DNA of 64,000 nucleotides from Massiliimalia timonensis. GTDB taxonomy: Bacteria > Bacillota > Clostridia > Oscillospirales > Ruminococcaceae. Below are positions 1-64,000 of the stretch, one piece after another. Position numbers and translations under genes: made by a program. Each line of letters starts with the position of its first letter. Positions within the stretch are counted from its first letter, which is position 1. The notes beneath the pieces are model-generated. The model was not told where the DNA came from and ran no database searches. It saw only the letters and a list, made by a program, of their open reading frames with translations. The stretch lies in contig NZ_FYDD01000004.1 of assembly GCF_900186585.1 (NCBI RefSeq), positions 1 through 64,000 of the forward strand, in the 5' to 3' direction.

Positions 1-34
1 GTACTTGTCCGCTCCCTCTTTGTGGTGCCTTACT

Positions 35-63
35 ATCATATCACGTTCGCGTCCCTTTGTCAA
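35..63 (-). promoter_or_regulatory. Leftward sigma-A promoter, proximal of a tandem pair
   Basis: On the minus strand the -35 TTGACA (58-63) and -10 TATGAT (35-40) are separated by exactly 17 bases. It fires out of the left edge, so its gene is not in the window. The DNA behind it is purine-rich on this strand. Confidence 0.6.
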
Positions 64-117
64 GTGCTTTTTTTCGCCCCTTGTCTTTCGGTACTCCCCC
101 GCTTCGACAGCTTTGTT

Positions 118-147
118 ATTTTAGCACTTCCTCCCCCTTTTCGTCAA
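118..147 (-). promoter_or_regulatory. Leftward sigma-A promoter, distal of a tandem pair
   Basis: Minus-strand -35 TTGACG (142-147), 18-base spacer, -10 TAAAAT (118-123). It lies 83 bases upstream of the proximal promoter and points the same way. Tandem strong promoters are typical of stable-RNA or other highly expressed operons; the target lies outside the window. Confidence 0.5.
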
Positions 148-258
148 CCCCTTTCTTTCCTCTTCTACCTTTTGTTGATCTTTTTTCTCTCTCTTCTCCT
201 TTTTTTATCTGTTTCTTACAATCATTCCCTCATTTTCTCCTCTCCTCTCTCTTCCCCC

Positions 259-287
259 TTTACAAATTTTCAAAAATATTGTACAAT
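259..287 (+). promoter_or_regulatory. Promoter of the tRNA-Arg gene
   Basis: -35 TTTACA (259-264), 17-base spacer, -10 TACAAT (282-287). The expected start near 294 is about 20 bases before the mature tRNA. Confidence 0.6.
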
Positions 288-313
288 CTATTTATTATCT
301 TTATTCCCTCTAC

Positions 314-390
314 GTGCCCGTAGCTCAGCTGGATAGAGTGTCAGACTCCGACTCTGAAGGTCGTGCGTTCGAATCGCATCGGGCATACCA
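314..390 (+). tRNA. tRNA-Arg (anticodon CCG)
   Basis: The sequence folds into a full cloverleaf. The acceptor stem GTGCCCG pairs with CGGGCAT, with a G-U first pair. The D stem is GCTC/GAGT. The anticodon stem TCAGA/TCTGA encloses the loop CTCCGAC with anticodon CCG at 348-350, which reads the Arg codon CGG. The T stem GTGCG/CGCAT has the loop TTCGAAT. Discriminator A387 is followed by an encoded CCA at 388-390. The gene is monocistronic between its own promoter and terminator. Confidence 0.95.
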
Positions 391-430
391 AAAAAGCTGC
401 ATTTTGAAAAATCAAAATGCAGCTTTTTCT
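391..430 (+). terminator. Terminator of the tRNA-Arg gene
   Basis: A perfect stem (AAAAAGCTGCATTTTG with its complement) and a six-base loop begin directly after the tRNA CCA. The stem ends in a T run. Confidence 0.85.
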
Positions 431-457
431 TATATTTTCAAAGTGTACCCTATTTTA

Positions 458-497
458 GACCCTCCCCGGCAGACCGCCGGGGAGGTCCTTCGTTTTC
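458..497 (+). terminator. GC-rich hairpin, second terminator-like structure
   Basis: GACCCTCCCCGGC pairs with GCCGGGGAGGTC around the loop AGACC, followed by CTTCGTTTT. One bulged C and a broken T run make it a weaker call. The rest of 431-685 shows no gene, only a small 7-bp hairpin at 542-563. Confidence 0.45.
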
Positions 498-685
498 CCC
501 GCTTACAGATCGTACCTTAGTATCTGTATTTTGCTGCGTAAAACCGTGCTTCTTTACACGGTTATCTGAACATAAATAACAATAAAAAATTCAATTTACT
601 CAGATTGAGATAGTCCGTCGGTCTGTCAAGACCAACAGTTGATGTTGAAATCCTTCAAGTTTCTCTGTTTCTCATGTTAGACTAT

Positions 686-720
686 AAAAAAAGCGCCCTG
701 CTTTGTTACAGAGCGCTTTT
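686..720 (-). terminator. Terminator of the beta-helix surface protein gene
   Basis: On the minus strand an AAAAGCGC/GCGCTTTT stem with a 16-base loop is followed by seven T residues. It lies just past the stop codon of the leftward gene. Confidence 0.7.
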
Positions 721-725
721 ATACT

Positions 726-2864
726 TTATTTATTGTTGTATTTTTTCTTTCTGGAGCAAATAACAGTTCCAACAACACCGCCCATGCTAACGAGCAACAT
801 AACGGCCCACAGTGTCATATTGCTGCCATCTCCTGTTTGGGGGATTGTTGTTTCTGGTTTGCTATCCGTAGGGTCCTCCTCCGGTTGAGAAGGCTTCGAC
901 GGTATATATTCTGGGTCAAGCGCACCGCAAACAGTGCACTTACCATCTGCATAGGTATGGGCAAGTTTAGCAATCTTTAATTCATCTGCGGTTTTTTCCT
1001 CACCATCAATGAAGTCCTTACCACACACGCTACAATGTTGATGTGCTTTTATGCCTTCTGCCTCACAAGTGGCGTCCTGCACGGCAACAGCTTCTAGCTT
1101 GTGCGCCGCAGGGATGATCTGCACGTCTTTCTTTTCAGTACAGCCGGGGGTGGTGCAGTGGATCGACTTGCTCCCGTCTTCTGTACAGGTGGCTTCTTTA
1201 TCGATCGTGTACTCAGTGTCCCACACATGCATGGTTGAGGTTTCGCCAGCTTCGACAGTATCGCCGTTGATCGTCATATCTTTTCCTGTGCCGTTGGTTA
1301 TTTCTACCCCTTCGGGAATTGTAATAACTGCATCGTCCGCCGCTTTTGTGAATGTTATTTTGTCACCTGCTCCTAGTGCTTTAACGGCATTTTCCACAGC
1401 CATTTTTCCGATAACGACTCTTGTTTCATTACCGGAAGTTACAGTTGCCTGCATATCGCTGTTTACGATATTTTCTGCAATGTTGGAAGAAAAACTTCCG
1501 CCTGTTACTTCAACGACATTGCCTGCTTCAGCCCATTCTTCTTCAGTTTTGTTTGTATTGTTAAACGAATATGCCTTGACTGCTTCTACATCTGCTGCGG
1601 AATTGAAAACGCCGTTTTCTATCGTTACAGTTCCTAACCCTTTATATCCGTCACGGTTCACGATTGACACAGCCGCACCGTCTGCGATAGGGCCATCGCC
1701 GTCTGTTTTTTCCTGAGGCTGGCCTGTCGCCGTAATTGCGGTCTCGCCCGTTACTGTGAGACTTCCTGAGCAAACCTGCACACCCGTATATTTAGCGTTG
1801 ATAACTGAATTGTCAACCGTTACCTCACCATCTGATGGGAAGTAAATACCATAACCATTCTCTACATTGAGTGTAGAATTTTTCAACGTTACTTTGTTTC
1901 CGGCTTCAGTACCGTTTGTAACGATACCATATTTATCAGCACCAGGTACTGTCAGTTCCACTTTTTCAAGCACAAGGGCTCTGTTATTCATATTGCCTGA
2001 ATTTGGCGCACCAATTAAATGAGCGCCGTCTGCCGCCTCACTGGTGACAATCTTACCGTTTTTAATGGTAAACGTTACATTCGGATAGTTCACATCGATT
2101 GCCGTATCATCACCTGTATAAGTGTAGGTATGACCATCTAAATCGAGAACTGCATTTTCAGAACCGGAATAGATTTTTTCATTTCCCGTATAGTTGTTCA
2201 GCAGCGTTATAATACCATCCACTGAACTGCTAGCCGCGTTTGCATAACTTCCATAAATGTAGTTGTTACCGTCCGCTTCTTTTGCTGAAAATCCGCCGTT
2301 GGGTACTAATTTACGGGCGCTTTCCGTATCCAATAATTTAGCGCCGGTTCCCAGCTTGATCCCAAGTGGTTCAGCGTCTTCAGTTATATTCTTGAACGCA
2401 ATATCTCCCTCTAATTTAATGATCTGATTATAACGGCTATCTCCGCTGGCAGTTGTAATCTGATAACCGCTGCTGGCTAAAACAGACTGCTTGCTTCCGC
2501 TGTTTTTAATCGTTACAGTATTATTGCGTGCTCCTCCGTATTTTTGATCTAACTTCAGCGCATAACTGTCAGTTTTATTGGAGGTAATGCTATATCCGTT
2601 TAAATCCACTGTAATATCGCGTTTGTCGATAGATATTCCCCAATTATACTCTGGTGTTGAAACATAGTCTTTTAAAAGCTTCAATGTATAGCCGTCTTGC
2701 ATAGCATTGCGGGCATCCTGCACATTTGTATATTGAGTTGTTTCCCCTTCTGTTGTAATGACCTCGAACGCAGCATCATCCGCCGCAAAAACTGTCATCG
2801 GCATGAGCAGGAACATCATGCAGGCCGTCAGCAGGGTACTTAAAAATGTTCGCTTTGTCTTCAT
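726..2864 (-). CDS. Sortase-anchored beta-helix surface protein
   Basis: This 712-residue protein is exported and cell-wall anchored. Residues 1-27 form a signal peptide ending in VFAA. The body (about 35-550) is built of short T/N/G-rich beta-strand repeats typical of right-handed parallel beta-helix (pectate-lyase-like) folds. Two Cys/His-rich segments follow (about 565-655, with HCTTPGC, HCSVCG and CTVCG), a kind seen in clostridial surface proteins. A Pro-rich linker leads to the sorting signal IPQTG at 674-678, a hydrophobic helix and the tail SRKKKYNNK. The ribosome binding site AAGGAAGGG fits the ATG. No sortase gene is visible here. The ligand is unknown; adhesion or glycan binding is inferred. 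Confidence 0.85.
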   Translation of the reverse strand: MKTKRTFLSTLLTACMMFLLMPMTVFAADDAAFEVITTEGETTQYTNVQDARNAMQDGYTLKLLKDYVSTPEYNWGISIDKRDITVDLNGYSITSNKTDSYALKLDQKYGGARNNTVTIKNSGSKQSVLASSGYQITTASGDSRYNQIIKLEGDIAFKNITEDAEPLGIKLGTGAKLLDTESARKLVPNGGFSAKEADGNNYIYGSYANAASSSVDGIITLLNNYTGNEKIYSGSENAVLDLDGHTYTYTGDDTAIDVNYPNVTFTIKNGKIVTSEAADGAHLIGAPNSGNMNNRALVLEKVELTVPGADKYGIVTNGTEAGNKVTLKNSTLNVENGYGIYFPSDGEVTVDNSVINAKYTGVQVCSGSLTVTGETAITATGQPQEKTDGDGPIADGAAVSIVNRDGYKGLGTVTIENGVFNSAADVEAVKAYSFNNTNKTEEEWAEAGNVVEVTGGSFSSNIAENIVNSDMQATVTSGNETRVVIGKMAVENAVKALGAGDKITFTKAADDAVITIPEGVEITNGTGKDMTINGDTVEAGETSTMHVWDTEYTIDKEATCTEDGSKSIHCTTPGCTEKKDVQIIPAAHKLEAVAVQDATCEAEGIKAHQHCSVCGKDFIDGEEKTADELKIAKLAHTYADGKCTVCGALDPEYIPSKPSQPEEDPTDSKPETTIPQTGDGSNMTLWAVMLLVSMGGVVGTVICSRKKKYNNK

Positions 2865-2923
2865 TGATTTTCCCTTCCTTGTTCAAATTTTATACAGATG
2901 TTCGCTTTGGTTCTCTGAGACGT

Positions 2924-2970
2924 AAAAAGGCACACTCTACCCGCTGTCAAACGGGCAGAGTACGCCTTTT
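2924..2970 (-). terminator. Terminator-like hairpin upstream of the surface protein gene
   Basis: AAAAGGC and CTCTACCCG pair with their complements with two mismatches around a CTGTCAAA loop, and the minus strand ends in TTTTT. It lies 60-105 bases before the surface protein start. It may end transcription from the right, or act in the leader if the promoter lies farther upstream. Confidence 0.45.
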
Positions 2971-3029
2971 GAAACATCTGAAAGTTTATAAAAAACCAAT
3001 CGGCAAGAGAAATAGACAAAGTTAGGCCG

Positions 3030-3104
3030 CCGATAGCCGATAGCCGATAGCCGATAGCCGATAGCCGATAGCCGATAGCCGATAGCCGATAGCCGATAGC
3101 CGAT
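3030..3104. repeat. Heptanucleotide tandem repeat, 10.7 perfect copies of CCGATAG
   Basis: Ten complete CCGATAG units run from 3030 to 3099 without a mismatch, followed by CCGAT. There are no spacers. It lies about 165-240 bases upstream of the start of the leftward surface protein gene. On the minus strand the three frames join into the peptide repeat SAIGYRL. That product looks incidental: the short ORF over it has no recognisable domain. Confidence 0.95.
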
Positions 3105-3451
3105 TTTACGCTCTGCCATCATCTTTGTCAAGCCCCCTTTTGAAATATTTTAGCATGAAATCAACAAAATTTCAAGATGGCACTAACTATTCTACGATAC
3201 TCCTTTTTAGCGAATATACCGCCTATATCCATCTCCTTCACATTTATAAAGACGGTGCATTCAGCAAAGCATCTTATATCCCCAAATTTAGTGTTTCCTC
3301 TATGATTATCGAATGAGTAGAGCCATACTGACGCACGGTATCGTGACTGAGACCTCTCAGAGCGAAAAAACAGTAGCCGCTATGTGATCGGGAGAACACC
3401 TTCCCATGTCCGGCGAAAAAGTAGAAAACTCCTGCACATTGGCACGTCTGG
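3105..3451. other. Gene-poor stretch, probably decayed sequence
   Basis: No convincing coding frame, RNA gene or promoter is visible. The short ORFs have no clear ribosome binding site or recognisable motif. It is continuous with the weak ORF at 3452-3754 and may be eroded remains of an older gene or mobile element. Confidence 0.3.
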
Positions 3452-3754
3452 TTGAACCTGGGTTCTTGGATTCTAAAGTTTGGGAACCTTGAATTTTATC
3501 CGCTAAAATTAATTGTCTGTAAAATCCCACGCGAAGTCTTTGATGCCTGTAATCAGGAAAACGGGCAGGATATTGTCTTTAGGCTTTCCGCTAAAGTCAC
3601 ATTTACCGATGCGTATGAACGAATAACCTATTTTAAACGTACCAAGACCCTACAAACCCTAAAGACCATGCCGTTAATGATTTTTTTATCCGGGAAACTT
3701 AAATCAGAGAATGGCGCCAAGAACGTAATCCGCGCTATTGCTAAAGAAGCGTGA
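3452..3754 (+). pseudogene. 100-residue ORF of unknown nature, possibly a decayed remnant
   Basis: The translation has no recognised domain, no hydrophobic segment and no ribosome binding site at its ATG. An alternative frame near 3710-3740 reads EWRQERNPRY, which resembles the Arg-rich C-termini of some transposases. That suggests, without proving, that this is the frameshifted end of an old transposase. It could equally be non-coding. Confidence 0.2.
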
Positions 3755-3819
3755 TACGAAGAAAACCATGATATTTTTAAAAAGGAAATTGTCAAAAAAT
3801 TGAATTCGGATATTTAAAG

Positions 3820-3864
3820 CTAAAAAGAGAGAACCGCGGTAAAATAGCAGTTCTCTCTTTTTAG
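3820..3864. terminator. Perfect 15-bp hairpin, bidirectional terminator
   Basis: CTAAAAAGAGAGAAC (3820-3834) is perfectly complementary to 3850-3864, with T runs on both strands. It separates the decayed region from sleB. The remaining bases up to 4046 hold no other feature I can recognise. Confidence 0.65.
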
Positions 3865-4046
3865 TTCCCCACCTGTCGGTGTTATAGTATGTTTGCATAA
3901 ATACTTCCCTATCACTGTAATTTCAATGTTTCTGAACTGTTTTTTCTTTTTGGGAAGAGTTTCACTTTTTGAGCACAGCATTCATGCATATTTTTCCTGA
4001 TTTTTGAAACACTAGTCTTAAAATCCATCCAGAAAGGAAATTTGCT

Positions 4047-4727
4047 GTGATCAAAAAAATAAACGTTCTAAAAATTTTGATTCTACTTTTAACAGTTGTC
4101 CTATGCGTATCTTTTATTGTTTATATCAATGACGACATCTATCAGGTCGCCGCATTGTCCAGTATGGGATCACGAGGACCAGAAGTAAAGGCAATCCAGC
4201 AGGAGCTAAAGGATCGCGGACTCTATAAAGGATCCGTTGATGGAATCTACGGCCAGCAGACAAAAGATGCCGTGATCAAATTTCAGAAGCAGAAAGGTCT
4301 TTCTGCCGATGGAATCGCCGGCCCGCAAACCTTAAAAAAGCTTGGGATCTCTATCGGCACAGTGCCCAGTGCAAATGAAACGAATGTAAATTTACTTGCC
4401 CGTATCATTTCAGCAGAGGCCCGTGGAGAGCCCTATACAGGGCAGGTGGCAGTAGGGGCGGTGATTCTGAACCGGGTAGAGCATCCCTCTTTTCCAGACA
4501 CCCTATCCGGGGTAATCTACCAGCCCGGAGCCTTTACTGCAATTACTGACGGCCAGTTTAACGAGCCAATTGCAGATTCCGCTTATTCTGCCGCACGCGA
4601 TGCGTTAAATGGTTCAGACCCAAGCGGTGGGGCGATTTATTATTACAACCCCAAAAAGACCAACAACAAGTGGATCCGTTCCCGGCCGGTTATTAAAATG
4701 ATCGGCAATCATCTGTTTTGTTCTTAA
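4047..4727 (+). CDS. sleB: Spore cortex-lytic enzyme, SleB type
   Basis: SleB is a lytic transglycosylase that cleaves muramic-delta-lactam cortex peptidoglycan during germination. This 226-residue form has an N-terminal membrane or signal segment (about 8-28) and a peptidoglycan-binding domain 1 with GSRGPEVKAIQ and VDGIYGQQT (about 40-100). A hydrolase_2 catalytic domain follows from about 112, where ISAEARGE carries the expected catalytic Glu. The start is GTG, set by AAGGAAA upstream. No ypeB-like partner follows. The family match is strong. Its presence supports a spore-forming host, although some paralogues act in vegetative walls. Confidence 0.88.
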   Translation: MIKKINVLKILILLLTVVLCVSFIVYINDDIYQVAALSSMGSRGPEVKAIQQELKDRGLYKGSVDGIYGQQTKDAVIKFQKQKGLSADGIAGPQTLKKLGISIGTVPSANETNVNLLARIISAEARGEPYTGQVAVGAVILNRVEHPSFPDTLSGVIYQPGAFTAITDGQFNEPIADSAYSAARDALNGSDPSGGAIYYYNPKKTNNKWIRSRPVIKMIGNHLFCS

Positions 4728-4732
4728 AAAGC

Positions 4733-4771
4733 TATGGGGGAGGGCGCAGAAGGTTCTGTGCCCTCCCCATA
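4733..4771. terminator. Bidirectional terminator between sleB and the ROK-like gene
   Basis: TATGGGG and AGGGCGCAGAA pair with their complements (one bulge) between the convergent stops at 4727 and 4776. The T run is poor, so it relies on its strong GC stem. Confidence 0.6.
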
Positions 4772-4775
4772 TATA

Positions 4776-5756
4776 TTACACCGTTTCCCAAAAAAATATT
4801 TTCACACAAAGGGCGCTTGCCGCCAAATATAAATTTTCTTCGTCCAAATGGCTTTTGAGCATCTGCTGTTCTGAAAATGTACCATCCATCTTTTTTAATG
4901 CCCGGAATATATCTTCCGTCTTTTCATCAAGATGATAAAGCAGTACCTTTTCCGGCCGGATAGCCCGGAATACGCAAAGAAAAGAGGCAGCGAATAAATC
5001 CACTGAAAGATGAGAGGCTCGGCACTGATCCGGCAGATAGACCAATTCTTCTCCTTTTTTTACAAAGCAAGGAAGCTCTAATTCTCTAAAAGTATCTCCC
5101 CGATCGGCAAAAAACCAATAAATCGGCCAGTTGTCCTCTGAAAAATCCAGCAAAAAATAATCTGTACTGGAAAAAGAAGAAAAGAAAAGCTGTTCCGCGG
5201 CCCCGATCCCCTCTGCTGTAGCACCCAAAAAAACCGGCTTATGAACAGCAGCCTCCAACTCCATTTGAAAGGAGCCAAGCTCTTCCTCTTTCCAATCGCT
5301 CTTTATTTTAGGGGAAATACATACTGCGACCCCTAACAGGCAATCCGGATCGATCCAATTCCTGCCGAGTATTTTTAAAACTTCCCGCTTTAGACGATCT
5401 GTGACTTGTTCACGCTTGATCCCCACAGTAGGGATGCTGATACGCTCTAGTGTCTGTCCCAGTAAATTGGTAAGCCCTAATAACAGTTGGCCTGGCATCC
5501 AAACGACACCCACCGCAAGACGAAAATTTTCATTAAAAGAAAGATAGATCTTTTTCCTGCCCCTTGCATTTTTAGGAGAACGCTTATGATCCTCCCCGAT
5601 TTCCTGTAAAACGCCCATGTGAAGCATATCATTTACTAAAATCGTGACGGAAGCCCTGGTCAATGAAAGCAAGTCTGCCAAATCGATCCTTGATAATGGT
5701 CCATGTTGTATCAGCAGTCTCAAAACTTTTCCAAAATTCATGTTAGCCGGCCTCAT
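4776..5756 (-). CDS. ROK-family-like transcriptional regulator
   Basis: Residues 1-60 form a winged helix-turn-helix of the ROK/NagC-XylR kind (GPLSRIDLADLLSLTRASVT). The remaining 265 residues follow the ROK/actin-like fold, seen weakly at FRLAVGVVW and LLGVAVCISP. I do not see the DxGxT phosphate loop or the Cys-rich zinc motif of sugar kinases. It is therefore probably a non-catalytic regulator, and its effector cannot be named. I chose the ATG at 5756 because AAGGGGGAG lies at proper spacing; a start 10 codons earlier lacks such a site. It is divergent from the antiporter at 6023, a possible target. Confidence 0.7.
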   Translation of the reverse strand: MRPANMNFGKVLRLLIQHGPLSRIDLADLLSLTRASVTILVNDMLHMGVLQEIGEDHKRSPKNARGRKKIYLSFNENFRLAVGVVWMPGQLLLGLTNLLGQTLERISIPTVGIKREQVTDRLKREVLKILGRNWIDPDCLLGVAVCISPKIKSDWKEEELGSFQMELEAAVHKPVFLGATAEGIGAAEQLFFSSFSSTDYFLLDFSEDNWPIYWFFADRGDTFRELELPCFVKKGEELVYLPDQCRASHLSVDLFAASFLCVFRAIRPEKVLLYHLDEKTEDIFRALKKMDGTFSEQQMLKSHLDEENLYLAASALCVKIFFWETV

Positions 5757-5879
5757 CTTCGCTCCCCCTTTTTTATATTTTACCAAACAGATACTGCATC
5801 CTTATAGACAATTTATGAATTGATATTGAATATTTAACAATAATCTCTTTATACAGCTTTTACGTATAATTATGTATAA

Positions 5880-5893
5880 ATAAACATGTTTAT
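5880..5893. promoter_or_regulatory. 14-bp palindrome in a divergent promoter region, candidate operator
   Basis: ATAAACATGTTTAT is a perfect palindrome between the divergently read ROK-like regulator and the antiporter. A possible promoter for the antiporter (TTGCTT, 17 bases, TACTAT) lies downstream near 5938-5966. Binding by the neighbouring regulator is inferred from position only. Confidence 0.35.
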
Positions 5894-6022
5894 CTATATT
5901 TTTCTCGAAAATAATAGGATTTTTGGAAGATTTGCTCTTGCTTATTTTGTTGGGAAATAGTACTATTATAGGTGCGTAAATTGGACACAGTTTCGTAACA
6001 AAATTTGTAAGGAGAGAAAAAA

Positions 6023-7261
6023 ATGTCTTATAATTTTTTGTTGGACCTCGCATTGATTCTTTTAAGCACTAAACTGCTTGGACTGTTGACCCGGAAGGTA
6101 AACATGCCGCAGGTAGTAGGGGCGCTTTTGGCAGGTCTGATTTTAGGGCCCGCATGCTTTGGAGTCTTACAGGAAACAGAATTCATCACCCAGCTCGCAG
6201 AGATCGGCGTTATCGTTTTGATGTTCACCGCAGGGCTGGAAACCAATATCAAGGAGCTGAAGAACTGTGGAGTTGCCTCCACAGTCGTTGCCGTCATTGG
6301 GGTAATCGTCCCATTGATCGGCGGGGCTCTATTAGGGCATTTCAGCAGTGTCGGCGGCGAAACATTGATGGAAAACATCTTCATCGGTGTCGTGCTTACC
6401 GCAACTTCAGTCAGCATCACGGTTGAAACGCTCAAAGAAATGGGGAAACTCAACACCAAAGTGGCAAATACTATTTTGGGCGCCGCCATTATCGACGACG
6501 TTTTGGGGATCGTTGTGTTGACGATCGTTTCCAGCTTGTCTGGAGAATCCTCCAACGTTGCCCTGATCCTGGCAAAAATCTTTCTGTTCTTTGTGTTTTC
6601 CGGTGTGGTCGGAATCATCTTTTTCAAACTGTTTTCCATGTGGTTCAGCAACAGCCAGAAAGACCTGCGCCGTTATGTAATCGTAGCGTTCGTATTCTGC
6701 CTGCTGTTATCTTTCCTTGCAGAAAAATGGTTCGGAGTTGCAGATATTACCGGCGCGTTCGTAGCAGGCTTGATCTTATCCGGCACCAAAAGAAGCCATT
6801 ACATTACTGCCCGTTTTGAAACTGTGTCATATTTGTTTTTGTCCCCGATCTTCTTTGCCAGCGTCGGGATCGCCGCAAAACTTGACAGCATGAGCGTTGC
6901 ACTGATCGTCTTTTCCATATTACTGGTAGTGATCGCGATCCTTTCCAAAATCGTGGGCTGTTTCTTAGGCGCCAGAATAACTGGGTTTAATAACAAAGAA
7001 AGCATCCAAATTGGTGCTGGAATGGTTTCACGTGGTGAGGTTGCACTGATCGTTGCCAATAAAGGAAAGGCATTAGGGCTTGTCAGCGATGTATTGTTTG
7101 GGCCGATCATTTTGATGGTCGTTGTTACCACCATAGTCGCCCCAATCCTCTTAAAGCTGGCGTTCCGTGATAAAAATCACCCTGCGCAAGAGCCTCCAAA
7201 AGAAGAGAACCCCTATGACGGAAAACTAGTAGACCCGTATGACGGTACTTTAATTGAATAA
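6023..7261 (+). CDS. Cation/proton antiporter, CPA2 (KefB/GerN-like) family
   Basis: A membrane antiporter expected to exchange Na+ or K+ for protons. Nearly the whole 412-residue chain is hydrophobic, with about 12 helices. Family signatures include the early PQVVGALLAGLILGP, the aspartate pair in AAIIDDVLGIVVLT of the ion-binding helix, and GAGMVSRGEVALIVA late in the protein. There is no C-terminal TrkA-N/RCK domain. The chain ends in a short acidic tail with the motif PYDG duplicated. The ribosome binding site AAGGAGAG fits the ATG. Ion specificity cannot be read from the sequence. Confidence 0.88.
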   Translation: MSYNFLLDLALILLSTKLLGLLTRKVNMPQVVGALLAGLILGPACFGVLQETEFITQLAEIGVIVLMFTAGLETNIKELKNCGVASTVVAVIGVIVPLIGGALLGHFSSVGGETLMENIFIGVVLTATSVSITVETLKEMGKLNTKVANTILGAAIIDDVLGIVVLTIVSSLSGESSNVALILAKIFLFFVFSGVVGIIFFKLFSMWFSNSQKDLRRYVIVAFVFCLLLSFLAEKWFGVADITGAFVAGLILSGTKRSHYITARFETVSYLFLSPIFFASVGIAAKLDSMSVALIVFSILLVVIAILSKIVGCFLGARITGFNNKESIQIGAGMVSRGEVALIVANKGKALGLVSDVLFGPIILMVVVTTIVAPILLKLAFRDKNHPAQEPPKEENPYDGKLVDPYDGTLIE

Positions 7262-7263
7262 CG

Positions 7264-7295
7264 AAAACAGGCTGGTTTCCCCCCAGCCTGTTTTT
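7264..7295 (+). terminator. Terminator of the antiporter gene
   Basis: AAAACAGGCTGG pairs with CCAGCCTGTTTTT just after the stop codon, with a T run. Confidence 0.85.
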
Positions 7296-7334
7296 ATAAC
7301 AAGACCCCCGGATAATTTCCGGGGGTCTTGTTAT
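7296..7334. terminator. Second hairpin between convergent genes, acting mainly on the minus strand
   Basis: A perfect 16-bp stem (ATAACAAGACCCCCGG and its complement, 7-base loop) overlaps the last codons of the DUF1846 gene. Confidence 0.65.
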
Positions 7335-8815
7335 TTATGATACATCTTTTTGCTTTCATATTTCGGTTCACAGGTCAGGTTCACGCCCAGCCTGCGGAAA
7401 ATATTTTCATCTACCTGAGAAAGGATCACTGAGGAATGCGCTTCACAGCCGCTCAATTTAGATAACTGCTTTAAGGCGAGCTCTGCCGCGGGATTCGTCG
7501 CAGCATTGATGGACAGCGCGATCAGCACCTCATCCGTGTGCAGCCTTGGATTATGATTTCCAAGATGGGTCGTTTTCAAGCGCTGGATCGGCTCGATAAT
7601 AATCGGGGGGAGCAGATGGATCTCATGGTTGATCCCTCCCAATACCTTCAAGGCATTCAACAGCACTGAAGCCGACGCACCCAGCAACGAGGTCGTCTTT
7701 CCAGTTACAACCGTTCCATCTGACAGTTCAATGGCCGCGGCCGGCTCTCCTGTCAGTTCTGCACGCTGGTTTGCCGCGCCTACGACCGCCCGGCTCTCTA
7801 CCGATACGCCTGCTTTTTTCATTAAAAGCTCGATCTTATAGACCGCCGCTTTCTCCCCACGACCCTGCCGTTGGTCACACCTTGCGTTATAATAACGCCG
7901 AATGATCTCCTGTCTGGAAGCTTCGCAGCAAGCTTCGTCATCAATGATACAATTCCCTGCCATATTGACCCCCATATCCGTAGGTGAATGATAGGGACTT
8001 TTCCCGACAATTTTTTCAAACATCGCATTCAATACCGGGAAAATTTCCACATCGCGATTGTAGTTGACTGTCGTTTCTCCATAGGCTTCTAAATGGAACG
8101 GATCGATCATATTGACATCATTCAGATCCGCTGTTGCTGCTTCATATGCCAAATTGACCGGATGGTTCAACGGGAGATTCCAAACTGGGAAGGTTTCAAA
8201 TTTCGCGTATCCCGCCTTTACGCCCCGTTTATACTCATGATACAGTTGTGAAAGGCAGGTAGCCATCTTTCCGCTCCCCGGCCCCGGCGCTGTGATCACT
8301 ACCAGTGGGCGGGAAGTTTCAATATATTCATTTTTTCCATAACCATCATCGCTGACAATATATTGGATATTGCTGGGGTAGCCTTCGATCGGATAGTGCA
8401 GGTAAACTTTGGTCCCCAGTTTTTCCAAGCGGTTTTTAAAGGTATCTGCCGCCGGCTGCCCGGCATACTGCGCCAGCACGACGCTTCCAACATACAACCC
8501 TACATCATGGAACGCATCCATCAGCCGCAGTACATCCAAGTCATAGGTGATTCCCAAATCACCCCGCATCTTACTTTTTTCAATGTCGTTTGCATTGATC
8601 ACAATCACAATTTCGGCTTCATCTTTTAGCTTTAGCAGCATTTTCAGTTTGCTGTCCGGCGCAAAACCCGGAAGCACACGGGAAGCATGAAAATCATCAA
8701 AAAGTTTTCCCCCAAATTCCAAATACAGCTTATTATCAAACTGGCTGATCCGGTTTTGGATTTGCTCCGACTGCATTTGCAGGTATTTCTCATTGTCAAA
8801 TCCTAATTTTTTCAT
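7331..8815 (-). CDS. DUF1846 (UPF0371) family protein
   Basis: A 494-residue cytoplasmic protein of a conserved Firmicutes family without an assigned reaction. The hallmark start [19 protein letters not shown] and the Gly-rich [13 protein letters not shown] loop (about 190-200) match that family; the loop resembles a phosphate-binding turn. The length agrees with the family norm of roughly 500. I chose the ATG at 8815, which matches the family N-terminus and has GAGG upstream, over an ATG 11 codons earlier. It appears to be monocistronic. Function is unknown. Confidence 0.85.
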
Positions 8816-8896
8816 TCCTACCAACCTCTTCTTCCAAACATCTCTCAAAGAATATTATAAAGAATTTAGCCGGATTTTACAACCTTTTTATTACAG

Positions 8897-8925
8897 AAAA
8901 AAGGAGAGGTTTTTCCTCTCCTTTT
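8897..8925 (-). terminator. Terminator of asnB
   Basis: An 11-bp stem AAAAGGAGAGG/CCTCTCCTTTT with a five-base loop lies just past the asnB stop. The minus strand ends in a T run. Confidence 0.85.
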
Positions 8926-8927
8926 CC

Positions 8928-10766
8928 TTACCGATTGATAAAATATTCCCGGTACCAAAGCAAAAAGCAATAAACAGACCAAATCTTTTTCATATTCCCG
9001 CGTTTTCCATCTTTATGGTCCTGTAATAGCTTCATAATATACGCCTGATCAAAAAACAGCTTTGCCTCTTCGCTCTGGAACGCTTCGGCCACCTGGCGGT
9101 AATATGGCTCCTGTTTCAGCCAGTCGTTCAACGGTACTGGGAATCCCAGCTTCTTCTTGTTCGCTGTTTTAGGCGGTAGCTGCCGGATCGCCGCCTTCCT
9201 TAGGGCGATCTTTGTCATTTCCCGGCTCACCCGGTATTTCGCCGGGATCTGCATCGCCACCTCCAGCATCTTTTTATCAAGGAACGGCACACGCAGCTCT
9301 AAAGAATTTGCCATGCTCATCTTATCAGCCTTTAATAAAATATCATACAGCATCCATGTATGGATGTCCACATACTGCATTTTGCTAACGTCGTCCAATT
9401 TGGCCGCTTGGTCAAAATAAGGCTTCGTAAACTGTGCCGGATCTGGTGCAGTTACCGGCTGTGCCAGCACCTTTTGCCGCTCTTTCTGGTCAAACACATA
9501 GTTGTTCCGAATAAAACGTGTTTCAATAGGCTGGCTCGCCCTAGTCAGAAAGCGCTTCCCGTGAAAACTTGGCAGTTTCCCGGCCACAGCAGCAGCAAAG
9601 CTTCTCAGCCATTGCGGCAATTTTTGGTATGATGCATAGTCCAATGGTTCCGTATAATAATTATATCCGCCGAATAATTCATCCGCCCCCTCACCGGACA
9701 GCACTACCTTCACCTGTTTGGCGGCTGTATTGGCAACAAAGTAAAGCGGCAGGGCAGAGGGGTTCGGCAGCGGCTCGTCCATATAATACTGGATCTTCGG
9801 CGCGATCTCAAAAAACTCGTCCGCAGACACTTTTTTGGTGTGAATATCTAAATCTATGCTTTGTGCAAATTCTTCCGCATAGGATAATTCGCTGTATTTT
9901 TCTTCCTTGTATCCCACTGAAAAAGCCTTTACATGATAGCTTTTATTGACCTCGTTCGCCACATAGCTGGAATCAATTCCACTCGATAGGAACGTACCTA
10001 CCTCTACGTCGCTGACTCTATGCGCCAGCACAGAGTCCTCAAAGGTCTTTTCAATGGTGTCTACCCACTCTTCCAGTGATTTCGTTTCATCAATGCGATA
10101 TTCAATCTGATGATATTTTTCAACGGTTAAACTGCCGTTTTCATAGGTAAAGCAATGTCCGCCCAGCAGCTTGAACACATGCTCGAACATCGTTTCCTCA
10201 CATGGCAGGTATTCAAAAGAAAGGTATTCCGGTAATCTTTTTTGGTTTACTGCTTTTTCAAAATGCGGATGCGGCAAAAAGCCCTTGATCTCGGAGCCGA
10301 ATAAAAAGACATCCCCCTTGTGGTAATAATAGAACGGCTTTATTCCAAAAATATCCCGTGCCCCAAATAGCTTCTGCGATGTTCTGTCCCAGATAACGAA
10401 CGCATACATTCCCCGCAGTTTTTGTAAAAGCTCTTTTCCGTATTCTTCATAACCATGCAGCAGCACCTCAGAATCGGATTTTGTGGTGAACTGATGGCCT
10501 TTCTGGATGAGTTCTTCCCTTAACTGCTTATAATTGTAAATCTCCCCATTAAAAACCAGAACCTTGCTTTGGTCTTCGTTATAAATCGGCTGCCCGCCTT
10601 TTTCCAAATCTATAATGCTTAATCTACGAAATCCCAAGGCGGCAGTATCGTCCAAAAAATATCCCTCTTGGTCTGGGCCGCGGTGAACGATCTGGTCGGC
10701 CATGGCATGGATCACATTTGCTTTATCTTGTGTTCTTGCATCAACGAATCCTACAAATCCACACAT
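8928..10766 (-). CDS. asnB: Asparagine synthase, glutamine-hydrolysing
   Basis: Converts aspartate, glutamine and ATP to asparagine and glutamate. The chain starts MCGFVGF, so Cys2 becomes the N-terminal nucleophile of the class II glutaminase domain (about 1-210); the NGEIYN and SDSE signatures are present. The synthetase domain (about 230-600) carries the ATP pyrophosphatase loop SSGIDSSYVA and LSGEGADELFGGY. At 612 residues it has the usual AsnB length. It is a single gene with AGGAG about 12 bases before the ATG and a terminator behind. No T-box fits in the short upstream space. Confidence 0.95.
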   Translation of the reverse strand: MCGFVGFVDARTQDKANVIHAMADQIVHRGPDQEGYFLDDTAALGFRRLSIIDLEKGGQPIYNEDQSKVLVFNGEIYNYKQLREELIQKGHQFTTKSDSEVLLHGYEEYGKELLQKLRGMYAFVIWDRTSQKLFGARDIFGIKPFYYYHKGDVFLFGSEIKGFLPHPHFEKAVNQKRLPEYLSFEYLPCEETMFEHVFKLLGGHCFTYENGSLTVEKYHQIEYRIDETKSLEEWVDTIEKTFEDSVLAHRVSDVEVGTFLSSGIDSSYVANEVNKSYHVKAFSVGYKEEKYSELSYAEEFAQSIDLDIHTKKVSADEFFEIAPKIQYYMDEPLPNPSALPLYFVANTAAKQVKVVLSGEGADELFGGYNYYTEPLDYASYQKLPQWLRSFAAAVAGKLPSFHGKRFLTRASQPIETRFIRNNYVFDQKERQKVLAQPVTAPDPAQFTKPYFDQAAKLDDVSKMQYVDIHTWMLYDILLKADKMSMANSLELRVPFLDKKMLEVAMQIPAKYRVSREMTKIALRKAAIRQLPPKTANKKKLGFPVPLNDWLKQEPYYRQVAEAFQSEEAKLFFDQAYIMKLLQDHKDGKRGNMKKIWSVYCFLLWYREYFINR

Positions 10767-10851
10767 GTTTTCTTCTTTCTCCTATTTCCTATTTTGCCTT
10801 CATCATAAATAATATGTTTCTCAACTATCTTTCTATACCATGAAAAATCAT

Positions 10852-10953
10852 GAAAAAGTGTACCTTGCCATTCGGGGAAAAACAGCAGTCAAATGCTTGA
10901 AAAGCAGCCTCTTATTCGCTGTCTTACTTACGAATGACAAAGTACACTTTTTC
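10852..10953 (+). ncRNA. Candidate structured RNA or MITE-like inverted repeat
   Basis: The 23-base arm at 10852-10874 matches the complement of 10931-10953 at 21 of 23 positions, enclosing 56 bases. The interior can fold further (ACAGC with GCTGT; TGCTT with AAGCA). A strong plus-strand terminator follows 22 bases later, and no plus-strand gene lies in front of it. The promoter is unclear. A small RNA or a miniature inverted-repeat element are both possible. Confidence 0.4.
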
Positions 10954-10975
10954 GCTCATAAATTTTGTTTTGAAA

Positions 10976-11001
10976 GCGCCTGATTTTCAGGCGTTTTTTT
11001 C
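10976..11001 (+). terminator. Plus-strand terminator without an upstream protein gene
   Basis: CGCCTGA/TCAGGCG with a TTT loop is followed by seven T residues and then further T runs. The only plus-strand feature it could serve is the inverted-repeat structure just upstream. Confidence 0.7.
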
Positions 11002-11057
11002 TTTTTTGAGCCTTATTTCCTATAGAACGGAAAATTGTACCTTATCCCAAAATGTCA

Positions 11058-11098
11058 AAAACCGGGAAAACAGAAAGAACTACTGTTTTCCCGGTTTT
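11058..11098 (-). terminator. Terminator of the ilvBNC operon
   Basis: A perfect 16-bp stem (AAAACCGGGAAAACAG and its complement) with a nine-base loop lies 17 bases past the ilvC stop. Confidence 0.8.
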
Positions 11099-11114
11099 CC
11101 AATGCTAGAAGTAG

Positions 11115-12693
<1,579 letters not shown>

Positions 12694-12705
12694 ATCTTTC
12701 CCTCC

Positions 12706-14322
12706 TTACAATGTGGATTCATCCGGAGATACCATACATTCCAGCAGGTACGGTCCGTCATGCTCCATCATTTCAGCAATCGCATTTTTGCATTCGGACA
12801 TATCGGTCAGCCTCTTTGACGGAATCCCATAAGCCTGAGCCAATTTGCAGATGTTCAACACATCCCCTAAATGGACCGCGGTTTCATTGCCCGCATAATG
12901 TTTATCCTGCAATTCCTTTACCATGCCTAGGTAGTTGTTGTTCATCACGACCATTTTTACATTGATATGATAGTATGAGATCGTTCCCAATTCCATCATC
13001 TGCATTTGGAAAGAACCGTCTCCGCAAACCGACACGACCTGTCGTTTGGGGTCGGCCAGTTTTGCGCCTTCCGCCGCAGGGATCGAGTACCCCATGGTCC
13101 CCATCCCGCCGGAGGTCATGAACCGCCCGTTGTGGATCCCGCAGTGGTTGGCAGTCCAGATCTGGTTTTGCCCTACGTCTGCAACCACCAGCGCATTCGG
13201 GTCTGTTTCGGTGGAGAGCAGATTCATAAACAGCTTTGGATTAATGTATCCCTCCCGGACCGTACGGTCTGTCCTGGTCCTATTTTTGAATTCCCGCAGC
13301 TCTTCCTGCCACTCAGTGCATTCGTTGCGGGTAACCTTTTGGTTCAGTTCCTGCAAAATCGCTTTTATGTCCCCTACCAGAGGAATATCAACCGCAAGGT
13401 TTTTTCCGATCTCTGCCGGGTCGATATCGATATGTACCACTTTTTTATGTTTTTCTACAATTTTGGGCGCCATTACGGAACGGTCGCTTGCCCTAGCCCC
13501 AATCAGGATCAACAGATCTGCTTTCTGCACCGCATGGTTTGCGGCAGGGACCCCGTGCATCCCAAGCATCCCAAAGTTTAACGGGTTATCACAGTTAACC
13601 GCGCCGATCCCCATCATGGTGGTGACCAGCGGGATATTCGTTTTTTCAATCAATTCACTGAGTTCTGCCTGCGCTTTTGCGGTAAACACCCCGCCGCCCG
13701 CGCAGATCACCGGGCATTTTGCATTCCTCATGGCAATTGCCACGCGCTTAATCTGTCCCGGATGGCCTTTGATGGTCGGCTTGTATCCCCGGATATTCAC
13801 CGTTTCCGGATAGGAAAACTGGATCTTCTGGGTCTGAATATCCATTGGCACATCGATCAGCACCGGACCCGGACGTCCGCTTGCCGCCAAGTAAAACGCC
13901 TCTTTAAAGATCCGGCCGATCGAATCCGGATCCTTTACAATATAACTGTATTTGATAAACGGCTCTACCGCGCCGGTAATATCTGCTTCCTGAAATCCAT
14001 CGCTTCCCAAAATATCGCAGGATACCTGCCCTGTGATGACCACCATAGGGACCGAATCCATATATGCGGTAGCGATCCCTGTGATCAGGTTCAGAGCTCC
14101 CGGCCCCGAAGTGGCGATACAGACTGCCGGACGTTCGCTCATTCTGGCATACCCGCTGGCGGCATGGGCAGCCATCTGCTCATGCCGAACTAAAATATGT
14201 TGAATCTCACTGTGAGATAAGGCATCATAAAATGCACCGATCGCGGCGCCGGGATAACCAAACACGACAGACGTCTGTTCCTCTTCCAGACATTTTACCA
14301 TTGCTTGCGCAACTGTGATCAT
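12706..14322 (-). CDS. ilvB: Acetolactate synthase, large catalytic subunit
   Basis: ThDP-dependent condensation of two pyruvates, or pyruvate with 2-oxobutyrate. The N-terminal pyrimidine-binding domain has FGYPGAAIGAFYDAL and the catalytic Glu in VRHEQMAAHAASGYAR. The middle domain (about 190-330) would carry FAD. The C-terminal domain shows GDGSFQMQMMELGT followed by NNNYLGMV, the ThDP/Mg2+ motif. At 538 residues it is slightly shorter than the common 550-570 but has all domains. GGGAGG is spaced 8 bases from this ATG. It is the first gene of the operon. Confidence 0.94.
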   Translation of the reverse strand: MITVAQAMVKCLEEEQTSVVFGYPGAAIGAFYDALSHSEIQHILVRHEQMAAHAASGYARMSERPAVCIATSGPGALNLITGIATAYMDSVPMVVITGQVSCDILGSDGFQEADITGAVEPFIKYSYIVKDPDSIGRIFKEAFYLAASGRPGPVLIDVPMDIQTQKIQFSYPETVNIRGYKPTIKGHPGQIKRVAIAMRNAKCPVICAGGGVFTAKAQAELSELIEKTNIPLVTTMMGIGAVNCDNPLNFGMLGMHGVPAANHAVQKADLLILIGARASDRSVMAPKIVEKHKKVVHIDIDPAEIGKNLAVDIPLVGDIKAILQELNQKVTRNECTEWQEELREFKNRTRTDRTVREGYINPKLFMNLLSTETDPNALVVADVGQNQIWTANHCGIHNGRFMTSGGMGTMGYSIPAAEGAKLADPKRQVVSVCGDGSFQMQMMELGTISYYHINVKMVVMNNNYLGMVKELQDKHYAGNETAVHLGDVLNICKLAQAYGIPSKRLTDMSECKNAIAEMMEHDGPYLLECMVSPDESTL

Positions 14323-14381
14323 ACATGTTCCCTCCCGTTTTCTTTCTTCTTAATGATAGCGCCCTAAGTATTATTGGTTTT

Positions 14382-14410
14382 ATTATAAGGGATTCCTTTA
14401 TTTTTTTCAA
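14382..14410 (-). promoter_or_regulatory. Promoter of the ilvBNC operon
   Basis: Minus-strand -35 TTGAAA (14405-14410), exactly 17 bases, -10 TATAAT (14382-14387). The leader is only about 50 bases and contains no T-box, leader peptide or attenuator, so control must be at initiation or elsewhere. Confidence 0.75.
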
Positions 14411-14542
14411 CTCTTTTATACTTTAATTTGTCATAGTGTTTAAAAAAGCAAAAAAGCGTCCTGCGATTTTTTACAGCTGTCTTTGTATCAAAAACAATCC
14501 CCCTCCTACTTTGTATAAATTTTCGTATCTGCAAAATTTCAG

Positions 14543-14572
14543 TTTACAAATCTGGTGGAGTCATTGTATAAT
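14543..14572 (+). promoter_or_regulatory. Promoter of the DUF815 ATPase gene
   Basis: -35 TTTACA (14543-14548), 18 bases, -10 TATAAT (14567-14572), about 33 bases before the start codon. Confidence 0.65.
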
Positions 14573-14605
14573 GAAATCATATTGTTGTAAAGGGGTTTTA
14601 TTCAG

Positions 14606-15889
14606 ATGGACAAAGGGATCTATGTATTGGACATGCTCTCGGGCGTTTCTGTCTATCACCATCTCAGGGAGGATAAATTGGTCAAACGCTTTTGCAAGCT
14701 ATTCCGGGCTTTGGAGCAGGACCCGGCTGACTTTGATAAAATCTCCAGACATTACAGCAAAATCTGCACGATATTGTATGAAAGCGAATTCAGCGGCAGC
14801 CTTCCGGATTATCTGTTTGACAAGATCCTGTGTGATGAGAACGTGTATTCCGTCATGTGCGCGCAGAATAAATATAACCGCCTTACCCGCGCTTTGAAAA
14901 AAGCGGCGGAATTTGATCTAAACGTCTTTTATCTGCTGTCTTTGATCACCAGCAAGGAGATCAAGCAGGCAATCACCGACCTGTTTCCAGAAAAAGCGGA
15001 GATGGTGAAGCTGTTTGCCGAATACAGCAATGAAAAGAAACGGTACCGTTCTCACGAAAAGAAATGGGGCGACGATCTTGCCCCGCTGGGCGATTACCAC
15101 CGCCGAAACGGTACCTCGGTATTCACCAAATATTATGCCTTCTTCATGGACGATCACAAGGAAATCGTTCCGGTCAAGCATTTTGAGCCGTTCCGTCTGA
15201 ACAGTCTGAAAAAATATGAACTCCAGAAACGGCAGGTCATTGAAAATACCCTCAGCTTCCTCAATGGAAAGCCGGCAAATAATGTCTTGCTATACGGGGA
15301 CCGCGGCACCGGAAAATCCACCACTGTTAAGGCGGTTTTAAATGAATTTCATCAAAATGGCCTGCGGATGATCCAGGTTTCTAAAGAAGACATTATCTAT
15401 CTGCATAAAGTATTAAAATTCATTGAAAATAACCCGTTGAAATTTATCATCTTTATTGATGACCTGACCTTCCAGGAAAACGACGAGTGCTTCAATACCC
15501 TGAAAGCCGTACTGGAAGGCTCGCTGAACGAGCTGCCGAAAAACGTTTTGATCTACGCCACTACCAACCGGCGGCACCTGATCAAGGAAACCTTTTCTTC
15601 CCGGGAGGGGAACGAGCTTCACGCCAGCGATACCCGCGATGAAAGTGCTTCTTTGGCAGACCGTTTCGGGCTGGTGGTCACCTTTACCAAGCCAAACCTC
15701 AACGAATTCATGGACATCGTCTGCGAGATCGCAAAAGAACGCGGGCTCGAAGTGGACGAAGAAAGTCTGAAAAAAGGCGCGAATATCTTTGCAATGAAAA
15801 AAGCAAGCCGCTCCGGGCGGGTCGCACGCCAGTATATCGACTATGTAGAGGGGCGTTTAAGCTTAGGGCTTCCTCCAGTCAAACAATGA
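14606..15889 (+). CDS. DUF815-family AAA ATPase
   Basis: A cytoplasmic P-loop ATPase of a conserved family of unknown role. The N-terminal half (about 1-190) is helical and unassigned. The Walker A motif GDRGTGKST lies near 231-239. A Walker B-like stretch FIIFIDDLTF (about 278-287) and the sensor-like IYATTNRRHL follow, as in AAA proteins. The length of 427 fits the family. AAAGGGG precedes the ATG. A truncated binding-protein gene follows 10 bases after the stop, so the two may be co-transcribed. Confidence 0.82.
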   Translation: MDKGIYVLDMLSGVSVYHHLREDKLVKRFCKLFRALEQDPADFDKISRHYSKICTILYESEFSGSLPDYLFDKILCDENVYSVMCAQNKYNRLTRALKKAAEFDLNVFYLLSLITSKEIKQAITDLFPEKAEMVKLFAEYSNEKKRYRSHEKKWGDDLAPLGDYHRRNGTSVFTKYYAFFMDDHKEIVPVKHFEPFRLNSLKKYELQKRQVIENTLSFLNGKPANNVLLYGDRGTGKSTTVKAVLNEFHQNGLRMIQVSKEDIIYLHKVLKFIENNPLKFIIFIDDLTFQENDECFNTLKAVLEGSLNELPKNVLIYATTNRRHLIKETFSSREGNELHASDTRDESASLADRFGLVVTFTKPNLNEFMDIVCEIAKERGLEVDEESLKKGANIFAMKKASRSGRVARQYIDYVEGRLSLGLPPVKQ

Positions 15890-15899
15890 GGTTTGCGTT

Positions 15900-16367
15900 A
15901 TGTATAAAAGTAATATAAAACAACTATCTGTATTTTTTATTCTTTTCTCCCTCTGCTTTCTGACAGCCTGCGAGTCCTATCCCGCGGAGGACACCTCTTC
16001 CAAAGCAGACTTTCCGGTGGTGATCGAAAATATCACCTTATATGGGGAACCGGAACGGATCGTTTCCCTTTCAGATGAGATCACCTCCGCGCTGGCCGCC
16101 TTAGGGCTTACTGATCGTATTGCCGGGGTCAACACAGATTCCGCGCTGGAGGATTATGCTGAAACTCTTGTTGCAGGGACAGCGGAACAGCCTGATATTC
16201 AGGCGATCCTCGAACTGGAACCGGATCTGGTTATCACAGATACCGCCCTCTCCACCAAAAATATACAGGCTCTTTCCTCTCAAAGGATCAAAGTCCTGGT
16301 GCTCTCTGGAGAAGCGGAACAGTACCCGGCTGTTTTGGAAAAGCTAAAAGCATCAGACTCTGAATGA
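15900..16367 (+). CDS. Truncated BtuF/FecB-type binding lipoprotein (N-terminal lobe only)
   Basis: The first 25 residues are a lipoprotein signal with lipobox FLTAC. The rest matches the first lobe of class III periplasmic-type binding proteins for cobalamin or siderophores (ERIVSLSDEITSALAALGL; LEPDLVITD). The family usually runs to about 300 residues. Here the frame stops after 155, and a new promoter starts 13 bases later, so the second lobe is missing. No ABC permease or ATPase is adjacent. GAGG precedes the ATG and overlaps the end of the previous gene. It is probably a non-functional remnant, though a secreted half-domain cannot be excluded. Confidence 0.6.
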   Translation: MYKSNIKQLSVFFILFSLCFLTACESYPAEDTSSKADFPVVIENITLYGEPERIVSLSDEITSALAALGLTDRIAGVNTDSALEDYAETLVAGTAEQPDIQAILELEPDLVITDTALSTKNIQALSSQRIKVLVLSGEAEQYPAVLEKLKASDSE

Positions 16368-16380
16368 GCCGATAAACAAG

Positions 16381-16408
16381 TTGACAAATGTCGAAAATAT
16401 GCTATAAT
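16381..16408 (+). promoter_or_regulatory. Promoter of the Mn2+ riboswitch-antiporter unit
   Basis: -35 TTGACA (16381-16386), 16 bases, -10 TATAAT (16403-16408), with both boxes at full consensus. Confidence 0.8.
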
Positions 16409-16426
16409 AAAAGACAATAAAATGAC

Positions 16427-16526
16427 AGGATCATAGGGGAGTAGTTTGCTCATTCTTTTGAGTAGCTTATACCAACAGTCCCGGGCTTTTGCTCTGGTAT
16501 AACCTTGAAAAAACAAGACCTATGTG
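16427..16526 (+). ncRNA. yybP-ykoY (Mn2+) riboswitch aptamer
   Basis: The leader carries the family's conserved pieces in order: GGGGAGTAG after the 5' strand of P1, ACCAACA and TGGTAT on either side of the third helix, and CAAGACC at the 3' end. P1 pairs CATAGG (16433-16438) with CCTATG (16519-16524). The CCTATG strand is also part of the terminator that follows, so Mn2+-stabilised P1 would stop the terminator forming. This is an ON switch for the Ca2+/Na+-type antiporter downstream, a known target class of this riboswitch. Confidence 0.85.
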
Positions 16527-16556
16527 CAGGAAGCACTGCACATAGGTCTCTTTTTG
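16517..16556 (+). terminator. Riboswitch-controlled terminator
   Basis: GACCTATGTGCAG (16517-16529) pairs perfectly with 16536-16548 around the loop GAAGCA and is followed by TCTCTTTTT. Its 5' strand overlaps the 3' strand of aptamer helix P1, so the two structures exclude each other. Confidence 0.85.
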
Positions 16557-16585
16557 TGCCTATGATCCAGCTTGGAGGAGCAGCC

Positions 16586-17560
16586 ATGATCTTTATCATC
16601 TATTTCGTTTTAGCGGTACTTGTTGTTCTCTGCTCGGTCAAATGTGCAGATTACGTTGACCTGCTGGACAAAAAGACTAACATCTCCGGAGCGTTTATCG
16701 GCGGGATCATCCTTGCCGCGGTCACTTCCCTGCCGGAATTGTTCACCAGTATCTCTTCCCTTTATGTTGTGGATAACCCGGAACTGATTATAGGGAATGT
16801 CTTAGGCAGCAATGTATTTAATCTAGCCGTGCTGGGCGCCTTGGTGGCCTTTACTGCCCGGAACTTTATCAAAAGCAAGGTGGCGCCTTCCCATATGGCC
16901 ACGCTGGTCTGTTCTCTTATTGCCTATCTGGGCTGCGCGTTTGCAACCCTGACCGGCTGGGGAACGATCCCGGTGATCAATATCAACATTGTTTCTTTGC
17001 TGATCATCGTAGTTTACGTGATCTCATTCCGTTTCCTTTCTTCAGACGACACCGCCAACGATGAGGAGGCGGATTCTCCGCTGACAGTCCGGCAGATCGT
17101 GGTTCGTTTTATCCTGATGGCCTTAGGACTGGTGGCCGCTAGCATCTGCATTACCTGGGCGACCGACCAGATCGCCAGCAAACTGAACCTGAATGCTTCA
17201 TTGGCAGGCGCGTTGTTCTTAGGCGTCGCCACCTCTTTGCCGGAGCTGACCTCCAGCGTCGCACTGGTGCGCAAGCGCAACTACAACGCCATGTTCGGAA
17301 ATATTATCGGAAGCAACATGTTTAACTTCACGATCCTTTCCATCGCCGACATCTTATGCTGGAAGCAGTCGATCTATATCCCGTCTTATCAGACCACCTT
17401 AATGCTCATCTTTGGCGTGCTGTCGTCGGTAATCGCAGGGGCGATCCTGCTGAAGCGGCGGGCTAAAAAGGAAGAGGGCAATGCGGCAAAAATCTTTCAT
17501 ATCATCTGCTCTTTAGGGATCGTTCTTTCCTATTTGCTGTTCTTGGTACTCTCCGCGTAG
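16586..17560 (+). CDS. Calcium/sodium (cation) antiporter, CaxA/YrbG family
   Basis: An inner-membrane cation exchanger of the CaCA superfamily. The 324 residues form two inverted halves of about five helices. Each half carries the alpha-repeat: AAVTSLPELFTS near residue 42 and GVATSLPELTSS near 215, with GNVLGSNVFNL and GNIIGSNMFNF as second repeats. I chose the ATG at 16586 because GGAGGAG precedes it; a longer frame runs through the riboswitch terminator. The Mn2+ riboswitch ahead of it suggests Mn2+ or Ca2+/Mn2+ export. Confidence 0.88.
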   Translation: MIFIIYFVLAVLVVLCSVKCADYVDLLDKKTNISGAFIGGIILAAVTSLPELFTSISSLYVVDNPELIIGNVLGSNVFNLAVLGALVAFTARNFIKSKVAPSHMATLVCSLIAYLGCAFATLTGWGTIPVININIVSLLIIVVYVISFRFLSSDDTANDEEADSPLTVRQIVVRFILMALGLVAASICITWATDQIASKLNLNASLAGALFLGVATSLPELTSSVALVRKRNYNAMFGNIIGSNMFNFTILSIADILCWKQSIYIPSYQTTLMLIFGVLSSVIAGAILLKRRAKKEEGNAAKIFHIICSLGIVLSYLLFLVLSA

Positions 17561-17956
17561 CTATAATACCCGCTGTAAACGGATTTTTAATTTTTTACTG
17601 ATATATACGATTGGTATAGACAAGAAAAACCACAACGAAGAGTATAATAAACAGATCTGTCCTAACAAATTAAACTGCATCCCGGAATAGTCCCAGACAT
17701 TCCATTTCTGCCAAATATTCACCACAACTCCAACCACAAACTCAACGGCTGTGATCACACCGCTGCCGATCAGGCATTTTTTCGTCAGCGGCATAGCTTT
17801 CCAACGGTTATAGATCTGGTACAGGATCGTAAAACAGGTCCCGCCAGTCAAGGTCATCGACCAGTGGGTATGCTGCCGCCAAAGCAATTCGATCAATGTA
17901 TAGGCCGCTGCCCCCACAGAAAATACAACCATTTTTTCCTTGGTATTCCTGCTCAT
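17561..17956 (-). CDS. CmpB-like putative ABC transporter permease (small membrane protein)
   Basis: A 131-residue protein with about four hydrophobic helices and the pattern HTHWSMTLTGG...VEFVVGVVVNIWQKWNVWDYS. These are typical of the family annotated as putative ABC transporter type IV (CmpB-like), whose function is not established. No ATPase partner is nearby. GGAAGAG lies before the ATG. Its stop codon abuts that of the convergent antiporter with no bases between them. Confidence 0.7.
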   Translation of the reverse strand: MSRNTKEKMVVFSVGAAAYTLIELLWRQHTHWSMTLTGGTCFTILYQIYNRWKAMPLTKKCLIGSGVITAVEFVVGVVVNIWQKWNVWDYSGMQFNLLGQICLLYSSLWFFLSIPIVYISKKLKIRLQRVL

Positions 17957-18028
17957 AAAAAGCTCTTCCTTTCTTTCGCGTTCATTCGCAATTTCTAGTA
18001 TTTGCTTTGAAAAGGAAGATATGAAAAC

Positions 18029-18065
18029 AAAAAAATGGAAGCTAAATTTTAGCTTCCATTTTTTT
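18029..18065. terminator. Bidirectional terminator
   Basis: A perfect A/T-flanked stem AAAAAAATGGAAGCTAAA with its complement follows the AEC transporter stop on the minus strand. It would also stop plus-strand transcripts. Confidence 0.8.
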
Positions 18066-18078
18066 CATCACATGATCT

Positions 18079-19020
18079 TTATACAAGACCCATACTGCGC
18101 AGCAGATATACCCAGCCAAACATCGTAAATAAACAGAGGAACGAACTGATCATAACGATCTGTCCTGCCAGTTCATGGTCGGCGCCGGCCTGCTGGGACA
18201 TGATATAACTGGATACTGCCACCGGACTGGCCCCCGCCAGCACCACGCTCATCAGTACTTCATTTCTGAATCCCATTGCCACCGCGATCGGCACCATTAC
18301 TGCCGGCACGGCGATCAGCTTGATCAGCGATACTGTGAGCGCCGTTGCAAACCGCCCTTTCAAGGCAGAAATCTGAAAATCACCGCCAAGCACGATCAAA
18401 GCGAGCGGGGTGGCGATCCCGCCAAGCTGCTTAAAGCTGTTGTCTAAAAACTCCGGAAAATCGATCCCTAAAGCAGCCACGATCACCCCAAGTACACTGG
18501 CAAGGATCAGTGGGTTTTTTAAGATGGACAGCACTGTTTCCTTTTTGCTGACCTGTCCTTTATTGGTAAAGACCGCCAGCACCACCACCGCCATAAAGTT
18601 ATAGGCCGGGACCAAAACCGCGCTGAGCATTGCGGCAAGCGCAGCCTTTTCAGAGCCAAACATATTGGTGACGATGCTGACGCCAAAAATCAGGTAATTG
18701 CTTCGGAAGATTCCCTGCATCACAACGCCCTGCCGTTTCGGGTCGTGTACAACATGGGGAACTGTAAACCACAGAATAAAAAACAGGATGACAAGGCAGC
18801 CAAGAGCCATGAACACAACAGCCACATCAAAGGTTTCGCTTAAATCCGTCGGGTAGATATTTCGGAACAGCATCACCGGCAGGAAGACTGAAAAGGTCAC
18901 CTTGTTGGCCTGCTTTAAAAACTCTGCGCTGACAATGCCAAGATGTCTGAGTAAAAAGCCGGCTGCCATCAGCAAAAAGGTCGGCATCACGGCATTCAGC
19001 GACACAATAAAATGATCCAT
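18079..19020 (-). CDS. AEC family transporter (auxin efflux carrier-like)
   Basis: A membrane permease, 313 residues, about ten helices in two five-helix halves (MPTFLLMAAGFLLRHLGIVS; FRSNYLIFG). Bacterial members often export malate, malonate or other organic anions, but the substrate cannot be told here. I chose the ATG at 19020 because GAGGAG lies four bases before it, rather than an ATG four codons upstream. It is downstream of the hydrogenase gene but separated by a hairpin, so it is probably a separate unit. Confidence 0.85.
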   Translation of the reverse strand: MDHFIVSLNAVMPTFLLMAAGFLLRHLGIVSAEFLKQANKVTFSVFLPVMLFRNIYPTDLSETFDVAVVFMALGCLVILFFILWFTVPHVVHDPKRQGVVMQGIFRSNYLIFGVSIVTNMFGSEKAALAAMLSAVLVPAYNFMAVVVLAVFTNKGQVSKKETVLSILKNPLILASVLGVIVAALGIDFPEFLDNSFKQLGGIATPLALIVLGGDFQISALKGRFATALTVSLIKLIAVPAVMVPIAVAMGFRNEVLMSVVLAGASPVAVSSYIMSQQAGADHELAGQIVMISSFLCLFTMFGWVYLLRSMGLV

Positions 19021-19061
19021 AAAACTCCTCAAGCCCTTTTCGGGCGGCTTTCTATTTCCCC

Positions 19062-19094
19062 AATAAAAAGAAAGAGAGAGGCAAGCCCCCTCTC
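19062..19094 (-). terminator. Terminator of the hydrogenase gene pair
   Basis: On the minus strand GAGAGG/CCTCTC around a GGGCTTG-like loop is followed by a T-rich stretch, directly after the hydrogenase stop. Confidence 0.6.
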
Positions 19095-20594
19095 CTAATC
19101 TTCGTCCGGAACACGCGGGTTTTCTACCGCCTGATGCATTTGGGACTTATCTTTAAACTGCTTGACAGAGGTCTGTGCTTTTTTGATCGGCAGGATCGTT
19201 CCAGCCCCTGCGATACAGCCTCCCGGGCAGGCCATGCCTTCCAGCAGGTAGCCGTCGCGCTTGCCTGCATTGGCCAAGGTCATCATCTTGCGGCATTCCC
19301 GCAGACCTTCTGCACGGTCTACTTTAAAGTCCAGGTCAGGGTACAGGTCATGCACCGCTTCAGAGATAGCATCCGCTACCCCGCCGGCACAGGCGTATCC
19401 GCGCCCCGCTCCTGTGGCCTGATTGACAGGTTCTGCCTGTTCCATATCGCCAAATTCAATGTCTTTAGCTACAAACATCCCCATCAGCTCTTCAAAGGTA
19501 ATGACAAAGTCCACATCGCTCTTTACCGTACGCCGCTGTGCCTCCAGCTTCTTCGCGGCACACGGCCCAATAAACACGATCTTTGCATTGGGGTGTTCTT
19601 TTTTGATGATCCGCGCAGTCGCCACCATTGGGGTCAACGCATCAGACACACAGTCCGCCACTTTCGGGAACAGCGTTTTCGCCATTACCGACCACGAAGG
19701 ACAACAAGAAGTAGCTAGGAATTTCTGCTCCCCAGTTGCCACCTTGTGGGCAAAATGATGCGCTTCCTCCACCGCGCCAAGGTCGGCGCCGATCGCCACT
19801 TCATAAACATCAGAAAATCCAAGCTGCTTTAACCCCTCAAATACCTTTTCCGGGGTTGCCAGTGGTCCAAACTGCCCCACAAAAGCAGGCGCAATTTCCG
19901 CGATCACTTCATTTCCCTCGTTAATTGCCGTAATCAGCTGGAAAATTTCGGACTTGTCCGCGATCGCCGCAAACGGACAGCTTGCAAGGCACTGCCCGCA
20001 CGATACACACTTATCATAGTCAATTTTAGCGCGTCCCAGCTCGTCGCTGCCGATTGCGTCAACACCACAGGCAGCAGCGCAGGGACGGTCGTATTTTAAA
20101 ATAGCATTGTATGGGCAAATTTCAATACATCTGCCACATTTGACGCATTTTTCCTGATCAATCACGCTTCTTCCATCCACAATGGAAATCGCTTTCATCG
20201 GGCAGACGCTTTCGCACGGATGCGCCAAACAGCCCCGGCAGTTATTGCTGACTTCTACCGTTGCGGTGGGACATGCGTTGCAGGCAAATGGGATCACGTT
20301 GATCAAAGGCGGCTGGTAAAAAATTTCCGGCTTTGCACAGTCCTCAACGCCGTTTGCCAGCGGCTGGTGTTCTCCAACCGGTCTTAACGGCAGCCCCATT
20401 GCTAAGCGGAGACGTTCACCAACGATCGCTCTTTCTTTAAATATATTATCACGGTATTTTGCTACCTCACCCGGAATGATTTTATATGGAAGCTGTTCAA
20501 TATAGGATAATTCTTTCTTCTCATAAGCCATTTTGGCAATTTCCGTAAAAACTTGTCTTCTTAATTTCGTAACAGGGGTATAAACGCCTCTCAC
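19095..20594 (-). CDS. [FeFe] hydrogenase, group B type
   Basis: A cytoplasmic, probably ferredoxin-linked hydrogenase. The 499 residues begin with a family-specific segment, then Cys-rich clusters: C105/C108 and C119/C122/C127/C131, and 4Fe-4S motifs at 150-160 and 196-206. The H-cluster motifs are intact: L1 TSCCPSW at 295-301, L2 GPCAAKKLE at 343-351, L3 MACPGGC at 454-460. The extra N-terminal Cys arrangement and lack of a 2Fe-2S plant-type domain point to group B rather than CpI-like group A. Five bases separate it from the upstream thioredoxin-like gene. Group B enzymes are poorly characterised; H2 evolution or a redox-balancing role is inferred. Confidence 0.9.
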   Translation of the reverse strand: MRGVYTPVTKLRRQVFTEIAKMAYEKKELSYIEQLPYKIIPGEVAKYRDNIFKERAIVGERLRLAMGLPLRPVGEHQPLANGVEDCAKPEIFYQPPLINVIPFACNACPTATVEVSNNCRGCLAHPCESVCPMKAISIVDGRSVIDQEKCVKCGRCIEICPYNAILKYDRPCAAACGVDAIGSDELGRAKIDYDKCVSCGQCLASCPFAAIADKSEIFQLITAINEGNEVIAEIAPAFVGQFGPLATPEKVFEGLKQLGFSDVYEVAIGADLGAVEEAHHFAHKVATGEQKFLATSCCPSWSVMAKTLFPKVADCVSDALTPMVATARIIKKEHPNAKIVFIGPCAAKKLEAQRRTVKSDVDFVITFEELMGMFVAKDIEFGDMEQAEPVNQATGAGRGYACAGGVADAISEAVHDLYPDLDFKVDRAEGLRECRKMMTLANAGKRDGYLLEGMACPGGCIAGAGTILPIKKAQTSVKQFKDKSQMHQAVENPRVPDED

Positions 20595-20599
20595 TCATA

Positions 20600-20866
20600 T
20601 CACTTCCTTTGCGTTAATTTCACGATTTTCTCCATGACGATCTCCGGCGTTGCCTGTTCTATCACCTCATCATTGATGATAACAACCGGCGCCGCGTCAT
20701 CGGATAAATCACCGCAGATCTTTTTATCCATAATCAAGTCGATCTGTGTCTGCAACCGAAGCTGAACCTTGAGCTTTTTCAGGCTCTCAATGTTTTCCAT
20801 GATCTCCATTGCACCCATCATAATGCATTTATTACATGCACATACCTGTACCTGCAACCGTTTCAT
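20600..20866 (-). CDS. Thioredoxin-like [2Fe-2S] protein (NuoE-like)
   Basis: An 88-residue protein with CACNKC near the N-terminus and a further Cys in KKICGD. It has the short beta-alpha pattern of thioredoxin-fold [2Fe-2S] ferredoxins related to the NuoE/HydC subunit, though one of the four usual Cys positions is not obvious. The ATG at 20866 follows AAAGGGGG; the longer frame has no such site. It is first in an operon with the group B hydrogenase and may pass electrons to it or help maturation. Confidence 0.65.
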   Translation of the reverse strand: MKRLQVQVCACNKCIMMGAMEIMENIESLKKLKVQLRLQTQIDLIMDKKICGDLSDDAAPVVIINDEVIEQATPEIVMEKIVKLTQRK

Positions 20867-20912
20867 CTTTCCGCCCCCTTTACATTTTACTAGTAAGTTC
20901 CATGTAACTATC

Positions 20913-20942
20913 ATTATATCTTATCCGCCGAAAGATAGTCAA
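20913..20942 (-). promoter_or_regulatory. Promoter of the thioredoxin-like and hydrogenase operon
   Basis: Minus-strand -35 TTGACT (20937-20942), 18 bases, -10 TATAAT (20913-20918). Confidence 0.7.
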
Positions 20943-20999
20943 GGCAAACCGGCAGATGTTTGATAAAAATTTCACTAAAAATCTTGTGGAATTTACAGC

Positions 21000-21028
21000 T
21001 TGATATTCCCCTGTTTTCCATGTATGAT
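21000..21028 (+). promoter_or_regulatory. Promoter of the sensor hydrogenase operon
   Basis: -35 TTGATA (21000-21005), 17 bases, -10 TATGAT (21023-21028). It fires away from the hydrogenase promoter, leaving a shared control region of about 60 bases. Confidence 0.6.
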
Positions 21029-21107
21029 AATATTGTGTATTTTAGCATAGAAATCCCACTTCTTAACAGGAACTTTATCAATAAATTTACCAAAGGAGAT
21101 TATGGAT

Positions 21108-21356
21108 ATGGTCGAAGTCAAAGTTTGTGTAGGAAGCTCCTGCCATTTAAAAGGCTCTTACCAGGTCATCACCACCTTCAAAGAGCTGATCAAAAAACAA
21201 AATCTGGAAGATAAGGTGGCGCTGAAAGCCGCTTTCTGTATGGGGCGCTGTGCCAGCGGGATTGCTGTTACCGTCAATGACGAGCCGATTGAAAATGTCG
21301 GCTTTAGCAATGCGACAGAGATCTTTAACCAATATGTGCTTCCGCTGACAAAATAA
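21108..21356 (+). CDS. [2Fe-2S] thioredoxin-like ferredoxin
   Basis: An 82-residue protein with the full four-Cys pattern of thioredoxin-like ferredoxins: CVGSSC near the start and CMGRC around residue 43. It resembles the NuoE/HydC electron-carrying fold. Two ATGs lie six bases apart. AGGAG is nine bases from the second (21108) but only three from the first (21102), so I used the second. It leads the operon with the sensor hydrogenase and phosphatase, and is likely their electron donor or redox partner. Confidence 0.8.
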   Translation: MVEVKVCVGSSCHLKGSYQVITTFKELIKKQNLEDKVALKAAFCMGRCASGIAVTVNDEPIENVGFSNATEIFNQYVLPLTK

Positions 21357-21398
21357 TAAAGCCCGCTTTTACGGCAAAAGAAGAAAGGAAGACCTGCA

Positions 21399-23099
21399 AT
21401 GAGCATCATTGAACTAAATACCGGCAACTGCCAAAACTGCTATAAATGCATCCGCAACTGTCCCTTAAAAGCGATCCGCTTTAAAGAGGGCCGCGCCACC
21501 GTTATCGACGATGAATGTATTCTCTGCGGGACCTGTGTAGATGTATGTCCGCAGAACGCCAAATTTGTAAAAAGTCAGCGACAGCAGGTCAAAGATCTGC
21601 TGACCCAGGGGGAACGCGTCTATGTTTCTGTCGCACCAAGCTATACTGCATATTATAATATTGATTTTCCAACGTTAAGCGCCACTTTAAAAAAGATGGG
21701 CTTTGCCGGAGTGGAAGAAACTGCGATCGGCGCTAACGAGGTTTCCCGCGAATACAGCCATCTTTTGATCGACGGACAGATGGGAAACATCATCGTCACT
21801 GCCTGCTCCTCGGTAGTGATGCTGGTGGAACGGCATTATCCAGAGCTGATCAAACATCTGGCCCCGGTCGCTTCCCCGATGATGGCCCATGCAAAGCTGA
21901 TGCGGGAAACCTATGGCAACGACATTAAGGTCGTCTTTTTAGGGCCGTGCATCGCAAAAAAGGAAGAGGCTGCGGACCGTTTGGCCGGCGGATATGTGGA
22001 TTATGCCATCACCTTTTCAGGACTGGAGGAATGGATGCAAAAGGACGGTATCCAGTTCAGTGAAACGCCGGACCCGGAGGCTGTAGGGGTATTAAATCCG
22101 GTTTCCCGTCTCTATCCAAAGCCGTTTGGAATCATTCAGACCATCAGCGAGCGGCTGTTTAAACAAAAATACCGTAAAGTGAGCGTAGACGGAATCAGCG
22201 ACTGTATCGAACTGTTCGACACCTTAAAAAACGATGATTCCATCCAAGGGCTGTTCATTGAGGCAAATGTCTGTAAGGGAGGCTGTTTGGGCGGCCCTGT
22301 TCTGCGCAGCAAGCATAAAAACCCGCACCTGTCCCAATTCAACCTAGATGATGACCCCATGGAATACGATGACACCCCCGCGGCTACAACGCGCAATGCG
22401 TTTTCTCATCCGCGTGTGTTTGCCAACCGCAGCGCACAGCGCCCACAGCCCACGGAAGAGGACATCCGCCGCATTCTGGCTACCATTGGGAAGCATTCGC
22501 CGGAGGATGAACTCAACTGCGGAAGCTGCGGATACCCCTCTTGCCGAGCCAAAGCTGTGGCTGTTTTCCAAGGAAAGGCCGACATTCACATGTGTCTTCC
22601 ATATTTCCGCCAGCAAGCTGAAAATATGTCCAATACTGTGCTGGAGTTCTCGCCCAATGGGATCCTTGTCTTTGACAGCGAACAACGCCTGTTAGATATG
22701 AACCCCACCGCGGAGATAATGCTGGGACTGGAGAAAAAGGACTGGCTGGGCGAACTGCCGCCAGTGTTCTACGGGGAAACCGATTTTGAAGATGCCCGCG
22801 CAGAAGAGAAAGTTAAAGTCAAGAAGATCACGATCGACGATAAATTCTGTGAACAGACCATCCTCTTTGTCAAACAACACGGAATGTATCTGGTCTTCAT
22901 CAAGGACATCAGCGAGGAGGAAAGCCGCAAGCAGGAGCTTGCCGGCCTACGGGAGCACACTGTATCCATAGCACAGAAGGTCATTGAAAAACAGATGACC
23001 GTGGCCCAAGAGATCGCAAGCCTGCTGGGTGAAACGACGGCCGAAACCAAGGTCGCCCTTACAAAGCTGAAAAAATCAATGGAAGAACAGAATAAATAG
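21399..23099 (+). CDS. Sensor-type [FeFe] hydrogenase with 4Fe-4S and PAS domains
   Basis: The domains run in order: two 4Fe-4S clusters (C11-C21 and C40-C50), an H-cluster domain (about 73-315), a further Fe-S domain with C374, C377, C382 and C399, a PAS domain (about 408-505) and a C-terminal helix. L2 (GPCIAKKEE, 182-190) and L3 (VCKGGC, 291-296) are kept. L1 reads TACSSVV at 134-140 instead of TSCCPxW, losing one Cys and the Pro. Such HydS-like proteins are thought to sense H2 or redox state rather than catalyse bulk turnover. The PAS output and the SpoIIE phosphatase gene behind it fit a signalling role. Confidence 0.87.
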   Translation: MSIIELNTGNCQNCYKCIRNCPLKAIRFKEGRATVIDDECILCGTCVDVCPQNAKFVKSQRQQVKDLLTQGERVYVSVAPSYTAYYNIDFPTLSATLKKMGFAGVEETAIGANEVSREYSHLLIDGQMGNIIVTACSSVVMLVERHYPELIKHLAPVASPMMAHAKLMRETYGNDIKVVFLGPCIAKKEEAADRLAGGYVDYAITFSGLEEWMQKDGIQFSETPDPEAVGVLNPVSRLYPKPFGIIQTISERLFKQKYRKVSVDGISDCIELFDTLKNDDSIQGLFIEANVCKGGCLGGPVLRSKHKNPHLSQFNLDDDPMEYDDTPAATTRNAFSHPRVFANRSAQRPQPTEEDIRRILATIGKHSPEDELNCGSCGYPSCRAKAVAVFQGKADIHMCLPYFRQQAENMSNTVLEFSPNGILVFDSEQRLLDMNPTAEIMLGLEKKDWLGELPPVFYGETDFEDARAEEKVKVKKITIDDKFCEQTILFVKQHGMYLVFIKDISEEESRKQELAGLREHTVSIAQKVIEKQMTVAQEIASLLGETTAETKVALTKLKKSMEEQNK

Positions 23100-23139
23100 T
23101 ATTTCCCCAAAACAAACAAAGAAAGGCAGGTGTTCTTTT

Positions 23140-24309
23140 TTGGAATATTTTATTGACGTTGCATATGACAGCCTGTTTCACTTTGGCGAAGAGCTGTGTG
23201 GGGATAATGTTGAGTTTATCCGGGAGGATGACTATTGTATTCTGGTACTGGCTGACGGACTGGGCAGCGGGGTAAAGGCAAATATCCTTTCCACCCTGAC
23301 CAGCAAGATCATCAGCACGATGCTCAAAGAAGGCGCAACGCTGGATGAAGCCATTGAAACGATCGCAAAAACGCTTCCAGTCTGTCATGACAGAGGAATC
23401 GCATATTCTACTTTTACCATTGTCCGGGTGGACAAGAACGGGCATACATACATGGCGGAATTTGACAATCCCAACGCCCTTCATTACCGCGACGGAAAGC
23501 TGATGGAGATTAAACGCGAAACCCGTGTCATTGACGGAAAACAAGTGCTGATCAGCAATTTTGAAGCGCAGGTCGGCGATCTTATCATCGCCTTTTCGGA
23601 TGGAGTGGTCCATGCCGGCGTGGGGAGGCTGCTTGATTTGGGATGGCAGTATGACAACGCGGTCAGCTTTATTACAGACAGCGTTGCCAAGGACACTTCC
23701 CCGATTGCACTGACTAAAAATATTTTAGGGGCAGTCAATACCCTTTATATGCAGGAGCCCGGCGATGACAGTACAGTCTGTACCATGCTTGTCAAGGAAA
23801 GCCGTCCGGCAACGATCATGGTGGGGCCTCCTGTGGACAAGGAAAAGGACCGCGAGGTGGTAGACCGGTTGATGAGCTGCAAGGGGTTAAAGGTCGTCTG
23901 TGGCGGCACTACCAGCCAAATCGTCAGTAAGGTCACCGGGAAAGAGGTTTCTGTTTCTATTGACTACGAAAATCCAGCAGTGCCGCCGATCGCTCACATA
24001 CAAGGCATCGACCTGGTGACAGAAGGGGTCCTTACCCTTGGAAAAGCGCTGGAGATCCTGCGCAAAGCCACGGCAAACGACGGTTCCTTTGAACCATTCA
24101 ACCTAAAGAAAACCGACGGTGCCACCCGTCTTGCTAAGCTGTTTCTGGAAGATTCCACACAGGTGGATTTTCTGGTGGGACGTGCCCTGAACCCGGCTCA
24201 CCAAAACCCGGGGATGCCGATCTCGCTGGGGTTGAAGCTCAACCTGATCAAGGAGCTTGCGGCAGAGATAGAAAAAACCGGAAAGCGGGTCACGCTTTCT
24301 TATTATTGA
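23140..24309 (+). CDS. SpoIIE/PP2C-family serine phosphatase
   Basis: A Mn2+/Mg2+-dependent protein phosphatase. The PP2C-like core (about 1-220) has the metal-binding aspartates in CGDNVEF, LADGLGSG, FSDGV and GDDSTV. A second domain of about 165 residues follows (VCGGTTSQIVSKVTG), as in the hydrogenase-linked members of this family. The start is TTG, chosen because AGGTG lies just upstream and the protein begins at the first strand of the fold. It follows the sensor hydrogenase by 40 bases, so it is likely its output partner. The substrate is unknown. Confidence 0.85.
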   Translation: MEYFIDVAYDSLFHFGEELCGDNVEFIREDDYCILVLADGLGSGVKANILSTLTSKIISTMLKEGATLDEAIETIAKTLPVCHDRGIAYSTFTIVRVDKNGHTYMAEFDNPNALHYRDGKLMEIKRETRVIDGKQVLISNFEAQVGDLIIAFSDGVVHAGVGRLLDLGWQYDNAVSFITDSVAKDTSPIALTKNILGAVNTLYMQEPGDDSTVCTMLVKESRPATIMVGPPVDKEKDREVVDRLMSCKGLKVVCGGTTSQIVSKVTGKEVSVSIDYENPAVPPIAHIQGIDLVTEGVLTLGKALEILRKATANDGSFEPFNLKKTDGATRLAKLFLEDSTQVDFLVGRALNPAHQNPGMPISLGLKLNLIKELAAEIEKTGKRVTLSYY

Positions 24310-24374
24310 CGGAACTGCGGCGGTGGAGGACATCGTCGCTTTCTATTGCACTAAAATAACAGGAGGGACCCAGA

Positions 24375-24971
24375 ATGAGGGACGACCGGCTGGAAAAACA
24401 GCTTGCCTTTTGCAAAGAGATCGACAAGGAAAAAATGATCGGGCGGCAGACCTACCTTTCTGACGGAAAACGCAAGGAAAACGACGCGGAACACGCCTGG
24501 CATATGGCGGTGATGGCGATCCTGCTCAGCGAATATTCCAATGAACCCATTGACGTGCTGAAGACGGTTTCCATGCTGCTGATCCATGATCTGGTAGAAA
24601 TCGACGCGGGCGATACCTACGCCTATGATGAAGAGGCAAAAAAGACACAGGCAAGCCGGGAGTTAGCCGGCGCGGACCGCATCTTTGGACTTTTGCCGGA
24701 CGATCAGCAAAAGAAACTGCGCGCCCTGTGGGAAGAGTTTGAGACGGGTGCCAGCCCGGAAGCGCGGTTCGCGCATACAATGGATAACATTCAGCCCATG
24801 ATGCTCAATGCCGCTACTGACGGAAAGGCTTGGGAGGAACGGGGCGTTTATCTGGAACAAATTTTAAATCGAAACCAGCATACTGCCGCCGGTTCTGAAA
24901 AACTATGGCAGTATGCCCTGGAACATTTTATTGCCCCAAGCCTTGAAAAGGGACGTATTTTACAAAAATAG
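24375..24971 (+). CDS. HD-domain phosphohydrolase, YfbR-like (HD_3)
   Basis: A metal-dependent phosphohydrolase of the HD superfamily, 198 residues. The pattern has His in DAEHAWHMA, the HD pair in LLIHDLVEID, and a later Asp in HTMDNIQPM. Characterised relatives include 5'-deoxynucleotidases. AGGAGG precedes the ATG. It may be the last gene of the sensor hydrogenase operon (65-base gap), but its chemistry shows no direct link to hydrogen. Confidence 0.82.
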   Translation: MRDDRLEKQLAFCKEIDKEKMIGRQTYLSDGKRKENDAEHAWHMAVMAILLSEYSNEPIDVLKTVSMLLIHDLVEIDAGDTYAYDEEAKKTQASRELAGADRIFGLLPDDQQKKLRALWEEFETGASPEARFAHTMDNIQPMMLNAATDGKAWEERGVYLEQILNRNQHTAAGSEKLWQYALEHFIAPSLEKGRILQK

Positions 24972-25037
24972 TGTTCCTGTTTCAGAATTATTTTAGGAGC
25001 AGCGCAGCATACTAACCCTGTGTATTGCGGTTGTCAT

Positions 25038-25070
25038 AAAAAGGCATTCCAAAATTGGAGTGCCTTTTTA
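25038..25070 (+). terminator. Terminator of the sensor hydrogenase operon
   Basis: AAAAAGGCATTCC pairs with GGAGTGCCTTTTT (one wobble) around AAAATT and ends in a T run, 67 bases past the HD gene. Confidence 0.8.
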
Positions 25071-25094
25071 TTTGTAAAGCAATAACATCTGGTA

Positions 25095-25124
25095 TTGACA
25101 AACCAAAATAAAGTGTGTTATAGT
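25095..25124 (+). promoter_or_regulatory. Promoter of the copper operon
   Basis: -35 TTGACA (25095-25100) and -10 TATAGT (25119-25124) with an 18-base spacer. The start point falls in the CsoR-type operator. Confidence 0.75.
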
Positions 25125-25126
25125 GT

Positions 25127-25148
25127 AGATACCCCCACGGGGTGGGTG
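25127..25148 (+). promoter_or_regulatory. CsoR-type copper operator
   Basis: GATACCCCCACGGGGTGGG holds the TACCCC and GGGGTG half-sites in the pseudo-palindrome known for CsoR repressors. It overlaps the transcription start. A csoR gene closes the same operon, so Cu(I) would relieve autorepression. Confidence 0.75.
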
Positions 25149-25168
25149 TGTTTTGCGAGGTGATTACT

Positions 25169-27688
25169 TTGAAAGAAAAATTTGATATAACCGGTATGAC
25201 CTGCTCGGCCTGCTCGGCTCGGATAGAAAAAACAGTAGCTGGCCTTGATGGCGTAGAACAGGTAAACGTTAACCTGTTAAGCAATTCCATGACTGTAGAA
25301 TTCTCAGACAAGGTTACTGCAGATGGGATCATCCAGGCGGTAGAAAAAGCAGGTTATGGGGCTTCCCAACACAGCTCGGTGCCGGTGCGGCGCAAGGCCG
25401 AGCAAACAGAAGATCCTGCGGTAAAACAACAAAAAAACATGAAGCTAAGGCTGATTTTATCGATTGTCTTTACGGTGCCTCTGTTTTATATCTCCATGGG
25501 GCATATGTGGCATTTCCCGCTCCCAAGGTTTTTGGAGGGGAATGAAAATGCGATAGCTTTCGCGTTTACGCAGTTTCTTTTGATGCTCCCTGTGGTTTTT
25601 GTAAACTTCTCTTATTTTAAAAATGGGTTCCGGAACCTGTGGCATCGCGCTCCAAATATGGATTCCCTGATCGCCCTTGGGTCGGCCGCCGCAATGATTT
25701 ACGGCATTTTTGCCATTTATAAAATCGGGTATGGCCTAGGAATTCAGGATCTTGACATGGTACACGATTACCGGATGGATCTGTATTTTGAATCCGCCGC
25801 CATGATCTTGACCCTGATCACATTGGGCAAATACATGGAATCCCGGGCAAAGGGAAAAACCGGAGAGGCGATCCGCAAGCTGATGGATCTAACGCCCAAA
25901 ACAGCCTTTGTCCTCCGTGGCGGCGAAGAGGTGGAGATCCCAATAGAACAGGTGATAGTTGGCGACTTTGTGCGCGTGAAAGCAGGACAGACGATCCCGG
26001 TAGACGGTGTTGTAACAGAAGGCGCCGGCACGGTAGATGAATCTGCACTGACTGGCGAGAGCATCCCAGTATCTAAAACGGTCGGCGATCCTCTGACCGG
26101 AGCCAGCATCGTCACCTCTGGTTATCTGGTGTTTCAGGCACAAAAAGTGGGCGATGATACCACGCTTTCCCAGATCATCAGCTTGGTGGAAGAGGCTTCT
26201 TCCTCCAAAGCGCCTATCGCTAAATTGGCGGACAAAGTCAGCGGCGTATTTGTTCCGGTCGTGATCTCTGTTGCAGTGCTCTCCACTATCATTTGGCTTC
26301 TATTTGGCGCCAGTGTGGAGTTTGCTTTGTCGATCGGAATCTCTGTTTTGGTGGTATCCTGCCCGTGTGCTTTGGGGCTTGCAACCCCTACCGCTATTAT
26401 GGTGGGTACTGGGAAAGGTGCAGAACAGGGGATTTTGATGCGTTCGGCAGAGGCGTTGGAAACCGCCCATAAGATCAATACCGTTGTTTTAGATAAAACA
26501 GGAACCGTCACGGAAGGAAAGCCGGCGGTAACTGATATACTTCCTGCAAGCTCCTGCACGCAGGATCATCTGCTGACAATAGCATATTCTCTGGAACGGC
26601 TTTCCGGCCACCCGCTTGGAAACGCGGTCGCCGAATATGCGCAGGCGCAGAACACAGCTTATCAGCCCGCGGCAGATTTTACCGCCATTGAAGGGCAGGG
26701 AATCGCCGCCGTAATTGATAAAAAACGCTGCCTTGCCGGAAACCGGGCCATGATGACAGCAGAGGGCATCCCGCTGGAGGGTTGGGAAAGCCGCGCCGAC
26801 CAGTTAGCGGCCGAGGGAAAAACGCCTCTTTATTTTGCGGAAGGCAACGCCCTTTTAGGCGTGATCGCGATCGCCGACCCAATCAAGGCAACTAGCCGGG
26901 AGGCTGTGGAACAGCTGACCGCTATGGGGATCGAAGTGATCATGCTTACCGGCGACAATGCTAAAACGGCAGAAGCGATCCGCAAGCAGGCCGGGATCAA
27001 TACAGTAATCTCTGATGTTTTGCCGCAGGAAAAAGAACAGCATATCCGGAAACTACAGGCTCAAGGAAAGCTTGTTGCCATGGTTGGGGACGGGATCAAC
27101 GACGCGCCCGCACTGGTTCGGGCGGACGTAGGGATCGCTATTGGCGCTGGGACCGACATTGCGATCGACTCTGCGGACATTGTCCTGATGCACAGCGATC
27201 TGCTGGACGTTGTTTCAGCCGTCAAATTAAGCCGCGCTGTGATCCGCAACATCAAGCAAAACCTGTTCTGGGCATTTTTCTATAATACGATCGGCATCCC
27301 GCTGGCCGCCGGCGTCTTATTCCCCGCTTTCGCTTTAAAACTGAATCCTATGTTTGCGGCAGCGGCTATGAGCTTTAGTTCTGTCTTTGTGGTGAGCAAC
27401 GCACTTCGGCTGAAATGGTTCTCGCCGCAGCTTAAAAATATCAAACAAAAAACAATTCTATCAGGAAAAGAGGAACAAACAATGGAAAAAACAATGATGA
27501 TCAACGGTATGATGTGCGCCCATTGCTCCGGCAGGGTGGAACAGGCCTTAAATGCAATCGACGGCGTATCCGCTAAGGTGGATCTGGAAAAGAAGCTGGC
27601 CCGCGTTTCTTTCAGTAAAGATGTTTCCGATGATGTACTTCGGAATGCTGTGACAGACGCAGGATACGAAGTAGTGTCCATTCAGTAA
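25169..27688 (+). CDS. copA: Copper-exporting P1B-type ATPase with a C-terminal CopZ-like domain
   Basis: Pumps Cu(I) out of the cytoplasm at the cost of ATP. The N-terminal HMA domain has GMTCSACS. Eight membrane helices follow, with the CPC motif in SCPCALGLATP. The phosphorylation site is DKTGTVTEG, the HP motif is SGHPLG, and the hinge is GDGINDAPAL. A linker then leads to a second HMA domain (about 772-839) with GMMCAHCSG, which looks like a fused CopZ chaperone. I chose the TTG at 25169 because GAGGTG lies just upstream and the protein then starts MKEKFDITGM. The longer frame starts inside the operator. Confidence 0.93.
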   Translation: MKEKFDITGMTCSACSARIEKTVAGLDGVEQVNVNLLSNSMTVEFSDKVTADGIIQAVEKAGYGASQHSSVPVRRKAEQTEDPAVKQQKNMKLRLILSIVFTVPLFYISMGHMWHFPLPRFLEGNENAIAFAFTQFLLMLPVVFVNFSYFKNGFRNLWHRAPNMDSLIALGSAAAMIYGIFAIYKIGYGLGIQDLDMVHDYRMDLYFESAAMILTLITLGKYMESRAKGKTGEAIRKLMDLTPKTAFVLRGGEEVEIPIEQVIVGDFVRVKAGQTIPVDGVVTEGAGTVDESALTGESIPVSKTVGDPLTGASIVTSGYLVFQAQKVGDDTTLSQIISLVEEASSSKAPIAKLADKVSGVFVPVVISVAVLSTIIWLLFGASVEFALSIGISVLVVSCPCALGLATPTAIMVGTGKGAEQGILMRSAEALETAHKINTVVLDKTGTVTEGKPAVTDILPASSCTQDHLLTIAYSLERLSGHPLGNAVAEYAQAQNTAYQPAADFTAIEGQGIAAVIDKKRCLAGNRAMMTAEGIPLEGWESRADQLAAEGKTPLYFAEGNALLGVIAIADPIKATSREAVEQLTAMGIEVIMLTGDNAKTAEAIRKQAGINTVISDVLPQEKEQHIRKLQAQGKLVAMVGDGINDAPALVRADVGIAIGAGTDIAIDSADIVLMHSDLLDVVSAVKLSRAVIRNIKQNLFWAFFYNTIGIPLAAGVLFPAFALKLNPMFAAAAMSFSSVFVVSNALRLKWFSPQLKNIKQKTILSGKEEQTMEKTMMINGMMCAHCSGRVEQALNAIDGVSAKVDLEKKLARVSFSKDVSDDVLRNAVTDAGYEVVSIQ
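27482..27688 (+). other. Possible internal start giving free CopZ (68 residues)
   Basis: Within copA, AAAGAGGAAC lies at normal spacing before an in-frame ATG at 27482. From there the reading is a complete CopZ-size metallochaperone, MEKTMMINGMMCAHCSG onward. The region may be translated both as a fusion and as free CopZ, or may be a relic of a recent gene fusion. Confidence 0.4.
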
Positions 27689-27708
27689 CAAAAGGGAGGG
27701 ATCTACCC

Positions 27709-27972
27709 ATGATGGCAGATTCTAAAACGGTGCTGCGGCTGTTAAAAACAGCCCGCGGGCAAATCGACGGGATTATCCGTATGGTGGAGGAGGACCGCTA
27801 CTGCATTGACATTTCTAACCAGCTAATGGCTACGGAATCTATCCTCCGGAAAACAAACCGGGAAGTCATTCACGCACATATGGAGCACTGTGTAAAGCAG
27901 GCCATGGAAACCGGCGACTCGGAAGAAAAGCTGAAAGAGGTATTAGCTTTGATCGACAAGTTGAACCGATAA
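27709..27972 (+). CDS. csoR: Copper-sensing transcriptional repressor CsoR
   Basis: An all-helical dimeric or tetrameric repressor of 87 residues. The Cu(I)-binding triad C-H-C is present as C32, H57 and C61, with the spacings (25 and 4) of characterised CsoR. The conserved RGQIDGI segment is at 16-22. It follows copA by 20 bases with GGGAGGG before the ATG and most likely binds the operator at 25127-25148. Confidence 0.92.
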   Translation: MMADSKTVLRLLKTARGQIDGIIRMVEEDRYCIDISNQLMATESILRKTNREVIHAHMEHCVKQAMETGDSEEKLKEVLALIDKLNR

Positions 27973-27974
27973 GC

Positions 27975-28011
27975 AAAAAAGCAGAGTGAGTAAAACTCAC
28001 TCTGCTTTTTT
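27975..28011. terminator. Bidirectional terminator after csoR
   Basis: A perfect 17-bp stem (AAAAAAGCAGAGTGAGT and its complement, loop AAA) overlaps the end of the convergent lipoprotein gene. Confidence 0.85.
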
Positions 28012-28347
28012 AAGTTCCGCATCATTTTCTACTAAAGAAACAGCAAATACTTCGTGGATCTGTGCGGGATAAGATTCCGCGACCGAACCGGAATATGCGA
28101 CACGAACCAACTGTCCCTCTTCTAACAAAGGCAGCTTATCCGCTGGGATTTCCACCGTACTGACCATGATCTGATCTGCGCTTTTTCGTTCCGGTTCCCC
28201 GGCTAGCGGTTCCACCAACACAGCATGATCAAAGACCTCCAGCACCTTGGCGTCAAAGTCCTGTGCGCTTGCCGACTCCGCGCAGCTTGTCACCACAAGG
28301 CAAAGAAAACACAGGAAAACTAATATAACAGCCGCTCCCTTTTTCAT
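27997..28347 (-). CDS. Small lipoprotein of unknown function
   Basis: A 116-residue lipoprotein: a hydrophobic signal with lipobox VVTSC at about 18-22, then a compact domain of about 90 residues (DFDAKVLEVFDHAVLVEP, GQLVRVAYSG). This resembles small OB-like secreted domains such as DUF3221, though I cannot assign it firmly. Its ATG overlaps the TGA of the upstream phosphotransferase gene (ATGA), so the two are translationally coupled. Confidence 0.6.
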   Translation of the reverse strand: MKKGAAVILVFLCFLCLVVTSCAESASAQDFDAKVLEVFDHAVLVEPLAGEPERKSADQIMVSTVEIPADKLPLLEEGQLVRVAYSGSVAESYPAQIHEVFAVSLVENDAELKKAE

Positions 28348-29831
28348 GATTCTTTCTCCAGCCGTTCCTCGATCGCGCTAATCAAAATTTTCAGCGCCTT
28401 AATTCTTGCGAACCGCTTATCTTGGGATTCAATGATATTCCACGGGGCAAAATCGGTCGAGGTATTTCGCAGCATGTCGTTGACAGCTTCTTCATAAAGG
28501 CTCCATTTTTCCCGGTTCCTCCAGTCCTCTTCTGTAATTTTCCAGCGTTTGGCCGGCGTGTTTTCCCGTTCTTTGAACCGTTTTAGCTGTTCGTCCTGAT
28601 CAATATGGATCCAGAATTTCACAATTACCGCGCCCCAGTCGGATAATTCTTTCTCAAACTCATTGATTTCCCGGTAAGCGCGGCGCCATTGGTCTTGTGT
28701 ACAAAAGCCCTCGATCCGTTCCACCATGACCCGGCCGTACCAAGTACGGTCAAAAATAGCGATATGCCCCGTTTTAGGCAGGCGTTTCCAAAACCGCCAT
28801 AAATAGTGATGCGCCAGTTCCGTTTTATCTGGGGCGGCGACCGGGATCACTTCGTAGCCTCTCGGGTCGAGCGCTGCGGCCACCCGTTTGATGTTCCCGC
28901 CTTTCCCGGCCGCATCCCAGCCCTCATAGGCGATCACCACCGGAATCTTTTTGCGGTAAAGCTTGTTATGAAGTTTTTTCAGCTTTGCCTGCGCTTCCTT
29001 TAACTGCTGTTGGTAACGATCCGGTTCGATCTGTTTATCCAACCGGATCTCCGATAACTTTGGAATAGAAACCAAATCAAAATCCCCCGGCTGGATTTCC
29101 CCGCTTGTGGATTTACCGTCTTTCCTTTCCAAGGCACGTTCAATTTCCGAAACTACTGTCCGGTATATTTGGATCACCGCGCTGTTCTGATCGTGGCTTC
29201 CTACGATCTGCCACGGTGCATATTCCGTGCTGGTTTCCCGAAGTGTTTGGTCAAACACCTGATAGTAATCATCATAATGCCGGTTGCGTTTCCAGTCCAG
29301 TTCCGTTACCCGCCAAGCGGTATTTTTGTTTTCCTCCAATTTGGAAAAACGTTTCTTTTGCTCCTTCTGGTCGATGTGCAGGAAAAATTTGATCAGCAAG
29401 GTCCCGTCGTCAGCAAGCTGGCGCTCAAAGGTCTTGACGCTTTCGATCCGTCTAAGACGCTCCTTTCTGGATACCTTTTCCTCCAAAACGGCTGTCGTAA
29501 TATCCTGATACCAGCTCCTGTCAAACACAGCGATCTCCCCCTGGGCAGGGATCGCTGTCCAGTACCGCCACAAAAGCGGTTTCCTGGATTCCGCCGCATC
29601 CGCGCCGACAAATGATGTAACTCCTGCACCGCGGGGATCAAAATTAAGAATCAATTTGGAAATAAGGCTCCCCTTTCCCGCGGCGCCCCAGCCGTCAAAC
29701 AGAATGATCACCGACAGTTTTTTCTCTTTCACCTGCTGCTGCAATTCTGTCAAACGCAGCTTCAGGCGTTCTGCCTCCGGTTTGTACTCTTCTTTGATCA
29801 TAACCTTTTTTAAGTTGACTTTTTCCAACAT
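28344..29831 (-). CDS. pap: Polyphosphate:AMP phosphotransferase (two PPK2 domains)
   Basis: Transfers phosphate from polyphosphate to AMP, giving ADP. The 495 residues hold two consecutive PPK2 domains, each with its own P-loop: FDGWGAAGKGS near residue 45 and YEGWDAAGKGGN near 300. Both have the lid-type WxxxPxxG and IFDRSWYQ or IFDRTWYG motifs. Two-domain PPK2 of this length is the class II AMP-phosphorylating type. I chose the ATG at 29831. The -10 TATAAT on this strand (29860-29865) leaves only a short leader, so the ATG seven codons earlier is less likely. Confidence 0.88.
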   Translation of the reverse strand: MLEKVNLKKVMIKEEYKPEAERLKLRLTELQQQVKEKKLSVIILFDGWGAAGKGSLISKLILNFDPRGAGVTSFVGADAAESRKPLLWRYWTAIPAQGEIAVFDRSWYQDITTAVLEEKVSRKERLRRIESVKTFERQLADDGTLLIKFFLHIDQKEQKKRFSKLEENKNTAWRVTELDWKRNRHYDDYYQVFDQTLRETSTEYAPWQIVGSHDQNSAVIQIYRTVVSEIERALERKDGKSTSGEIQPGDFDLVSIPKLSEIRLDKQIEPDRYQQQLKEAQAKLKKLHNKLYRKKIPVVIAYEGWDAAGKGGNIKRVAAALDPRGYEVIPVAAPDKTELAHHYLWRFWKRLPKTGHIAIFDRTWYGRVMVERIEGFCTQDQWRRAYREINEFEKELSDWGAVIVKFWIHIDQDEQLKRFKERENTPAKRWKITEEDWRNREKWSLYEEAVNDMLRNTSTDFAPWNIIESQDKRFARIKALKILISAIEERLEKES

Positions 29832-29897
29832 TCCAGTTACACCGCCTTTCATTACCCTTATTATACATCAGAAAAAGAAAGAATACACTTATTTTTA

Positions 29898-29939
29898 CAA
29901 AAAAACAACGGCAGAAAGCTTTTAAAAGCTTCTGCCGTT
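29898..29939 (-). terminator. Terminator of the purine permease gene
   Basis: AACGGCAGA and AGCTTTT pair with their complements (one bulge), followed on the minus strand by seven T residues. Confidence 0.85.
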
Positions 29940-29961
29940 ATCAGAGAATTTTTTAGAATGA

Positions 29962-31377
29962 TTAGTGGGTCAGGAACAGCATCGCCAAGAACAGCAGCGT
30001 GATAACCCAAGTCCCACCTTTGATTTCTCGAACTTTTCCTGTGAACAGCTTGATCGCAACATAAGAGATCAAACCAAACGCGATACCGTAAGAAATATTA
30101 TAAGCAAACGGCATGAACGCGATCGTCAAAAACGCCGGAACAGCCACATCAATAGAATGCCAGTCAATCTCTTTTACGCAAGCCATCATCAGAACGCCGA
30201 CATAAATCAAAGCGGCAGCTGTTGCGCAGCTTGGAACCAGCTGTGCGACCGGGCTTAAGAACATTGCGATAAAGAACAGGACCGCTGTGGAAATAGAGGT
30301 CAACCCAGTCCGTCCGCCCTCTGCAACACCGGAAGAGGATTCTACGAAAGTAGTAACGGTGGAAGTACCGCAAACCGCACCAGTAGTGGTGGCAATCGCA
30401 TCAGCCAGCATTGCGCGGTCCATGTTTGGAACTTCCCCTTCTTTGGTCAGCATGTTGCCGCGCGCGCAGGCGCCGTAAAGGGTGCCAAGGGTGTCAAACA
30501 TATCCACCATACAGAACGCCAAAGCTGTGGTAATGATAATCAAAACAAGGTTTGCCGTACCATGAGCATCCGCATACGCAGAGAAGTTAAAGCCTTCGGT
30601 GAACACTTTCCCGAATGCTTCTGTGCCAAATGCCTTAAACGCCTCAAACGGACTGGACATCGTAATTCCCAGATTTGCATAAAAGTCCGGAACAGTGAAA
30701 CCTAACAGGTAGTACAGAACGGCGCCGCCAAGGATTCCCCACAAAACTGCCCCGCGGACGTTTCGTTTGGACATAATAGCGATCGCCAGTACCGCGATCA
30801 CAGTTACCAGCATCGGCATAATGGTAGCCCAACTGCCTTCTGTCAGCAGGTTAAAGGAACCAAGGGTGACCCCGGTAGAGGTGCTTGGAACAACGATCTT
30901 CGCATTCTGCAGACCCAAAAATGCAATAAACAGGCCGATACCAGCCGGAATTGCAACCCGGACTGTCTGCGGGATCGCAGTAAAGATCTTTTTCCGCAGG
31001 CCGGTCGCCGTCAGGATAATGAAGATGATACCATCAAACAAAACCAATACCAACGCATTCGCGTAGGTCAGGCCAAAGCCGACACAGACTGTGTAGACAA
31101 AGAAGGCGTTGAGTCCCATCCCGCTGGCCTGTGCAAGCGGCAGGTTGGCAAGCAAGCCGATCAACAGCGTACCCACTACTGCGGAGATCGCGGTAGCGAT
31201 GTAGATCGCGCCGTAAGAAACGCCCAAAGGCATGGAACCATCACCGAACGGATCTGCAAACATGTTGGCATTTACCATCAGGATATACACCATCGCGAAG
31301 AAGGTGGTGATCCCGGCCAAAATTTCAGTCCGGACTGTTGTTCCATGTTCTTTCAGTTTAAAAAACTTCTCTAACAT
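29962..31377 (-). CDS. pbuG: NCS2-family guanine/hypoxanthine permease (AzgA/PbuG-like)
   Basis: A proton-coupled nucleobase importer. The 471 residues have about 13 hydrophobic helices. Family marks are the opening EHGTTVRTEILAGITTFFAM, the ASGMGLNAFFVY loop, and GTSTVTTFVESSSGVAEGGRTG, which carries the Glu of the substrate site. These place it in the AzgA branch for hypoxanthine, guanine and adenine. The ribosome binding site AGGAGG is strong. The guanine-class riboswitch upstream supports the substrate call. Confidence 0.9.
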   Translation of the reverse strand: MLEKFFKLKEHGTTVRTEILAGITTFFAMVYILMVNANMFADPFGDGSMPLGVSYGAIYIATAISAVVGTLLIGLLANLPLAQASGMGLNAFFVYTVCVGFGLTYANALVLVLFDGIIFIILTATGLRKKIFTAIPQTVRVAIPAGIGLFIAFLGLQNAKIVVPSTSTGVTLGSFNLLTEGSWATIMPMLVTVIAVLAIAIMSKRNVRGAVLWGILGGAVLYYLLGFTVPDFYANLGITMSSPFEAFKAFGTEAFGKVFTEGFNFSAYADAHGTANLVLIIITTALAFCMVDMFDTLGTLYGACARGNMLTKEGEVPNMDRAMLADAIATTTGAVCGTSTVTTFVESSSGVAEGGRTGLTSISTAVLFFIAMFLSPVAQLVPSCATAAALIYVGVLMMACVKEIDWHSIDVAVPAFLTIAFMPFAYNISYGIAFGLISYVAIKLFTGKVREIKGGTWVITLLFLAMLFLTH

Positions 31378-31396
31378 TTTGTTTCCTCCTATTGAA

Positions 31397-31428
31397 AAAA
31401 ATAAGACCGGTCAAGCCAAAGCCCAATC
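31397..31428 (-). terminator. Probable riboswitch-controlled terminator before the permease
   Basis: On the minus strand GACCG and CGGTC close an 18-base interior and are followed by TTATTTTTTT, 20 bases before the start codon. The short stem makes this tentative; which strand competes with the aptamer is not clear. Confidence 0.4.
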
Positions 31429-31539
31429 GGTCACCAGTGCAAAAAGTGCATCCCTTGTTTCGACCCTAGTTTTATCAAACAAAAGCGCAAAAGCAAGGTG
31501 TTCCGCCAAGGCGGACCTAAACCGAAGAATCCTTATAGC

Positions 31540-31602
31540 GCAGACAATTTAAGGTTGCCGCATAGAGAATCTCATTCCATATCAATGAGCTTATATAAGT
31601 AC
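31540..31602 (-). ncRNA. Guanine-class purine riboswitch aptamer
   Basis: On the minus strand the conserved parts run in order: TATATAA; the P2 hairpin CTCATT/AATGAG with loop GATATGG; CTCTAT; then P3 with loop ACCTTAAAT; then CGCTATAAG. The two loops keep the GG and CC that form the L2-L3 contact. The J3/1 base matching position 74 is C, which selects guanine or hypoxanthine over adenine. P3 needs one bulged base and J2/3 is about one base longer than usual, so this is a divergent member. Confidence 0.8.
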
Positions 31603-31612
31603 TTCCAACAGA

Positions 31613-31642
31613 AAAAAAGAAAACGGAATCGTTTTCTTTTTT
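31613..31642. terminator. Terminator-like hairpin between promoter and riboswitch
   Basis: The 13-bp perfect stem AAAAAAGAAAACG with its complement (loop GAAT) ends in T runs on both strands. It lies between the proposed permease promoter and the aptamer, which is unusual. Confidence 0.5.
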
Positions 31643-31679
31643 CGTCATTTCAAGCAGTTTTTACAACTGTTATGCCTAT

Positions 31680-31708
31680 ATCTTACACTTTTTTACAACA
31701 CATTTCAA
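31680..31708 (-). promoter_or_regulatory. Promoter of the riboswitch-permease unit
   Basis: Minus-strand -35 TTGAAA (31703-31708), 17 bases, -10 TAAGAT (31680-31685). Confidence 0.5.
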
Positions 31709-31822
31709 TAGTAATATGAAAGAATTGTTAATTTTATTTATATTAACTATGAAAAAAAGTGAAAATTAGGCATTATGATGAACCTTTTAAAATTTGTTCT
31801 CATCCCGGCAAGCCTCAAAAAC

Positions 31823-31857
31823 AAAAGCCAAACATGCTTTTCCATGTTTGGCTTTTT
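31823..31857 (-). terminator. Terminator of the flavin reductase gene
   Basis: A perfect 14-bp stem (AAAAGCCAAACATG and its complement) with a six-base loop lies directly behind the stop codon. Confidence 0.8.
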
Positions 31858-31864
31858 GATGATG

Positions 31865-32398
31865 TTATTTTTTCAGGTAGGCGCTCTGCACCTCAGCAAA
31901 ATAGCAGTGATGGTAATCGTGCTCAGGATACCATTTCTCAATCCCCTTGTCGATCATCTCCTCCGGTTTGATGTCATATGCATACATCTTCCGGCAAACC
32001 AACACCATATCCGCTTCCTCAAACCCCACTGCCCCGTCAAAATCACGGGCAGTCAGGCCGCATTCCTTGGCTTTGTCGTAATCCCGCCCGGAGTGGCTCC
32101 CGCAAAAATTGAGCGCCGGACGATACGTTTCCCCGCGGAAGAAAGACAGGGTGAACAACTCGCCCTGTTCTAAAAATTCAAAGGTATACCGCTGCGGCCG
32201 GATAAACGAATTGACCACCGGTTTTCCCCAGAAAATCCCCATGGTGCCCCAGCTGGCGGTCATGGTATTGTAATGCTCCATATTGCCGCCGGTGATCAGA
32301 TACCATTCCTTGCCAATCAGTTCAAACGGATTTACTTTTAATACAGATGGATCTCCCATCAGGTCCTTTTGTTCTAGTTTTTTAAATTCGGCCATCAT
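31865..32398 (-). CDS. Flavin reductase family protein (FMN-binding split barrel)
   Basis: A 177-residue cytoplasmic flavoprotein of the flavin reductase-like fold. The segment WYLITGG, the TMTASWGTMGIFW stretch that contacts flavin, and SFIRPQRYTFEFLE follow the family order. The physiological substrate is unknown; anaerobes keep several of these. GGGAGAG precedes two adjacent ATG codons, so the first residue is uncertain by one codon. Confidence 0.82.
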   Translation of the reverse strand: MMAEFKKLEQKDLMGDPSVLKVNPFELIGKEWYLITGGNMEHYNTMTASWGTMGIFWGKPVVNSFIRPQRYTFEFLEQGELFTLSFFRGETYRPALNFCGSHSGRDYDKAKECGLTARDFDGAVGFEEADMVLVCRKMYAYDIKPEEMIDKGIEKWYPEHDYHHCYFAEVQSAYLKK

Positions 32399-32438
32399 AA
32401 TCTCTCCCTTTCTATGCTTTATTATAGTAGTTTTTTCT

Positions 32439-32474
32439 GAAAAAAATGACTGCTCCGGGCAGAGCAGTCATTTT
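32439..32474. terminator. Terminator after purL
   Basis: A perfect 15-bp stem (AAAAAATGACTGCTC and its complement) around a six-base loop, with T runs on both strands. Confidence 0.75.
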
Positions 32475-32499
32475 TTAGGAATGAGCTGTCAGCCCATAC

Positions 32500-35400
32500 T
32501 TATTTTGTAAAATATTCTACACCGGAACGGAAGATCATTTGATCCTTATCTCCCGGTACATTTTTACAGATATTGCTACCGATTCGCTCACTGTGGCCCA
32601 TTTTGCCCAATACACGGCCATCTGGAGATGTGATCCCTTCAATGGCAGTCATAGAGGTATTCGGGTTGAAACGGATGTCATAGGTCGGGTCGCCGTTTAA
32701 GTTGACGTACTGGGTCGCGATCTGCCCATGATCCGCCAATTTTTTGATCAGCCCTTTATCCGCCACAAAGCGCCCTTCCCCGTGAGAGATCGCAATGGTG
32801 TGGATGTCGCCGACATTCACGTTTGCGAACCACGGTGATTTATTGGAACAGATCCGGGTGTGGACCATCTTCGACTGATGGCGGCCGATGGTGTTAAAGG
32901 TCAGCGTCGGCGCGTCGTTTTCCATTTCTACGATCTCGCCGTAAGGCACCAGCCCCAGTTTGATCAAGGCCTGGAACCCGTTGCAGATCCCCAGCATCAA
33001 ACCGTCGCGGTTTTGCAGCAGTTCGTGAACGCTGTCCTTGATCATCGGGTTGCGGAAGAAAGAGGTGATGAATTTCCCGGATCCTTCCGGCTCGTCCCCG
33101 CCCGAGAAGCCGCCCGGGATCATGATGATCTGGGACTGCTGGATCAGCTTGTTGAATTCCTGCACGCTTTCTTCGATCTGGGAGCTGTTCTGGTTTTTGA
33201 CGACGAACACCTCAGCTTTAGCGCCGGCACGTTCAAATACCCTTGCCGTATCGTATTCGCAGTTGGTGCCCGGGAATACCGGGATCAAAACGCGCGGTTT
33301 TGCAACCGGCTGCGACGCTTTCAGCCGTTCTACCGGCTGATGGTAGGTAATGGTATTTACCGGTTTGCTGGTGGTCTTGATATTGCACGGGAAGATCCCT
33401 TCCAGCTTGTCCTCATACTGTTTTTGCAGAAGCTTTAGATCTAGCATCTGCAAAGACGGGAACACCACCATATATTTAGAGGTCGTAACGCCGATAATAT
33501 CTAGTTTTTCCGCCTGAGCGGAATCGCCGCGCAGTTCTACCAGGAAGCCGCCGTATACCGGGTTAAAGATCAGGGTATCATCCAGTTCCTTGACAAATTT
33601 CATCCCGATCTGGTTGCCCATTGCCATTTTAGCAACTGCTTCCGCAATCCCGCCGGCAGACAACGCGTAGCAGGATTCCGCATGCCCCTGATCGATCAGC
33701 TGTTCTACTAAATCAAAGGTTTCCTTCACGCTGCCAAAATCCGGGAGGCCGTGCTCATCATAACGCGGTAAAATCAGTGCTATAGGGTTCCCCGCATTTT
33801 TAAACTCCGGTGAAACGACCTTGTTCGCATCTGTCACCGACACTGCAAAGGATACCAAAGTCGGCGGTACATCAATATCCTCAAAGGTTCCGGACATGGA
33901 ATCCTTTCCGCCGATCGCGGCAATACCCATGGAAATCTGCGCCTGATACGCCCCCAACAGAGCTGCCAATGGCTGGCCCCAGCGTTTCGGGTCGTTTTTG
34001 GTGCGTTCAAAGTATTCCTGGAAGGTAAGCCAGCATTGATGATAGCTTCCGCCCACGGCAACCACCTTTGCAATGGACTCTATCACCGCATACATTGCAC
34101 CCAAATAGGGACTCTGTTCACTGATCATTGGGTTAAAGCCCCATGCCATCACAGAAGAAGTGTCAGTTTGCCCCTCTAAAACTGGGATCTTCGCGACCAT
34201 CGCCTGAGTCGGGGTCATCTGGTGTTCCCCGCCGTACGGCATCAGAACAGTCCCTGCGCCGATAGTGGAGTCAAACCGTTCCACCAGCCCCTTTTGAGAG
34301 CAGAGATTCAAGTCGGACAGATGCTCCATCCAGTCTTCGGCTGTATTTTTATAATCATGCACCGGCTCAACAGCCTGCTTTGTTACAACTATGTCGGTAT
34401 GTTTGTCTGCGCCATTAGAATTTAAAAATTCTCTGGAAAGGTTGACGATCTCATTGCCCTGCCAGGACATTCTCAGCCTTGGTTCTTCTGTTACCCGAGC
34501 AACGACCGTCGCCTCAATATTTTCTTTTTCCGCCTCAGCAATGAAGCGCTCTACATCTTTTGCACGGACTACGCAGGCCATCCGTTCCTGAGATTCAGAA
34601 ATCGCTAGCTCGGTGCCGTCCAACCCATCGTATTTTTTCGGGACCGCGTCCAAATTGATTTCCAGTCCGTCCGCCAGTTCCCCGATCGCGACGGAAACAC
34701 CGCCCGCGCCGAAGTCGTTGCAACGGCGGATCAGGGTAGTTACCTCCGGTTTGCGGAACAAGCGCTGCAATTTCCGTTCTTCCGGCGGGTTTCCCTTCTG
34801 TACTTCGGAGCCGCAGCTTTCAATAGATTCGATGGTATGGGATTTAGAGGAGCCAGTCGCTCCGCCGCAACCGTCGCGCCCGGTCTTTCCGCCCAGCAGA
34901 ACGATCATGTCGCCCGCTTCCGGCACTTCCCGAATCACATGGCTTGCCGGAGCCGCGCCCACAACAGCGCCGATCTCCATTCTCTTTGCCGCATAGCCGG
35001 GATGGTAAATCTCTGCCACATGCCCGGTAGCCAGCCCGATCTGGTTTCCGTAAGAGCTGTACCCGTTCGCAGCGCCCACTGTGATTTTTCTCTGCGGCAG
35101 CTTTCCTGCCATGGTATCCTTGATCGGCAGCAGCGGGTCGGCCGCGCCAGTCACACGCATCGCCTGATAAACGTAAGAACGCCCGGACAACGGGTCGCGG
35201 ATCGCCCCTCCCAAACAGGTGGCGGCGCCGCCGAACGGTTCGATCTCGGTCGGATGATTGTGGGTTTCGTTTTTAAACATCAGCAGCCAGTCCTGCTCTT
35301 CCCCGTCGATCTCCACCTTGATTTTTACAGAGCAGGCGTTGATCTCTTCCGATTCATCCAGATCCTTCAAAATGCCGTCTTTTTTCAGTTTCTTTGCCGC

Positions 35401-36225
35401 AATGGTGGCCAGATCCATTAAGGTGACCGGCTTGTCCTTTCTGCCCGCATACAGTTCTTCCCGGGTCAAAAGGTATTCACGGTAAGTTTTTTCAATGAAG
35501 GGATCCTCGATAGTAACATGTTCAATATTGGTAGAAAAGGTAGTGTGACGACAGTGATCCGACCAATAGGTGTCGATCATCCGGATCTCGGTGATCGTAG
35601 GATCTCTTTGTTCGGTTTCCTTAAAGTAACGCTGGCAAAAAGCGATGTCATCGCAGTCCATTGCCAGTCCATATTTTGTGACAAAATCAGCCAGCTCCTG
35701 CTCGGAAAGCGCAATAAACCCATGCAGCGTTTCCACTGAGGACGGCGTTTCATACTTCACGTTCAAGGTGTCCACCGGTTCCAGAGAAGCCCCGCGGCTT
35801 TCTACCGGATTGATCAAATAATCCTTGATCTTTGCAAATTCTTCGTCCGTGACCGCACCGCCCAGCAGGTATACCCGCGCGTTGCGCACCGCCGGCCGCT
35901 TATCCTGCGTCATCAGGCTGATGCACTGCGCCGCAGAGTCCGCACGCTGGTCAAACTGTCCCGGCAGGTATTCGATCGCAAACACACGGTTTCCCTCCAC
36001 CTGGGGCAGTTCCGTGTAGGTGACGTCCACAGCCGGTTCCGAAAGAATCGTGACCGTTGCCTGATCAAACGCTTCTTTGGAAAGTCCTTCCACATCATAG
36101 CGGTTTAGTAGGCGCACAGATTCTACACTGTCGATTGCAAGCGCTGTTTTCAGATCGCTTAAAATATGAGCGGCTTCTACAGCAAACTCTTCCTTTTTCT
36201 CAACGTAAATACGAAAAACTGACAT
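32500..36225 (-). CDS. purL: Phosphoribosylformylglycinamidine synthase, single-chain clostridial type
   Basis: Fourth step of purine synthesis: FGAR, glutamine and ATP to FGAM. The 1,241 residues combine a PurS-like N-terminus, two AIR-synthase-like halves (SDHCRHTTF near 230; KNETHNHPTEIEPFGGAATCLGGAIRD split over the first active site) and a PurQ-type class I glutaminase at the end, with the nucleophile in LGICNGFQ and PGGFSGGDEPEGSG. It is shorter than proteobacterial PurL and matches the clostridial form. The ATG at 36225 follows AGGAG by eight bases; a GTG three codons earlier is too close. A -10 TATAAT lies upstream near 36270 with a T-rich spacer. Confidence 0.94.
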   Translation of the reverse strand: MSVFRIYVEKKEEFAVEAAHILSDLKTALAIDSVESVRLLNRYDVEGLSKEAFDQATVTILSEPAVDVTYTELPQVEGNRVFAIEYLPGQFDQRADSAAQCISLMTQDKRPAVRNARVYLLGGAVTDEEFAKIKDYLINPVESRGASLEPVDTLNVKYETPSSVETLHGFIALSEQELADFVTKYGLAMDCDDIAFCQRYFKETEQRDPTITEIRMIDTYWSDHCRHTTFSTNIEHVTIEDPFIEKTYREYLLTREELYAGRKDKPVTLMDLATIAAKKLKKDGILKDLDESEEINACSVKIKVEIDGEEQDWLLMFKNETHNHPTEIEPFGGAATCLGGAIRDPLSGRSYVYQAMRVTGAADPLLPIKDTMAGKLPQRKITVGAANGYSSYGNQIGLATGHVAEIYHPGYAAKRMEIGAVVGAAPASHVIREVPEAGDMIVLLGGKTGRDGCGGATGSSKSHTIESIESCGSEVQKGNPPEERKLQRLFRKPEVTTLIRRCNDFGAGGVSVAIGELADGLEINLDAVPKKYDGLDGTELAISESQERMACVVRAKDVERFIAEAEKENIEATVVARVTEEPRLRMSWQGNEIVNLSREFLNSNGADKHTDIVVTKQAVEPVHDYKNTAEDWMEHLSDLNLCSQKGLVERFDSTIGAGTVLMPYGGEHQMTPTQAMVAKIPVLEGQTDTSSVMAWGFNPMISEQSPYLGAMYAVIESIAKVVAVGGSYHQCWLTFQEYFERTKNDPKRWGQPLAALLGAYQAQISMGIAAIGGKDSMSGTFEDIDVPPTLVSFAVSVTDANKVVSPEFKNAGNPIALILPRYDEHGLPDFGSVKETFDLVEQLIDQGHAESCYALSAGGIAEAVAKMAMGNQIGMKFVKELDDTLIFNPVYGGFLVELRGDSAQAEKLDIIGVTTSKYMVVFPSLQMLDLKLLQKQYEDKLEGIFPCNIKTTSKPVNTITYHQPVERLKASQPVAKPRVLIPVFPGTNCEYDTARVFERAGAKAEVFVVKNQNSSQIEESVQEFNKLIQQSQIIMIPGGFSGGDEPEGSGKFITSFFRNPMIKDSVHELLQNRDGLMLGICNGFQALIKLGLVPYGEIVEMENDAPTLTFNTIGRHQSKMVHTRICSNKSPWFANVNVGDIHTIAISHGEGRFVADKGLIKKLADHGQIATQYVNLNGDPTYDIRFNPNTSMTAIEGITSPDGRVLGKMGHSERIGSNICKNVPGDKDQMIFRSGVEYFTK

Positions 36226-36336
36226 CTGCCACACTCCTATAATTTTTTAAAAATTGTCGCAATTTTATTATACTAAAAAAAAACACAAAATTCTATAGAT
36301 AATTATTACATTTTGCATAAAGGAACGATCTTTTAT

Positions 36337-37626
36337 CTATACAAGTTCGCCAGTGCAGTGATCACCCTGAACGCCGGTAATGCGCACAGAAAAGATCTTG
36401 CGAGACAAAGGGAGGTCTGCCTTTACAAAAACAGGCACATAATTTTTGGTGTGTCCCTCCGTTCCCTCTTCGGTAACCGTGCATTCAAACAAAACGTCAG
36501 CCACGGCTCCAACCTGAGCCTTTAAAAATATTTCCCGGTTTTCCTGGGCTGCCTGCATCATTCTCCGGCTGCGCAGCTCTTTGGTGCGGCGGTCAAGCTG
36601 GCCGGGAAAAGCCGCGGCACGGGTACCCTCCCGCACCGAGTAGGAAAACACGTGCATCTGCGCAAAGCCGATCTTTCGGGCAAAGGACAGGGAGGCTTCA
36701 AACTCCGCCTCCGTTTCTCCGGCAAAACCCACCATAATATCGGTAGTGATGGCGCAATTCGGAAAATGGTTTCTCAGCTTATCCACCAAAGCTTCATAAA
36801 AGGCGGTGTCATAATGCCGGCGCATCCTGGCTAAGGTTTCATCACACCCGCTTTGCAGGGAAAGATGGAACTGCGGGCAAAATTTTTCCTGCCGGCTCAT
36901 CCGTTCAATATCATCATCGGAAAGGAGCTCCGGCTCCAGCGAGCCAAGCCTTACCCGGACGATCCCTTCGATCGAACAAGCAAGCTCGACTGCGTCGATC
37001 AGACGCAGTCCGCATTCCTTTCCATAAGAAGAAAGGTTGATGCCTACCAGCACTACCTCCTGATACCCGTTTTGGGCGATCTCCTCTAATTCCTCCCGCA
37101 GGGCATCCAGCGGTTTGCTCCGCACCGGGCCTCTCGCCTTTGGAATGATGCAGTAGGAGCAGTACCGGTCGCATCCATCCTCAATTTTCACAAAGGCGCG
37201 GGTCTTTTCTGTAAAGCGGGTAGTCTTCATGGATTCAAATCCTTCCCCGGCGCGGTGCGGGGTAATGTCGACAATACGCTCCCCTGTCGCCAGTGCCCTA
37301 CGGACATATTCCACCAGACGCGCCCGGTGGTAAGAGCCGGTGATGATCTGCGCTTCGGGCAGATGCTCCGCCTTTTCCGGAAAGGCCTGCGGCATGCAGC
37401 CGGTCAGCGCCAGCACAGCGTCTGGATTTTGCCGGCGAAACCGATGCAAAACCTGCCTTGTTTTTTTATCCCCAGAGGCAGTCACAGTACAGGAATTGAT
37501 GACATACACATCCGCCTGATCAGTATCCTCTACCAATTCAAAGCCTTCCGCGGCAAACCGTCCTTTCAGATTCTCTGTTTCATACTGGTTCACTTTACAA
37601 CCCAGTGTATAAAATGCAATTTTCAT
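36337..37626 (-). CDS. mtaB: tRNA t6A37 methylthiotransferase MtaB
   Basis: Converts t6A37 to ms2t6A37 in tRNA that reads ANN codons. An N-terminal UPF0004 domain (FYTLGCKVNQYETE with Cys, then INSCTV and LTGCMPQ) holds one 4Fe-4S cluster. The radical SAM domain has CDRYCSYCIIPKARG, and a C-terminal TRAM domain binds tRNA. The 429 residues fit. I chose the ATG at 37626 because GAGAGGAG precedes it and the protein then starts MKIAFYTLGC. It lies upstream of purL on the same strand and may be co-transcribed. Confidence 0.93.
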   Translation of the reverse strand: MKIAFYTLGCKVNQYETENLKGRFAAEGFELVEDTDQADVYVINSCTVTASGDKKTRQVLHRFRRQNPDAVLALTGCMPQAFPEKAEHLPEAQIITGSYHRARLVEYVRRALATGERIVDITPHRAGEGFESMKTTRFTEKTRAFVKIEDGCDRYCSYCIIPKARGPVRSKPLDALREELEEIAQNGYQEVVLVGINLSSYGKECGLRLIDAVELACSIEGIVRVRLGSLEPELLSDDDIERMSRQEKFCPQFHLSLQSGCDETLARMRRHYDTAFYEALVDKLRNHFPNCAITTDIMVGFAGETEAEFEASLSFARKIGFAQMHVFSYSVREGTRAAAFPGQLDRRTKELRSRRMMQAAQENREIFLKAQVGAVADVLFECTVTEEGTEGHTKNYVPVFVKADLPLSRKIFSVRITGVQGDHCTGELV

Positions 37627-37899
37627 CCTGCTGCTCCTCTCCAAATCATCTTTGTGCATTTTGTTTGGTAAAAAATAGCAGTTTAGCAGTGAGGCTTTGA
37701 GTTTCTATGTTAAAATTGTGACAATATGCCTAAATACGCTGTTTTCTATCTCTTGCAAGCCTCTTTTTACCATAAAAATACCCGGATATTCTATGTTTAA
37801 CCGCACAAAAATGAAAATAAATATTTGTGCATTTTCCACATATACTTTTTTTCTTTTTTCTTATTATACTTGATTTCTATTTTTTTTTCAAATTAGCTG

Positions 37900-37928
37900 T
37901 TGACATCGCTAATTTCTTCTGTTATATT
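37900..37928 (+). promoter_or_regulatory. Promoter of the HPr-like gene
   Basis: -35 TTGACA (37900-37905), 17 bases, -10 TATATT (37923-37928). A leader of about 80 bases follows. The 37660-37899 stretch is AT-rich and shows only weak hairpins. Confidence 0.7.
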
Positions 37929-38018
37929 GAGAGAGAAGCAAGGGAAAACGTCAGGAAGGCGCCCCTCTTGCGGGATCAGTTTATAGTATGGTTTGAATGA
38001 ATTAGGAGGTAATAGGTT

Positions 38019-38249
38019 ATGAAAACAGCAACTATCTTATTGAGCACCATTAACGATGTAAAAAGTTTTGTGAATATTGTATCAAAATATGATTTTGATG
38101 TAGATTTGACTTCTGGCAGATACGCAATCGATGCAAAATCCATCATGGGTATCTTCAGTTTGGATCTTTCCAAGCCGATCAAATTGGAAGCCCACACCGA
38201 TGACGGCGCTGCTTTCTTTGCTGAATTGGAAAGATTTATTGTAAAATAA
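38019..38249 (+). CDS. HPr-like protein lacking the catalytic histidine
   Basis: A 76-residue protein with the HPr fold pattern. AKSIMGIFSLDL (residues 39-50) matches the regulatory Ser46 segment of HPr, with Ser41 as the equivalent. The active-site loop normally holding His15 in HARPA reads STINDVKSF and has no His, so it cannot take part in the PTS phosphorelay. It thus recalls Crh, which keeps only the regulatory serine. Strong own promoter, AGGAGGT ribosome site and terminator suggest high single-gene expression. A regulatory role through HPr kinase is inferred. Confidence 0.78.
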   Translation: MKTATILLSTINDVKSFVNIVSKYDFDVDLTSGRYAIDAKSIMGIFSLDLSKPIKLEAHTDDGAAFFAELERFIVK

Positions 38250-38260
38250 GTGCTCTTTTC

Positions 38261-38297
38261 AAAACGGGCGGTACAAAATTTGTACCGCCCGTTTTTT
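38261..38297 (+). terminator. Terminator of the HPr-like gene
   Basis: A perfect stem AAAACGGGCGGTACAAA with its complement, ending in six T residues. Confidence 0.9.
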
Positions 38298-38298
38298 A

Positions 38299-38327
38299 TT
38301 TACGAGTATTCAGAAATGTGGTACAAT
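38299..38327 (+). promoter_or_regulatory. Promoter of the methyltransferase-rsmI unit
   Basis: -35 TTTACG (38299-38304), 17 bases, -10 TACAAT (38322-38327), directly behind the HPr-like gene's terminator. Confidence 0.6.
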
Positions 38328-38361
38328 AAAACCAGTACAGGAAAGGATCTATTTTTCTTTT

Positions 38362-39090
38362 ATGCTTTTAAATTCACGCTTTGAAAAGCTCACCGACGCC
38401 ATCTCTGTCTGCGTCACGCCGGAGCACCGTTTCGGCACGGATGCCTTTCTGCTCGCCGCCTTTGCGGCCGTGCGCAGAAAGGATGTGGTGTGCGACCTTG
38501 GAACAGGCTGCGGGATCATCCCCCTGCTTTTGTCCAGAAAGGAGCCGCCTAAAAAAATTTATGCGGTGGAAATCCAGGAACAGGCTGTATGCCAGCTGCA
38601 AAAGTCTATCACTTTTAGTCATTTAGAAGGTACCATTGTCCCAATTCATGCCGATTTAAAGAAGATCCCCGGCATTATGCCCGGAACACTTGACGTTGTG
38701 ACCTGCAACCCGCCTTATAAAGCAGGCGGGGCTGGAATCCTCAGCGAATTGACTGCCGAGCAGATCGCCCGCCACGAGATCCTATGCACCATTGACGACG
38801 TTTGCAGTGCGGCGGCAAGGCTGTTAAAGTTTGGCGGAAAGCTTTGTATCTGCCAGCGTCCGGAACGCCTGGCAGACGTGATCGCTGCCATGAGAACCGC
38901 AGGTATCGAACCCAAACGGCTGCGCTTTGTCGCCAAAACGCCGCAGGATGCCCCGTGGCTGTTCCTGATCGAAGGCAAAAAGGGCAGCAAGCCCTTTCTA
39001 CAGGTAGAGCCGACGCTTGCCGTTTACGACGGGGAAAATTTTTCAGAAGAAATGGGACAAATCTACGGTTGGGGCCAGCCGAAAGGATAA
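38362..39090 (+). CDS. trmN6: tRNA1(Val) (adenine-37-N6)-methyltransferase-like protein
   Basis: An SAM-dependent N6-adenine methyltransferase, 242 residues. Motif I is VCDLGTGCGIIPLLL (about 41-55) and the catalytic NPPY lies in VTCNPPYKAGG (about 114-124). The start DAISVCVTPEHRFGTDAFLL, with RFGTD..LL, is typical of the YfiC/YabB family. The activity on tRNA-Val is known for the E. coli member only, so the specific substrate is inferred. It overlaps no gene; rsmI follows 10 bases later, a pairing common in Firmicutes. Confidence 0.82.
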   Translation: MLLNSRFEKLTDAISVCVTPEHRFGTDAFLLAAFAAVRRKDVVCDLGTGCGIIPLLLSRKEPPKKIYAVEIQEQAVCQLQKSITFSHLEGTIVPIHADLKKIPGIMPGTLDVVTCNPPYKAGGAGILSELTAEQIARHEILCTIDDVCSAAARLLKFGGKLCICQRPERLADVIAAMRTAGIEPKRLRFVAKTPQDAPWLFLIEGKKGSKPFLQVEPTLAVYDGENFSEEMGQIYGWGQPKG

Positions 39091-39100
39091 GGAGTTTATC

Positions 39101-39925
39101 ATGTCAGTTTTGTATGTTGTGGGGACGCCTATCGGGAACTTGCAGGACTTTTCCCCGCGTGCCGTAAAAACCTTACGGGAAGTGGATTTTATCGCGGCCG
39201 AGGACACCCGCGTCACCCAAAAGCTGTTAAACCATTTTGAAATCAAAAAAAGCATGGTCAGTTATCACGAGCACAACCTGCGCGAACGCGGGGAGATGAT
39301 CCTTTCCCGCATCCTGGCTGGGGAAAGCTGCGCTGTTGTTTCGGATGCGGGGATGCCCTGTATCTCCGACCCGGGGGAAGACCTTGTAAAGCTGTGTGCT
39401 GGCGCCGGGGTGCCGGTGCGGGTCGTTCCCGGTCCAAGCGCCGCGGTCTCCGCCTTGGCGATCAGCGGGCTTACCACCACCCGTTTCACCTTTGAGGGTT
39501 TTTTAAGCACCACCCGAAAAAACCGTTTGGAGCATCTGGAATCCCTGCGGGAGGAAAAACGGACCATGATCTTCTATGAGGCGCCGCATAAGCTGCCCGC
39601 GACGCTGGAAGACCTAAAAACCTTCTTCGGCGGGGAGCGCCGACTATCCATCGCACGGGAACTTACAAAAATTTACGAGGAAGTGCGCCGTTTCACTCTG
39701 GACGAAGCAATCTCCTTTTATGAAACGCAGAAGCCTAAAGGGGAATTTGTACTAGTGGTAGAGGGCAAGCCAAAAGAGGAAGAGGAAAAGCCGACCTTAG
39801 AACAGGCGGTGGAGTTTGCTCGTTCTTTGATGACTCAGGGAGCCAAAGCGACTGAAGCGGCAAAAAATGCCGCCAAGGAAACGCCTTTTTCCAAAGCGGA
39901 GATTTACAAGAAATTACTGGATTGA
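39101..39925 (+). CDS. rsmI: 16S rRNA (cytidine-1402-2'-O)-methyltransferase
   Basis: Methylates the ribose of C1402 in the decoding centre. The 274 residues have the tetrapyrrole-methylase fold: LYVVGTPIGNLQDFSPRA at the start, AEDTRVTQKLL, and SDAGMPCISDPGEDLV, all RsmI signatures. The ATG at 39101 follows AAGGAG, and the protein then begins exactly as its relatives do; the longer frame overlaps the previous gene. Confidence 0.94.
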   Translation: MSVLYVVGTPIGNLQDFSPRAVKTLREVDFIAAEDTRVTQKLLNHFEIKKSMVSYHEHNLRERGEMILSRILAGESCAVVSDAGMPCISDPGEDLVKLCAGAGVPVRVVPGPSAAVSALAISGLTTTRFTFEGFLSTTRKNRLEHLESLREEKRTMIFYEAPHKLPATLEDLKTFFGGERRLSIARELTKIYEEVRRFTLDEAISFYETQKPKGEFVLVVEGKPKEEEEKPTLEQAVEFARSLMTQGAKATEAAKNAAKETPFSKAEIYKKLLD

Positions 39926-39979
39926 TCACATGGATTTCACAAACCTGCCGTAAGATAAGCTTGGAAAGGAAGGCTGTCT

Positions 39980-40651
39980 ATGGAAAAGATTTTAGTGGTG
40001 GATGACGAAGCAAGGATTCGTGATATTATCCGCCAATACATTGAATTTGAAGGATTCTCCTTTTACGAAGCGGATGACGGCCTTGCCGCCTACCAGATGG
40101 TAAAGGCAGAACCGTTTGATTTGATCATCCTTGATGTGATGATGCCAAATTGGGATGGGATCACCACCCTGCGCAAAATCCGGGAATTTTCCGAAGTCCC
40201 GGTCATTTTGCTCACTGCCAAAGGAGAGGAATACGACAAGGTATTCGGGTTCGACCTCGGCGCGGATGACTATGTCGTCAAGCCGTTCAGCCCAAAAGAA
40301 CTGATGTCCCGGGTGAAGGCGATCCTAAAGCGGGTGCACCGCGCCAAACCGGAAGAGGAAACGTACACGTTCCGCGGGCTTACCGTTGACCCGAAATCCT
40401 ATGAAATGAAGATCGACGGAAAGCCAGTCAACCTGACGCCCAAAGAGTTTGAGCTTTTGGTATATTTTATCCATAACAAAAACACAGTCATCACACGGGA
40501 CACACTTCTCAACCACATTTGGGGGTATGACTTTTACGGCGACAGCCGGACCGTAGACACCCATATCAAAATGCTTCGGGGAAATCTGGGCGAATACCGT
40601 GACCTGATCAAAACTATCTGGGGCGTAGGCTATAAATATGAAGAGTATTAA
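39980..40651 (+). CDS. OmpR/PhoB-family response regulator
   Basis: A 223-residue DNA-binding response regulator. The receiver domain has the acidic pocket DDE at 8-10, phospho-acceptor D52 in IILDVMMP, and Lys in DDYVVKPFS near 104. The winged-helix output domain (about 128-222) ends with the usual RTVDTHIKMLRGNL and GVGYKYE. It overlaps the histidine kinase start by 14 bases. No target sites or ligand genes adjacent reveal the signal. Confidence 0.92.
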   Translation: MEKILVVDDEARIRDIIRQYIEFEGFSFYEADDGLAAYQMVKAEPFDLIILDVMMPNWDGITTLRKIREFSEVPVILLTAKGEEYDKVFGFDLGADDYVVKPFSPKELMSRVKAILKRVHRAKPEEETYTFRGLTVDPKSYEMKIDGKPVNLTPKEFELLVYFIHNKNTVITRDTLLNHIWGYDFYGDSRTVDTHIKMLRGNLGEYRDLIKTIWGVGYKYEEY

Positions 40652-42059
40652 GCACAAAGTCTGGCTGGCTATTTTCGGCACGACAGCACTTGCGATCCTT
40701 GCTATTTGGATCTGTCAGGTTGTTTTGCTGGAAGAAAGCTACCTGACAGAAAAGAAAGGCGAAATGCTTGACGACACCCAAAAAGCTGTTTCCCTGATCA
40801 ATGATAAAGGGATTTTGCTTGCAACCGCTGATCTGAAGGAGCTTTCTGCCAACAATAACTATTGTATTGAGATCACCGATTTTTCTACCGGGCATTCCCC
40901 GCAGATCCTATCTATGCAGCCGATCGGAAGCAGGAATATCTTAGACGAGGATGAAACCCTGCGCACCCGCATCTTCCAGCTTTTAGAGCAGGAACAGACG
41001 GAATATGTCTTTTCCGACAGCTTTCCCGGCCAGCAAAACCCGCAATACTATGTAGGCGCCTCGTGGCAGACTAATGGAGATATGGATTATGTGGTGATGG
41101 TGGCTTCGGAACTGGCCCCGGTCCGTGAGGCGGTAAATACCATTCGATTCCAGTTGATTTGGATTTCGATCGGGCTTTTATTGATCGCAACCGTTTCGTC
41201 CTTTGTGATCGCACGCTCCTTGACCCGTCCTGTTGTACAGCTTTCCGCTGCGGCGCAGGAAATCGCCAAGGGGAACCTAAATACCTATGTGCCGGTGGAT
41301 ACCAAGGACGAGTTGGGACAGCTTGGGGAAAATTTTAACATGATGTCTAAAGAGATCTCCAAAGCAAGCGCCCTTCAACGGGAACTGATCGCAAATATCT
41401 CCCACGATATCCGCACCCCGCTTACCATGATCAAAGGATATGCGGAAACGATGAAGGATCTGACCGGAGACATCAAAGAAAAACGGGACGCGCAGTTGGA
41501 TATTATTATTGATGAAAGCGATCGGCTCAATGGATTGGTCAATGATATTTTAGATTTATCCAAGCTTCAGGCCGGGCAGATCGTGCCCGAATACAGCCAG
41601 TTCGATCTGGCTCAAAAACTGCGGGATATTATCCATCGGTACGACCTGCTCGCCACCAACGAAGGGTATCAGTTCACCCTTACGGCACCGCAGCAGGTAC
41701 TGGTATACGCAGACGAACAAAAAATCGAACAGGTCATTTACAACCTCATCAACAATGCCACCAATCATACCGGCCCGGATAAACGGGTGGATGTGGTCTT
41801 AGAGGATCATCCAGACCATGCTATTGTCAAGGTCATTGATACTGGCGCAGGCATCAAAAAAGAATACTTGCCGTTGATTTGGGATAGATATTACAAGCCG
41901 TATAAGAAAAAGGACCGCAAAGGTATGGGAACAGGGTTAGGCCTATCCATCGTCAAAGGGATCTTACAGGTACACCACTTTAATTTCGGCGTTACCAGTA
42001 CGGTGGGAAAAGGCAGTATCTTCTGGTTCGAAGTCAAAAAAGGGGAAGTATCGGAATAA
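40638..42059 (+). CDS. Sensor histidine kinase with HAMP domain
   Basis: A 473-residue membrane kinase paired with the regulator just upstream. An N-terminal helix (about 9-30), an extracytoplasmic sensor segment of about 140 residues, and a second helix (about 172-194) are followed by HAMP. The HisKA box is ANISHDIRTPLTM, and HATPase_c has N, G1 (DTGAGIKKE) and G2 (GMGTGLGLSIVKG) boxes. The sensor segment has no recognised ligand motif. It starts inside the regulator gene, so expression is coupled. Confidence 0.92.
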   Translation: MKSIKHKVWLAIFGTTALAILAIWICQVVLLEESYLTEKKGEMLDDTQKAVSLINDKGILLATADLKELSANNNYCIEITDFSTGHSPQILSMQPIGSRNILDEDETLRTRIFQLLEQEQTEYVFSDSFPGQQNPQYYVGASWQTNGDMDYVVMVASELAPVREAVNTIRFQLIWISIGLLLIATVSSFVIARSLTRPVVQLSAAAQEIAKGNLNTYVPVDTKDELGQLGENFNMMSKEISKASALQRELIANISHDIRTPLTMIKGYAETMKDLTGDIKEKRDAQLDIIIDESDRLNGLVNDILDLSKLQAGQIVPEYSQFDLAQKLRDIIHRYDLLATNEGYQFTLTAPQQVLVYADEQKIEQVIYNLINNATNHTGPDKRVDVVLEDHPDHAIVKVIDTGAGIKKEYLPLIWDRYYKPYKKKDRKGMGTGLGLSIVKGILQVHHFNFGVTSTVGKGSIFWFEVKKGEVSE

Positions 42060-42092
42060 CCAGCGCAAACTTCTGATAAGGAGATGACATAT

Positions 42093-42179
42093 ATGGATTT
42101 CGTTTTATGGATCGCGGTGGGTACCGCTATTCTATGCGCTTTTGTGGCTATCTATTTGGGGATGAGGAAGAAAAAATAA
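42093..42179 (+). CDS. 28-residue single-helix membrane peptide
   Basis: The short ORF reads MDFVLWIAVGTAILCAFVA and continues through IYLG to MRKKK: one hydrophobic helix with a basic cytoplasmic tail. TAAGGAG sits nine bases before the ATG, and the gene lies 33 bases after the histidine kinase and before a strong terminator, so it should be transcribed with the two-component system. Small single-helix proteins in this position can modulate a kinase or transporter; that role is inferred. Confidence 0.65.
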   Translation: MDFVLWIAVGTAILCAFVAIYLGMRKKK

Positions 42180-42243
42180 TTGCAGCTTGGCGAGACTCTG
42201 TATGTTCAACGTCCAAAATGAAATAGAACCTTTCAAATATCAC

Positions 42244-42280
42244 AAAAAGCGCTATCCCAATTTAGGGATAGCGTTTTTTT
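42244..42280. terminator. Bidirectional terminator between convergent units
   Basis: AAAAAGCGCTATCCC and its complement, loop AATTTA, with T runs on both strands. It serves the two-component unit and the convergent lipoprotein gene. Confidence 0.88.
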
Positions 42281-42902
42281 ACACGACCTCTGTTCCGCCC
42301 CATTCCACGACCGTAAAGCCAGTACGTTCAAAAGCGGTGATCTCCGGTTCTTCCACCGAAATGGGTTTTTCCAGCCCCTGATACGCCATGAACACCCGCA
42401 GTACACTGTCCGGCTTTGGGGTGACATCCAGTTCGGCGTGCTGGGTATATGCTTCCTCCTGGAACGTGATCAGGTTATACGGGTTATCCTGCATCCGCGG
42501 CAGCCAGTAAACGATAAATTCATTGTATTCCCGCGGAGTCAGCCCCATTTGTGACAGCTTTTCCCGCAAAAAAGCGGCAGTATCCTCCCCGGCAACGACA
42601 AAGCCTTTGCTCATGTCATATTCCGTATCCAATTCGCCCTCCCAGAACAAGTAAGAGTATTTCTCTCCATCTTCGGCGTTTACCAAAGTTCCGTCAGGAC
42701 GGGCTGTTACTGTCCAACCGTCTTGATACTCCGGGTAGGTGCAAAGCAGCTCCCCATCACAACGAAGCGCTACCGTAACTGTCTGCTCCCGCTCCGGATA
42801 GAGATAGATAATAGGCTTTTCCGCCGTTAACTCCTCCTGGCATCCGGTCAAGCCAGCCAGTAAAATCGCCGCGCCCATGATCGCCTGAAACCGTTTTTTC
42901 AT
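42279..42902 (-). CDS. Conserved lipoprotein of unknown function
   Basis: A 207-residue lipoprotein: signal with lipobox LAGLTGC, then a domain beginning EKPIIYLYPEREQTVTVAL and TYPEYQDGWTVTA, a pattern found in uncharacterised proteins of several phyla and assigned no function. The ATG at 42902 follows GGAGGTG and gives a proper signal peptide, whereas the longer frame does not. It is probably surface-exposed and monocistronic. Confidence 0.7.
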   Translation of the reverse strand: MKKRFQAIMGAAILLAGLTGCQEELTAEKPIIYLYPEREQTVTVALRCDGELLCTYPEYQDGWTVTARPDGTLVNAEDGEKYSYLFWEGELDTEYDMSKGFVVAGEDTAAFLREKLSQMGLTPREYNEFIVYWLPRMQDNPYNLITFQEEAYTQHAELDVTPKPDSVLRVFMAYQGLEKPISVEEPEITAFERTGFTVVEWGGTEVV

Positions 42903-43043
42903 GAAAGAACACCTCCAAACATATTCTGCCGCTTTCTTGTAGATCTTACTTTCAGTATAGAGGAACCCCGGGCAAAAAGCAACTTTCATTTTCCTTATAT
43001 TTTTGTTCTCCTCAGTAATATGCGAAAACAAAAAAGGGAAGCA

Positions 43044-43535
43044 TTATTGCTTCCCTTTCCTCAGTTCCATCGTAAAACCATTCCAATATGGGTTTTTATC
43101 CTGATGAAATTCCGATACCAAAAAACCGCACTTTTCATAACAGCGGATCGCCTTAATATTAAAACAGTATACTCGTAACGTTAACCGTTCCAACCCCATT
43201 TCTTCAAAAGACATTCGGATCAGTTCTTTCAAGATTTGGCTTCCAAGCCCCCGGCCCTGCGCCTGGTCCGGTAAAAGAAAACGGCAAATATGCGCAGTTT
43301 TCAACCTTTGGTCAATATGATCTAATTCTACACTGCCAACAGCTTCTTTTCCATCAAATGCCATGAGAATCTGGCTGCTTGGAACATTACACCTAGCTTT
43401 TATCTGCTCTTCGGTTAATGGATACTGATATACCTGTTTTCCGGCCCATTGCTGGAGATACGCCAAATCTTTTTCTGCATTCCATCCCACAATGACCTGG
43501 CAATCTTCTGTTTGCATCGGTCTTAGCTGAACCAC
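43044..43535 (-). CDS. GNAT-family N-acetyltransferase
   Basis: A 163-residue acetyl-CoA-dependent acyltransferase. The acetyl-CoA loop is LLPDQAQGRGLGSQIL (motif A, Q/RxxGxG/A), followed by MGLERLTLRVYCFNIKAIRCYEKCGF, as in RimJ/RimL-like members. It lies 25 bases after mnmA in the same direction, so it may be the last gene of the sulfur-transfer operon. The substrate is unknown. Confidence 0.82.
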   Translation of the reverse strand: MVQLRPMQTEDCQVIVGWNAEKDLAYLQQWAGKQVYQYPLTEEQIKARCNVPSSQILMAFDGKEAVGSVELDHIDQRLKTAHICRFLLPDQAQGRGLGSQILKELIRMSFEEMGLERLTLRVYCFNIKAIRCYEKCGFLVSEFHQDKNPYWNGFTMELRKGKQ

Positions 43536-43560
43536 CGAATCCCCTCTTCCCCAAGCGGCT

Positions 43561-44610
43561 TTATTCTTCCACTTCTTCTACAAATCCGCCGCCGATCACA
43601 ATTTCTTCCGGGGTGTAAAATACGATCGACTGCCCCTTTGCTACTGCACGCTGCGGAGCGTCAAACACAACCTCCGCCTTTTTATCCGGCAGAGGTGTGA
43701 CCGCCGCGCCAGCCAACGGTGCGACAGAACGGATCTTGACCTGCACATGGCAGGGCTCCAATGGTTTTCCAGTAGTCACCGTCACATCGCGAACCACCGC
43801 CCGGGAATAATATTCCTGCCCCGCATCGGCTAGGTAGATCCGATTTTCCACCGGGTCGATCCTTTTTACAAAAACAGGCCGTCCCAACGCAATGCCCAGA
43901 TGCTTGCGCTGGCCGATTGTATAATGGATGATCCCCTTGTGTTTTCCACATACTTCACCCTCTGGGGAGATGAAATCCCCCTCTTCCGGCACAGCCCCGG
44001 TGCGTTCCACGATATATTTGGCGTAGTTATTGTCCGGGATAAAGCAGATCTCCTGACTATCCGGCTTCTTGGCGCAAGGCAGCTTTGCCTCCTCTGCGAT
44101 TGCCCGCACCTGCTGTTTGTCCATGTGGTTGAGCGGGAACATCAGCCGGGTCAGCTCGCGCTGGGTCAGCCGGTACAGCATATAAGACTGATCCCGCTGC
44201 TTACATTCGCCTCTTGCCAGCAGTACCTCGCCGTCCCGTTCTATTAAGTCAGCGTAATGGCCGGTCGCCACATAATCGTATCCGTATTCATCCGCTGCAT
44301 CCACCAGCGCCTTAAATTTCACGGTAGGATTGCAGACTACGCAGGGGTTCGGCGTACGGCCGTTTTGGTATTCCCTGACAAAGTAATCCACCACACAGGA
44401 GGAAAACGCCTCGCTCATATCCTTGACATAAAGATGGATCCCCAACGCGTCAGCGGCTTCCTGCGCGTCGCGGACAGTCTGATCGTGCGCGGGGGACATC
44501 TTCAGCACGACCCCCGCCACATCATATCCCTTTTGTTTTAGCAGGTAAACGCAAACGGAGGAGTCAACTCCCCCGCTTAACGCTACCAAAACTTTTTTAG
44601 TGGCACCCAT
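43561..44610 (-). CDS. mnmA: tRNA-specific 2-thiouridylase
   Basis: Thiolates U34 of tRNA-Lys, -Glu and -Gln. The N-terminal PP-loop is VALSGGVDSS (8-17), the first catalytic Cys is in NPCVVCNPTVKF, and the second in SQEICFI. The C-terminal beta-barrel domains follow. The length of 349 is close to the usual 360. The ATG at 44610 lies 14 bases inside the end of nifU, implying translational coupling, and it gives the family's normal N-terminus. A much longer upstream frame is only overlap with nifU. NifS and NifU upstream supply the sulfur. Confidence 0.93.
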   Translation of the reverse strand: MGATKKVLVALSGGVDSSVCVYLLKQKGYDVAGVVLKMSPAHDQTVRDAQEAADALGIHLYVKDMSEAFSSCVVDYFVREYQNGRTPNPCVVCNPTVKFKALVDAADEYGYDYVATGHYADLIERDGEVLLARGECKQRDQSYMLYRLTQRELTRLMFPLNHMDKQQVRAIAEEAKLPCAKKPDSQEICFIPDNNYAKYIVERTGAVPEEGDFISPEGEVCGKHKGIIHYTIGQRKHLGIALGRPVFVKRIDPVENRIYLADAGQEYYSRAVVRDVTVTTGKPLEPCHVQVKIRSVAPLAGAAVTPLPDKKAEVVFDAPQRAVAKGQSIVFYTPEEIVIGGGFVEEVEE

Positions 44611-45031
44611 GGCACGCTTCACACTCGGTGTTGATGTCCCCAACAAACGGCGTTGGGTCGATCCCCTGCTTTTTAAAGTAATCTGCCAAAGCTGCCTTGA
44701 TCGCCTGTTCCGCCAAAACAGAGCAGTGGATCTTTGCCGGCGGAAGCCCATCCAGCGCTTCTACTACCGCTTTATTGCTCAGCTTCAGGGCGTCTTCGAT
44801 TTTTGCGCCCTTGATCATTTCCGTTGCCATAGAACTGGTTGCGATCGCCGCCCCGCAGCCAAAGGTCTGGAATTTCACATCGGTGATCACATCACCGTCA
44901 ATTTTTAAATACATCCGCATAATGTCGCCGCATTTTGCGTTTCCTACTTCCCCGATCCCGTCGGCATCTTTCATATCCCCAACATTCCTTGGGTTTGCGA
45001 AATGGTCTAACACCTTTTCAGAATATAACAT
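44597..45031 (-). CDS. nifU: Fe-S cluster assembly scaffold NifU/IscU
   Basis: A 144-residue scaffold on which the cysteine desulfurase builds Fe-S clusters. The three cluster ligands are C34 (KCGD), C59 (GCG) and C103 (HCS). The Asp after the first Cys is kept, and the start MLYSEKVLDHFANPRNVG is typical. A C-terminal extension ends in CEACHGCH, an extra Cys/His patch that some clostridial NifU proteins carry. Its gene lies 37 bases after nifS. Confidence 0.92.
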   Translation of the reverse strand: MLYSEKVLDHFANPRNVGDMKDADGIGEVGNAKCGDIMRMYLKIDGDVITDVKFQTFGCGAAIATSSMATEMIKGAKIEDALKLSNKAVVEALDGLPPAKIHCSVLAEQAIKAALADYFKKQGIDPTPFVGDINTECEACHGCH

Positions 45032-45068
45032 CGTGTTCCACGTTCCTTTCTTTCCTATTCTATCCCGC

Positions 45069-46238
45069 TTAGTCTAACTTGTTCCACACCGGGGACATTT
45101 CCCGCAGCCTTCCCACAACCTTCGGAAGCACCTCTGCGATTTTCTCCACATCCTCCTGGGTGGTGTGTTCATTGATGCTCAGCCGCAAAGAACCATGCGC
45201 AATTTCGTGCGGCAGGCCGATCGCCAGCAGAACATGGGACGGGTCCAAAGAACCTGAAGTACAGGCAGAACCAGACGAGCCACAGATCCCGTTAAGATCC
45301 AGCATCAGCAAAAGCGCTTCGCCTTCCACCGCCTCAAACGACATGTTAAAGTTTCCGCACAGGCGGTTTTTACGCCCGCCGTTAATGCGGGAGCGTTCAA
45401 TTTTGGAAGCCTGCTCAAACAGGTAATCCCTCAGTTTGGACACCTTTTCGATCCGCCCCGGAATATCCTCGGTGATCAGCTCGATCGCTTTTCCCAGCCC
45501 CACGATAGAGGCCACATTTTCAGTCCCAGCGCGCCGACCGCGTTCCTGGCCGCCGCCGTGTACCAGGTTGCTTAAGCGCACACCATTTCTGACATATAAC
45601 ACACCCACGCCCTTTGGCGCATAAATCTTATGCCCGGACATAGACAGCATATCAATGTGCTGTTTTACAACATCTATCTCTACATTCCCAACCGCCTGCA
45701 CAGCATCGGTATGGAATAAGATCCCCTTATCGCGGCAGAGTTGGCCGATCTCTGCAATCGGCTGGATGGTGCCGATCTCGTTGTTTGCATACATGATAGT
45801 TACCAAACCAGTATTTTCTTTGATCGCATCCTCTACCTGTTTGACAGTGACGTATCCCTCTTCGTCTACCGGCAGGTAGGTCACTTCAAATCCATGCTTT
45901 TCCATGAATTTGCAGGTATCCATCACAGCGTGATGCTCAAAATTCGTTGTAATAATATGGGTCTTCCCCTTGGCCTTCAGCAGGTCCATGCTCCCTTTAA
46001 TCGCCCAGTTGTCAGATTCCGAGCCACCGGCAGTAAAATAAATCTCCTGCACCTTTGCTCCAAATGCTTTTGCAACCTGTTCTCTGGCAGTTTCAATGGC
46101 GCGCTTGGCATCTCTCCCGATGGAGTAAATGCTGGACGGGTTCCCATAGTATTCTGTCAGATACGGGGTCATCGCTTCCAAAACACGCGGATCAATTTGT
46201 GTTGTCGCCGCATTGTCGGCATAAATAACCTTGTTCAT
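45069..46238 (-). CDS. nifS: Cysteine desulfurase NifS
   Basis: A PLP enzyme that removes sulfur from cysteine and hands it to NifU and MnmA. The PLP Lys is in [10 protein letters not shown] (about 205), His near 105 in NFEHHAVMD, and the persulfide Cys in GSACTSGS (about 327). The length of 389 fits the NifS/IscS class I type. It is the first gene of nifS-nifU-mnmA, behind a promoter that overlaps a large palindrome. Confidence 0.95.
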
Positions 46239-46316
46239 GTTATCCTGTTCCTTTCTTTGCTTTGATTGCCTGCAATACAGGGAAAGGCTGTATTTTAAGC
46301 GAATATCCAGAAATTA

Positions 46317-46350
46317 AATGGGTATATGCTCATTTGAGCATATACCCATT
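46317..46350. promoter_or_regulatory. Perfect 16-bp palindrome at the nifS start site
   Basis: AATGGGTATATGCTCA (46317-46332) is perfectly complementary to 46335-46350 with a two-base centre. On the minus strand it begins in the -10 box and covers the transcript start. It could be an operator, or a 5' RNA hairpin. No regulator gene is adjacent. Confidence 0.6.
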
Positions 46351-46376
46351 ATACACCTATCTTGTCCACAATGCAA
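46348..46376 (-). promoter_or_regulatory. Promoter of the nifS-nifU-mnmA operon
   Basis: Minus-strand -35 TTGCAT (46371-46376), 17 bases, -10 TATAAT (46348-46353). The -10 overlaps the palindrome. Confidence 0.65.
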
Positions 46377-46423
46377 GAAAAAAATACATAAATTTGGTTT
46401 TTTTCTCCGCAGAAAATTCACCA

Positions 46424-46843
46424 TTAAAACCAACGGACCGATTCGCCCGAAAAATGAGGACTGGGGCCATTTTGATAAGGGTCATAGTGGTTTTTATTGC
46501 AGCCAAATTCCTTTAAAAAGCCGATCCTTTCCGCCTCTGTCCATCGGATCAAGGATACGCCGTCAAATTCTTCCGTCGTTCCGTCAGCCATGGCGTTTTT
46601 GAAATACCACTCCGCCACAGTCTGATCCCCTTGATGAAAAAACTGTTTGATCTCCCACCGAAGCACCTTTCCACGGGTATTCCATTCATCAAACCAAAGC
46701 TTGATCTTTTCTATTCCAATGTATTTCGGTCCCCAGCTTTCCACATAGACCGCATCTTCAGAAAAAATATCCTTTATCCCTAAATCTTCCCCTCGCAGCC
46801 ACATCTCAAACCAAAGCCTGACCTGTCTTTCCCTGTTATCCAT
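46424..46843 (-). CDS. SnoaL-like/NTF2-fold protein
   Basis: A 139-residue protein with the pattern WFEMWLRGEDLGIKDIFSEDAVYVESWG and later VAEWYFKN of the NTF2-like superfamily, which includes SnoaL and ketosteroid isomerases. The catalytic residues vary too much in this family to name a substrate. It lies between the nifS promoter region and rnhA with no clear operon partner. Confidence 0.75.
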   Translation of the reverse strand: MDNRERQVRLWFEMWLRGEDLGIKDIFSEDAVYVESWGPKYIGIEKIKLWFDEWNTRGKVLRWEIKQFFHQGDQTVAEWYFKNAMADGTTEEFDGVSLIRWTEAERIGFLKEFGCNKNHYDPYQNGPSPHFSGESVRWF

Positions 46844-46879
46844 AGTATACCCTCTTATATCGCAAAATCATCATTGCGT

Positions 46880-47314
46880 TCAAAACTTTTTTGATTGCTC
46901 TACCGCCATTTCATCACACCGTTCGTTTTCCGGATGGCCGGCATGGCCCTTCACCCACACAAATTCTACCTCGTGTTCCTCCAAAAGGGCGAGCAGTTTC
47001 TCCCAAAGATCCGGGTTTAAGGCTTTTTCCTTTTTATTGCGCATCCATCCCTGCGCGCGCCACTTTCTGGCCCAGCCCTTTTGGATAGCGTCAATAATAT
47101 ATTTAGAATCACTGGTGACAGTGACCCTGCAAGGGTATTTTAAGGCGTTCAGCCCCTCGATCACTGCGGTCAGCTCCATGCGGTTATTGGTGGTTCGCGC
47201 CTCTCCGCCACTTAGCTCTTTCACTACGCCGCCGCATTTCAAAATGGTTCCCCAGCCGCCCGGGCCAGGGTTTCCGCTGCATGCGCCGTCTGTATACATC
47301 TGCACCTGTTTCAT
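46880..47314 (-). CDS. rnhA: Ribonuclease HI
   Basis: Cleaves RNA in RNA-DNA hybrids. The 144 residues carry the catalytic carboxylates D9 ([16 protein letters not shown]), E47 (NNRMELTAV), D69 (SDSKYI) and D133 (ENERCDEMA), in family order. [12 protein letters not shown] holds the conserved His. The gene sits 4 bases after the thioesterase gene, so they form an operon. Confidence 0.94.
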
Positions 47315-47318
47315 CTGT

Positions 47319-47735
47319 TTATTCGTCCTCCTGGGCGTGTTTTACCAGTTCATAAATCGCCGGAAAGTGCTTTTTCAGGCTGATCGGCTTTAAGGAGAGG
47401 TTTGTCCAGCCATGCGTGGTGGTGCCCTCTACCAACAGGCGCCCCTCTTCGCTGAACACTTGATATAAAAATTCGATCCTGGCAGGAGTCAGCTTTTGGA
47501 TGCTCACCTCGACCGTGACCTCATCCTCGTATCTAGTGGGATAAAAATAACGGCAGGTCAGCCCTGCAAGCGGCAGCATCACGCCTGCCTGTTCCATTTG
47601 GGTATAGGTCATCCCCGCATGTTTGATAAAATCCGTTCTTGCAACTTCAAACCAAATTGGATAAACAGAGTGGTGCACAATCCCCATCTGGTCCGTTTCC
47701 GCATACCGTGCAACGATCTTGCTATGTGATTTCAT
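47319..47735 (-). CDS. Acyl-CoA thioesterase, YbgC/4HBT type
   Basis: A hotdog-fold thioesterase of 138 residues. The active-site stretch [21 protein letters not shown] contains the Asp and His/Tyr pattern of the 4-hydroxybenzoyl-CoA thioesterase class. The ATG at 47735 follows AGGGGG, and the protein then starts as relatives do; the longer frame lacks such a site. It is co-transcribed with rnhA. The natural acyl substrate is unknown. Confidence 0.85.
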
Positions 47736-47811
47736 GGTTTCTTTCCCCCTGTCATTCTTTGATAATTGTATCACACTTCCTGAAAAAAGGAAAGCTGGCA
47801 GCACTCTCCTC

Positions 47812-47840
47812 TTGCCAAAATCCTTTCAAAATGCTAGGAT
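47812..47840 (+). promoter_or_regulatory. Promoter of the methyltransferase-response regulator-kinase operon
   Basis: -35 TTGCCA (47812-47817), 17 bases, -10 TAGGAT (47835-47840). It lacks the CTTACA/TGTAAG elements found upstream of the glycosyltransferase and transporter genes. Confidence 0.5.
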
Positions 47841-47877
47841 TAAACCAAAGTATTTTGTAATCAGGAAGGGAAGAAAT

Positions 47878-48579
47878 ATGAATCTGTATTCGGTCAGCGA
47901 AAGCCTAAAGGCTTGGGAAACAAACGCCAAATTCTGGGACGACAGCATGGGCGAACACTCCAACCAGTTCCACCGGGAGGTCGTGCGCCCAAAGGTGACC
48001 GAATTATTGTGCCCGCAGGCTGGAGAATTGATCCTTGACATTGCCTGCGGAAACGGCAATTACTCCGCTTATCTTGCCGGGCGGGGCGTTCGGGTCGTCG
48101 CTTTTGACTACAGCCCATCCATGATAGCACTGGCAAAGAAGCGGCAGAAAAAACATCTTGCTCAAATAAGCTTCTATGTAGCCGACGCAACAAACGCAGG
48201 CCAGGTCATGGCGTTGAAGCAGGAAAGGCCCTATGACAAGGCGGTTTCCAATATGGCGGTGATGGATATTGCCGACGCGGCCCCATTGTTTCAAAGCGTC
48301 AACCGGTTGTTGGATAAGCAGGGGATCTTCGTCTTTGCCACCCAGCATCCCTGCTTTGTGACCCTGACCAAACAATATCTCACCCCTCACAGCTACAAGG
48401 ACATCGCCATTGAGGGGCAGCCCGTCAAGCAGTGCTATTACCACCGTTCCCTTCAGGAAATTTTCCAGCTTTGTTTTGACAATGGATTTATCATCGACGG
48501 GTTTTACGAAGAAAGCTATCGCGGCAAAGAGATCCCGGATATTATCATCGTACGGGCAAAAAAATCCGCGTCAAAATAA
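47878..48579 (+). CDS. Class I SAM-dependent methyltransferase
   Basis: A 233-residue methyltransferase with motif I ILDIACGNGNYSAYLAGRG (about 47-65) and a following acidic motif II, VVAFDYSPSMI. Motif IV is not diagnostic, so small-molecule methylation is the best guess. AGGAAGGG precedes the ATG at 47878; the longer frame overlaps the divergent promoter region. It lies 25 bases before the response regulator gene and shares its promoter, so it belongs to the same operon. Confidence 0.82.
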   Translation: MNLYSVSESLKAWETNAKFWDDSMGEHSNQFHREVVRPKVTELLCPQAGELILDIACGNGNYSAYLAGRGVRVVAFDYSPSMIALAKKRQKKHLAQISFYVADATNAGQVMALKQERPYDKAVSNMAVMDIADAAPLFQSVNRLLDKQGIFVFATQHPCFVTLTKQYLTPHSYKDIAIEGQPVKQCYYHRSLQEIFQLCFDNGFIIDGFYEESYRGKEIPDIIIVRAKKSASK

Positions 48580-48604
48580 AACGTTCCCAAGGAGGCCAAG
48601 TCAT

Positions 48605-49285
48605 ATGTACCGCATTTTGCTGGTGGAGGACGATCCCACCATTGTAAGCGTTCTGGCGCAGCAGCTTACCAAATGGAATTATCAGGTAGAAGCTGTCTTG
48701 GATTTTGGGCATGTCCTGGAGCAATTCCAAGCCTTTGAACCGCATTTGGTGCTAATGGATATTTCCCTGCCGTTTTTCAATGGCTTTTACTGGTGCGCCG
48801 AGATCCGGAAGATCAGCAAAACGCCGGTCATCTTCCTTTCCTCGGCAGGAGATAACATGAGTTTAGTCATGGCCATCAATATGGGGGCAGACGACTTTTT
48901 GGCGAAGCCGTTTTCACTGGAGGTCGTTCTGGCAAAGATCCAGGCCATTTTACGCCGTACCTATTCCTTTGGGAACGACCCGAAAACCATCACACACCAA
49001 GGGCTGACCCTGAACCTAAACGACGCCACCCTGCGGTTCGGCGAAGAAACGCTGGAGCTGAGTAAAAATGAATTTAAAATACTTCAAGTTCTTTTAGAAC
49101 ACACCGGATGTGTGGTAACACGGGAGGAGCTAATCCAAAAGCTTTGGGAAACAGACAGCTTCATCGACGACAACACCCTAACTGTCAACATGACCCGGCT
49201 GCGCAAACGGCTGGAGTCTATTGGGATAACCGACCTGATCCTCACTAAAAAAGGGATCGGTTACCTAATTAAGGAGGAACCTTAA
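48605..49285 (+). CDS. BceR-like response regulator
   Basis: An OmpR-type regulator of 226 residues. The receiver has acidic residues EDD at 8-10, acceptor D52 in VLMDISLP, Ser80 and K101 (FLAKPFS). The winged-helix domain (about 130-225) has LSKNEFKILQVLLEH and RLRKRLE. The start at 48605 follows AAGGAGG. Its partner kinase is the intramembrane-sensing type and the nearby ABC transporter is BceAB-like, so this regulator likely binds the TGTAAG sites upstream of the glycosyltransferase and transporter genes. Confidence 0.92.
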   Translation: MYRILLVEDDPTIVSVLAQQLTKWNYQVEAVLDFGHVLEQFQAFEPHLVLMDISLPFFNGFYWCAEIRKISKTPVIFLSSAGDNMSLVMAINMGADDFLAKPFSLEVVLAKIQAILRRTYSFGNDPKTITHQGLTLNLNDATLRFGEETLELSKNEFKILQVLLEHTGCVVTREELIQKLWETDSFIDDNTLTVNMTRLRKRLESIGITDLILTKKGIGYLIKEEP

Positions 49286-49357
49286 AGGCTTGTCTTTTAA
49301 GCGGTGCCTTGCTTGCAAAGCCAGCCCCATTCTATAAGAAAGGAGCGCTTTCGCTTC

Positions 49358-50368
49358 ATGAAAGCGACCGTTACGACTATGAGATATTTATGGGCTTACC
49401 TGCGGCAGCGAAAATGGATTTTTTTGCTGTTCATCCTGTTCGGGGTCATTTTGTGTACGGTCTACCGGCTGTATCACCTGGAATGGGGGCCGGCGTTTTA
49501 TACCTTGATCGTGATGCTGGCGATCGGGGTCCCAGTCTGTCTGATCGACTGCTACTATTATTGCAAACGTATAAAACAGGTAGAACTGCTCAAAAAACAA
49601 GCTGCCCTTCACATTGGGGAGCTGCCTCGTCCCTCTGGTGTTTTAGAGCAGAATTATCAGGAGATCATCCGTCTGCTGGAAAGCCGCTGCCAGGATACCG
49701 AACGCGCCGCCAGAGAATCCCGGGAGCGCGCCAACAGCTACTACACGCTGTGGAACCACCAAATTAAAACCCCCATCTCCGCCATCCGGCTCCTCGCCGA
49801 ATCCGGAGGGCTGAACCGGCAAAATGTAGAGCAGGAGCTTTTAAAGATCGAGCAGTATGTTTCGATGGGGCTGGAATACCAGCGCCTGGACCAGCCCAAC
49901 GATTTGTCGTTTCAAAGCCATGATTTAGAGCATCTGGTAAAACAGGTGTTAAAAAAGATCGCGCCGTTGTTCATCTATAAAAATATTAGCCTGCGTTTGG
50001 GAAACCTGCACGCCGTTGTACTGACCGATGAAAAATGGCTGTGCTTTATTCTGGAACAAGTGCTGACAAACGCGGTAAAATACACGGCCGCCGGTTCGGT
50101 ATCCCTGTCGCTTGACCCGCAGGCTCCCAACACGCTTTGTATTGAGGACACGGGGATCGGCATCCGGCCGGAAGACCTGCCGCGTGTCTTCGATTGGGGA
50201 TATACCGGATATAACGGCAGGCTGGACAAGCGTTCTACAGGGATCGGATTGGCGCTTTGTCGGCAGGCGGCCCAGCTTTTGGGGCATCGGATCGAGATCA
50301 CTTCTACACCCGGAATCGGCACTTTGGTAAAGCTGGACCTTTCCCGGGACCCGCTGGAAGTGGAATAA
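49358..50368 (+). CDS. BceS-like intramembrane-sensing histidine kinase
   Basis: A 336-residue kinase with two transmembrane helices (about 21-37 and 45-65) separated by only a few external residues, so it lacks a real extracellular sensor. Such kinases sense through a partner BceAB-type transporter. H134 in LWNHQIKTPISA is the phosphorylation site. The ATPase domain shows NAVKYT, EDTGIGIRPEDL and STGIGLALCRQAA. The ATG at 49358 has AAAGGAG rather far upstream (12 bases); one at 49379 is an alternative. Confidence 0.9.
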   Translation: MKATVTTMRYLWAYLRQRKWIFLLFILFGVILCTVYRLYHLEWGPAFYTLIVMLAIGVPVCLIDCYYYCKRIKQVELLKKQAALHIGELPRPSGVLEQNYQEIIRLLESRCQDTERAARESRERANSYYTLWNHQIKTPISAIRLLAESGGLNRQNVEQELLKIEQYVSMGLEYQRLDQPNDLSFQSHDLEHLVKQVLKKIAPLFIYKNISLRLGNLHAVVLTDEKWLCFILEQVLTNAVKYTAAGSVSLSLDPQAPNTLCIEDTGIGIRPEDLPRVFDWGYTGYNGRLDKRSTGIGLALCRQAAQLLGHRIEITSTPGIGTLVKLDLSRDPLEVE

Positions 50369-50371
50369 ATC

Positions 50372-50446
50372 CTTACAAAAATGTAAGAAATCTTAGGCAA
50401 AGTGTAAGCTGATTCACTGGCAAACTGCGATAATTTCTGATATGAT
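50372..50446 (+). promoter_or_regulatory. Regulated promoter of the GT51 gene (CTTACA/TGTAAG module)
   Basis: CTTACA (50372-50377), four bases, TGTAAG (50382-50387), then a third TGTAAG at 50403-50408, a repeat distance of 21 bases (two helical turns). Thirty-two bases later comes the -10 TATGAT (50441-50446). There is no good -35, as expected for an activator-dependent promoter. The same arrangement with identical spacing lies before the ABC transporter genes. Confidence 0.8.
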
Positions 50447-50545
50447 AGGAACAGTGAAAGATTTAAAGGTTTTTTAAGGAATATTTTCTAAAATCATATC
50501 CTGTTTCATGGTATGATTTGATTGTTCTGAAAGGAGGGGGAAAGT

Positions 50546-51250
50546 ATGCGCATCAGAAAATTTTTACAAGGATTTTTTCTGCTCCTTTTCGTCATCGCCT
50601 TAGTCGCTGGTTCCATCTTTTTATACCGCGGCTACAAAACGTATGACGAAGCCTATCAAAAAACCTCGCTGGACGAGATGGCGCAAACGGTTTACGATAC
50701 CCCGGGATTCACCCCGTTAGAGGAACTGCCTGAAATTTATTTAGACGCGGTGGTAGCCGTGGAGGATCATCGGTTTTATACCCATTCCGGCATTGATTTC
50801 ATCGCAATCTGCCGCGCCCTTTGGAACGATGTGAGAACGCTGAGCCTCGCCGAAGGGGGAAGCACCATCACCCAGCAGACCGCAAAAAATCTCTATTTTA
50901 CCCAAGACCGTACGCCTACCCGAAAAGTTGCGGAGATCTTCATGGCGTTCCAGTTGGAAAAGCATTTTTCTAAGGAGGAGATCCTGGAGCTTTATGTAAA
51001 TTCCATTTATTTTGGAAACGGATATTACGGCATAGGAAAAGCCAGCGAGGGCTTTTTTGGAAAAACGCCCGACAAGCTGACAGACAGCGAATGCACCATG
51101 CTGGCCGGGATCCCCAACGCGCCCTCTGCTTATGCGCCGACCGCAAACCCAAAACTTGCGCAGGAACGGCAAAGGCAGGTCCTGCGGCGGATGGTAGATG
51201 AGGAATGCCTTTCCCAAGAACAGGCTGACAATATCTTAAAGCAGGAGTGA
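50546..51250 (+). CDS. Monofunctional peptidoglycan glycosyltransferase (GT51)
   Basis: Polymerises lipid II into glycan strands. The 234 residues have an N-terminal membrane helix (about 7-27) and one GT51 domain, with no penicillin-binding transpeptidase domain. Motif 1 AVEDHRFYTHSGID carries the catalytic Glu (E73), motif 2 is GGSTITQQTAKNLY, motif 3 is RKVAEIFMAFQLE and a later motif is YVNSIYFGNG. The ribosome site GGAGGGGG is very strong. It sits between a BceRS-like pair and BceAB-like genes and has its own regulated promoter and terminator. A role in replacing or competing for antibiotic-bound lipid II is inferred. Confidence 0.92.
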   Translation: MRIRKFLQGFFLLLFVIALVAGSIFLYRGYKTYDEAYQKTSLDEMAQTVYDTPGFTPLEELPEIYLDAVVAVEDHRFYTHSGIDFIAICRALWNDVRTLSLAEGGSTITQQTAKNLYFTQDRTPTRKVAEIFMAFQLEKHFSKEEILELYVNSIYFGNGYYGIGKASEGFFGKTPDKLTDSECTMLAGIPNAPSAYAPTANPKLAQERQRQVLRRMVDEECLSQEQADNILKQE

Positions 51251-51266
51251 CCCTCCTGCTTTTTTC
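51238..51266 (+). terminator. Terminator of the GT51 gene
   Basis: AAAGCAGGAG/CTCCTGCTTT overlaps the stop codon and is followed by T residues, making the glycosyltransferase a single-gene unit. Confidence 0.85.
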
Positions 51267-51274
51267 ATGCAAAC

Positions 51275-51349
51275 CTTACACCGGTGTAAGGTTTGCGGCA
51301 AAAAGTGTAAGTTAAATCAATGGAAACGCGCCGCCTGCATCTTTATAAT
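51275..51349 (+). promoter_or_regulatory. Regulated promoter of the BceAB-like genes (CTTACA/TGTAAG module)
   Basis: CTTACA (51275-51280), four bases, TGTAAG (51285-51290), third TGTAAG at 51306-51311 (again 21 bases), then 32 bases to the -10 TATAAT (51344-51349). Beyond the motifs, GGCAAA before the third site and a TCA-TGG-AA pattern after it are also shared with the GT51 promoter. Confidence 0.82.
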
Positions 51350-51381
51350 AGAATTAGAAAACCCACCAAGGAGGAAAAAAC

Positions 51382-52149
51382 ATGCCTTTATTAACTGTGA
51401 ACCATCTAAAAAAAATTTATACGACCCGGTTTGGGGGAAATCAGGTACAGGCATTAAGCGACGTTACCTTTTCCGTGGAGGAGGGGGAGTATGTGGCGAT
51501 CATGGGGGAATCCGGCTCAGGGAAAACCACCCTGCTCAATATCCTCGCTTCCCTGGACCAGCCCACCAGCGGATCTGTCATTTTAAATAACGTGGAGCTT
51601 GGCTCTATCCCTGACCGTCAGTTGTCCGCTTTCCGGCGGGAAAACCTCGGCTTTGTATTTCAAGATTTCAACCTGTTGGATACCTTTTCCCTGTACGATA
51701 ATATCGCGCTGCCTTTAGTGCTTTCCAGAAGAACACCGAAAGAGATCCAGCGCCGTCTGCTCCCGCTTGCCCAAATGCTTGGGATAGACGCTCTGCTGAA
51801 AAAATACCCTTATGAGGTATCCGGCGGGCAGAAACAGCGTGCGGCAGTTGCCCGCGCTTTGATCACCGACCCGCAGATCGTGCTGGCTGACGAGCCTACC
51901 GGAGCGCTGGATTCCAAATCGACGGACAGCCTGCTCCGTATTTTCGAGGAGATCAACCGCATGGGACAAACCATTTTTATGGTCACACACAGCCTGAAAG
52001 CGGCCAGCCATGCGAACCGGGTGCTGTTTATCAAGGATGGTGTCGTTTTCCACCAGCTTTATAAAGGGGCGGCTTCTAACGAGGAGATGTACCAGCATAT
52101 TTCGGACGCGCTGACTGTCCTTGCAACAGGAGGGAAAAACGGTGAATAA
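51382..52149 (+). CDS. BceA-like ABC transporter ATP-binding protein
   Basis: A 255-residue ATPase that powers the adjacent permease in peptide-antibiotic resistance or sensing. Walker A is GESGSGKTT (about 38-46), the signature SGGQKQRAAVARAL, Walker B IVLADEPTGALDS, and the switch His is in VTHSLKAA. Best match: the MacB/BceA type of the ABC family. It overlaps the permease start by eight bases. Confidence 0.93.
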   Translation: MPLLTVNHLKKIYTTRFGGNQVQALSDVTFSVEEGEYVAIMGESGSGKTTLLNILASLDQPTSGSVILNNVELGSIPDRQLSAFRRENLGFVFQDFNLLDTFSLYDNIALPLVLSRRTPKEIQRRLLPLAQMLGIDALLKKYPYEVSGGQKQRAAVARALITDPQIVLADEPTGALDSKSTDSLLRIFEEINRMGQTIFMVTHSLKAASHANRVLFIKDGVVFHQLYKGAASNEEMYQHISDALTVLATGGKNGE

Positions 52150-54121
52150 GTTTTTTTACCCCAAATTGGCGATCACCTCCATGCGGAAAAATAAAACGAT
52201 GTATTTCCCTTACCTTATCGCGTCGGCATTATGTATTGCCATATACTATATCATGGATTCCGTCAGGCTGATGGTGATCGCCAGCGGCATGGAGGGCCGT
52301 GAGAACGTATATCATATGCTGGCGCAGTTTAATATTGTATCCGGCATCGTTTCCCTGGTCATATTGTTTTACGTCAACAGCTTCGTCATCAAACGGCGCA
52401 AAAGGGAGTTTGGCCTTTACGCGATCCTGGGGATGGAAAAACGGCATATCTCCCTGATGCTGTGCTGGGAGGTGCTGCTCCTCAGCCTGCTTAGCTTTGC
52501 AGCGGGAATTGCCTGCGGCATTCTGTTCAGCCAGCTGATGTTTTTACTTCTTCTCCAGATCCTCCATATCCCGGCCGAGCTCACTTTCATCCTGCCGGTC
52601 GATTCTATTGGGAAAACCGTCGTCTGGTTTGTAATTGGCTTTATCATCCTGCTGATCTTTGACATCATCAGCATCTGGCGCACCAATGCGATCCAACTGC
52701 TTTACAGCGCTAAAGCCGGGGAACGGGAACCAAAAGCAAGGTGGGCCTTGGCGTTGATGGGGCTTCTTGCCTTAGGAGGAGGGTACTACCTTGCCCTGAC
52801 CGCCCAAACAAAGGCCGACGCAATCACCATCTTTTTTCCCGCTGTCCTGCTAGTCGCGGTGGGCACCTACCTTTTGTTTATTTCGGGCAGTATCGTGTTT
52901 TTAAAACTGCTGAAGAAGAACCAGCGCTTTTATTATAAGCCCAGCAACTTCATCACTGTTTCCGGCATGCTTTACCGCATGAAGCAGAACGCAGTGGGGC
53001 TGGCAAGTATCTGCCTGCTTTCTACTGCCGTGCTGGTCACCCTTTCCTCCTGCCTCAGCCTGTTTTGCGGCGGAGAGGACTCTATCCGCCTGCAATTCCC
53101 GCGGGAGGCCATGATCTCCTGCTATCTAGAAGAGGAAGAAAAACAGGAGCAGGATGCCGATCGCTTTGTAACCGCACTGGAAAAACAGTCGGAGCAATAC
53201 GACGTTCCTATGCTCAACGCAGTGGGGCTTACTACGGTCAACCATTCCTTCCACTATCAAAACGGGGAATTTTCCACCTCCGGCGGCGGGGACAGCAAAA
53301 CGGTCTATGTTTCCTGTTACGCCCAGGAGGATTACAACAAAATCGCAAGCACGCCGCTTTCCCTGCGACCCGGGCAAATGACGATCCTTTCCCCCAGCCG
53401 GGAGCGATTCCCAGAAGAAATTTCTATCAACGGTACCTCTTACCGCACGCAAACAATCACCGACCCTGAGATCACTGAACCGGGGACAGATATCTGTTTT
53501 ATCTTCCCTACAGTAGACGACCTGTGGGAGCTGACCAACCGTATCGCGGCGGAATTTAATGATTACCGGCTGGTGACCTACCAATACTTTTTCGACGTTC
53601 CCGAAGATGTTCCCCATATGGAACAGTTTATGGAATCTCTTTGGAGTCATTGGGATTCAGAAGAAGACGGCGCGGCGCTCTGCTACTCCCGCACGAAAGC
53701 CGACGAACAGAATCGTTTCTATCGGATTTACGGAAGCTTGTTCTTTATCGGGATCTTTTTTGTCACTGTATTCCTGACCGCGACCGTGCTGATCATCTAC
53801 TACAAGCAGGTCACAGAAGGGTACGACGACCACGACCGGTTCCAGATCATGCAAAAGGTCGGACTGAGCGACCGGGAGGTAAAACGGGCGATCCAAAAGC
53901 AGATTCTGACCGTATTTTTCCTGCCGTTGGTCACGGCAGTGATCCATGTCTTTGCGGCTCTGCCGATCCTCAGTAAAATTTTAATGAGCCTGGGACTGCT
54001 GGATCCTTTTGTTTTTATCCTATGCACATTGGCAACGATCAGCGTGTTTGCGGTATTCTATTTTATCGTTTACCAGCTAACGGCGAAAACCTATTACCGA
54101 ATCGTCAAAGCCAAAGAGTGA
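52142..54121 (+). CDS. BceB-like ABC permease with large extracellular domain
   Basis: A 659-residue FtsX-family permease with about ten membrane helices. A hydrophilic domain of roughly 200 residues (about 305-520, PREAMISCYLEEEE onward) lies between helices 7 and 8, the hallmark of BceB proteins that bind peptide antibiotics with their lipid target. The start is GTG at 52142, with AGGAGGG seven bases upstream. Together with BceA and the upstream kinase it forms a sensory and resistance complex. The antibiotic cannot be named from sequence. Confidence 0.9.
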   Translation: MNKFFYPKLAITSMRKNKTMYFPYLIASALCIAIYYIMDSVRLMVIASGMEGRENVYHMLAQFNIVSGIVSLVILFYVNSFVIKRRKREFGLYAILGMEKRHISLMLCWEVLLLSLLSFAAGIACGILFSQLMFLLLLQILHIPAELTFILPVDSIGKTVVWFVIGFIILLIFDIISIWRTNAIQLLYSAKAGEREPKARWALALMGLLALGGGYYLALTAQTKADAITIFFPAVLLVAVGTYLLFISGSIVFLKLLKKNQRFYYKPSNFITVSGMLYRMKQNAVGLASICLLSTAVLVTLSSCLSLFCGGEDSIRLQFPREAMISCYLEEEEKQEQDADRFVTALEKQSEQYDVPMLNAVGLTTVNHSFHYQNGEFSTSGGGDSKTVYVSCYAQEDYNKIASTPLSLRPGQMTILSPSRERFPEEISINGTSYRTQTITDPEITEPGTDICFIFPTVDDLWELTNRIAAEFNDYRLVTYQYFFDVPEDVPHMEQFMESLWSHWDSEEDGAALCYSRTKADEQNRFYRIYGSLFFIGIFFVTVFLTATVLIIYYKQVTEGYDDHDRFQIMQKVGLSDREVKRAIQKQILTVFFLPLVTAVIHVFAALPILSKILMSLGLLDPFVFILCTLATISVFAVFYFIVYQLTAKTYYRIVKAKE

Positions 54122-54128
54122 ATGATAC

Positions 54129-54166
54129 AAAAAAGAGAGTGCTAAATTTACAGCGCTCTCTTTTTT
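54129..54166. terminator. Bidirectional terminator after the BceAB-like genes
   Basis: AAAAAAGAGAG pairs with CTCTC and a T run across a loop that continues the stem with GC/GC. Confidence 0.8.
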
Positions 54167-54428
54167 ATTTCAGTTTCTTTTTTGGACGGGCCTTTTTCTC
54201 CATAGCTCTGTCCACAACACGATGCAGCATAATTCCAAGGACAGCCGCCCCAACATAGCAGCCCAGCATAACCAAAATCCCCGGGGAGAAAGCCTGCCCG
54301 CCATTGACCGCGTCCGCGCACTCCAGCAGCAAAACCACTCCCACTGTAACGAAAATAGAAGCAAACACGGACAAAGCTGTTGCCAGCTTGCTTTCGGGGT
54401 ATCTTTTATAAAGAACTGGATACGTCAT
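54165..54428 (-). CDS. Small two-helix membrane protein
   Basis: An 87-residue protein with two hydrophobic helices (about 16-38 and 48-70) and a very basic C-terminus (KKARPKKKLK). No family recognised. GGGAG precedes the ATG and it follows the AIM24-like gene by 17 bases, forming a probable two-gene operon. Function unknown. Confidence 0.6.
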   Translation of the reverse strand: MTYPVLYKRYPESKLATALSVFASIFVTVGVVLLLECADAVNGGQAFSPGILVMLGCYVGAAVLGIMLHRVVDRAMEKKARPKKKLK

Positions 54429-54445
54429 TTTTTGTTTCTCCCGCT

Positions 54446-55126
54446 TTATTTAGCTGTTCCAAGGAATGGATTCAGGGATGCGGCCATCTGGCTGATCGGC
54501 ATACTCTGGATCAGAATCCTGCCCGGCCCCGTTACCCGTGTGTTGAAGATCCCCTCTCCGCCAAACAGCATATTTTTTACGCCCGGCACCGACTGTACAT
54601 CCATGGTACAGGTCGCGCTCATCGCGGCGACATAACCGGTATCCACGATAATGGATTGCCCTGCCTGCAGTTCATACTCCTTTGCATAACCGTCGATCTC
54701 TACAAAAGCAGTTCCCTGTCCGGAAAGCTTCTGCATGATCAAGCCTTCCCCACCGAACAGCCCGCCGGAAAACTTTTTATGAAAATGTACGGACATCTGC
54801 ACTCCTGCCTCAGAAGCCAAAAACGCGGATTTTTGGACGATGATCTCATTGCCCACAGAGATAGGGAAAGCCAGAATCGAACCAGGAAAGCTGGAAGCAA
54901 ATGCGATGAGTCCCGGTCCGCCCTGCGCTGTATAGATATTTTGGAACATAGATTCTCCGGTAAACATCCGTCCAAACGCCTTGCCGATCCCGCCATTGGT
55001 ACTGGTCTTCATCTCCATATTCGGCGACATCCAGGACATTGCACCTTTTTCCGTGATCATGCTTTCTCCGGCCTGCAATTCACAGATGACTACCGGCAGT
55101 GGTGTGCCTTCAATTGAGTATTTCAT
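54446..55126 (-). CDS. AIM24/TIGR00266 family protein
   Basis: A 226-residue beta-rich protein of the AIM24 (formerly DUF124) family. The pattern ELQAGESMITEKGAMSWM and the Gly-rich FGRMFTGESMFQN...GGPGLIAFAS, then FGGEGLIMQKL and PGVKNMLFGGEG, is characteristic. Eukaryotic AIM24 acts at mitochondrial membranes; the bacterial role is not settled. It heads a probable operon with the small membrane protein. Confidence 0.85.
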   Translation of the reverse strand: MKYSIEGTPLPVVICELQAGESMITEKGAMSWMSPNMEMKTSTNGGIGKAFGRMFTGESMFQNIYTAQGGPGLIAFASSFPGSILAFPISVGNEIIVQKSAFLASEAGVQMSVHFHKKFSGGLFGGEGLIMQKLSGQGTAFVEIDGYAKEYELQAGQSIIVDTGYVAAMSATCTMDVQSVPGVKNMLFGGEGIFNTRVTGPGRILIQSMPISQMAASLNPFLGTAK

Positions 55127-55254
55127 AATTGCTCCCCTTTCATACCTGCTTCAATCATTTAAAAGGTTTTACCAGCAGGCTTTTCTTTCTCCCATTGTAC
55201 CATACTGATAGGTGGATGTCACGAAGCTTTCATGCTTTGTTTCTGAGGATGCGA

Positions 55255-55288
55255 ATAAAACAGGAACCCCATAGGATCCCTGTTTTAT
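55255..55288 (-). terminator. Terminator of the solute-binding protein gene
   Basis: ATAAAACAGG and GATCC pair with their complements with wobbles just after the leftward stop; the T run is short. The 55127-55254 gap shows no other feature. Confidence 0.6.
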
Positions 55289-55291
55289 CAT

Positions 55292-56833
55292 TTATTCCTG
55301 TTCGATGAAATGCAGCAAAAACTCCTGCTCCCTGTGGTCTGCGGAAACGGCTAAAAATCCTCCTTGGGTATCCACCGGACACAGAAGATACCGGTTGGCG
55401 GCATCGCTTTCCACCGCATGGTAAACACCCGTAATTCCTCCTTGCAACGCCTTTGCCATAGCTTGCTCCTGCTGTTGCGGTACAAGCACTTGATACATGC
55501 TGTCCAACAACTGTTCAGGGGGAATATTTCCCTGCGGCTGAAAATAAAAATCATACCCTTCCCCAGAACGGAGGGTGTCTTCCAAAGAATCAGCATTCAC
55601 AAATACAGCTTCTACCTCAATTCCATAAGGTGAAAATTGTTCCTGCATCTCTTTGAAATAAAGCCTTCCCCGTGTTGTGTCCTCACATAGAAAGCGCAGC
55701 GCCTGGCCATCGCGTTCCTTCAAAAGCTTTTTAAACAACGGGCCTGCCGATCTGCGGCGGGAAGCCATCATTTTTGAAAACGACGGTTCTTCCTTTTGTG
55801 TGCCGGTAACTCCCCCAACGGGAAGATACGTGGTTTCTTTACTTGACCTGCGAAGATCTTCCCAGAACTTTTTCTGGTTGAATCCCACACAGACCGCTTT
55901 TCGCAGCAGTTCACTGCTATTGGAGCTAAAGCCCAAATAAGAATAGCTGGCCGAGGGGTATCGGTAAATGTCATAATACCCCGCTTCTTTAAACTGCTCA
56001 AAGCTGCTTTCCTGATTCAAAAAGGCAACATCCAGCCCAAACTCCTCAATCTCTTGTTCAGCGGCCTGCCTTGTCATGTTCACAAACCGAAAGGTCTGAT
56101 ATGGATACTCATTCCCTTCGGATCGGGGATTTTTAACCAGTACCGCTTCTTCTAAGCCACGGATCGATTCGATTTGATAGGGACCCGTACCCAACTCTGT
56201 CCGGCTCCCGTCGTCAGAAGCTTTTACGATCGGCAGTGTCAGCGCCGTTACATTGGACAGGCTTGCAGACTGGAACTGGAACCGAAGCGTCTTTTCATCC
56301 AGCACTTCTAAGCCGGCGATCCGTTCCTCTGTTCCTGTTTGGTATTCTGTCATCCCAATGATCTGCCGCATCCGTTCCTTTTTCGGATAGCCGGAAGACG
56401 GGGCGTTCAACGCGTCGTATGCCGCTCGCACTGTTTCCGCTGTCAGAGGTGTCCCGTCGGAAAAGACCACATCCTTGATCGTCACCTCTGCTGTTTTCCC
56501 ATCTTTGGAAAAGATGACAGATTCCGCCAGCACCGGCTGTGCCTCTTTTTGTGCAGAAACCGAAACCAGCGGCTGATACACGAACGATGACATCAGCTGC
56601 GCCATCTTTCCGGATTCGGAACAGGGGGAAGCAGTTTGGGGAAGGTCGGCACCCCCAATGACAAAGCTTTCTTTCTGCGCTTCGCTTTTATGGATCAGCG
56701 AAGCGTTTCCCTGAAAAATCAGAGCTCCTTCTCTCGTCTGGAACACGATACTGCCAATAATCACTGCCGCGATCACAATGAACAAACCTGCGAAAAAAGT
56801 GAAAAATCTGGCCAGCCCTTCTCTTTTTGACAT
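55292..56833 (-). CDS. Membrane-anchored family 5 solute-binding protein
   Basis: A 513-residue protein of the oligopeptide-binding (SBP_bac_5) fold. It is anchored by one N-terminal helix (about 9-31) rather than a lipobox. The domain shows the core SDGTPLTAETVRAAYDAL and later GYDFYFQPQG. No permease or ATPase gene is adjacent, so it may feed a distant transporter or act as a sensor. The ATG at 56833 is my choice; TTG codons at 56845 and 56842 with GAGGT just ahead are plausible alternatives. Confidence 0.78.
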   Translation of the reverse strand: MSKREGLARFFTFFAGLFIVIAAVIIGSIVFQTREGALIFQGNASLIHKSEAQKESFVIGGADLPQTASPCSESGKMAQLMSSFVYQPLVSVSAQKEAQPVLAESVIFSKDGKTAEVTIKDVVFSDGTPLTAETVRAAYDALNAPSSGYPKKERMRQIIGMTEYQTGTEERIAGLEVLDEKTLRFQFQSASLSNVTALTLPIVKASDDGSRTELGTGPYQIESIRGLEEAVLVKNPRSEGNEYPYQTFRFVNMTRQAAEQEIEEFGLDVAFLNQESSFEQFKEAGYYDIYRYPSASYSYLGFSSNSSELLRKAVCVGFNQKKFWEDLRRSSKETTYLPVGGVTGTQKEEPSFSKMMASRRRSAGPLFKKLLKERDGQALRFLCEDTTRGRLYFKEMQEQFSPYGIEVEAVFVNADSLEDTLRSGEGYDFYFQPQGNIPPEQLLDSMYQVLVPQQQEQAMAKALQGGITGVYHAVESDAANRYLLCPVDTQGGFLAVSADHREQEFLLHFIEQE

Positions 56834-56865
56834 CTCTTCCAACAAACCTCACATCCTCTAAGAAA

Positions 56866-56898
56866 GGCACACGGAGGGCAATTTATCCCTCCGTGCAT
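56866..56898 (-). terminator. Terminator of the giant surface protein gene
   Basis: ACGGAGGG/CCCTCCGT with an eight-base loop lies directly behind the leftward stop; the minus strand continues CTTTCTT. Confidence 0.75.
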
Positions 56899-56903
56899 GT
56901 CCT

Positions 56904-59900
56904 TTATTTTTTCCTATTTTTACGTTTTAAGATAACGATAATCAACAGGAACGCGCCAGAAACCACACAGAATGCCGCCAAGCTTAGTATGATCCATAAA
57001 TTGTCGCCTGTTTTGGGCAGTTCAGCCAACATCTCCAGCAACCCAGCATGCATTTGATCGATGTCCCTTGCTTTGACAAGGTCATAGCCCTGCTGCCGGT
57101 AAACCGGATTGGTCGCTTCTGCTGCTTTTTCAGACAGGATCATACAGCCTTTAAACTCATAGGCTTTATCTGTCAGTTTCAACTGGTCTAAAATCAGTTT
57201 GCTGTCGTCGATCCCTTTATTCTGCATGTACTTGGTGATCTCACGGTTATCCGGCAGCTCCTCAATGTTCAGCCGATAGCCCAACATCTGGTATTGCCGT
57301 TCTCCCGCATCATCCTCTACAGCGCGGAACAGCGGCAGATCTCCGAAGAGATACTTCCCAAAACGGTTGGTTTTGATCGTCTGTTCAAAATCTTCCACCT
57401 GTTTCCATGCGCCATCTACAAACGCGTATTGCGTAAGGATCACTTCTACGCCCGATACTTGGGGTTCTGTCAGGTCCATGATCCCGTCTTTATCAGCATC
57501 CAGCCAGACGGTACCTCCTACGGCGCCCTGTTCAAAGGCTGTTAACCCGGCATCCTGCCCGCTTAGGTCCTGCGGTACCATCGGTGCATAATGCGCATCT
57601 GTTCCATCCTTCCCTGTCACCTTGACAGAGGTGTAGTGATAGGAACCATCCGCACCCTTTTGCGCCGGCGCCGCTAAGATCATGACCTCGCCTTCCGGCA
57701 GCAGCGCCAAGGTCTTGGCATCCAGATCGCTGTCACGGGCTGGGTCGTCTCCCATATAAGGCCTGCTGACCGCCCAGCGCTCAGAAAGCGCCTCTACCTT
57801 TGGCCGATAAGCCGCAAGGTAGCTGTGTACTACTGTGTTTCCAGCAGCGTCTGTCTCTTCTTTCTGGATCACCGTAGCCAGCCCGTCAAAGAGGTATGCT
57901 CCGTCACGTCCCGTTTTGGCTTCCATCTGGAAGGTGTCGTCAAACAACCATTGGGTCCCGTCATAATAGTACCGTTGCAGAGAAACCGGAACTTCCGCAA
58001 CCCCCGGTTCGTCGTCCTGACGGATCCCGTCATAGCTCTGATCCTCCCAGATAACACCGGAGATTGAACCAGTTTGATAATTCAAAATCCCTCCGTCATA
58101 TCCGCGGATGTCGATTCCCTGTACAACGTCATACCCGTCAATGATATAATCCGGGTTTTGGGACTCTGTTTCAGCTTTGTCTACTAACAGGACGTATTCA
58201 TCCGCTTTTGTCAGCGCTCCATTCTGATAATTTAAGTCGCTGTCCACCGTTTTATCCTCGCCCATCTGATAATGAGTGACCTCATATCCTTCCGGTATCG
58301 TATCCAGATCAACGGTGACCTGGTATCCGTACAGGTACTTATTCGGCCCGTCGATCAAATGGGTCTCCAATGCGTCAAAGAGGTATTCTCCTCTTTCATT
58401 GGTAGGAATATCATATGGAACAAAATCAGCGTCCTGTTCCCAAACTCCATTTTTCAGGATATACCGGTTCAGGATCACACGGACATTTTCAACGCCCGGT
58501 TCGTCGTCCTGACGGATCCCGTCAAAATTCTGATCCCGCCAGATGATCCCGCCTAGGCTTCCGCCCTTATATTCGGAGAACCCGCCGTCATAGCCGCCGA
58601 CGGTTCGCGCGGTCAGCAGATCATAGGTGACCTGCTGTTTTTCAACATCAGTCATTGTGATCTGTGAGCTGTTAGCCGCCTTGTTCGGGTCTTTTACCGC
58701 CGCTACTGGGAGATATTCCCCGGAACGCATCAAGGATTTGGTACTGGAAATCAGGTTGCTGTCCTTACTACGGTCATCGCCTCTCCAGTATTTGGTCACA
58801 GCACGGTCTGAAGGCAGTTCCTTCAGATTCAGCGCATACCCAGCCAGATAGACCGTTCCGTTTTGCTCAACCTGTGTATCCAGATTATCGAAACGGAAGG
58901 TTCCATCCTCAAGAGTGGTCCGGCTCTGCTGAGCAAAGGAGGGATCCTGTATCCAAGTCTCACCGTCCAGATAATACCGGTCCAGCAAAACCTCTACTCC
59001 GGCATATCCCGGTTCATTTTCATCCTGGATGCCGTTATAATTCAAGTCATCCCAGATGATCCCGGTAATAGCGCCGTCCGGATACTCTACCAGCCCTGCA
59101 TCTTGTCCGGAAACAGTATCGGCAAGCAGCATATCATAGTATGCCGTTCCCACTTTTACAACACTGCTGTTATTGGCAGCCTTCACCGGCTTGGCAACCG
59201 GGAGATACTTCCCAGCCTGTGTCAATGACAGATCTGACGCATCCAAGTCGCTGTCTTTCGTAGGGTCGCTTCCCTGTTGGTAATAGGTGATCCCGCAGCC
59301 GCTTGGCAGGGAATCAGAGTCCACCTTTAAGGCGTAGCCAGCCAGATAAGCCTTTTGATTGACAACTACTTGTGTGTCCAAACCAGTAAATGTATACTTT
59401 CCAGCTCCGTCTGTTATAGCAGAGTGCATTGGGAAATCGGCGTCTTTCTGCCACTGTCCGTCGTCATAATAATAGCGTTCCAGTTCTACAGAGACATTCC
59501 CGATCCCGACTTCTCCGCTGTCCTGGATCCCGTCGTAATCCTTATCATTCCACACCCTTCCGATGATCGTACCGTCCGGATATTTCACCAGACCGCCGTC
59601 ATTACCGGAGGCAGTACGCTGAGCCAGCATATCATAAACGACTGTTTTGCCGCTGACCTCTTTGACAGAAACAGTACTGCTGTTATATCCACCGCCTGTG
59701 CTGTTTTGGGAGGCCACTGCCGCAACCGGAATGTATTCTCCCGCCTGGGTCAGGGTCAGATCCGCCGCGTTCAAATCACTGTCTTTCGTACGGTCGTTTC
59801 CTTGCTGGTAATAGGTGATCCCATAACCGTCTGGCAAAGCTTCTGCCTTTAGAGTATAGCCAGCCAGATAAGCCTTTTGCTTCACCACTACCTGCGTATC

Positions 59901-62900
59901 CAAGCCGGCAAAGGTATAGGAACCATCGGCTTGGGTGGTTGCTTTTTGTTCGGTAAAGGCCGTATCCAGTACCCATTTGGCCCCGTCATAGTAATAACGC
60001 TGCAAGAATACGCTTACATCTGGGACTCCGTTTTCTCCGGTATCCCTGATGCCATCGTAATCCAGATCATCCCAGATAAATCCGGTCAGTTCTCCCTGCG
60101 GATACGCCTTTAAACCGCCGTCATAGCCGGTATGGTCGGCCTGTTTGCGAATGATGTCATAGGAATCTTTTCCATCTGTCAGCGTATAATGCGGATTGAC
60201 CAATTTCCCTGCCGGCCGGGCCACCATAAAGTAGTCCCCGTCTGCGGGCGATGTCAAATAATTTTCAGATCCGGCATACTGGTTGGTGATCCAGTCGCTG
60301 TTGGTGCCGCCGGAAGCGACCTGCTGCTGGTACCGGGTCACTCCAAAGCCTGCCGGAGCATCAGCGCGGAGCCGGTAGTAGCACAGCGTATTCTTCCCAT
60401 CGATCTTTACAAAGGTCGGTACATTTTCAAAATGGTAGTTTCCTCCGTTTGCCGTCAGGGTAGACAGTTCGCCCGTGTATACTGTTCCATTGGCACTTTC
60501 CGCCTTGGTCACTTTCTGATAGCGGCCGTTCGCGTCTTTATAATACTGCTCCAGATAGACTGTAACGCCGTCGATCCCTGTTTCCCCGGAATCCATTACG
60601 CCGTCATAATCCGCATCCTCCCAGATGATCCCGTCAACGTTACCGTATTGATACTCGCTTAATCCGGCATCGTAGTCCAAAATGATCTCCGCGTCACTCA
60701 GGTCATAATCATGTCCCTGATAGATCACCTGGTTGTCCGGGACAGTTTCATCGGTCGCGTCAACTGCAATGATAATGTAATCGTCATTGAGATAATAACC
60801 ACGGTCTATCCCTAGGTCACTGTCGCTGACACCTTTGTTCACGTAGAAGTGGGTGACGCCGTACTGCTTGAAGATCTCCTCATTCAAAGCCGGGTCGATT
60901 TTCAGCTTGTAGCCAGCCAAATACCGTTTTCCGCCTTCAGAATGGAAACTCATCACATTGTCAAAGACATAAACACCGCCGTCGTTGGTGGTCATGGTGC
61001 GGTCAGTCTGAGAGCGGACCCACTGGCCGTCCTTATAATAATAGGACTCCAGTGTAACGGTCACACCTGGAACACCTTCCTCGTCCGGATCCATGATTCC
61101 GTCATAATCGGCATCGTTCCAAACAAATTTCCCAAGATAGCCCCGTCCGGCATTGATCAGTCCCAAGTCGATATTGGTATTAGCCTGGAACGACTGCTTC
61201 TTATCATCGGCAAAAATAGGATCGCCGTTCTGATCGTACGGGACCGCCGCTTCAAACGCCTTGGTCTCATAGTTTTTGTTGATCTTGGACAGATCGTTGT
61301 CATCGTCTTGTGTCAGCGGATCGCTTTCATAGGTCCATGGCGACGGCTTTAACAAGCGGTCTTCTGTTGTCGTTTTATCTGTAACGCGGACAATATAAGA
61401 CTCGCCCGGCTTCAAACGGAACTGGTATTCCCCGTCTGCCTTGGTAGTGTATACAGCAGGGTTCCCATCACCATCCAGACAAGGCTTTGTCTGATCCTTG
61501 ATATTGTAGACAGATACCTCCATATCCTCCAGATACGGTTCGCCGTCTTCCCGTTTTCCGTTGCTGTCGATTTTTGTTTCATCCGGGGCGTCAGGATCCG
61601 GTATTTCATGTTCGTCCAGCCACACGGAACCGCCATAAGTATACGCGCGCCCTACGCCCAGATTATACGATGTCACTTCCTTGTCGTAATCAGGGTATTT
61701 TGTCAAATCTTCTTCCACTGCTTTCACCGTGATCGGTTCAGCTGTTTGAACTACCAACCGGTCAGCCGGCAGATCATACACCGGCGAAACGCTCTTCTTG
61801 GTTCCGGAATAAACTAATTCGTTATTGCGGTATACCTGAACAGGGATTTGTTCTTTCCCCAGTGATGTAGTGGTCACCGAATACTGGTTATAGTTTTCCG
61901 GGAAGGTGTAACGCAGGTTATATTGGCCCGGCTTCAGATTAGCAAGAATATAATACCCGTCATTGTCATAATAGTCGCTTTCGGTTTCAAAAGCAACCGG
62001 CCCTCCGGCTAAAGAGTATTCCTGTTTCCCGGTCAGCGGGTCGGTGATCGGCAGTCCAGTTTCTTCGTCCAGCACCAAATACTGGCCGGTTTCCTGTCCG
62101 TCGATTATTTCAGCAGCAACTGCCTGCCCGTCACGGTTTGCGGGATAGCCTTTTACTGTCAGCAGTTCTACCTTTACCCCATTGATCCCCGGATCGTCCT
62201 CTTTCCCGTCAAAGTCCAGATCAGTTGTCTTGTTCTTTAACTGGATCCGTCCGGTCTTTTCTTCTACGCCGTAATCGCCTTCTCCGTCATCTGGAACAGT
62301 GCTGTAATCCGCGTCGTTCCAAACGTAGCTTCCAATATAGCCCCGTCCGGCAGGCGCATTCGTATAAACGCCCGCCCGTACCAATTCGATCCGGCCGCTG
62401 TTCCAATGCGCAACAAAGGTATTCCAAGCGCTGAAATCTTTTACCGCTTCGTTATACTGGACTGTTGCGTTTACTGCATCCTCTGACATTTGAAGCGTAC
62501 CAACGTATTCCGGCAGGTTCAGCGGCGCATGCATGTCAAAGAACAGCCGCAAACGGTTGTTAGCCAAGATGGTATAGTCGTCCGCCATCTGTACCCAGAC
62601 CGCGCGGATCCCCTTGATCAGGGTTTCCTTTTCTTCCCCGTCATCCAACGCCATCAGTTCATCCAGTTTTACAAAGTATTTCGCCTTTGCCTGGTCGCTT
62701 GCCCGCAGCTCATCGTACGTTTCTTTTTTGGACATCGCTTCCTGATCCGGCAGGCTGCTAATATCATTGAGCACAAAATCAGAGCCCTGTTTTACGATCG
62801 GTCCGACCCAGACCTCATAGTCTTTGTTCCGGACCAATTCGACCGAACCGGTTTCCACTCCGCCGGCAGAGGCGGCAAAGTCTAATACCCGAATGGTAGA

Positions 62901-64000
62901 AGGGTCGATCCAGCCATGCCATTTAGAGTTCCTTGGGATTTTCTGATTGGTGCTGGTGTCAAGGTTTTTGATCTCATAGTCATCCAGATACGGCAGGACA
63001 TCATAGAAAACGCCCTCTGTATAATTCTGAGATTCACTCTTATTGATCATGGAAACCTTGTACTCATAAGTCCCACCTTCTGGGACAGGGGTGGCGATCT
63101 CGGTCTGATTGCTGACCAGATCTGTGGTTACGGTCTTGTTCTGTGACACAGAGGAAACCGTTTTAAATGCGATCGCATTAGAAGAACGGCTGACTCCCAT
63201 TTCCACTGTTTCGGTGTTGTTATTGACATCATAGTTGTCGTATACCAGCACCAGGCTGTCCAACGAGCTGCCCTGAGATTTAGTATATGGCTCAAAAGCG
63301 CCTTTTTTAAATCCATAGGCCTTGGACTGCAAAAGATCGGTCGGCACAGCGTTCCCGTCGGTTTCTTTTACCGGCAGCATAAACTCGATCTTCAGGGTCT
63401 GCCCTGCTTCCAAGGTTCCGGTAAAGTAGTAGTTTAAGATCTTGCGCTGGTTGGTGGTCTTGTCGATCACCTTGGTCGTAAAGGTCGGCGATTCCTGCGT
63501 CAGCTGCAATCCGTCCGGAATATTTTTTAGTTCCTCCGGCGTCAGGATCGTCCCGTCTTCATTCTGCACATACCAGGTCCACAGCGGTGTTTTATTGTCC
63601 AGATTTTCGGTGACCTTATGGGCTTCGTCCGTTTCATCTTCCATCTGCCCGTAAGCGTCGCCAATATAATAATCACCCTGATAGAAACCATCCGCTCCCG
63701 GCTCCTGATAATCCACATACTGGAAATCATCCTCACGAAGCCGGTCGATATACGGCACTGCTACAGAAATATTGGGATTGGATACGTTATCCTGCACAAT
63801 ATCAGGATCCTGTTTACTGCTGATACTGGAGTAGCTGACCTTATATTTCAACATCGTACTGCTGCTGGAATCAATAATGACGTTGTTATCCCATTTATAC
63901 CCTTTGATCGGGCCGCCGGTAAAGTAAAGCACATCGATCCCTAAATCTACGGTCGGCACTTCCGGGTCAACATAATACCCTCCGCGTGCACGTTCAGAAG
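56904..64000 (-). CDS. Giant SdrD-B-repeat surface protein, LPKTG-anchored (5' end outside window)
   Basis: The frame is open to the right edge, so the visible 2,365 residues are the C-terminal part; the apparent start near 63959 is only an internal GTG. After an adhesin-like, isopeptide-type region come about ten SdrD-B-like domains. Each has the pattern W-DxDYDGIxDxGExGVxxVxVxLxxYYYDGxW, with DxDxDG calcium-binding loops; DSDLD-type linkers join several. The end is the sorting signal LPKTG, a hydrophobic helix and RKNRKK. It should be sortase-linked to the wall as a long, rigid, calcium-stiffened stalk for adhesion. No sortase is visible in the window. Confidence 0.9.
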   Translation of the reverse strand, partial: SERARGGYYVDPEVPTVDLGIDVLYFTGGPIKGYKWDNNVIIDSSSSTMLKYKVSYSSISSKQDPDIVQDNVSNPNISVAVPYIDRLREDDFQYVDYQEPGADGFYQGDYYIGDAYGQMEDETDEAHKVTENLDNKTPLWTWYVQNEDGTILTPEELKNIPDGLQLTQESPTFTTKVIDKTTNQRKILNYYFTGTLEAGQTLKIEFMLPVKETDGNAVPTDLLQSKAYGFKKGAFEPYTKSQGSSLDSLVLVYDNYDVNNNTETVEMGVSRSSNAIAFKTVSSVSQNKTVTTDLVSNQTEIATPVPEGGTYEYKVSMINKSESQNYTEGVFYDVLPYLDDYEIKNLDTSTNQKIPRNSKWHGWIDPSTIRVLDFAASAGGVETGSVELVRNKDYEVWVGPIVKQGSDFVLNDISSLPDQEAMSKKETYDELRASDQAKAKYFVKLDELMALDDGEEKETLIKGIRAVWVQMADDYTILANNRLRLFFDMHAPLNLPEYVGTLQMSEDAVNATVQYNEAVKDFSAWNTFVAHWNSGRIELVRAGVYTNAPAGRGYIGSYVWNDADYSTVPDDGEGDYGVEEKTGRIQLKNKTTDLDFDGKEDDPGINGVKVELLTVKGYPANRDGQAVAAEIIDGQETGQYLVLDEETGLPITDPLTGKQEYSLAGGPVAFETESDYYDNDGYYILANLKPGQYNLRYTFPENYNQYSVTTTSLGKEQIPVQVYRNNELVYSGTKKSVSPVYDLPADRLVVQTAEPITVKAVEEDLTKYPDYDKEVTSYNLGVGRAYTYGGSVWLDEHEIPDPDAPDETKIDSNGKREDGEPYLEDMEVSVYNIKDQTKPCLDGDGNPAVYTTKADGEYQFRLKPGESYIVRVTDKTTTEDRLLKPSPWTYESDPLTQDDDNDLSKINKNYETKAFEAAVPYDQNGDPIFADDKKQSFQANTNIDLGLINAGRGYLGKFVWNDADYDGIMDPDEEGVPGVTVTLESYYYKDGQWVRSQTDRTMTTNDGGVYVFDNVMSFHSEGGKRYLAGYKLKIDPALNEEIFKQYGVTHFYVNKGVSDSDLGIDRGYYLNDDYIIIAVDATDETVPDNQVIYQGHDYDLSDAEIILDYDAGLSEYQYGNVDGIIWEDADYDGVMDSGETGIDGVTVYLEQYYKDANGRYQKVTKAESANGTVYTGELSTLTANGGNYHFENVPTFVKIDGKNTLCYYRLRADAPAGFGVTRYQQQVASGGTNSDWITNQYAGSENYLTSPADGDYFMVARPAGKLVNPHYTLTDGKDSYDIIRKQADHTGYDGGLKAYPQGELTGFIWDDLDYDGIRDTGENGVPDVSVFLQRYYYDGAKWVLDTAFTEQKATTQADGSYTFAGLDTQVVVKQKAYLAGYTLKAEALPDGYGITYYQQGNDRTKDSDLNAADLTLTQAGEYIPVAAVASQNSTGGGYNSSTVSVKEVSGKTVVYDMLAQRTASGNDGGLVKYPDGTIIGRVWNDKDYDGIQDSGEVGIGNVSVELERYYYDDGQWQKDADFPMHSAITDGAGKYTFTGLDTQVVVNQKAYLAGYALKVDSDSLPSGCGITYYQQGSDPTKDSDLDASDLSLTQAGKYLPVAKPVKAANNSSVVKVGTAYYDMLLADTVSGQDAGLVEYPDGAITGIIWDDLNYNGIQDENEPGYAGVEVLLDRYYLDGETWIQDPSFAQQSRTTLEDGTFRFDNLDTQVEQNGTVYLAGYALNLKELPSDRAVTKYWRGDDRSKDSNLISSTKSLMRSGEYLPVAAVKDPNKAANSSQITMTDVEKQQVTYDLLTARTVGGYDGGFSEYKGGSLGGIIWRDQNFDGIRQDDEPGVENVRVILNRYILKNGVWEQDADFVPYDIPTNERGEYLFDALETHLIDGPNKYLYGYQVTVDLDTIPEGYEVTHYQMGEDKTVDSDLNYQNGALTKADEYVLLVDKAETESQNPDYIIDGYDVVQGIDIRGYDGGILNYQTGSISGVIWEDQSYDGIRQDDEPGVAEVPVSLQRYYYDGTQWLFDDTFQMEAKTGRDGAYLFDGLATVIQKEETDAAGNTVVHSYLAAYRPKVEALSERWAVSRPYMGDDPARDSDLDAKTLALLPEGEVMILAAPAQKGADGSYHYTSVKVTGKDGTDAHYAPMVPQDLSGQDAGLTAFEQGAVGGTVWLDADKDGIMDLTEPQVSGVEVILTQYAFVDGAWKQVEDFEQTIKTNRFGKYLFGDLPLFRAVEDDAGERQYQMLGYRLNIEELPDNREITKYMQNKGIDDSKLILDQLKLTDKAYEFKGCMILSEKAAEATNPVYRQQGYDLVKARDIDQMHAGLLEMLAELPKTGDNLWIILSLAAFCVVSGAFLLIIVILKRKNRKK

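Follow-up and report, generated by a model that had tools for sequence, protein, structure and literature searches.

Why does a gene for a stand-alone peptidoglycan glycosyltransferase of family GT51 lie between the kinase and the transporter genes of a BceRSAB-like module in Massiliimalia timonensis, and is it controlled together with the transporter? The question is raised by a stretch of 64,000 nucleotides (hereinafter the window, to which all coordinates without a contig label refer), in which the promoters of GT51 and bceA appear to carry one and the same operator.

Genes of the locus

The genes proposed in an earlier note on this DNA, namely those for a regulator, kinase, glycosyltransferase, ATPase and permease, are borne out by Pfam and by matches to solved structures:

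48605..49285, + strand: BceR-like OmpR/PhoB-type response regulator, 226 aa (Pfam Response_reg and Trans_reg_C)
49358..50368, + strand: BceS-like intramembrane-sensing histidine kinase, 336 aa (H-box WNHQIKTP; SapS model at E 1.4e-49, below the cut-off of that model)
50546..51250, + strand: stand-alone GT51 peptidoglycan glycosyltransferase, 234 aa (Pfam Transgly, E 2.6e-64)
51238..51265, + strand: candidate terminator, a hairpin that spans the GT51 stop codon and has a U-run at the base of its stem (fold -14.6 kcal/mol, z -3.4)
51382..52149, + strand: BceA-like ABC ATPase, 255 aa
52142..54121, + strand: BceB-like permease, 659 aa, Pfam FtsX (PsdB 9ugg, E 5.7e-46; BceB 7tcg, E 5.7e-27)

The closest solved chains for the regulator are 5dcm and 5dcl (E 3e-64 to 8e-64; record title 'PhoB family transcriptional regulator'), which we take to be NsrR of S. 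agalactiae; together with the Pfam domains, these matches assign the protein to the lantibiotic-resistance branch of the OmpR/PhoB-type regulators. The kinase has two hydrophobic segments (20-38 and 45-63) with six residues between them, that is, almost no extracytoplasmic part, and simple hydropathy of the permease reveals about 225 residues (308-534) that lack a hydrophobic segment, as expected of a large extracytoplasmic domain. The GT51 protein consists of a single N-terminal hydrophobic segment and the Transgly domain, with no transpeptidase domain, and accordingly qualifies as monofunctional; EDHRF at 73, GGSTITQQ at 104, RKVAEI at 126 and ELYVN at 148 are presumably the motifs of the GT51 family. 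It scores 140.1 bits with NCBIfam TIGR02070 (mono_pep_trsgly, MtgA), under the curated cut-off of 182.65, and 236 bits with the PBP1A-family model, also below the cut-off, and is therefore best described as a PBP1A-like stand-alone GT51 rather than classed with MtgA.

The fold of the candidate terminator is equalled in 1 of 200 shuffles, and the hairpin is absent from the list produced by the terminator scan. Another inverted repeat, AAATCATA...TATGATTT (50491-50520), precedes the ribosome-binding site in the leader of GT51; as a hairpin, it is weak (z -1.6, equalled in 15 of 200 shuffles) and was discarded. Elsewhere in the window (56904-63959, - strand), there is a 2351-aa open reading frame with repeated SdrD B-like units and an LPKTGD end followed by a membrane segment, which, judging from its translation, looks like a sortase-anchored surface protein.

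Two copies of one operator

The promoter elements of the two units are the following:

50372..50387, + strand: main operator palindrome CTTACA-AAAA-TGTAAG of the GT51 promoter (half-sites 50372-50377 and 50382-50387), 3 bases past the kinase stop codon
50403..50408, + strand: second TGTAAG half-site (N15) of the GT51 promoter
50417..50422, + strand: CTGGCA at the -35 place of the GT51 promoter, 8 bases past the half-site (consensus of relatives, ATGGC)
50441..50446, + strand: -10 TATGAT of the GT51 promoter, with TG in front
51275..51290, + strand: main operator palindrome CTTACA-CCGG-TGTAAG of the bceA promoter (half-sites 51275-51280 and 51285-51290)
51306..51311, + strand: second TGTAAG half-site (N15) of the bceA promoter
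51320..51325, + strand: ATGGAA at the -35 place of the bceA promoter
51344..51349, + strand: -10 TATAAT of the bceA promoter

The spacings of 4, 15 and 32 bases are identical, and the composite CTTACA-N4-TGTAAG-N15-TGTAAG-N32-(-10) described previously is exact at 50372 and 51275. The only exact palindromes in the window are those of these two sites; with up to two mismatches, 4 are found against 1.64 expected, so that only the exact pair stands out. For the 18-base composite, base composition gives an expectation of about 2e-6 per 64 kb, a figure that is a guide only because the motif was defined from these data.

The two operators have the same base at 10 of the 27 free positions. The operator of bceA agrees with those of the closest modules, L211 and L207, at 14 and 13 positions, and that of GT51 at 10 and 11. 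Recent duplication of one promoter into two is thus unsupported, and the greater closeness of the bceA operator to L211 and L207 gives a weak hint that the GT51 operator might have arrived together with GT51.

Bce modules of the same genome and the identity of the regulator

The genome (2.7 Mb, 4 contigs) was scanned with the motif read backwards as the control. It contains 2 exact composites, 1 with one mismatch and 2 with three mismatches, compared to 0 at up to three mismatches for the control. No further composite is found at up to two mismatches and, hence, no dlt, mprF or other target in trans by the composite scan. There are also four one-mismatch palindromes (C1:307295, C2:190105, C3:47159 and C3:142797), and a looser composite (TTACA cores, up to three mismatches) gives no signal (44/43 vs 56/52 for the control).

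The one-mismatch composite (C2:229864) lies within ten bases past the stop codon of a BceS-like kinase and precedes a BceA-like gene. It belongs to a second complete BceRSAB module (C2:228185-232760; L006 6186-10761) that has the same operator but no GT51, with a regulator 56% and a BceA 74% identical to those of the window; read from the sequence, its -10-like TACAAT lies at N33, not N32. All composites at up to one mismatch in this genome therefore belong to one or the other of its two close Bce modules. None is found at up to four mismatches in a third Bce-like module, which is more distant (C2:977857; regulator 39-40%, BceA 48%). By eye, its bceA promoter (L246 5587-5650 = C2:979586-979649) reads TGACA-AAAA-TGTTCG, 5 bases, TGTAAG, 8 bases and ATGG, with TATAAT at N32; the promoter-near half is the same, and the distance from its TGTAAG to the main site is 11 bases where the other operators have 21, one helical turn less.

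In the recognition-helix region of 54 motif-linked regulators, N195 is conserved in 96% and R198 in 98%, and both residues are shared by the paralogue. Among the ten other regulators of this genome, two have N195 and R198 (L013 and L014) and one more has R198; L013 is the regulator of the third module, with its different bceA promoter spacing, and L014 is encoded near another BceA-like ATPase. Because N195 and R198 are common to the paralogue and others, the motif fits BceR-type regulators as a class and not one protein. The earlier note had taken the motif for the binding code of the regulator at 48605; a BceR-type operator it appears to be, but it is not special to this regulator, given the second, 56% identical one with the same operator.

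GT51 and bceA might even be activated mainly, or to an equal degree, by the paralogue at C2:228185, with the two modules forming one network. We consider this arrangement possible but rather doubtful: every operator lies inside its own module, and Fang et al. are said to have reported in 2017 that BceR and PsdR of B. subtilis discriminate similar sites. The case for cross-regulation consists of the identical operator beside both modules, the overall similarity of the two regulators with a near-identical recognition-helix region, and a precedent in L. paracasei, where PsdR binds the ApsR promoters (PMC10858260).

GT51 genes with the operator in other genomes

Searches with the GT51 protein retrieved 17 loci (E 1e-50) and 22 more (E 1e-62), 39 altogether and 38 without that of the window. 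The operator is located directly upstream of GT51 in G062 and G399 and, with a small gene in between, in G180. In six genomes, GT51 is found behind bceB, with gaps of 589 (G091), 839 (G083), 135 (G010), 184 (G057), 779 (G013) and about 50 bases (G234). Co-transcription of GT51 with bceB is a presumption only, and the longer of these gaps hold an extra open reading frame; the bceRS module of G057 has no composite at up to four mismatches, and the GT51 gene of G234 contains two in-frame stops. In the remaining 29 of the 38 loci, the stretch covered shows no operator upstream of GT51 and no adjacent Bce module, some of the contigs being short. The motif scan added L064, in which the operator is followed by GT51 on a 6.4-kb contig that has no Bce gene, and L131, with the gene order RSAB-GT51.

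Altogether, the operator precedes GT51 in four other genera (G062, G399, G180 and L064). In G062, GT51 and bceA are 69 bases apart and one operator stands before both (GT51-bceAB). Read from the sequence, the GT51 operators of G062, L064, G180 and G399 are followed by ATGG and a -10-like hexamer at N32, N32, N32 and N33, respectively. In G180 and G399, the GT51 operator and a second copy before bceA are on different contigs, which speaks for action in trans; no BceR-like regulator was detected in G399 at E 1e-60 or better.

On a tree of 41 GT51 proteins, the operator-bearing state requires five changes on the best topology, at least three of them on well-supported branches, and the position behind AB requires six, at least two on such branches. 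Linked versus unlinked genes need eight changes (mean of 10.6 after shuffling; 19 of 500 shuffles reach eight or fewer). Support is weak for many of the inner branches; the window gene lacks a well-supported sister and does not group with the other operator-bearing genes. These counts indicate that the tie to the operator or to Bce modules has arisen or moved on more than one occasion and that there is some clustering.

The same observations bear on whether the operator is real for bceAB whereas GT51 merely landed between bceS and bceA, its regulation having no role in peptide resistance. That 29 of the 38 relatives are unlinked, that the closest relative module seen (L211; regulator 69%, BceA 77%) lacks GT51 between kinase and bceA, and that the window gene stands apart on the tree are all compatible with such hitchhiking. 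It is nevertheless unlikely, considering the operator before GT51 in the four other genera, in two of which bceAB is on a different contig, the GT51 genes behind bceB in six more genomes and L131, and the five label changes needed for the five operator-GT51 genes, at least three on well-supported branches.

A small protein (about 50-75 aa, one hydrophobic segment, core like VP(V/I)GxxMFxxSGxWSAxDR) recurs in Bce-type surroundings. In seven loci (L142, L109, L068, L090, L129, L082 and L040), it is the first gene behind the operator, before a GT2-like gene; elsewhere, it is encoded between the operator and GT51, between bceB and GT51, or behind bceB. Further loci are L222 (rc 6665-7075), L167 (6674-6904), L131, L228, L023, L030, L099 and L108; six of the matches were the seeds of the model, and L099 and L108 look like near copies. 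The protein matches no Pfam family above the cut-off; in one copy, there is a weak resemblance to the membrane region of PspC. No copy was seen by eye between 50446 and 50546 in the window.

Distribution of the operator

Public genomes were scanned for the exact composite (first gene within 500 bases downstream; BceA counted at 38% identity or more), which yielded at least 120 stretches with at least 121 placements. The first gene behind the 121 listed placements is BceA-like in 88 cases, BceB-like in 2, GT51 in 1 and another gene in 30. In four of these 30 (L026, L031, L104 and L135), a BceA-like gene follows 1.0-1.5 kb downstream, and some of the 30, e.g., the Halomonas record L035, may be chance placements. 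Pfam analysis of ten of the other first genes identified VanZ-like, PAP2 (2), erythromycin esterase (2), peptidase S41, glycosyltransferase 2, DUF4003 and HlyD-like proteins, and one protein with no family. The VanZ-like, PAP2 phosphatase, erythromycin-esterase-like and S41 peptidase genes with the exact operator in other Bacillota (L034, L049, L112, L079, L141 and L091) are candidates for further BceR-type targets.

In a family sample of 146 genomes, there are 27 matches in 25 genomes at up to one mismatch, against 2 for the backwards control. Outside the genome analyzed here, 21 of the 24 matches are directly before bceA and one is before GT51-bceA (G062); of the two others, L198 lies beside a Bce module on the opposite strand, and L212 has no Bce gene within 3 kb. 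A sample chosen independently of the motif consisted of BceA matches at E 1e-100 or better, present in 49 of 197 genomes of the order including the present one; 30 of the 51 matches were listed and, without the one from this genome, 29 loci were considered. The palindrome (up to two mismatches, within 600 bases upstream) is present in 26 of the 29, compared to 3% in shuffles, and the best downstream half-site in 25 of these 26 is at N15 (16 loci) or N14 (9 loci). The three loci that lack it are L256, L263 and L273, the latter two with weak palindromes at 3 and 4 mismatches and a half-site at N15.

The searches of this and related genomes proposed earlier thus find that the composite tracks bceA behind BceRS pairs and that GT51 has the operator elsewhere as well. 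The motif is conserved upstream of orthologues and has survived the objection that it might recur at many unrelated genes, yet 30 of the 121 listed placements do have other first genes. An inverted repeat of the TTACA type with an N4 spacer before transporter genes, the composite appears to be a real, general BceR-type operator across Bacillota, known in kind. Ownership of both sites by another palindrome-binding regulator that is not of the BceR type is very unlikely: the tie to BceRS-BceA holds in samples not chosen by regulator and in the BceA-chosen one, and published BceR-type sites are inverted repeats like these (PMC10858260, PMC3128592), although some of the exact placements have no Bce gene in the vicinity. 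A chance agreement of short AT-rich repeats, judged very improbable from the outset for all the spacings together, can be dismissed, since the composite exceeds the controls in this genome and in the 146-genome family and recurs at orthologous positions, including the BceA-chosen loci, even if the palindrome alone at two mismatches does not exceed the controls (within what shuffles allow in the window; 56 vs 84 for the backwards control in this genome).

Architecture of the promoters

A promoter scan gives CTGGCA-18-TATGAT (9/12, TG before the -10) for GT51 and TGGAAA-17-TATAAT (10/12) for bceA; with 7 promoter-like sites against 5.7 in shuffles, the scan by itself proves nothing. The statement that neither promoter has a good -35 holds insofar as the -35 is weak, but promoters of 9/12 and 10/12 do exist and relatives keep an ATGG box. 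Among 85 distinct bceA promoters, this box is conserved at the -35 place (A 90%, T 82%, G 81% and G 85%), and the -10 is found at N32 in 52 and at N33 in 20 (72 of 85 together; about 4 per distance in shuffles). Both features lay outside the search pattern and so were unselected; N32 is a general feature of bceA promoters and not peculiar to this pair. The consensus consists of the palindrome with an A-rich spacer, a G-rich and then an A-rich stretch up to the second TGTAAG, 8 bases, ATGG and the -10. The distance to the second half-site is not strict, N14 occurring along with N15, and the left partner of this half-site (positions 21-26) is not conserved. With a spacer of 18 bases, ATGGC, a conserved non-consensus box, would act as a poor -35, and the arrangement is as expected of an activator that binds immediately before a weak -35. 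The operator, with the half-site at N14/N15, the ATGG box and the -10 at N32/N33, can be used to find BceR-type targets in Clostridia by sequence.

A predicted regulon

We conclude that the two sites most likely are BceR-type operators of one antimicrobial-peptide response, in a single regulon that would pair BceAB with extra peptidoglycan polymerization. That glycosyltransferase and transporter form one regulon, as suggested in the earlier note, is supported at the level of sequence by the recurrence of this operator in relatives, in many of them before bceA and in several before GT51; the bacterium probably switches on both units jointly under wall attack. BceAB would handle peptide attached to one of the lipid intermediates in wall synthesis, and its activity would drive the kinase to phosphorylate the regulator at 48605 and, possibly, also the paralogue on contig C2. 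A regulator dimer would first bind the CTTACA-N4-TGTAAG palindrome; binding would next extend to the TGTAAG half-site, which lies two helical turns further downstream, and the regulator there, beside the -35 place, would recruit RNA polymerase to the weak -35 promoter. The terminator-like hairpin would close the GT51 unit and separate it from bceA, which may be why each of the two has its own operator. As the outcome, more BceAB would free blocked lipid, and more glycosyltransferase would keep polymerizing lipid II.

The regulon would couple the sensing of peptides to an enzyme whose substrate, lipid II, is what many of these peptides attack. More tentatively, BceR-type regulons of Clostridia might repeatedly recruit a stand-alone GT51 as a second arm, such that BceAB frees the drug-blocked lipid and GT51 uses up surface lipid II, the target being both cleared and removed. 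Should GT51 have a part in resistance, Bce systems would not just free the target from the drug but also alter its amount.

Comparison with known systems

The locus shares with BceRSAB and PsdRSAB of B. subtilis the order of regulator, kinase, ATPase and permease, the intramembrane-sensing kinase and the operator before bceA, and the permease matches the structures of PsdB and BceB; it differs in that kinase and bceA are separated by a GT51 gene that has an operator of its own. In B. subtilis, the operator reportedly consists of a main site, a linker and a secondary site downstream at a fixed distance (as Fang et al. are said to have described in 2017); the second TGTAAG half-site, at N14 or N15 and with no conserved left partner, is at most a candidate counterpart of this secondary site. 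Target protection is the likely mode of action of BceAB, which also drives BceS-BceR (PMC7690785).

In Lacticaseibacillus paracasei, the PsdR/ApsR operators AnnTTACnAnnnnGTnAG control derAB, dlt and mprF; the similar inverted repeat, the regulon that extends beyond the transporter and the two paralogous regulators acting on like sites are common to both cases, whereas the extra target in the window is a peptidoglycan glycosyltransferase instead of dlt and mprF, and the partial description has no second TGTAAG half-site (PMC10858260, available part). GraR of Staphylococcus aureus, a BceR relative, likewise acts on transporter and envelope genes via an inverted repeat upstream of the -35; its core sequence (ACAAA-TTTGT) and targets (vraFG, mprF and dlt) are different (PMC3128592).

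The VraTSR system has no Bce transporter module, and VraR belongs to a regulator family different from the BceR type. This system works alike without being a member: wall stress induces mgt, a stand-alone monofunctional glycosyltransferase, in S. aureus (PMC9380581). A search by titles, abstract openings and term counts, with most subscription journals outside its coverage, found no published Bce-type regulon with a GT51 gene. Thus, inverted-repeat operators of the BceR type, regulons that extend beyond the transporter to dlt and mprF, and induction of mgt by VraR are already known. What appears to be new here, and is well supported by comparison of sequences, is the predicted membership of a stand-alone GT51 in a Bce-type regulon, a target less usual than the operator before it.
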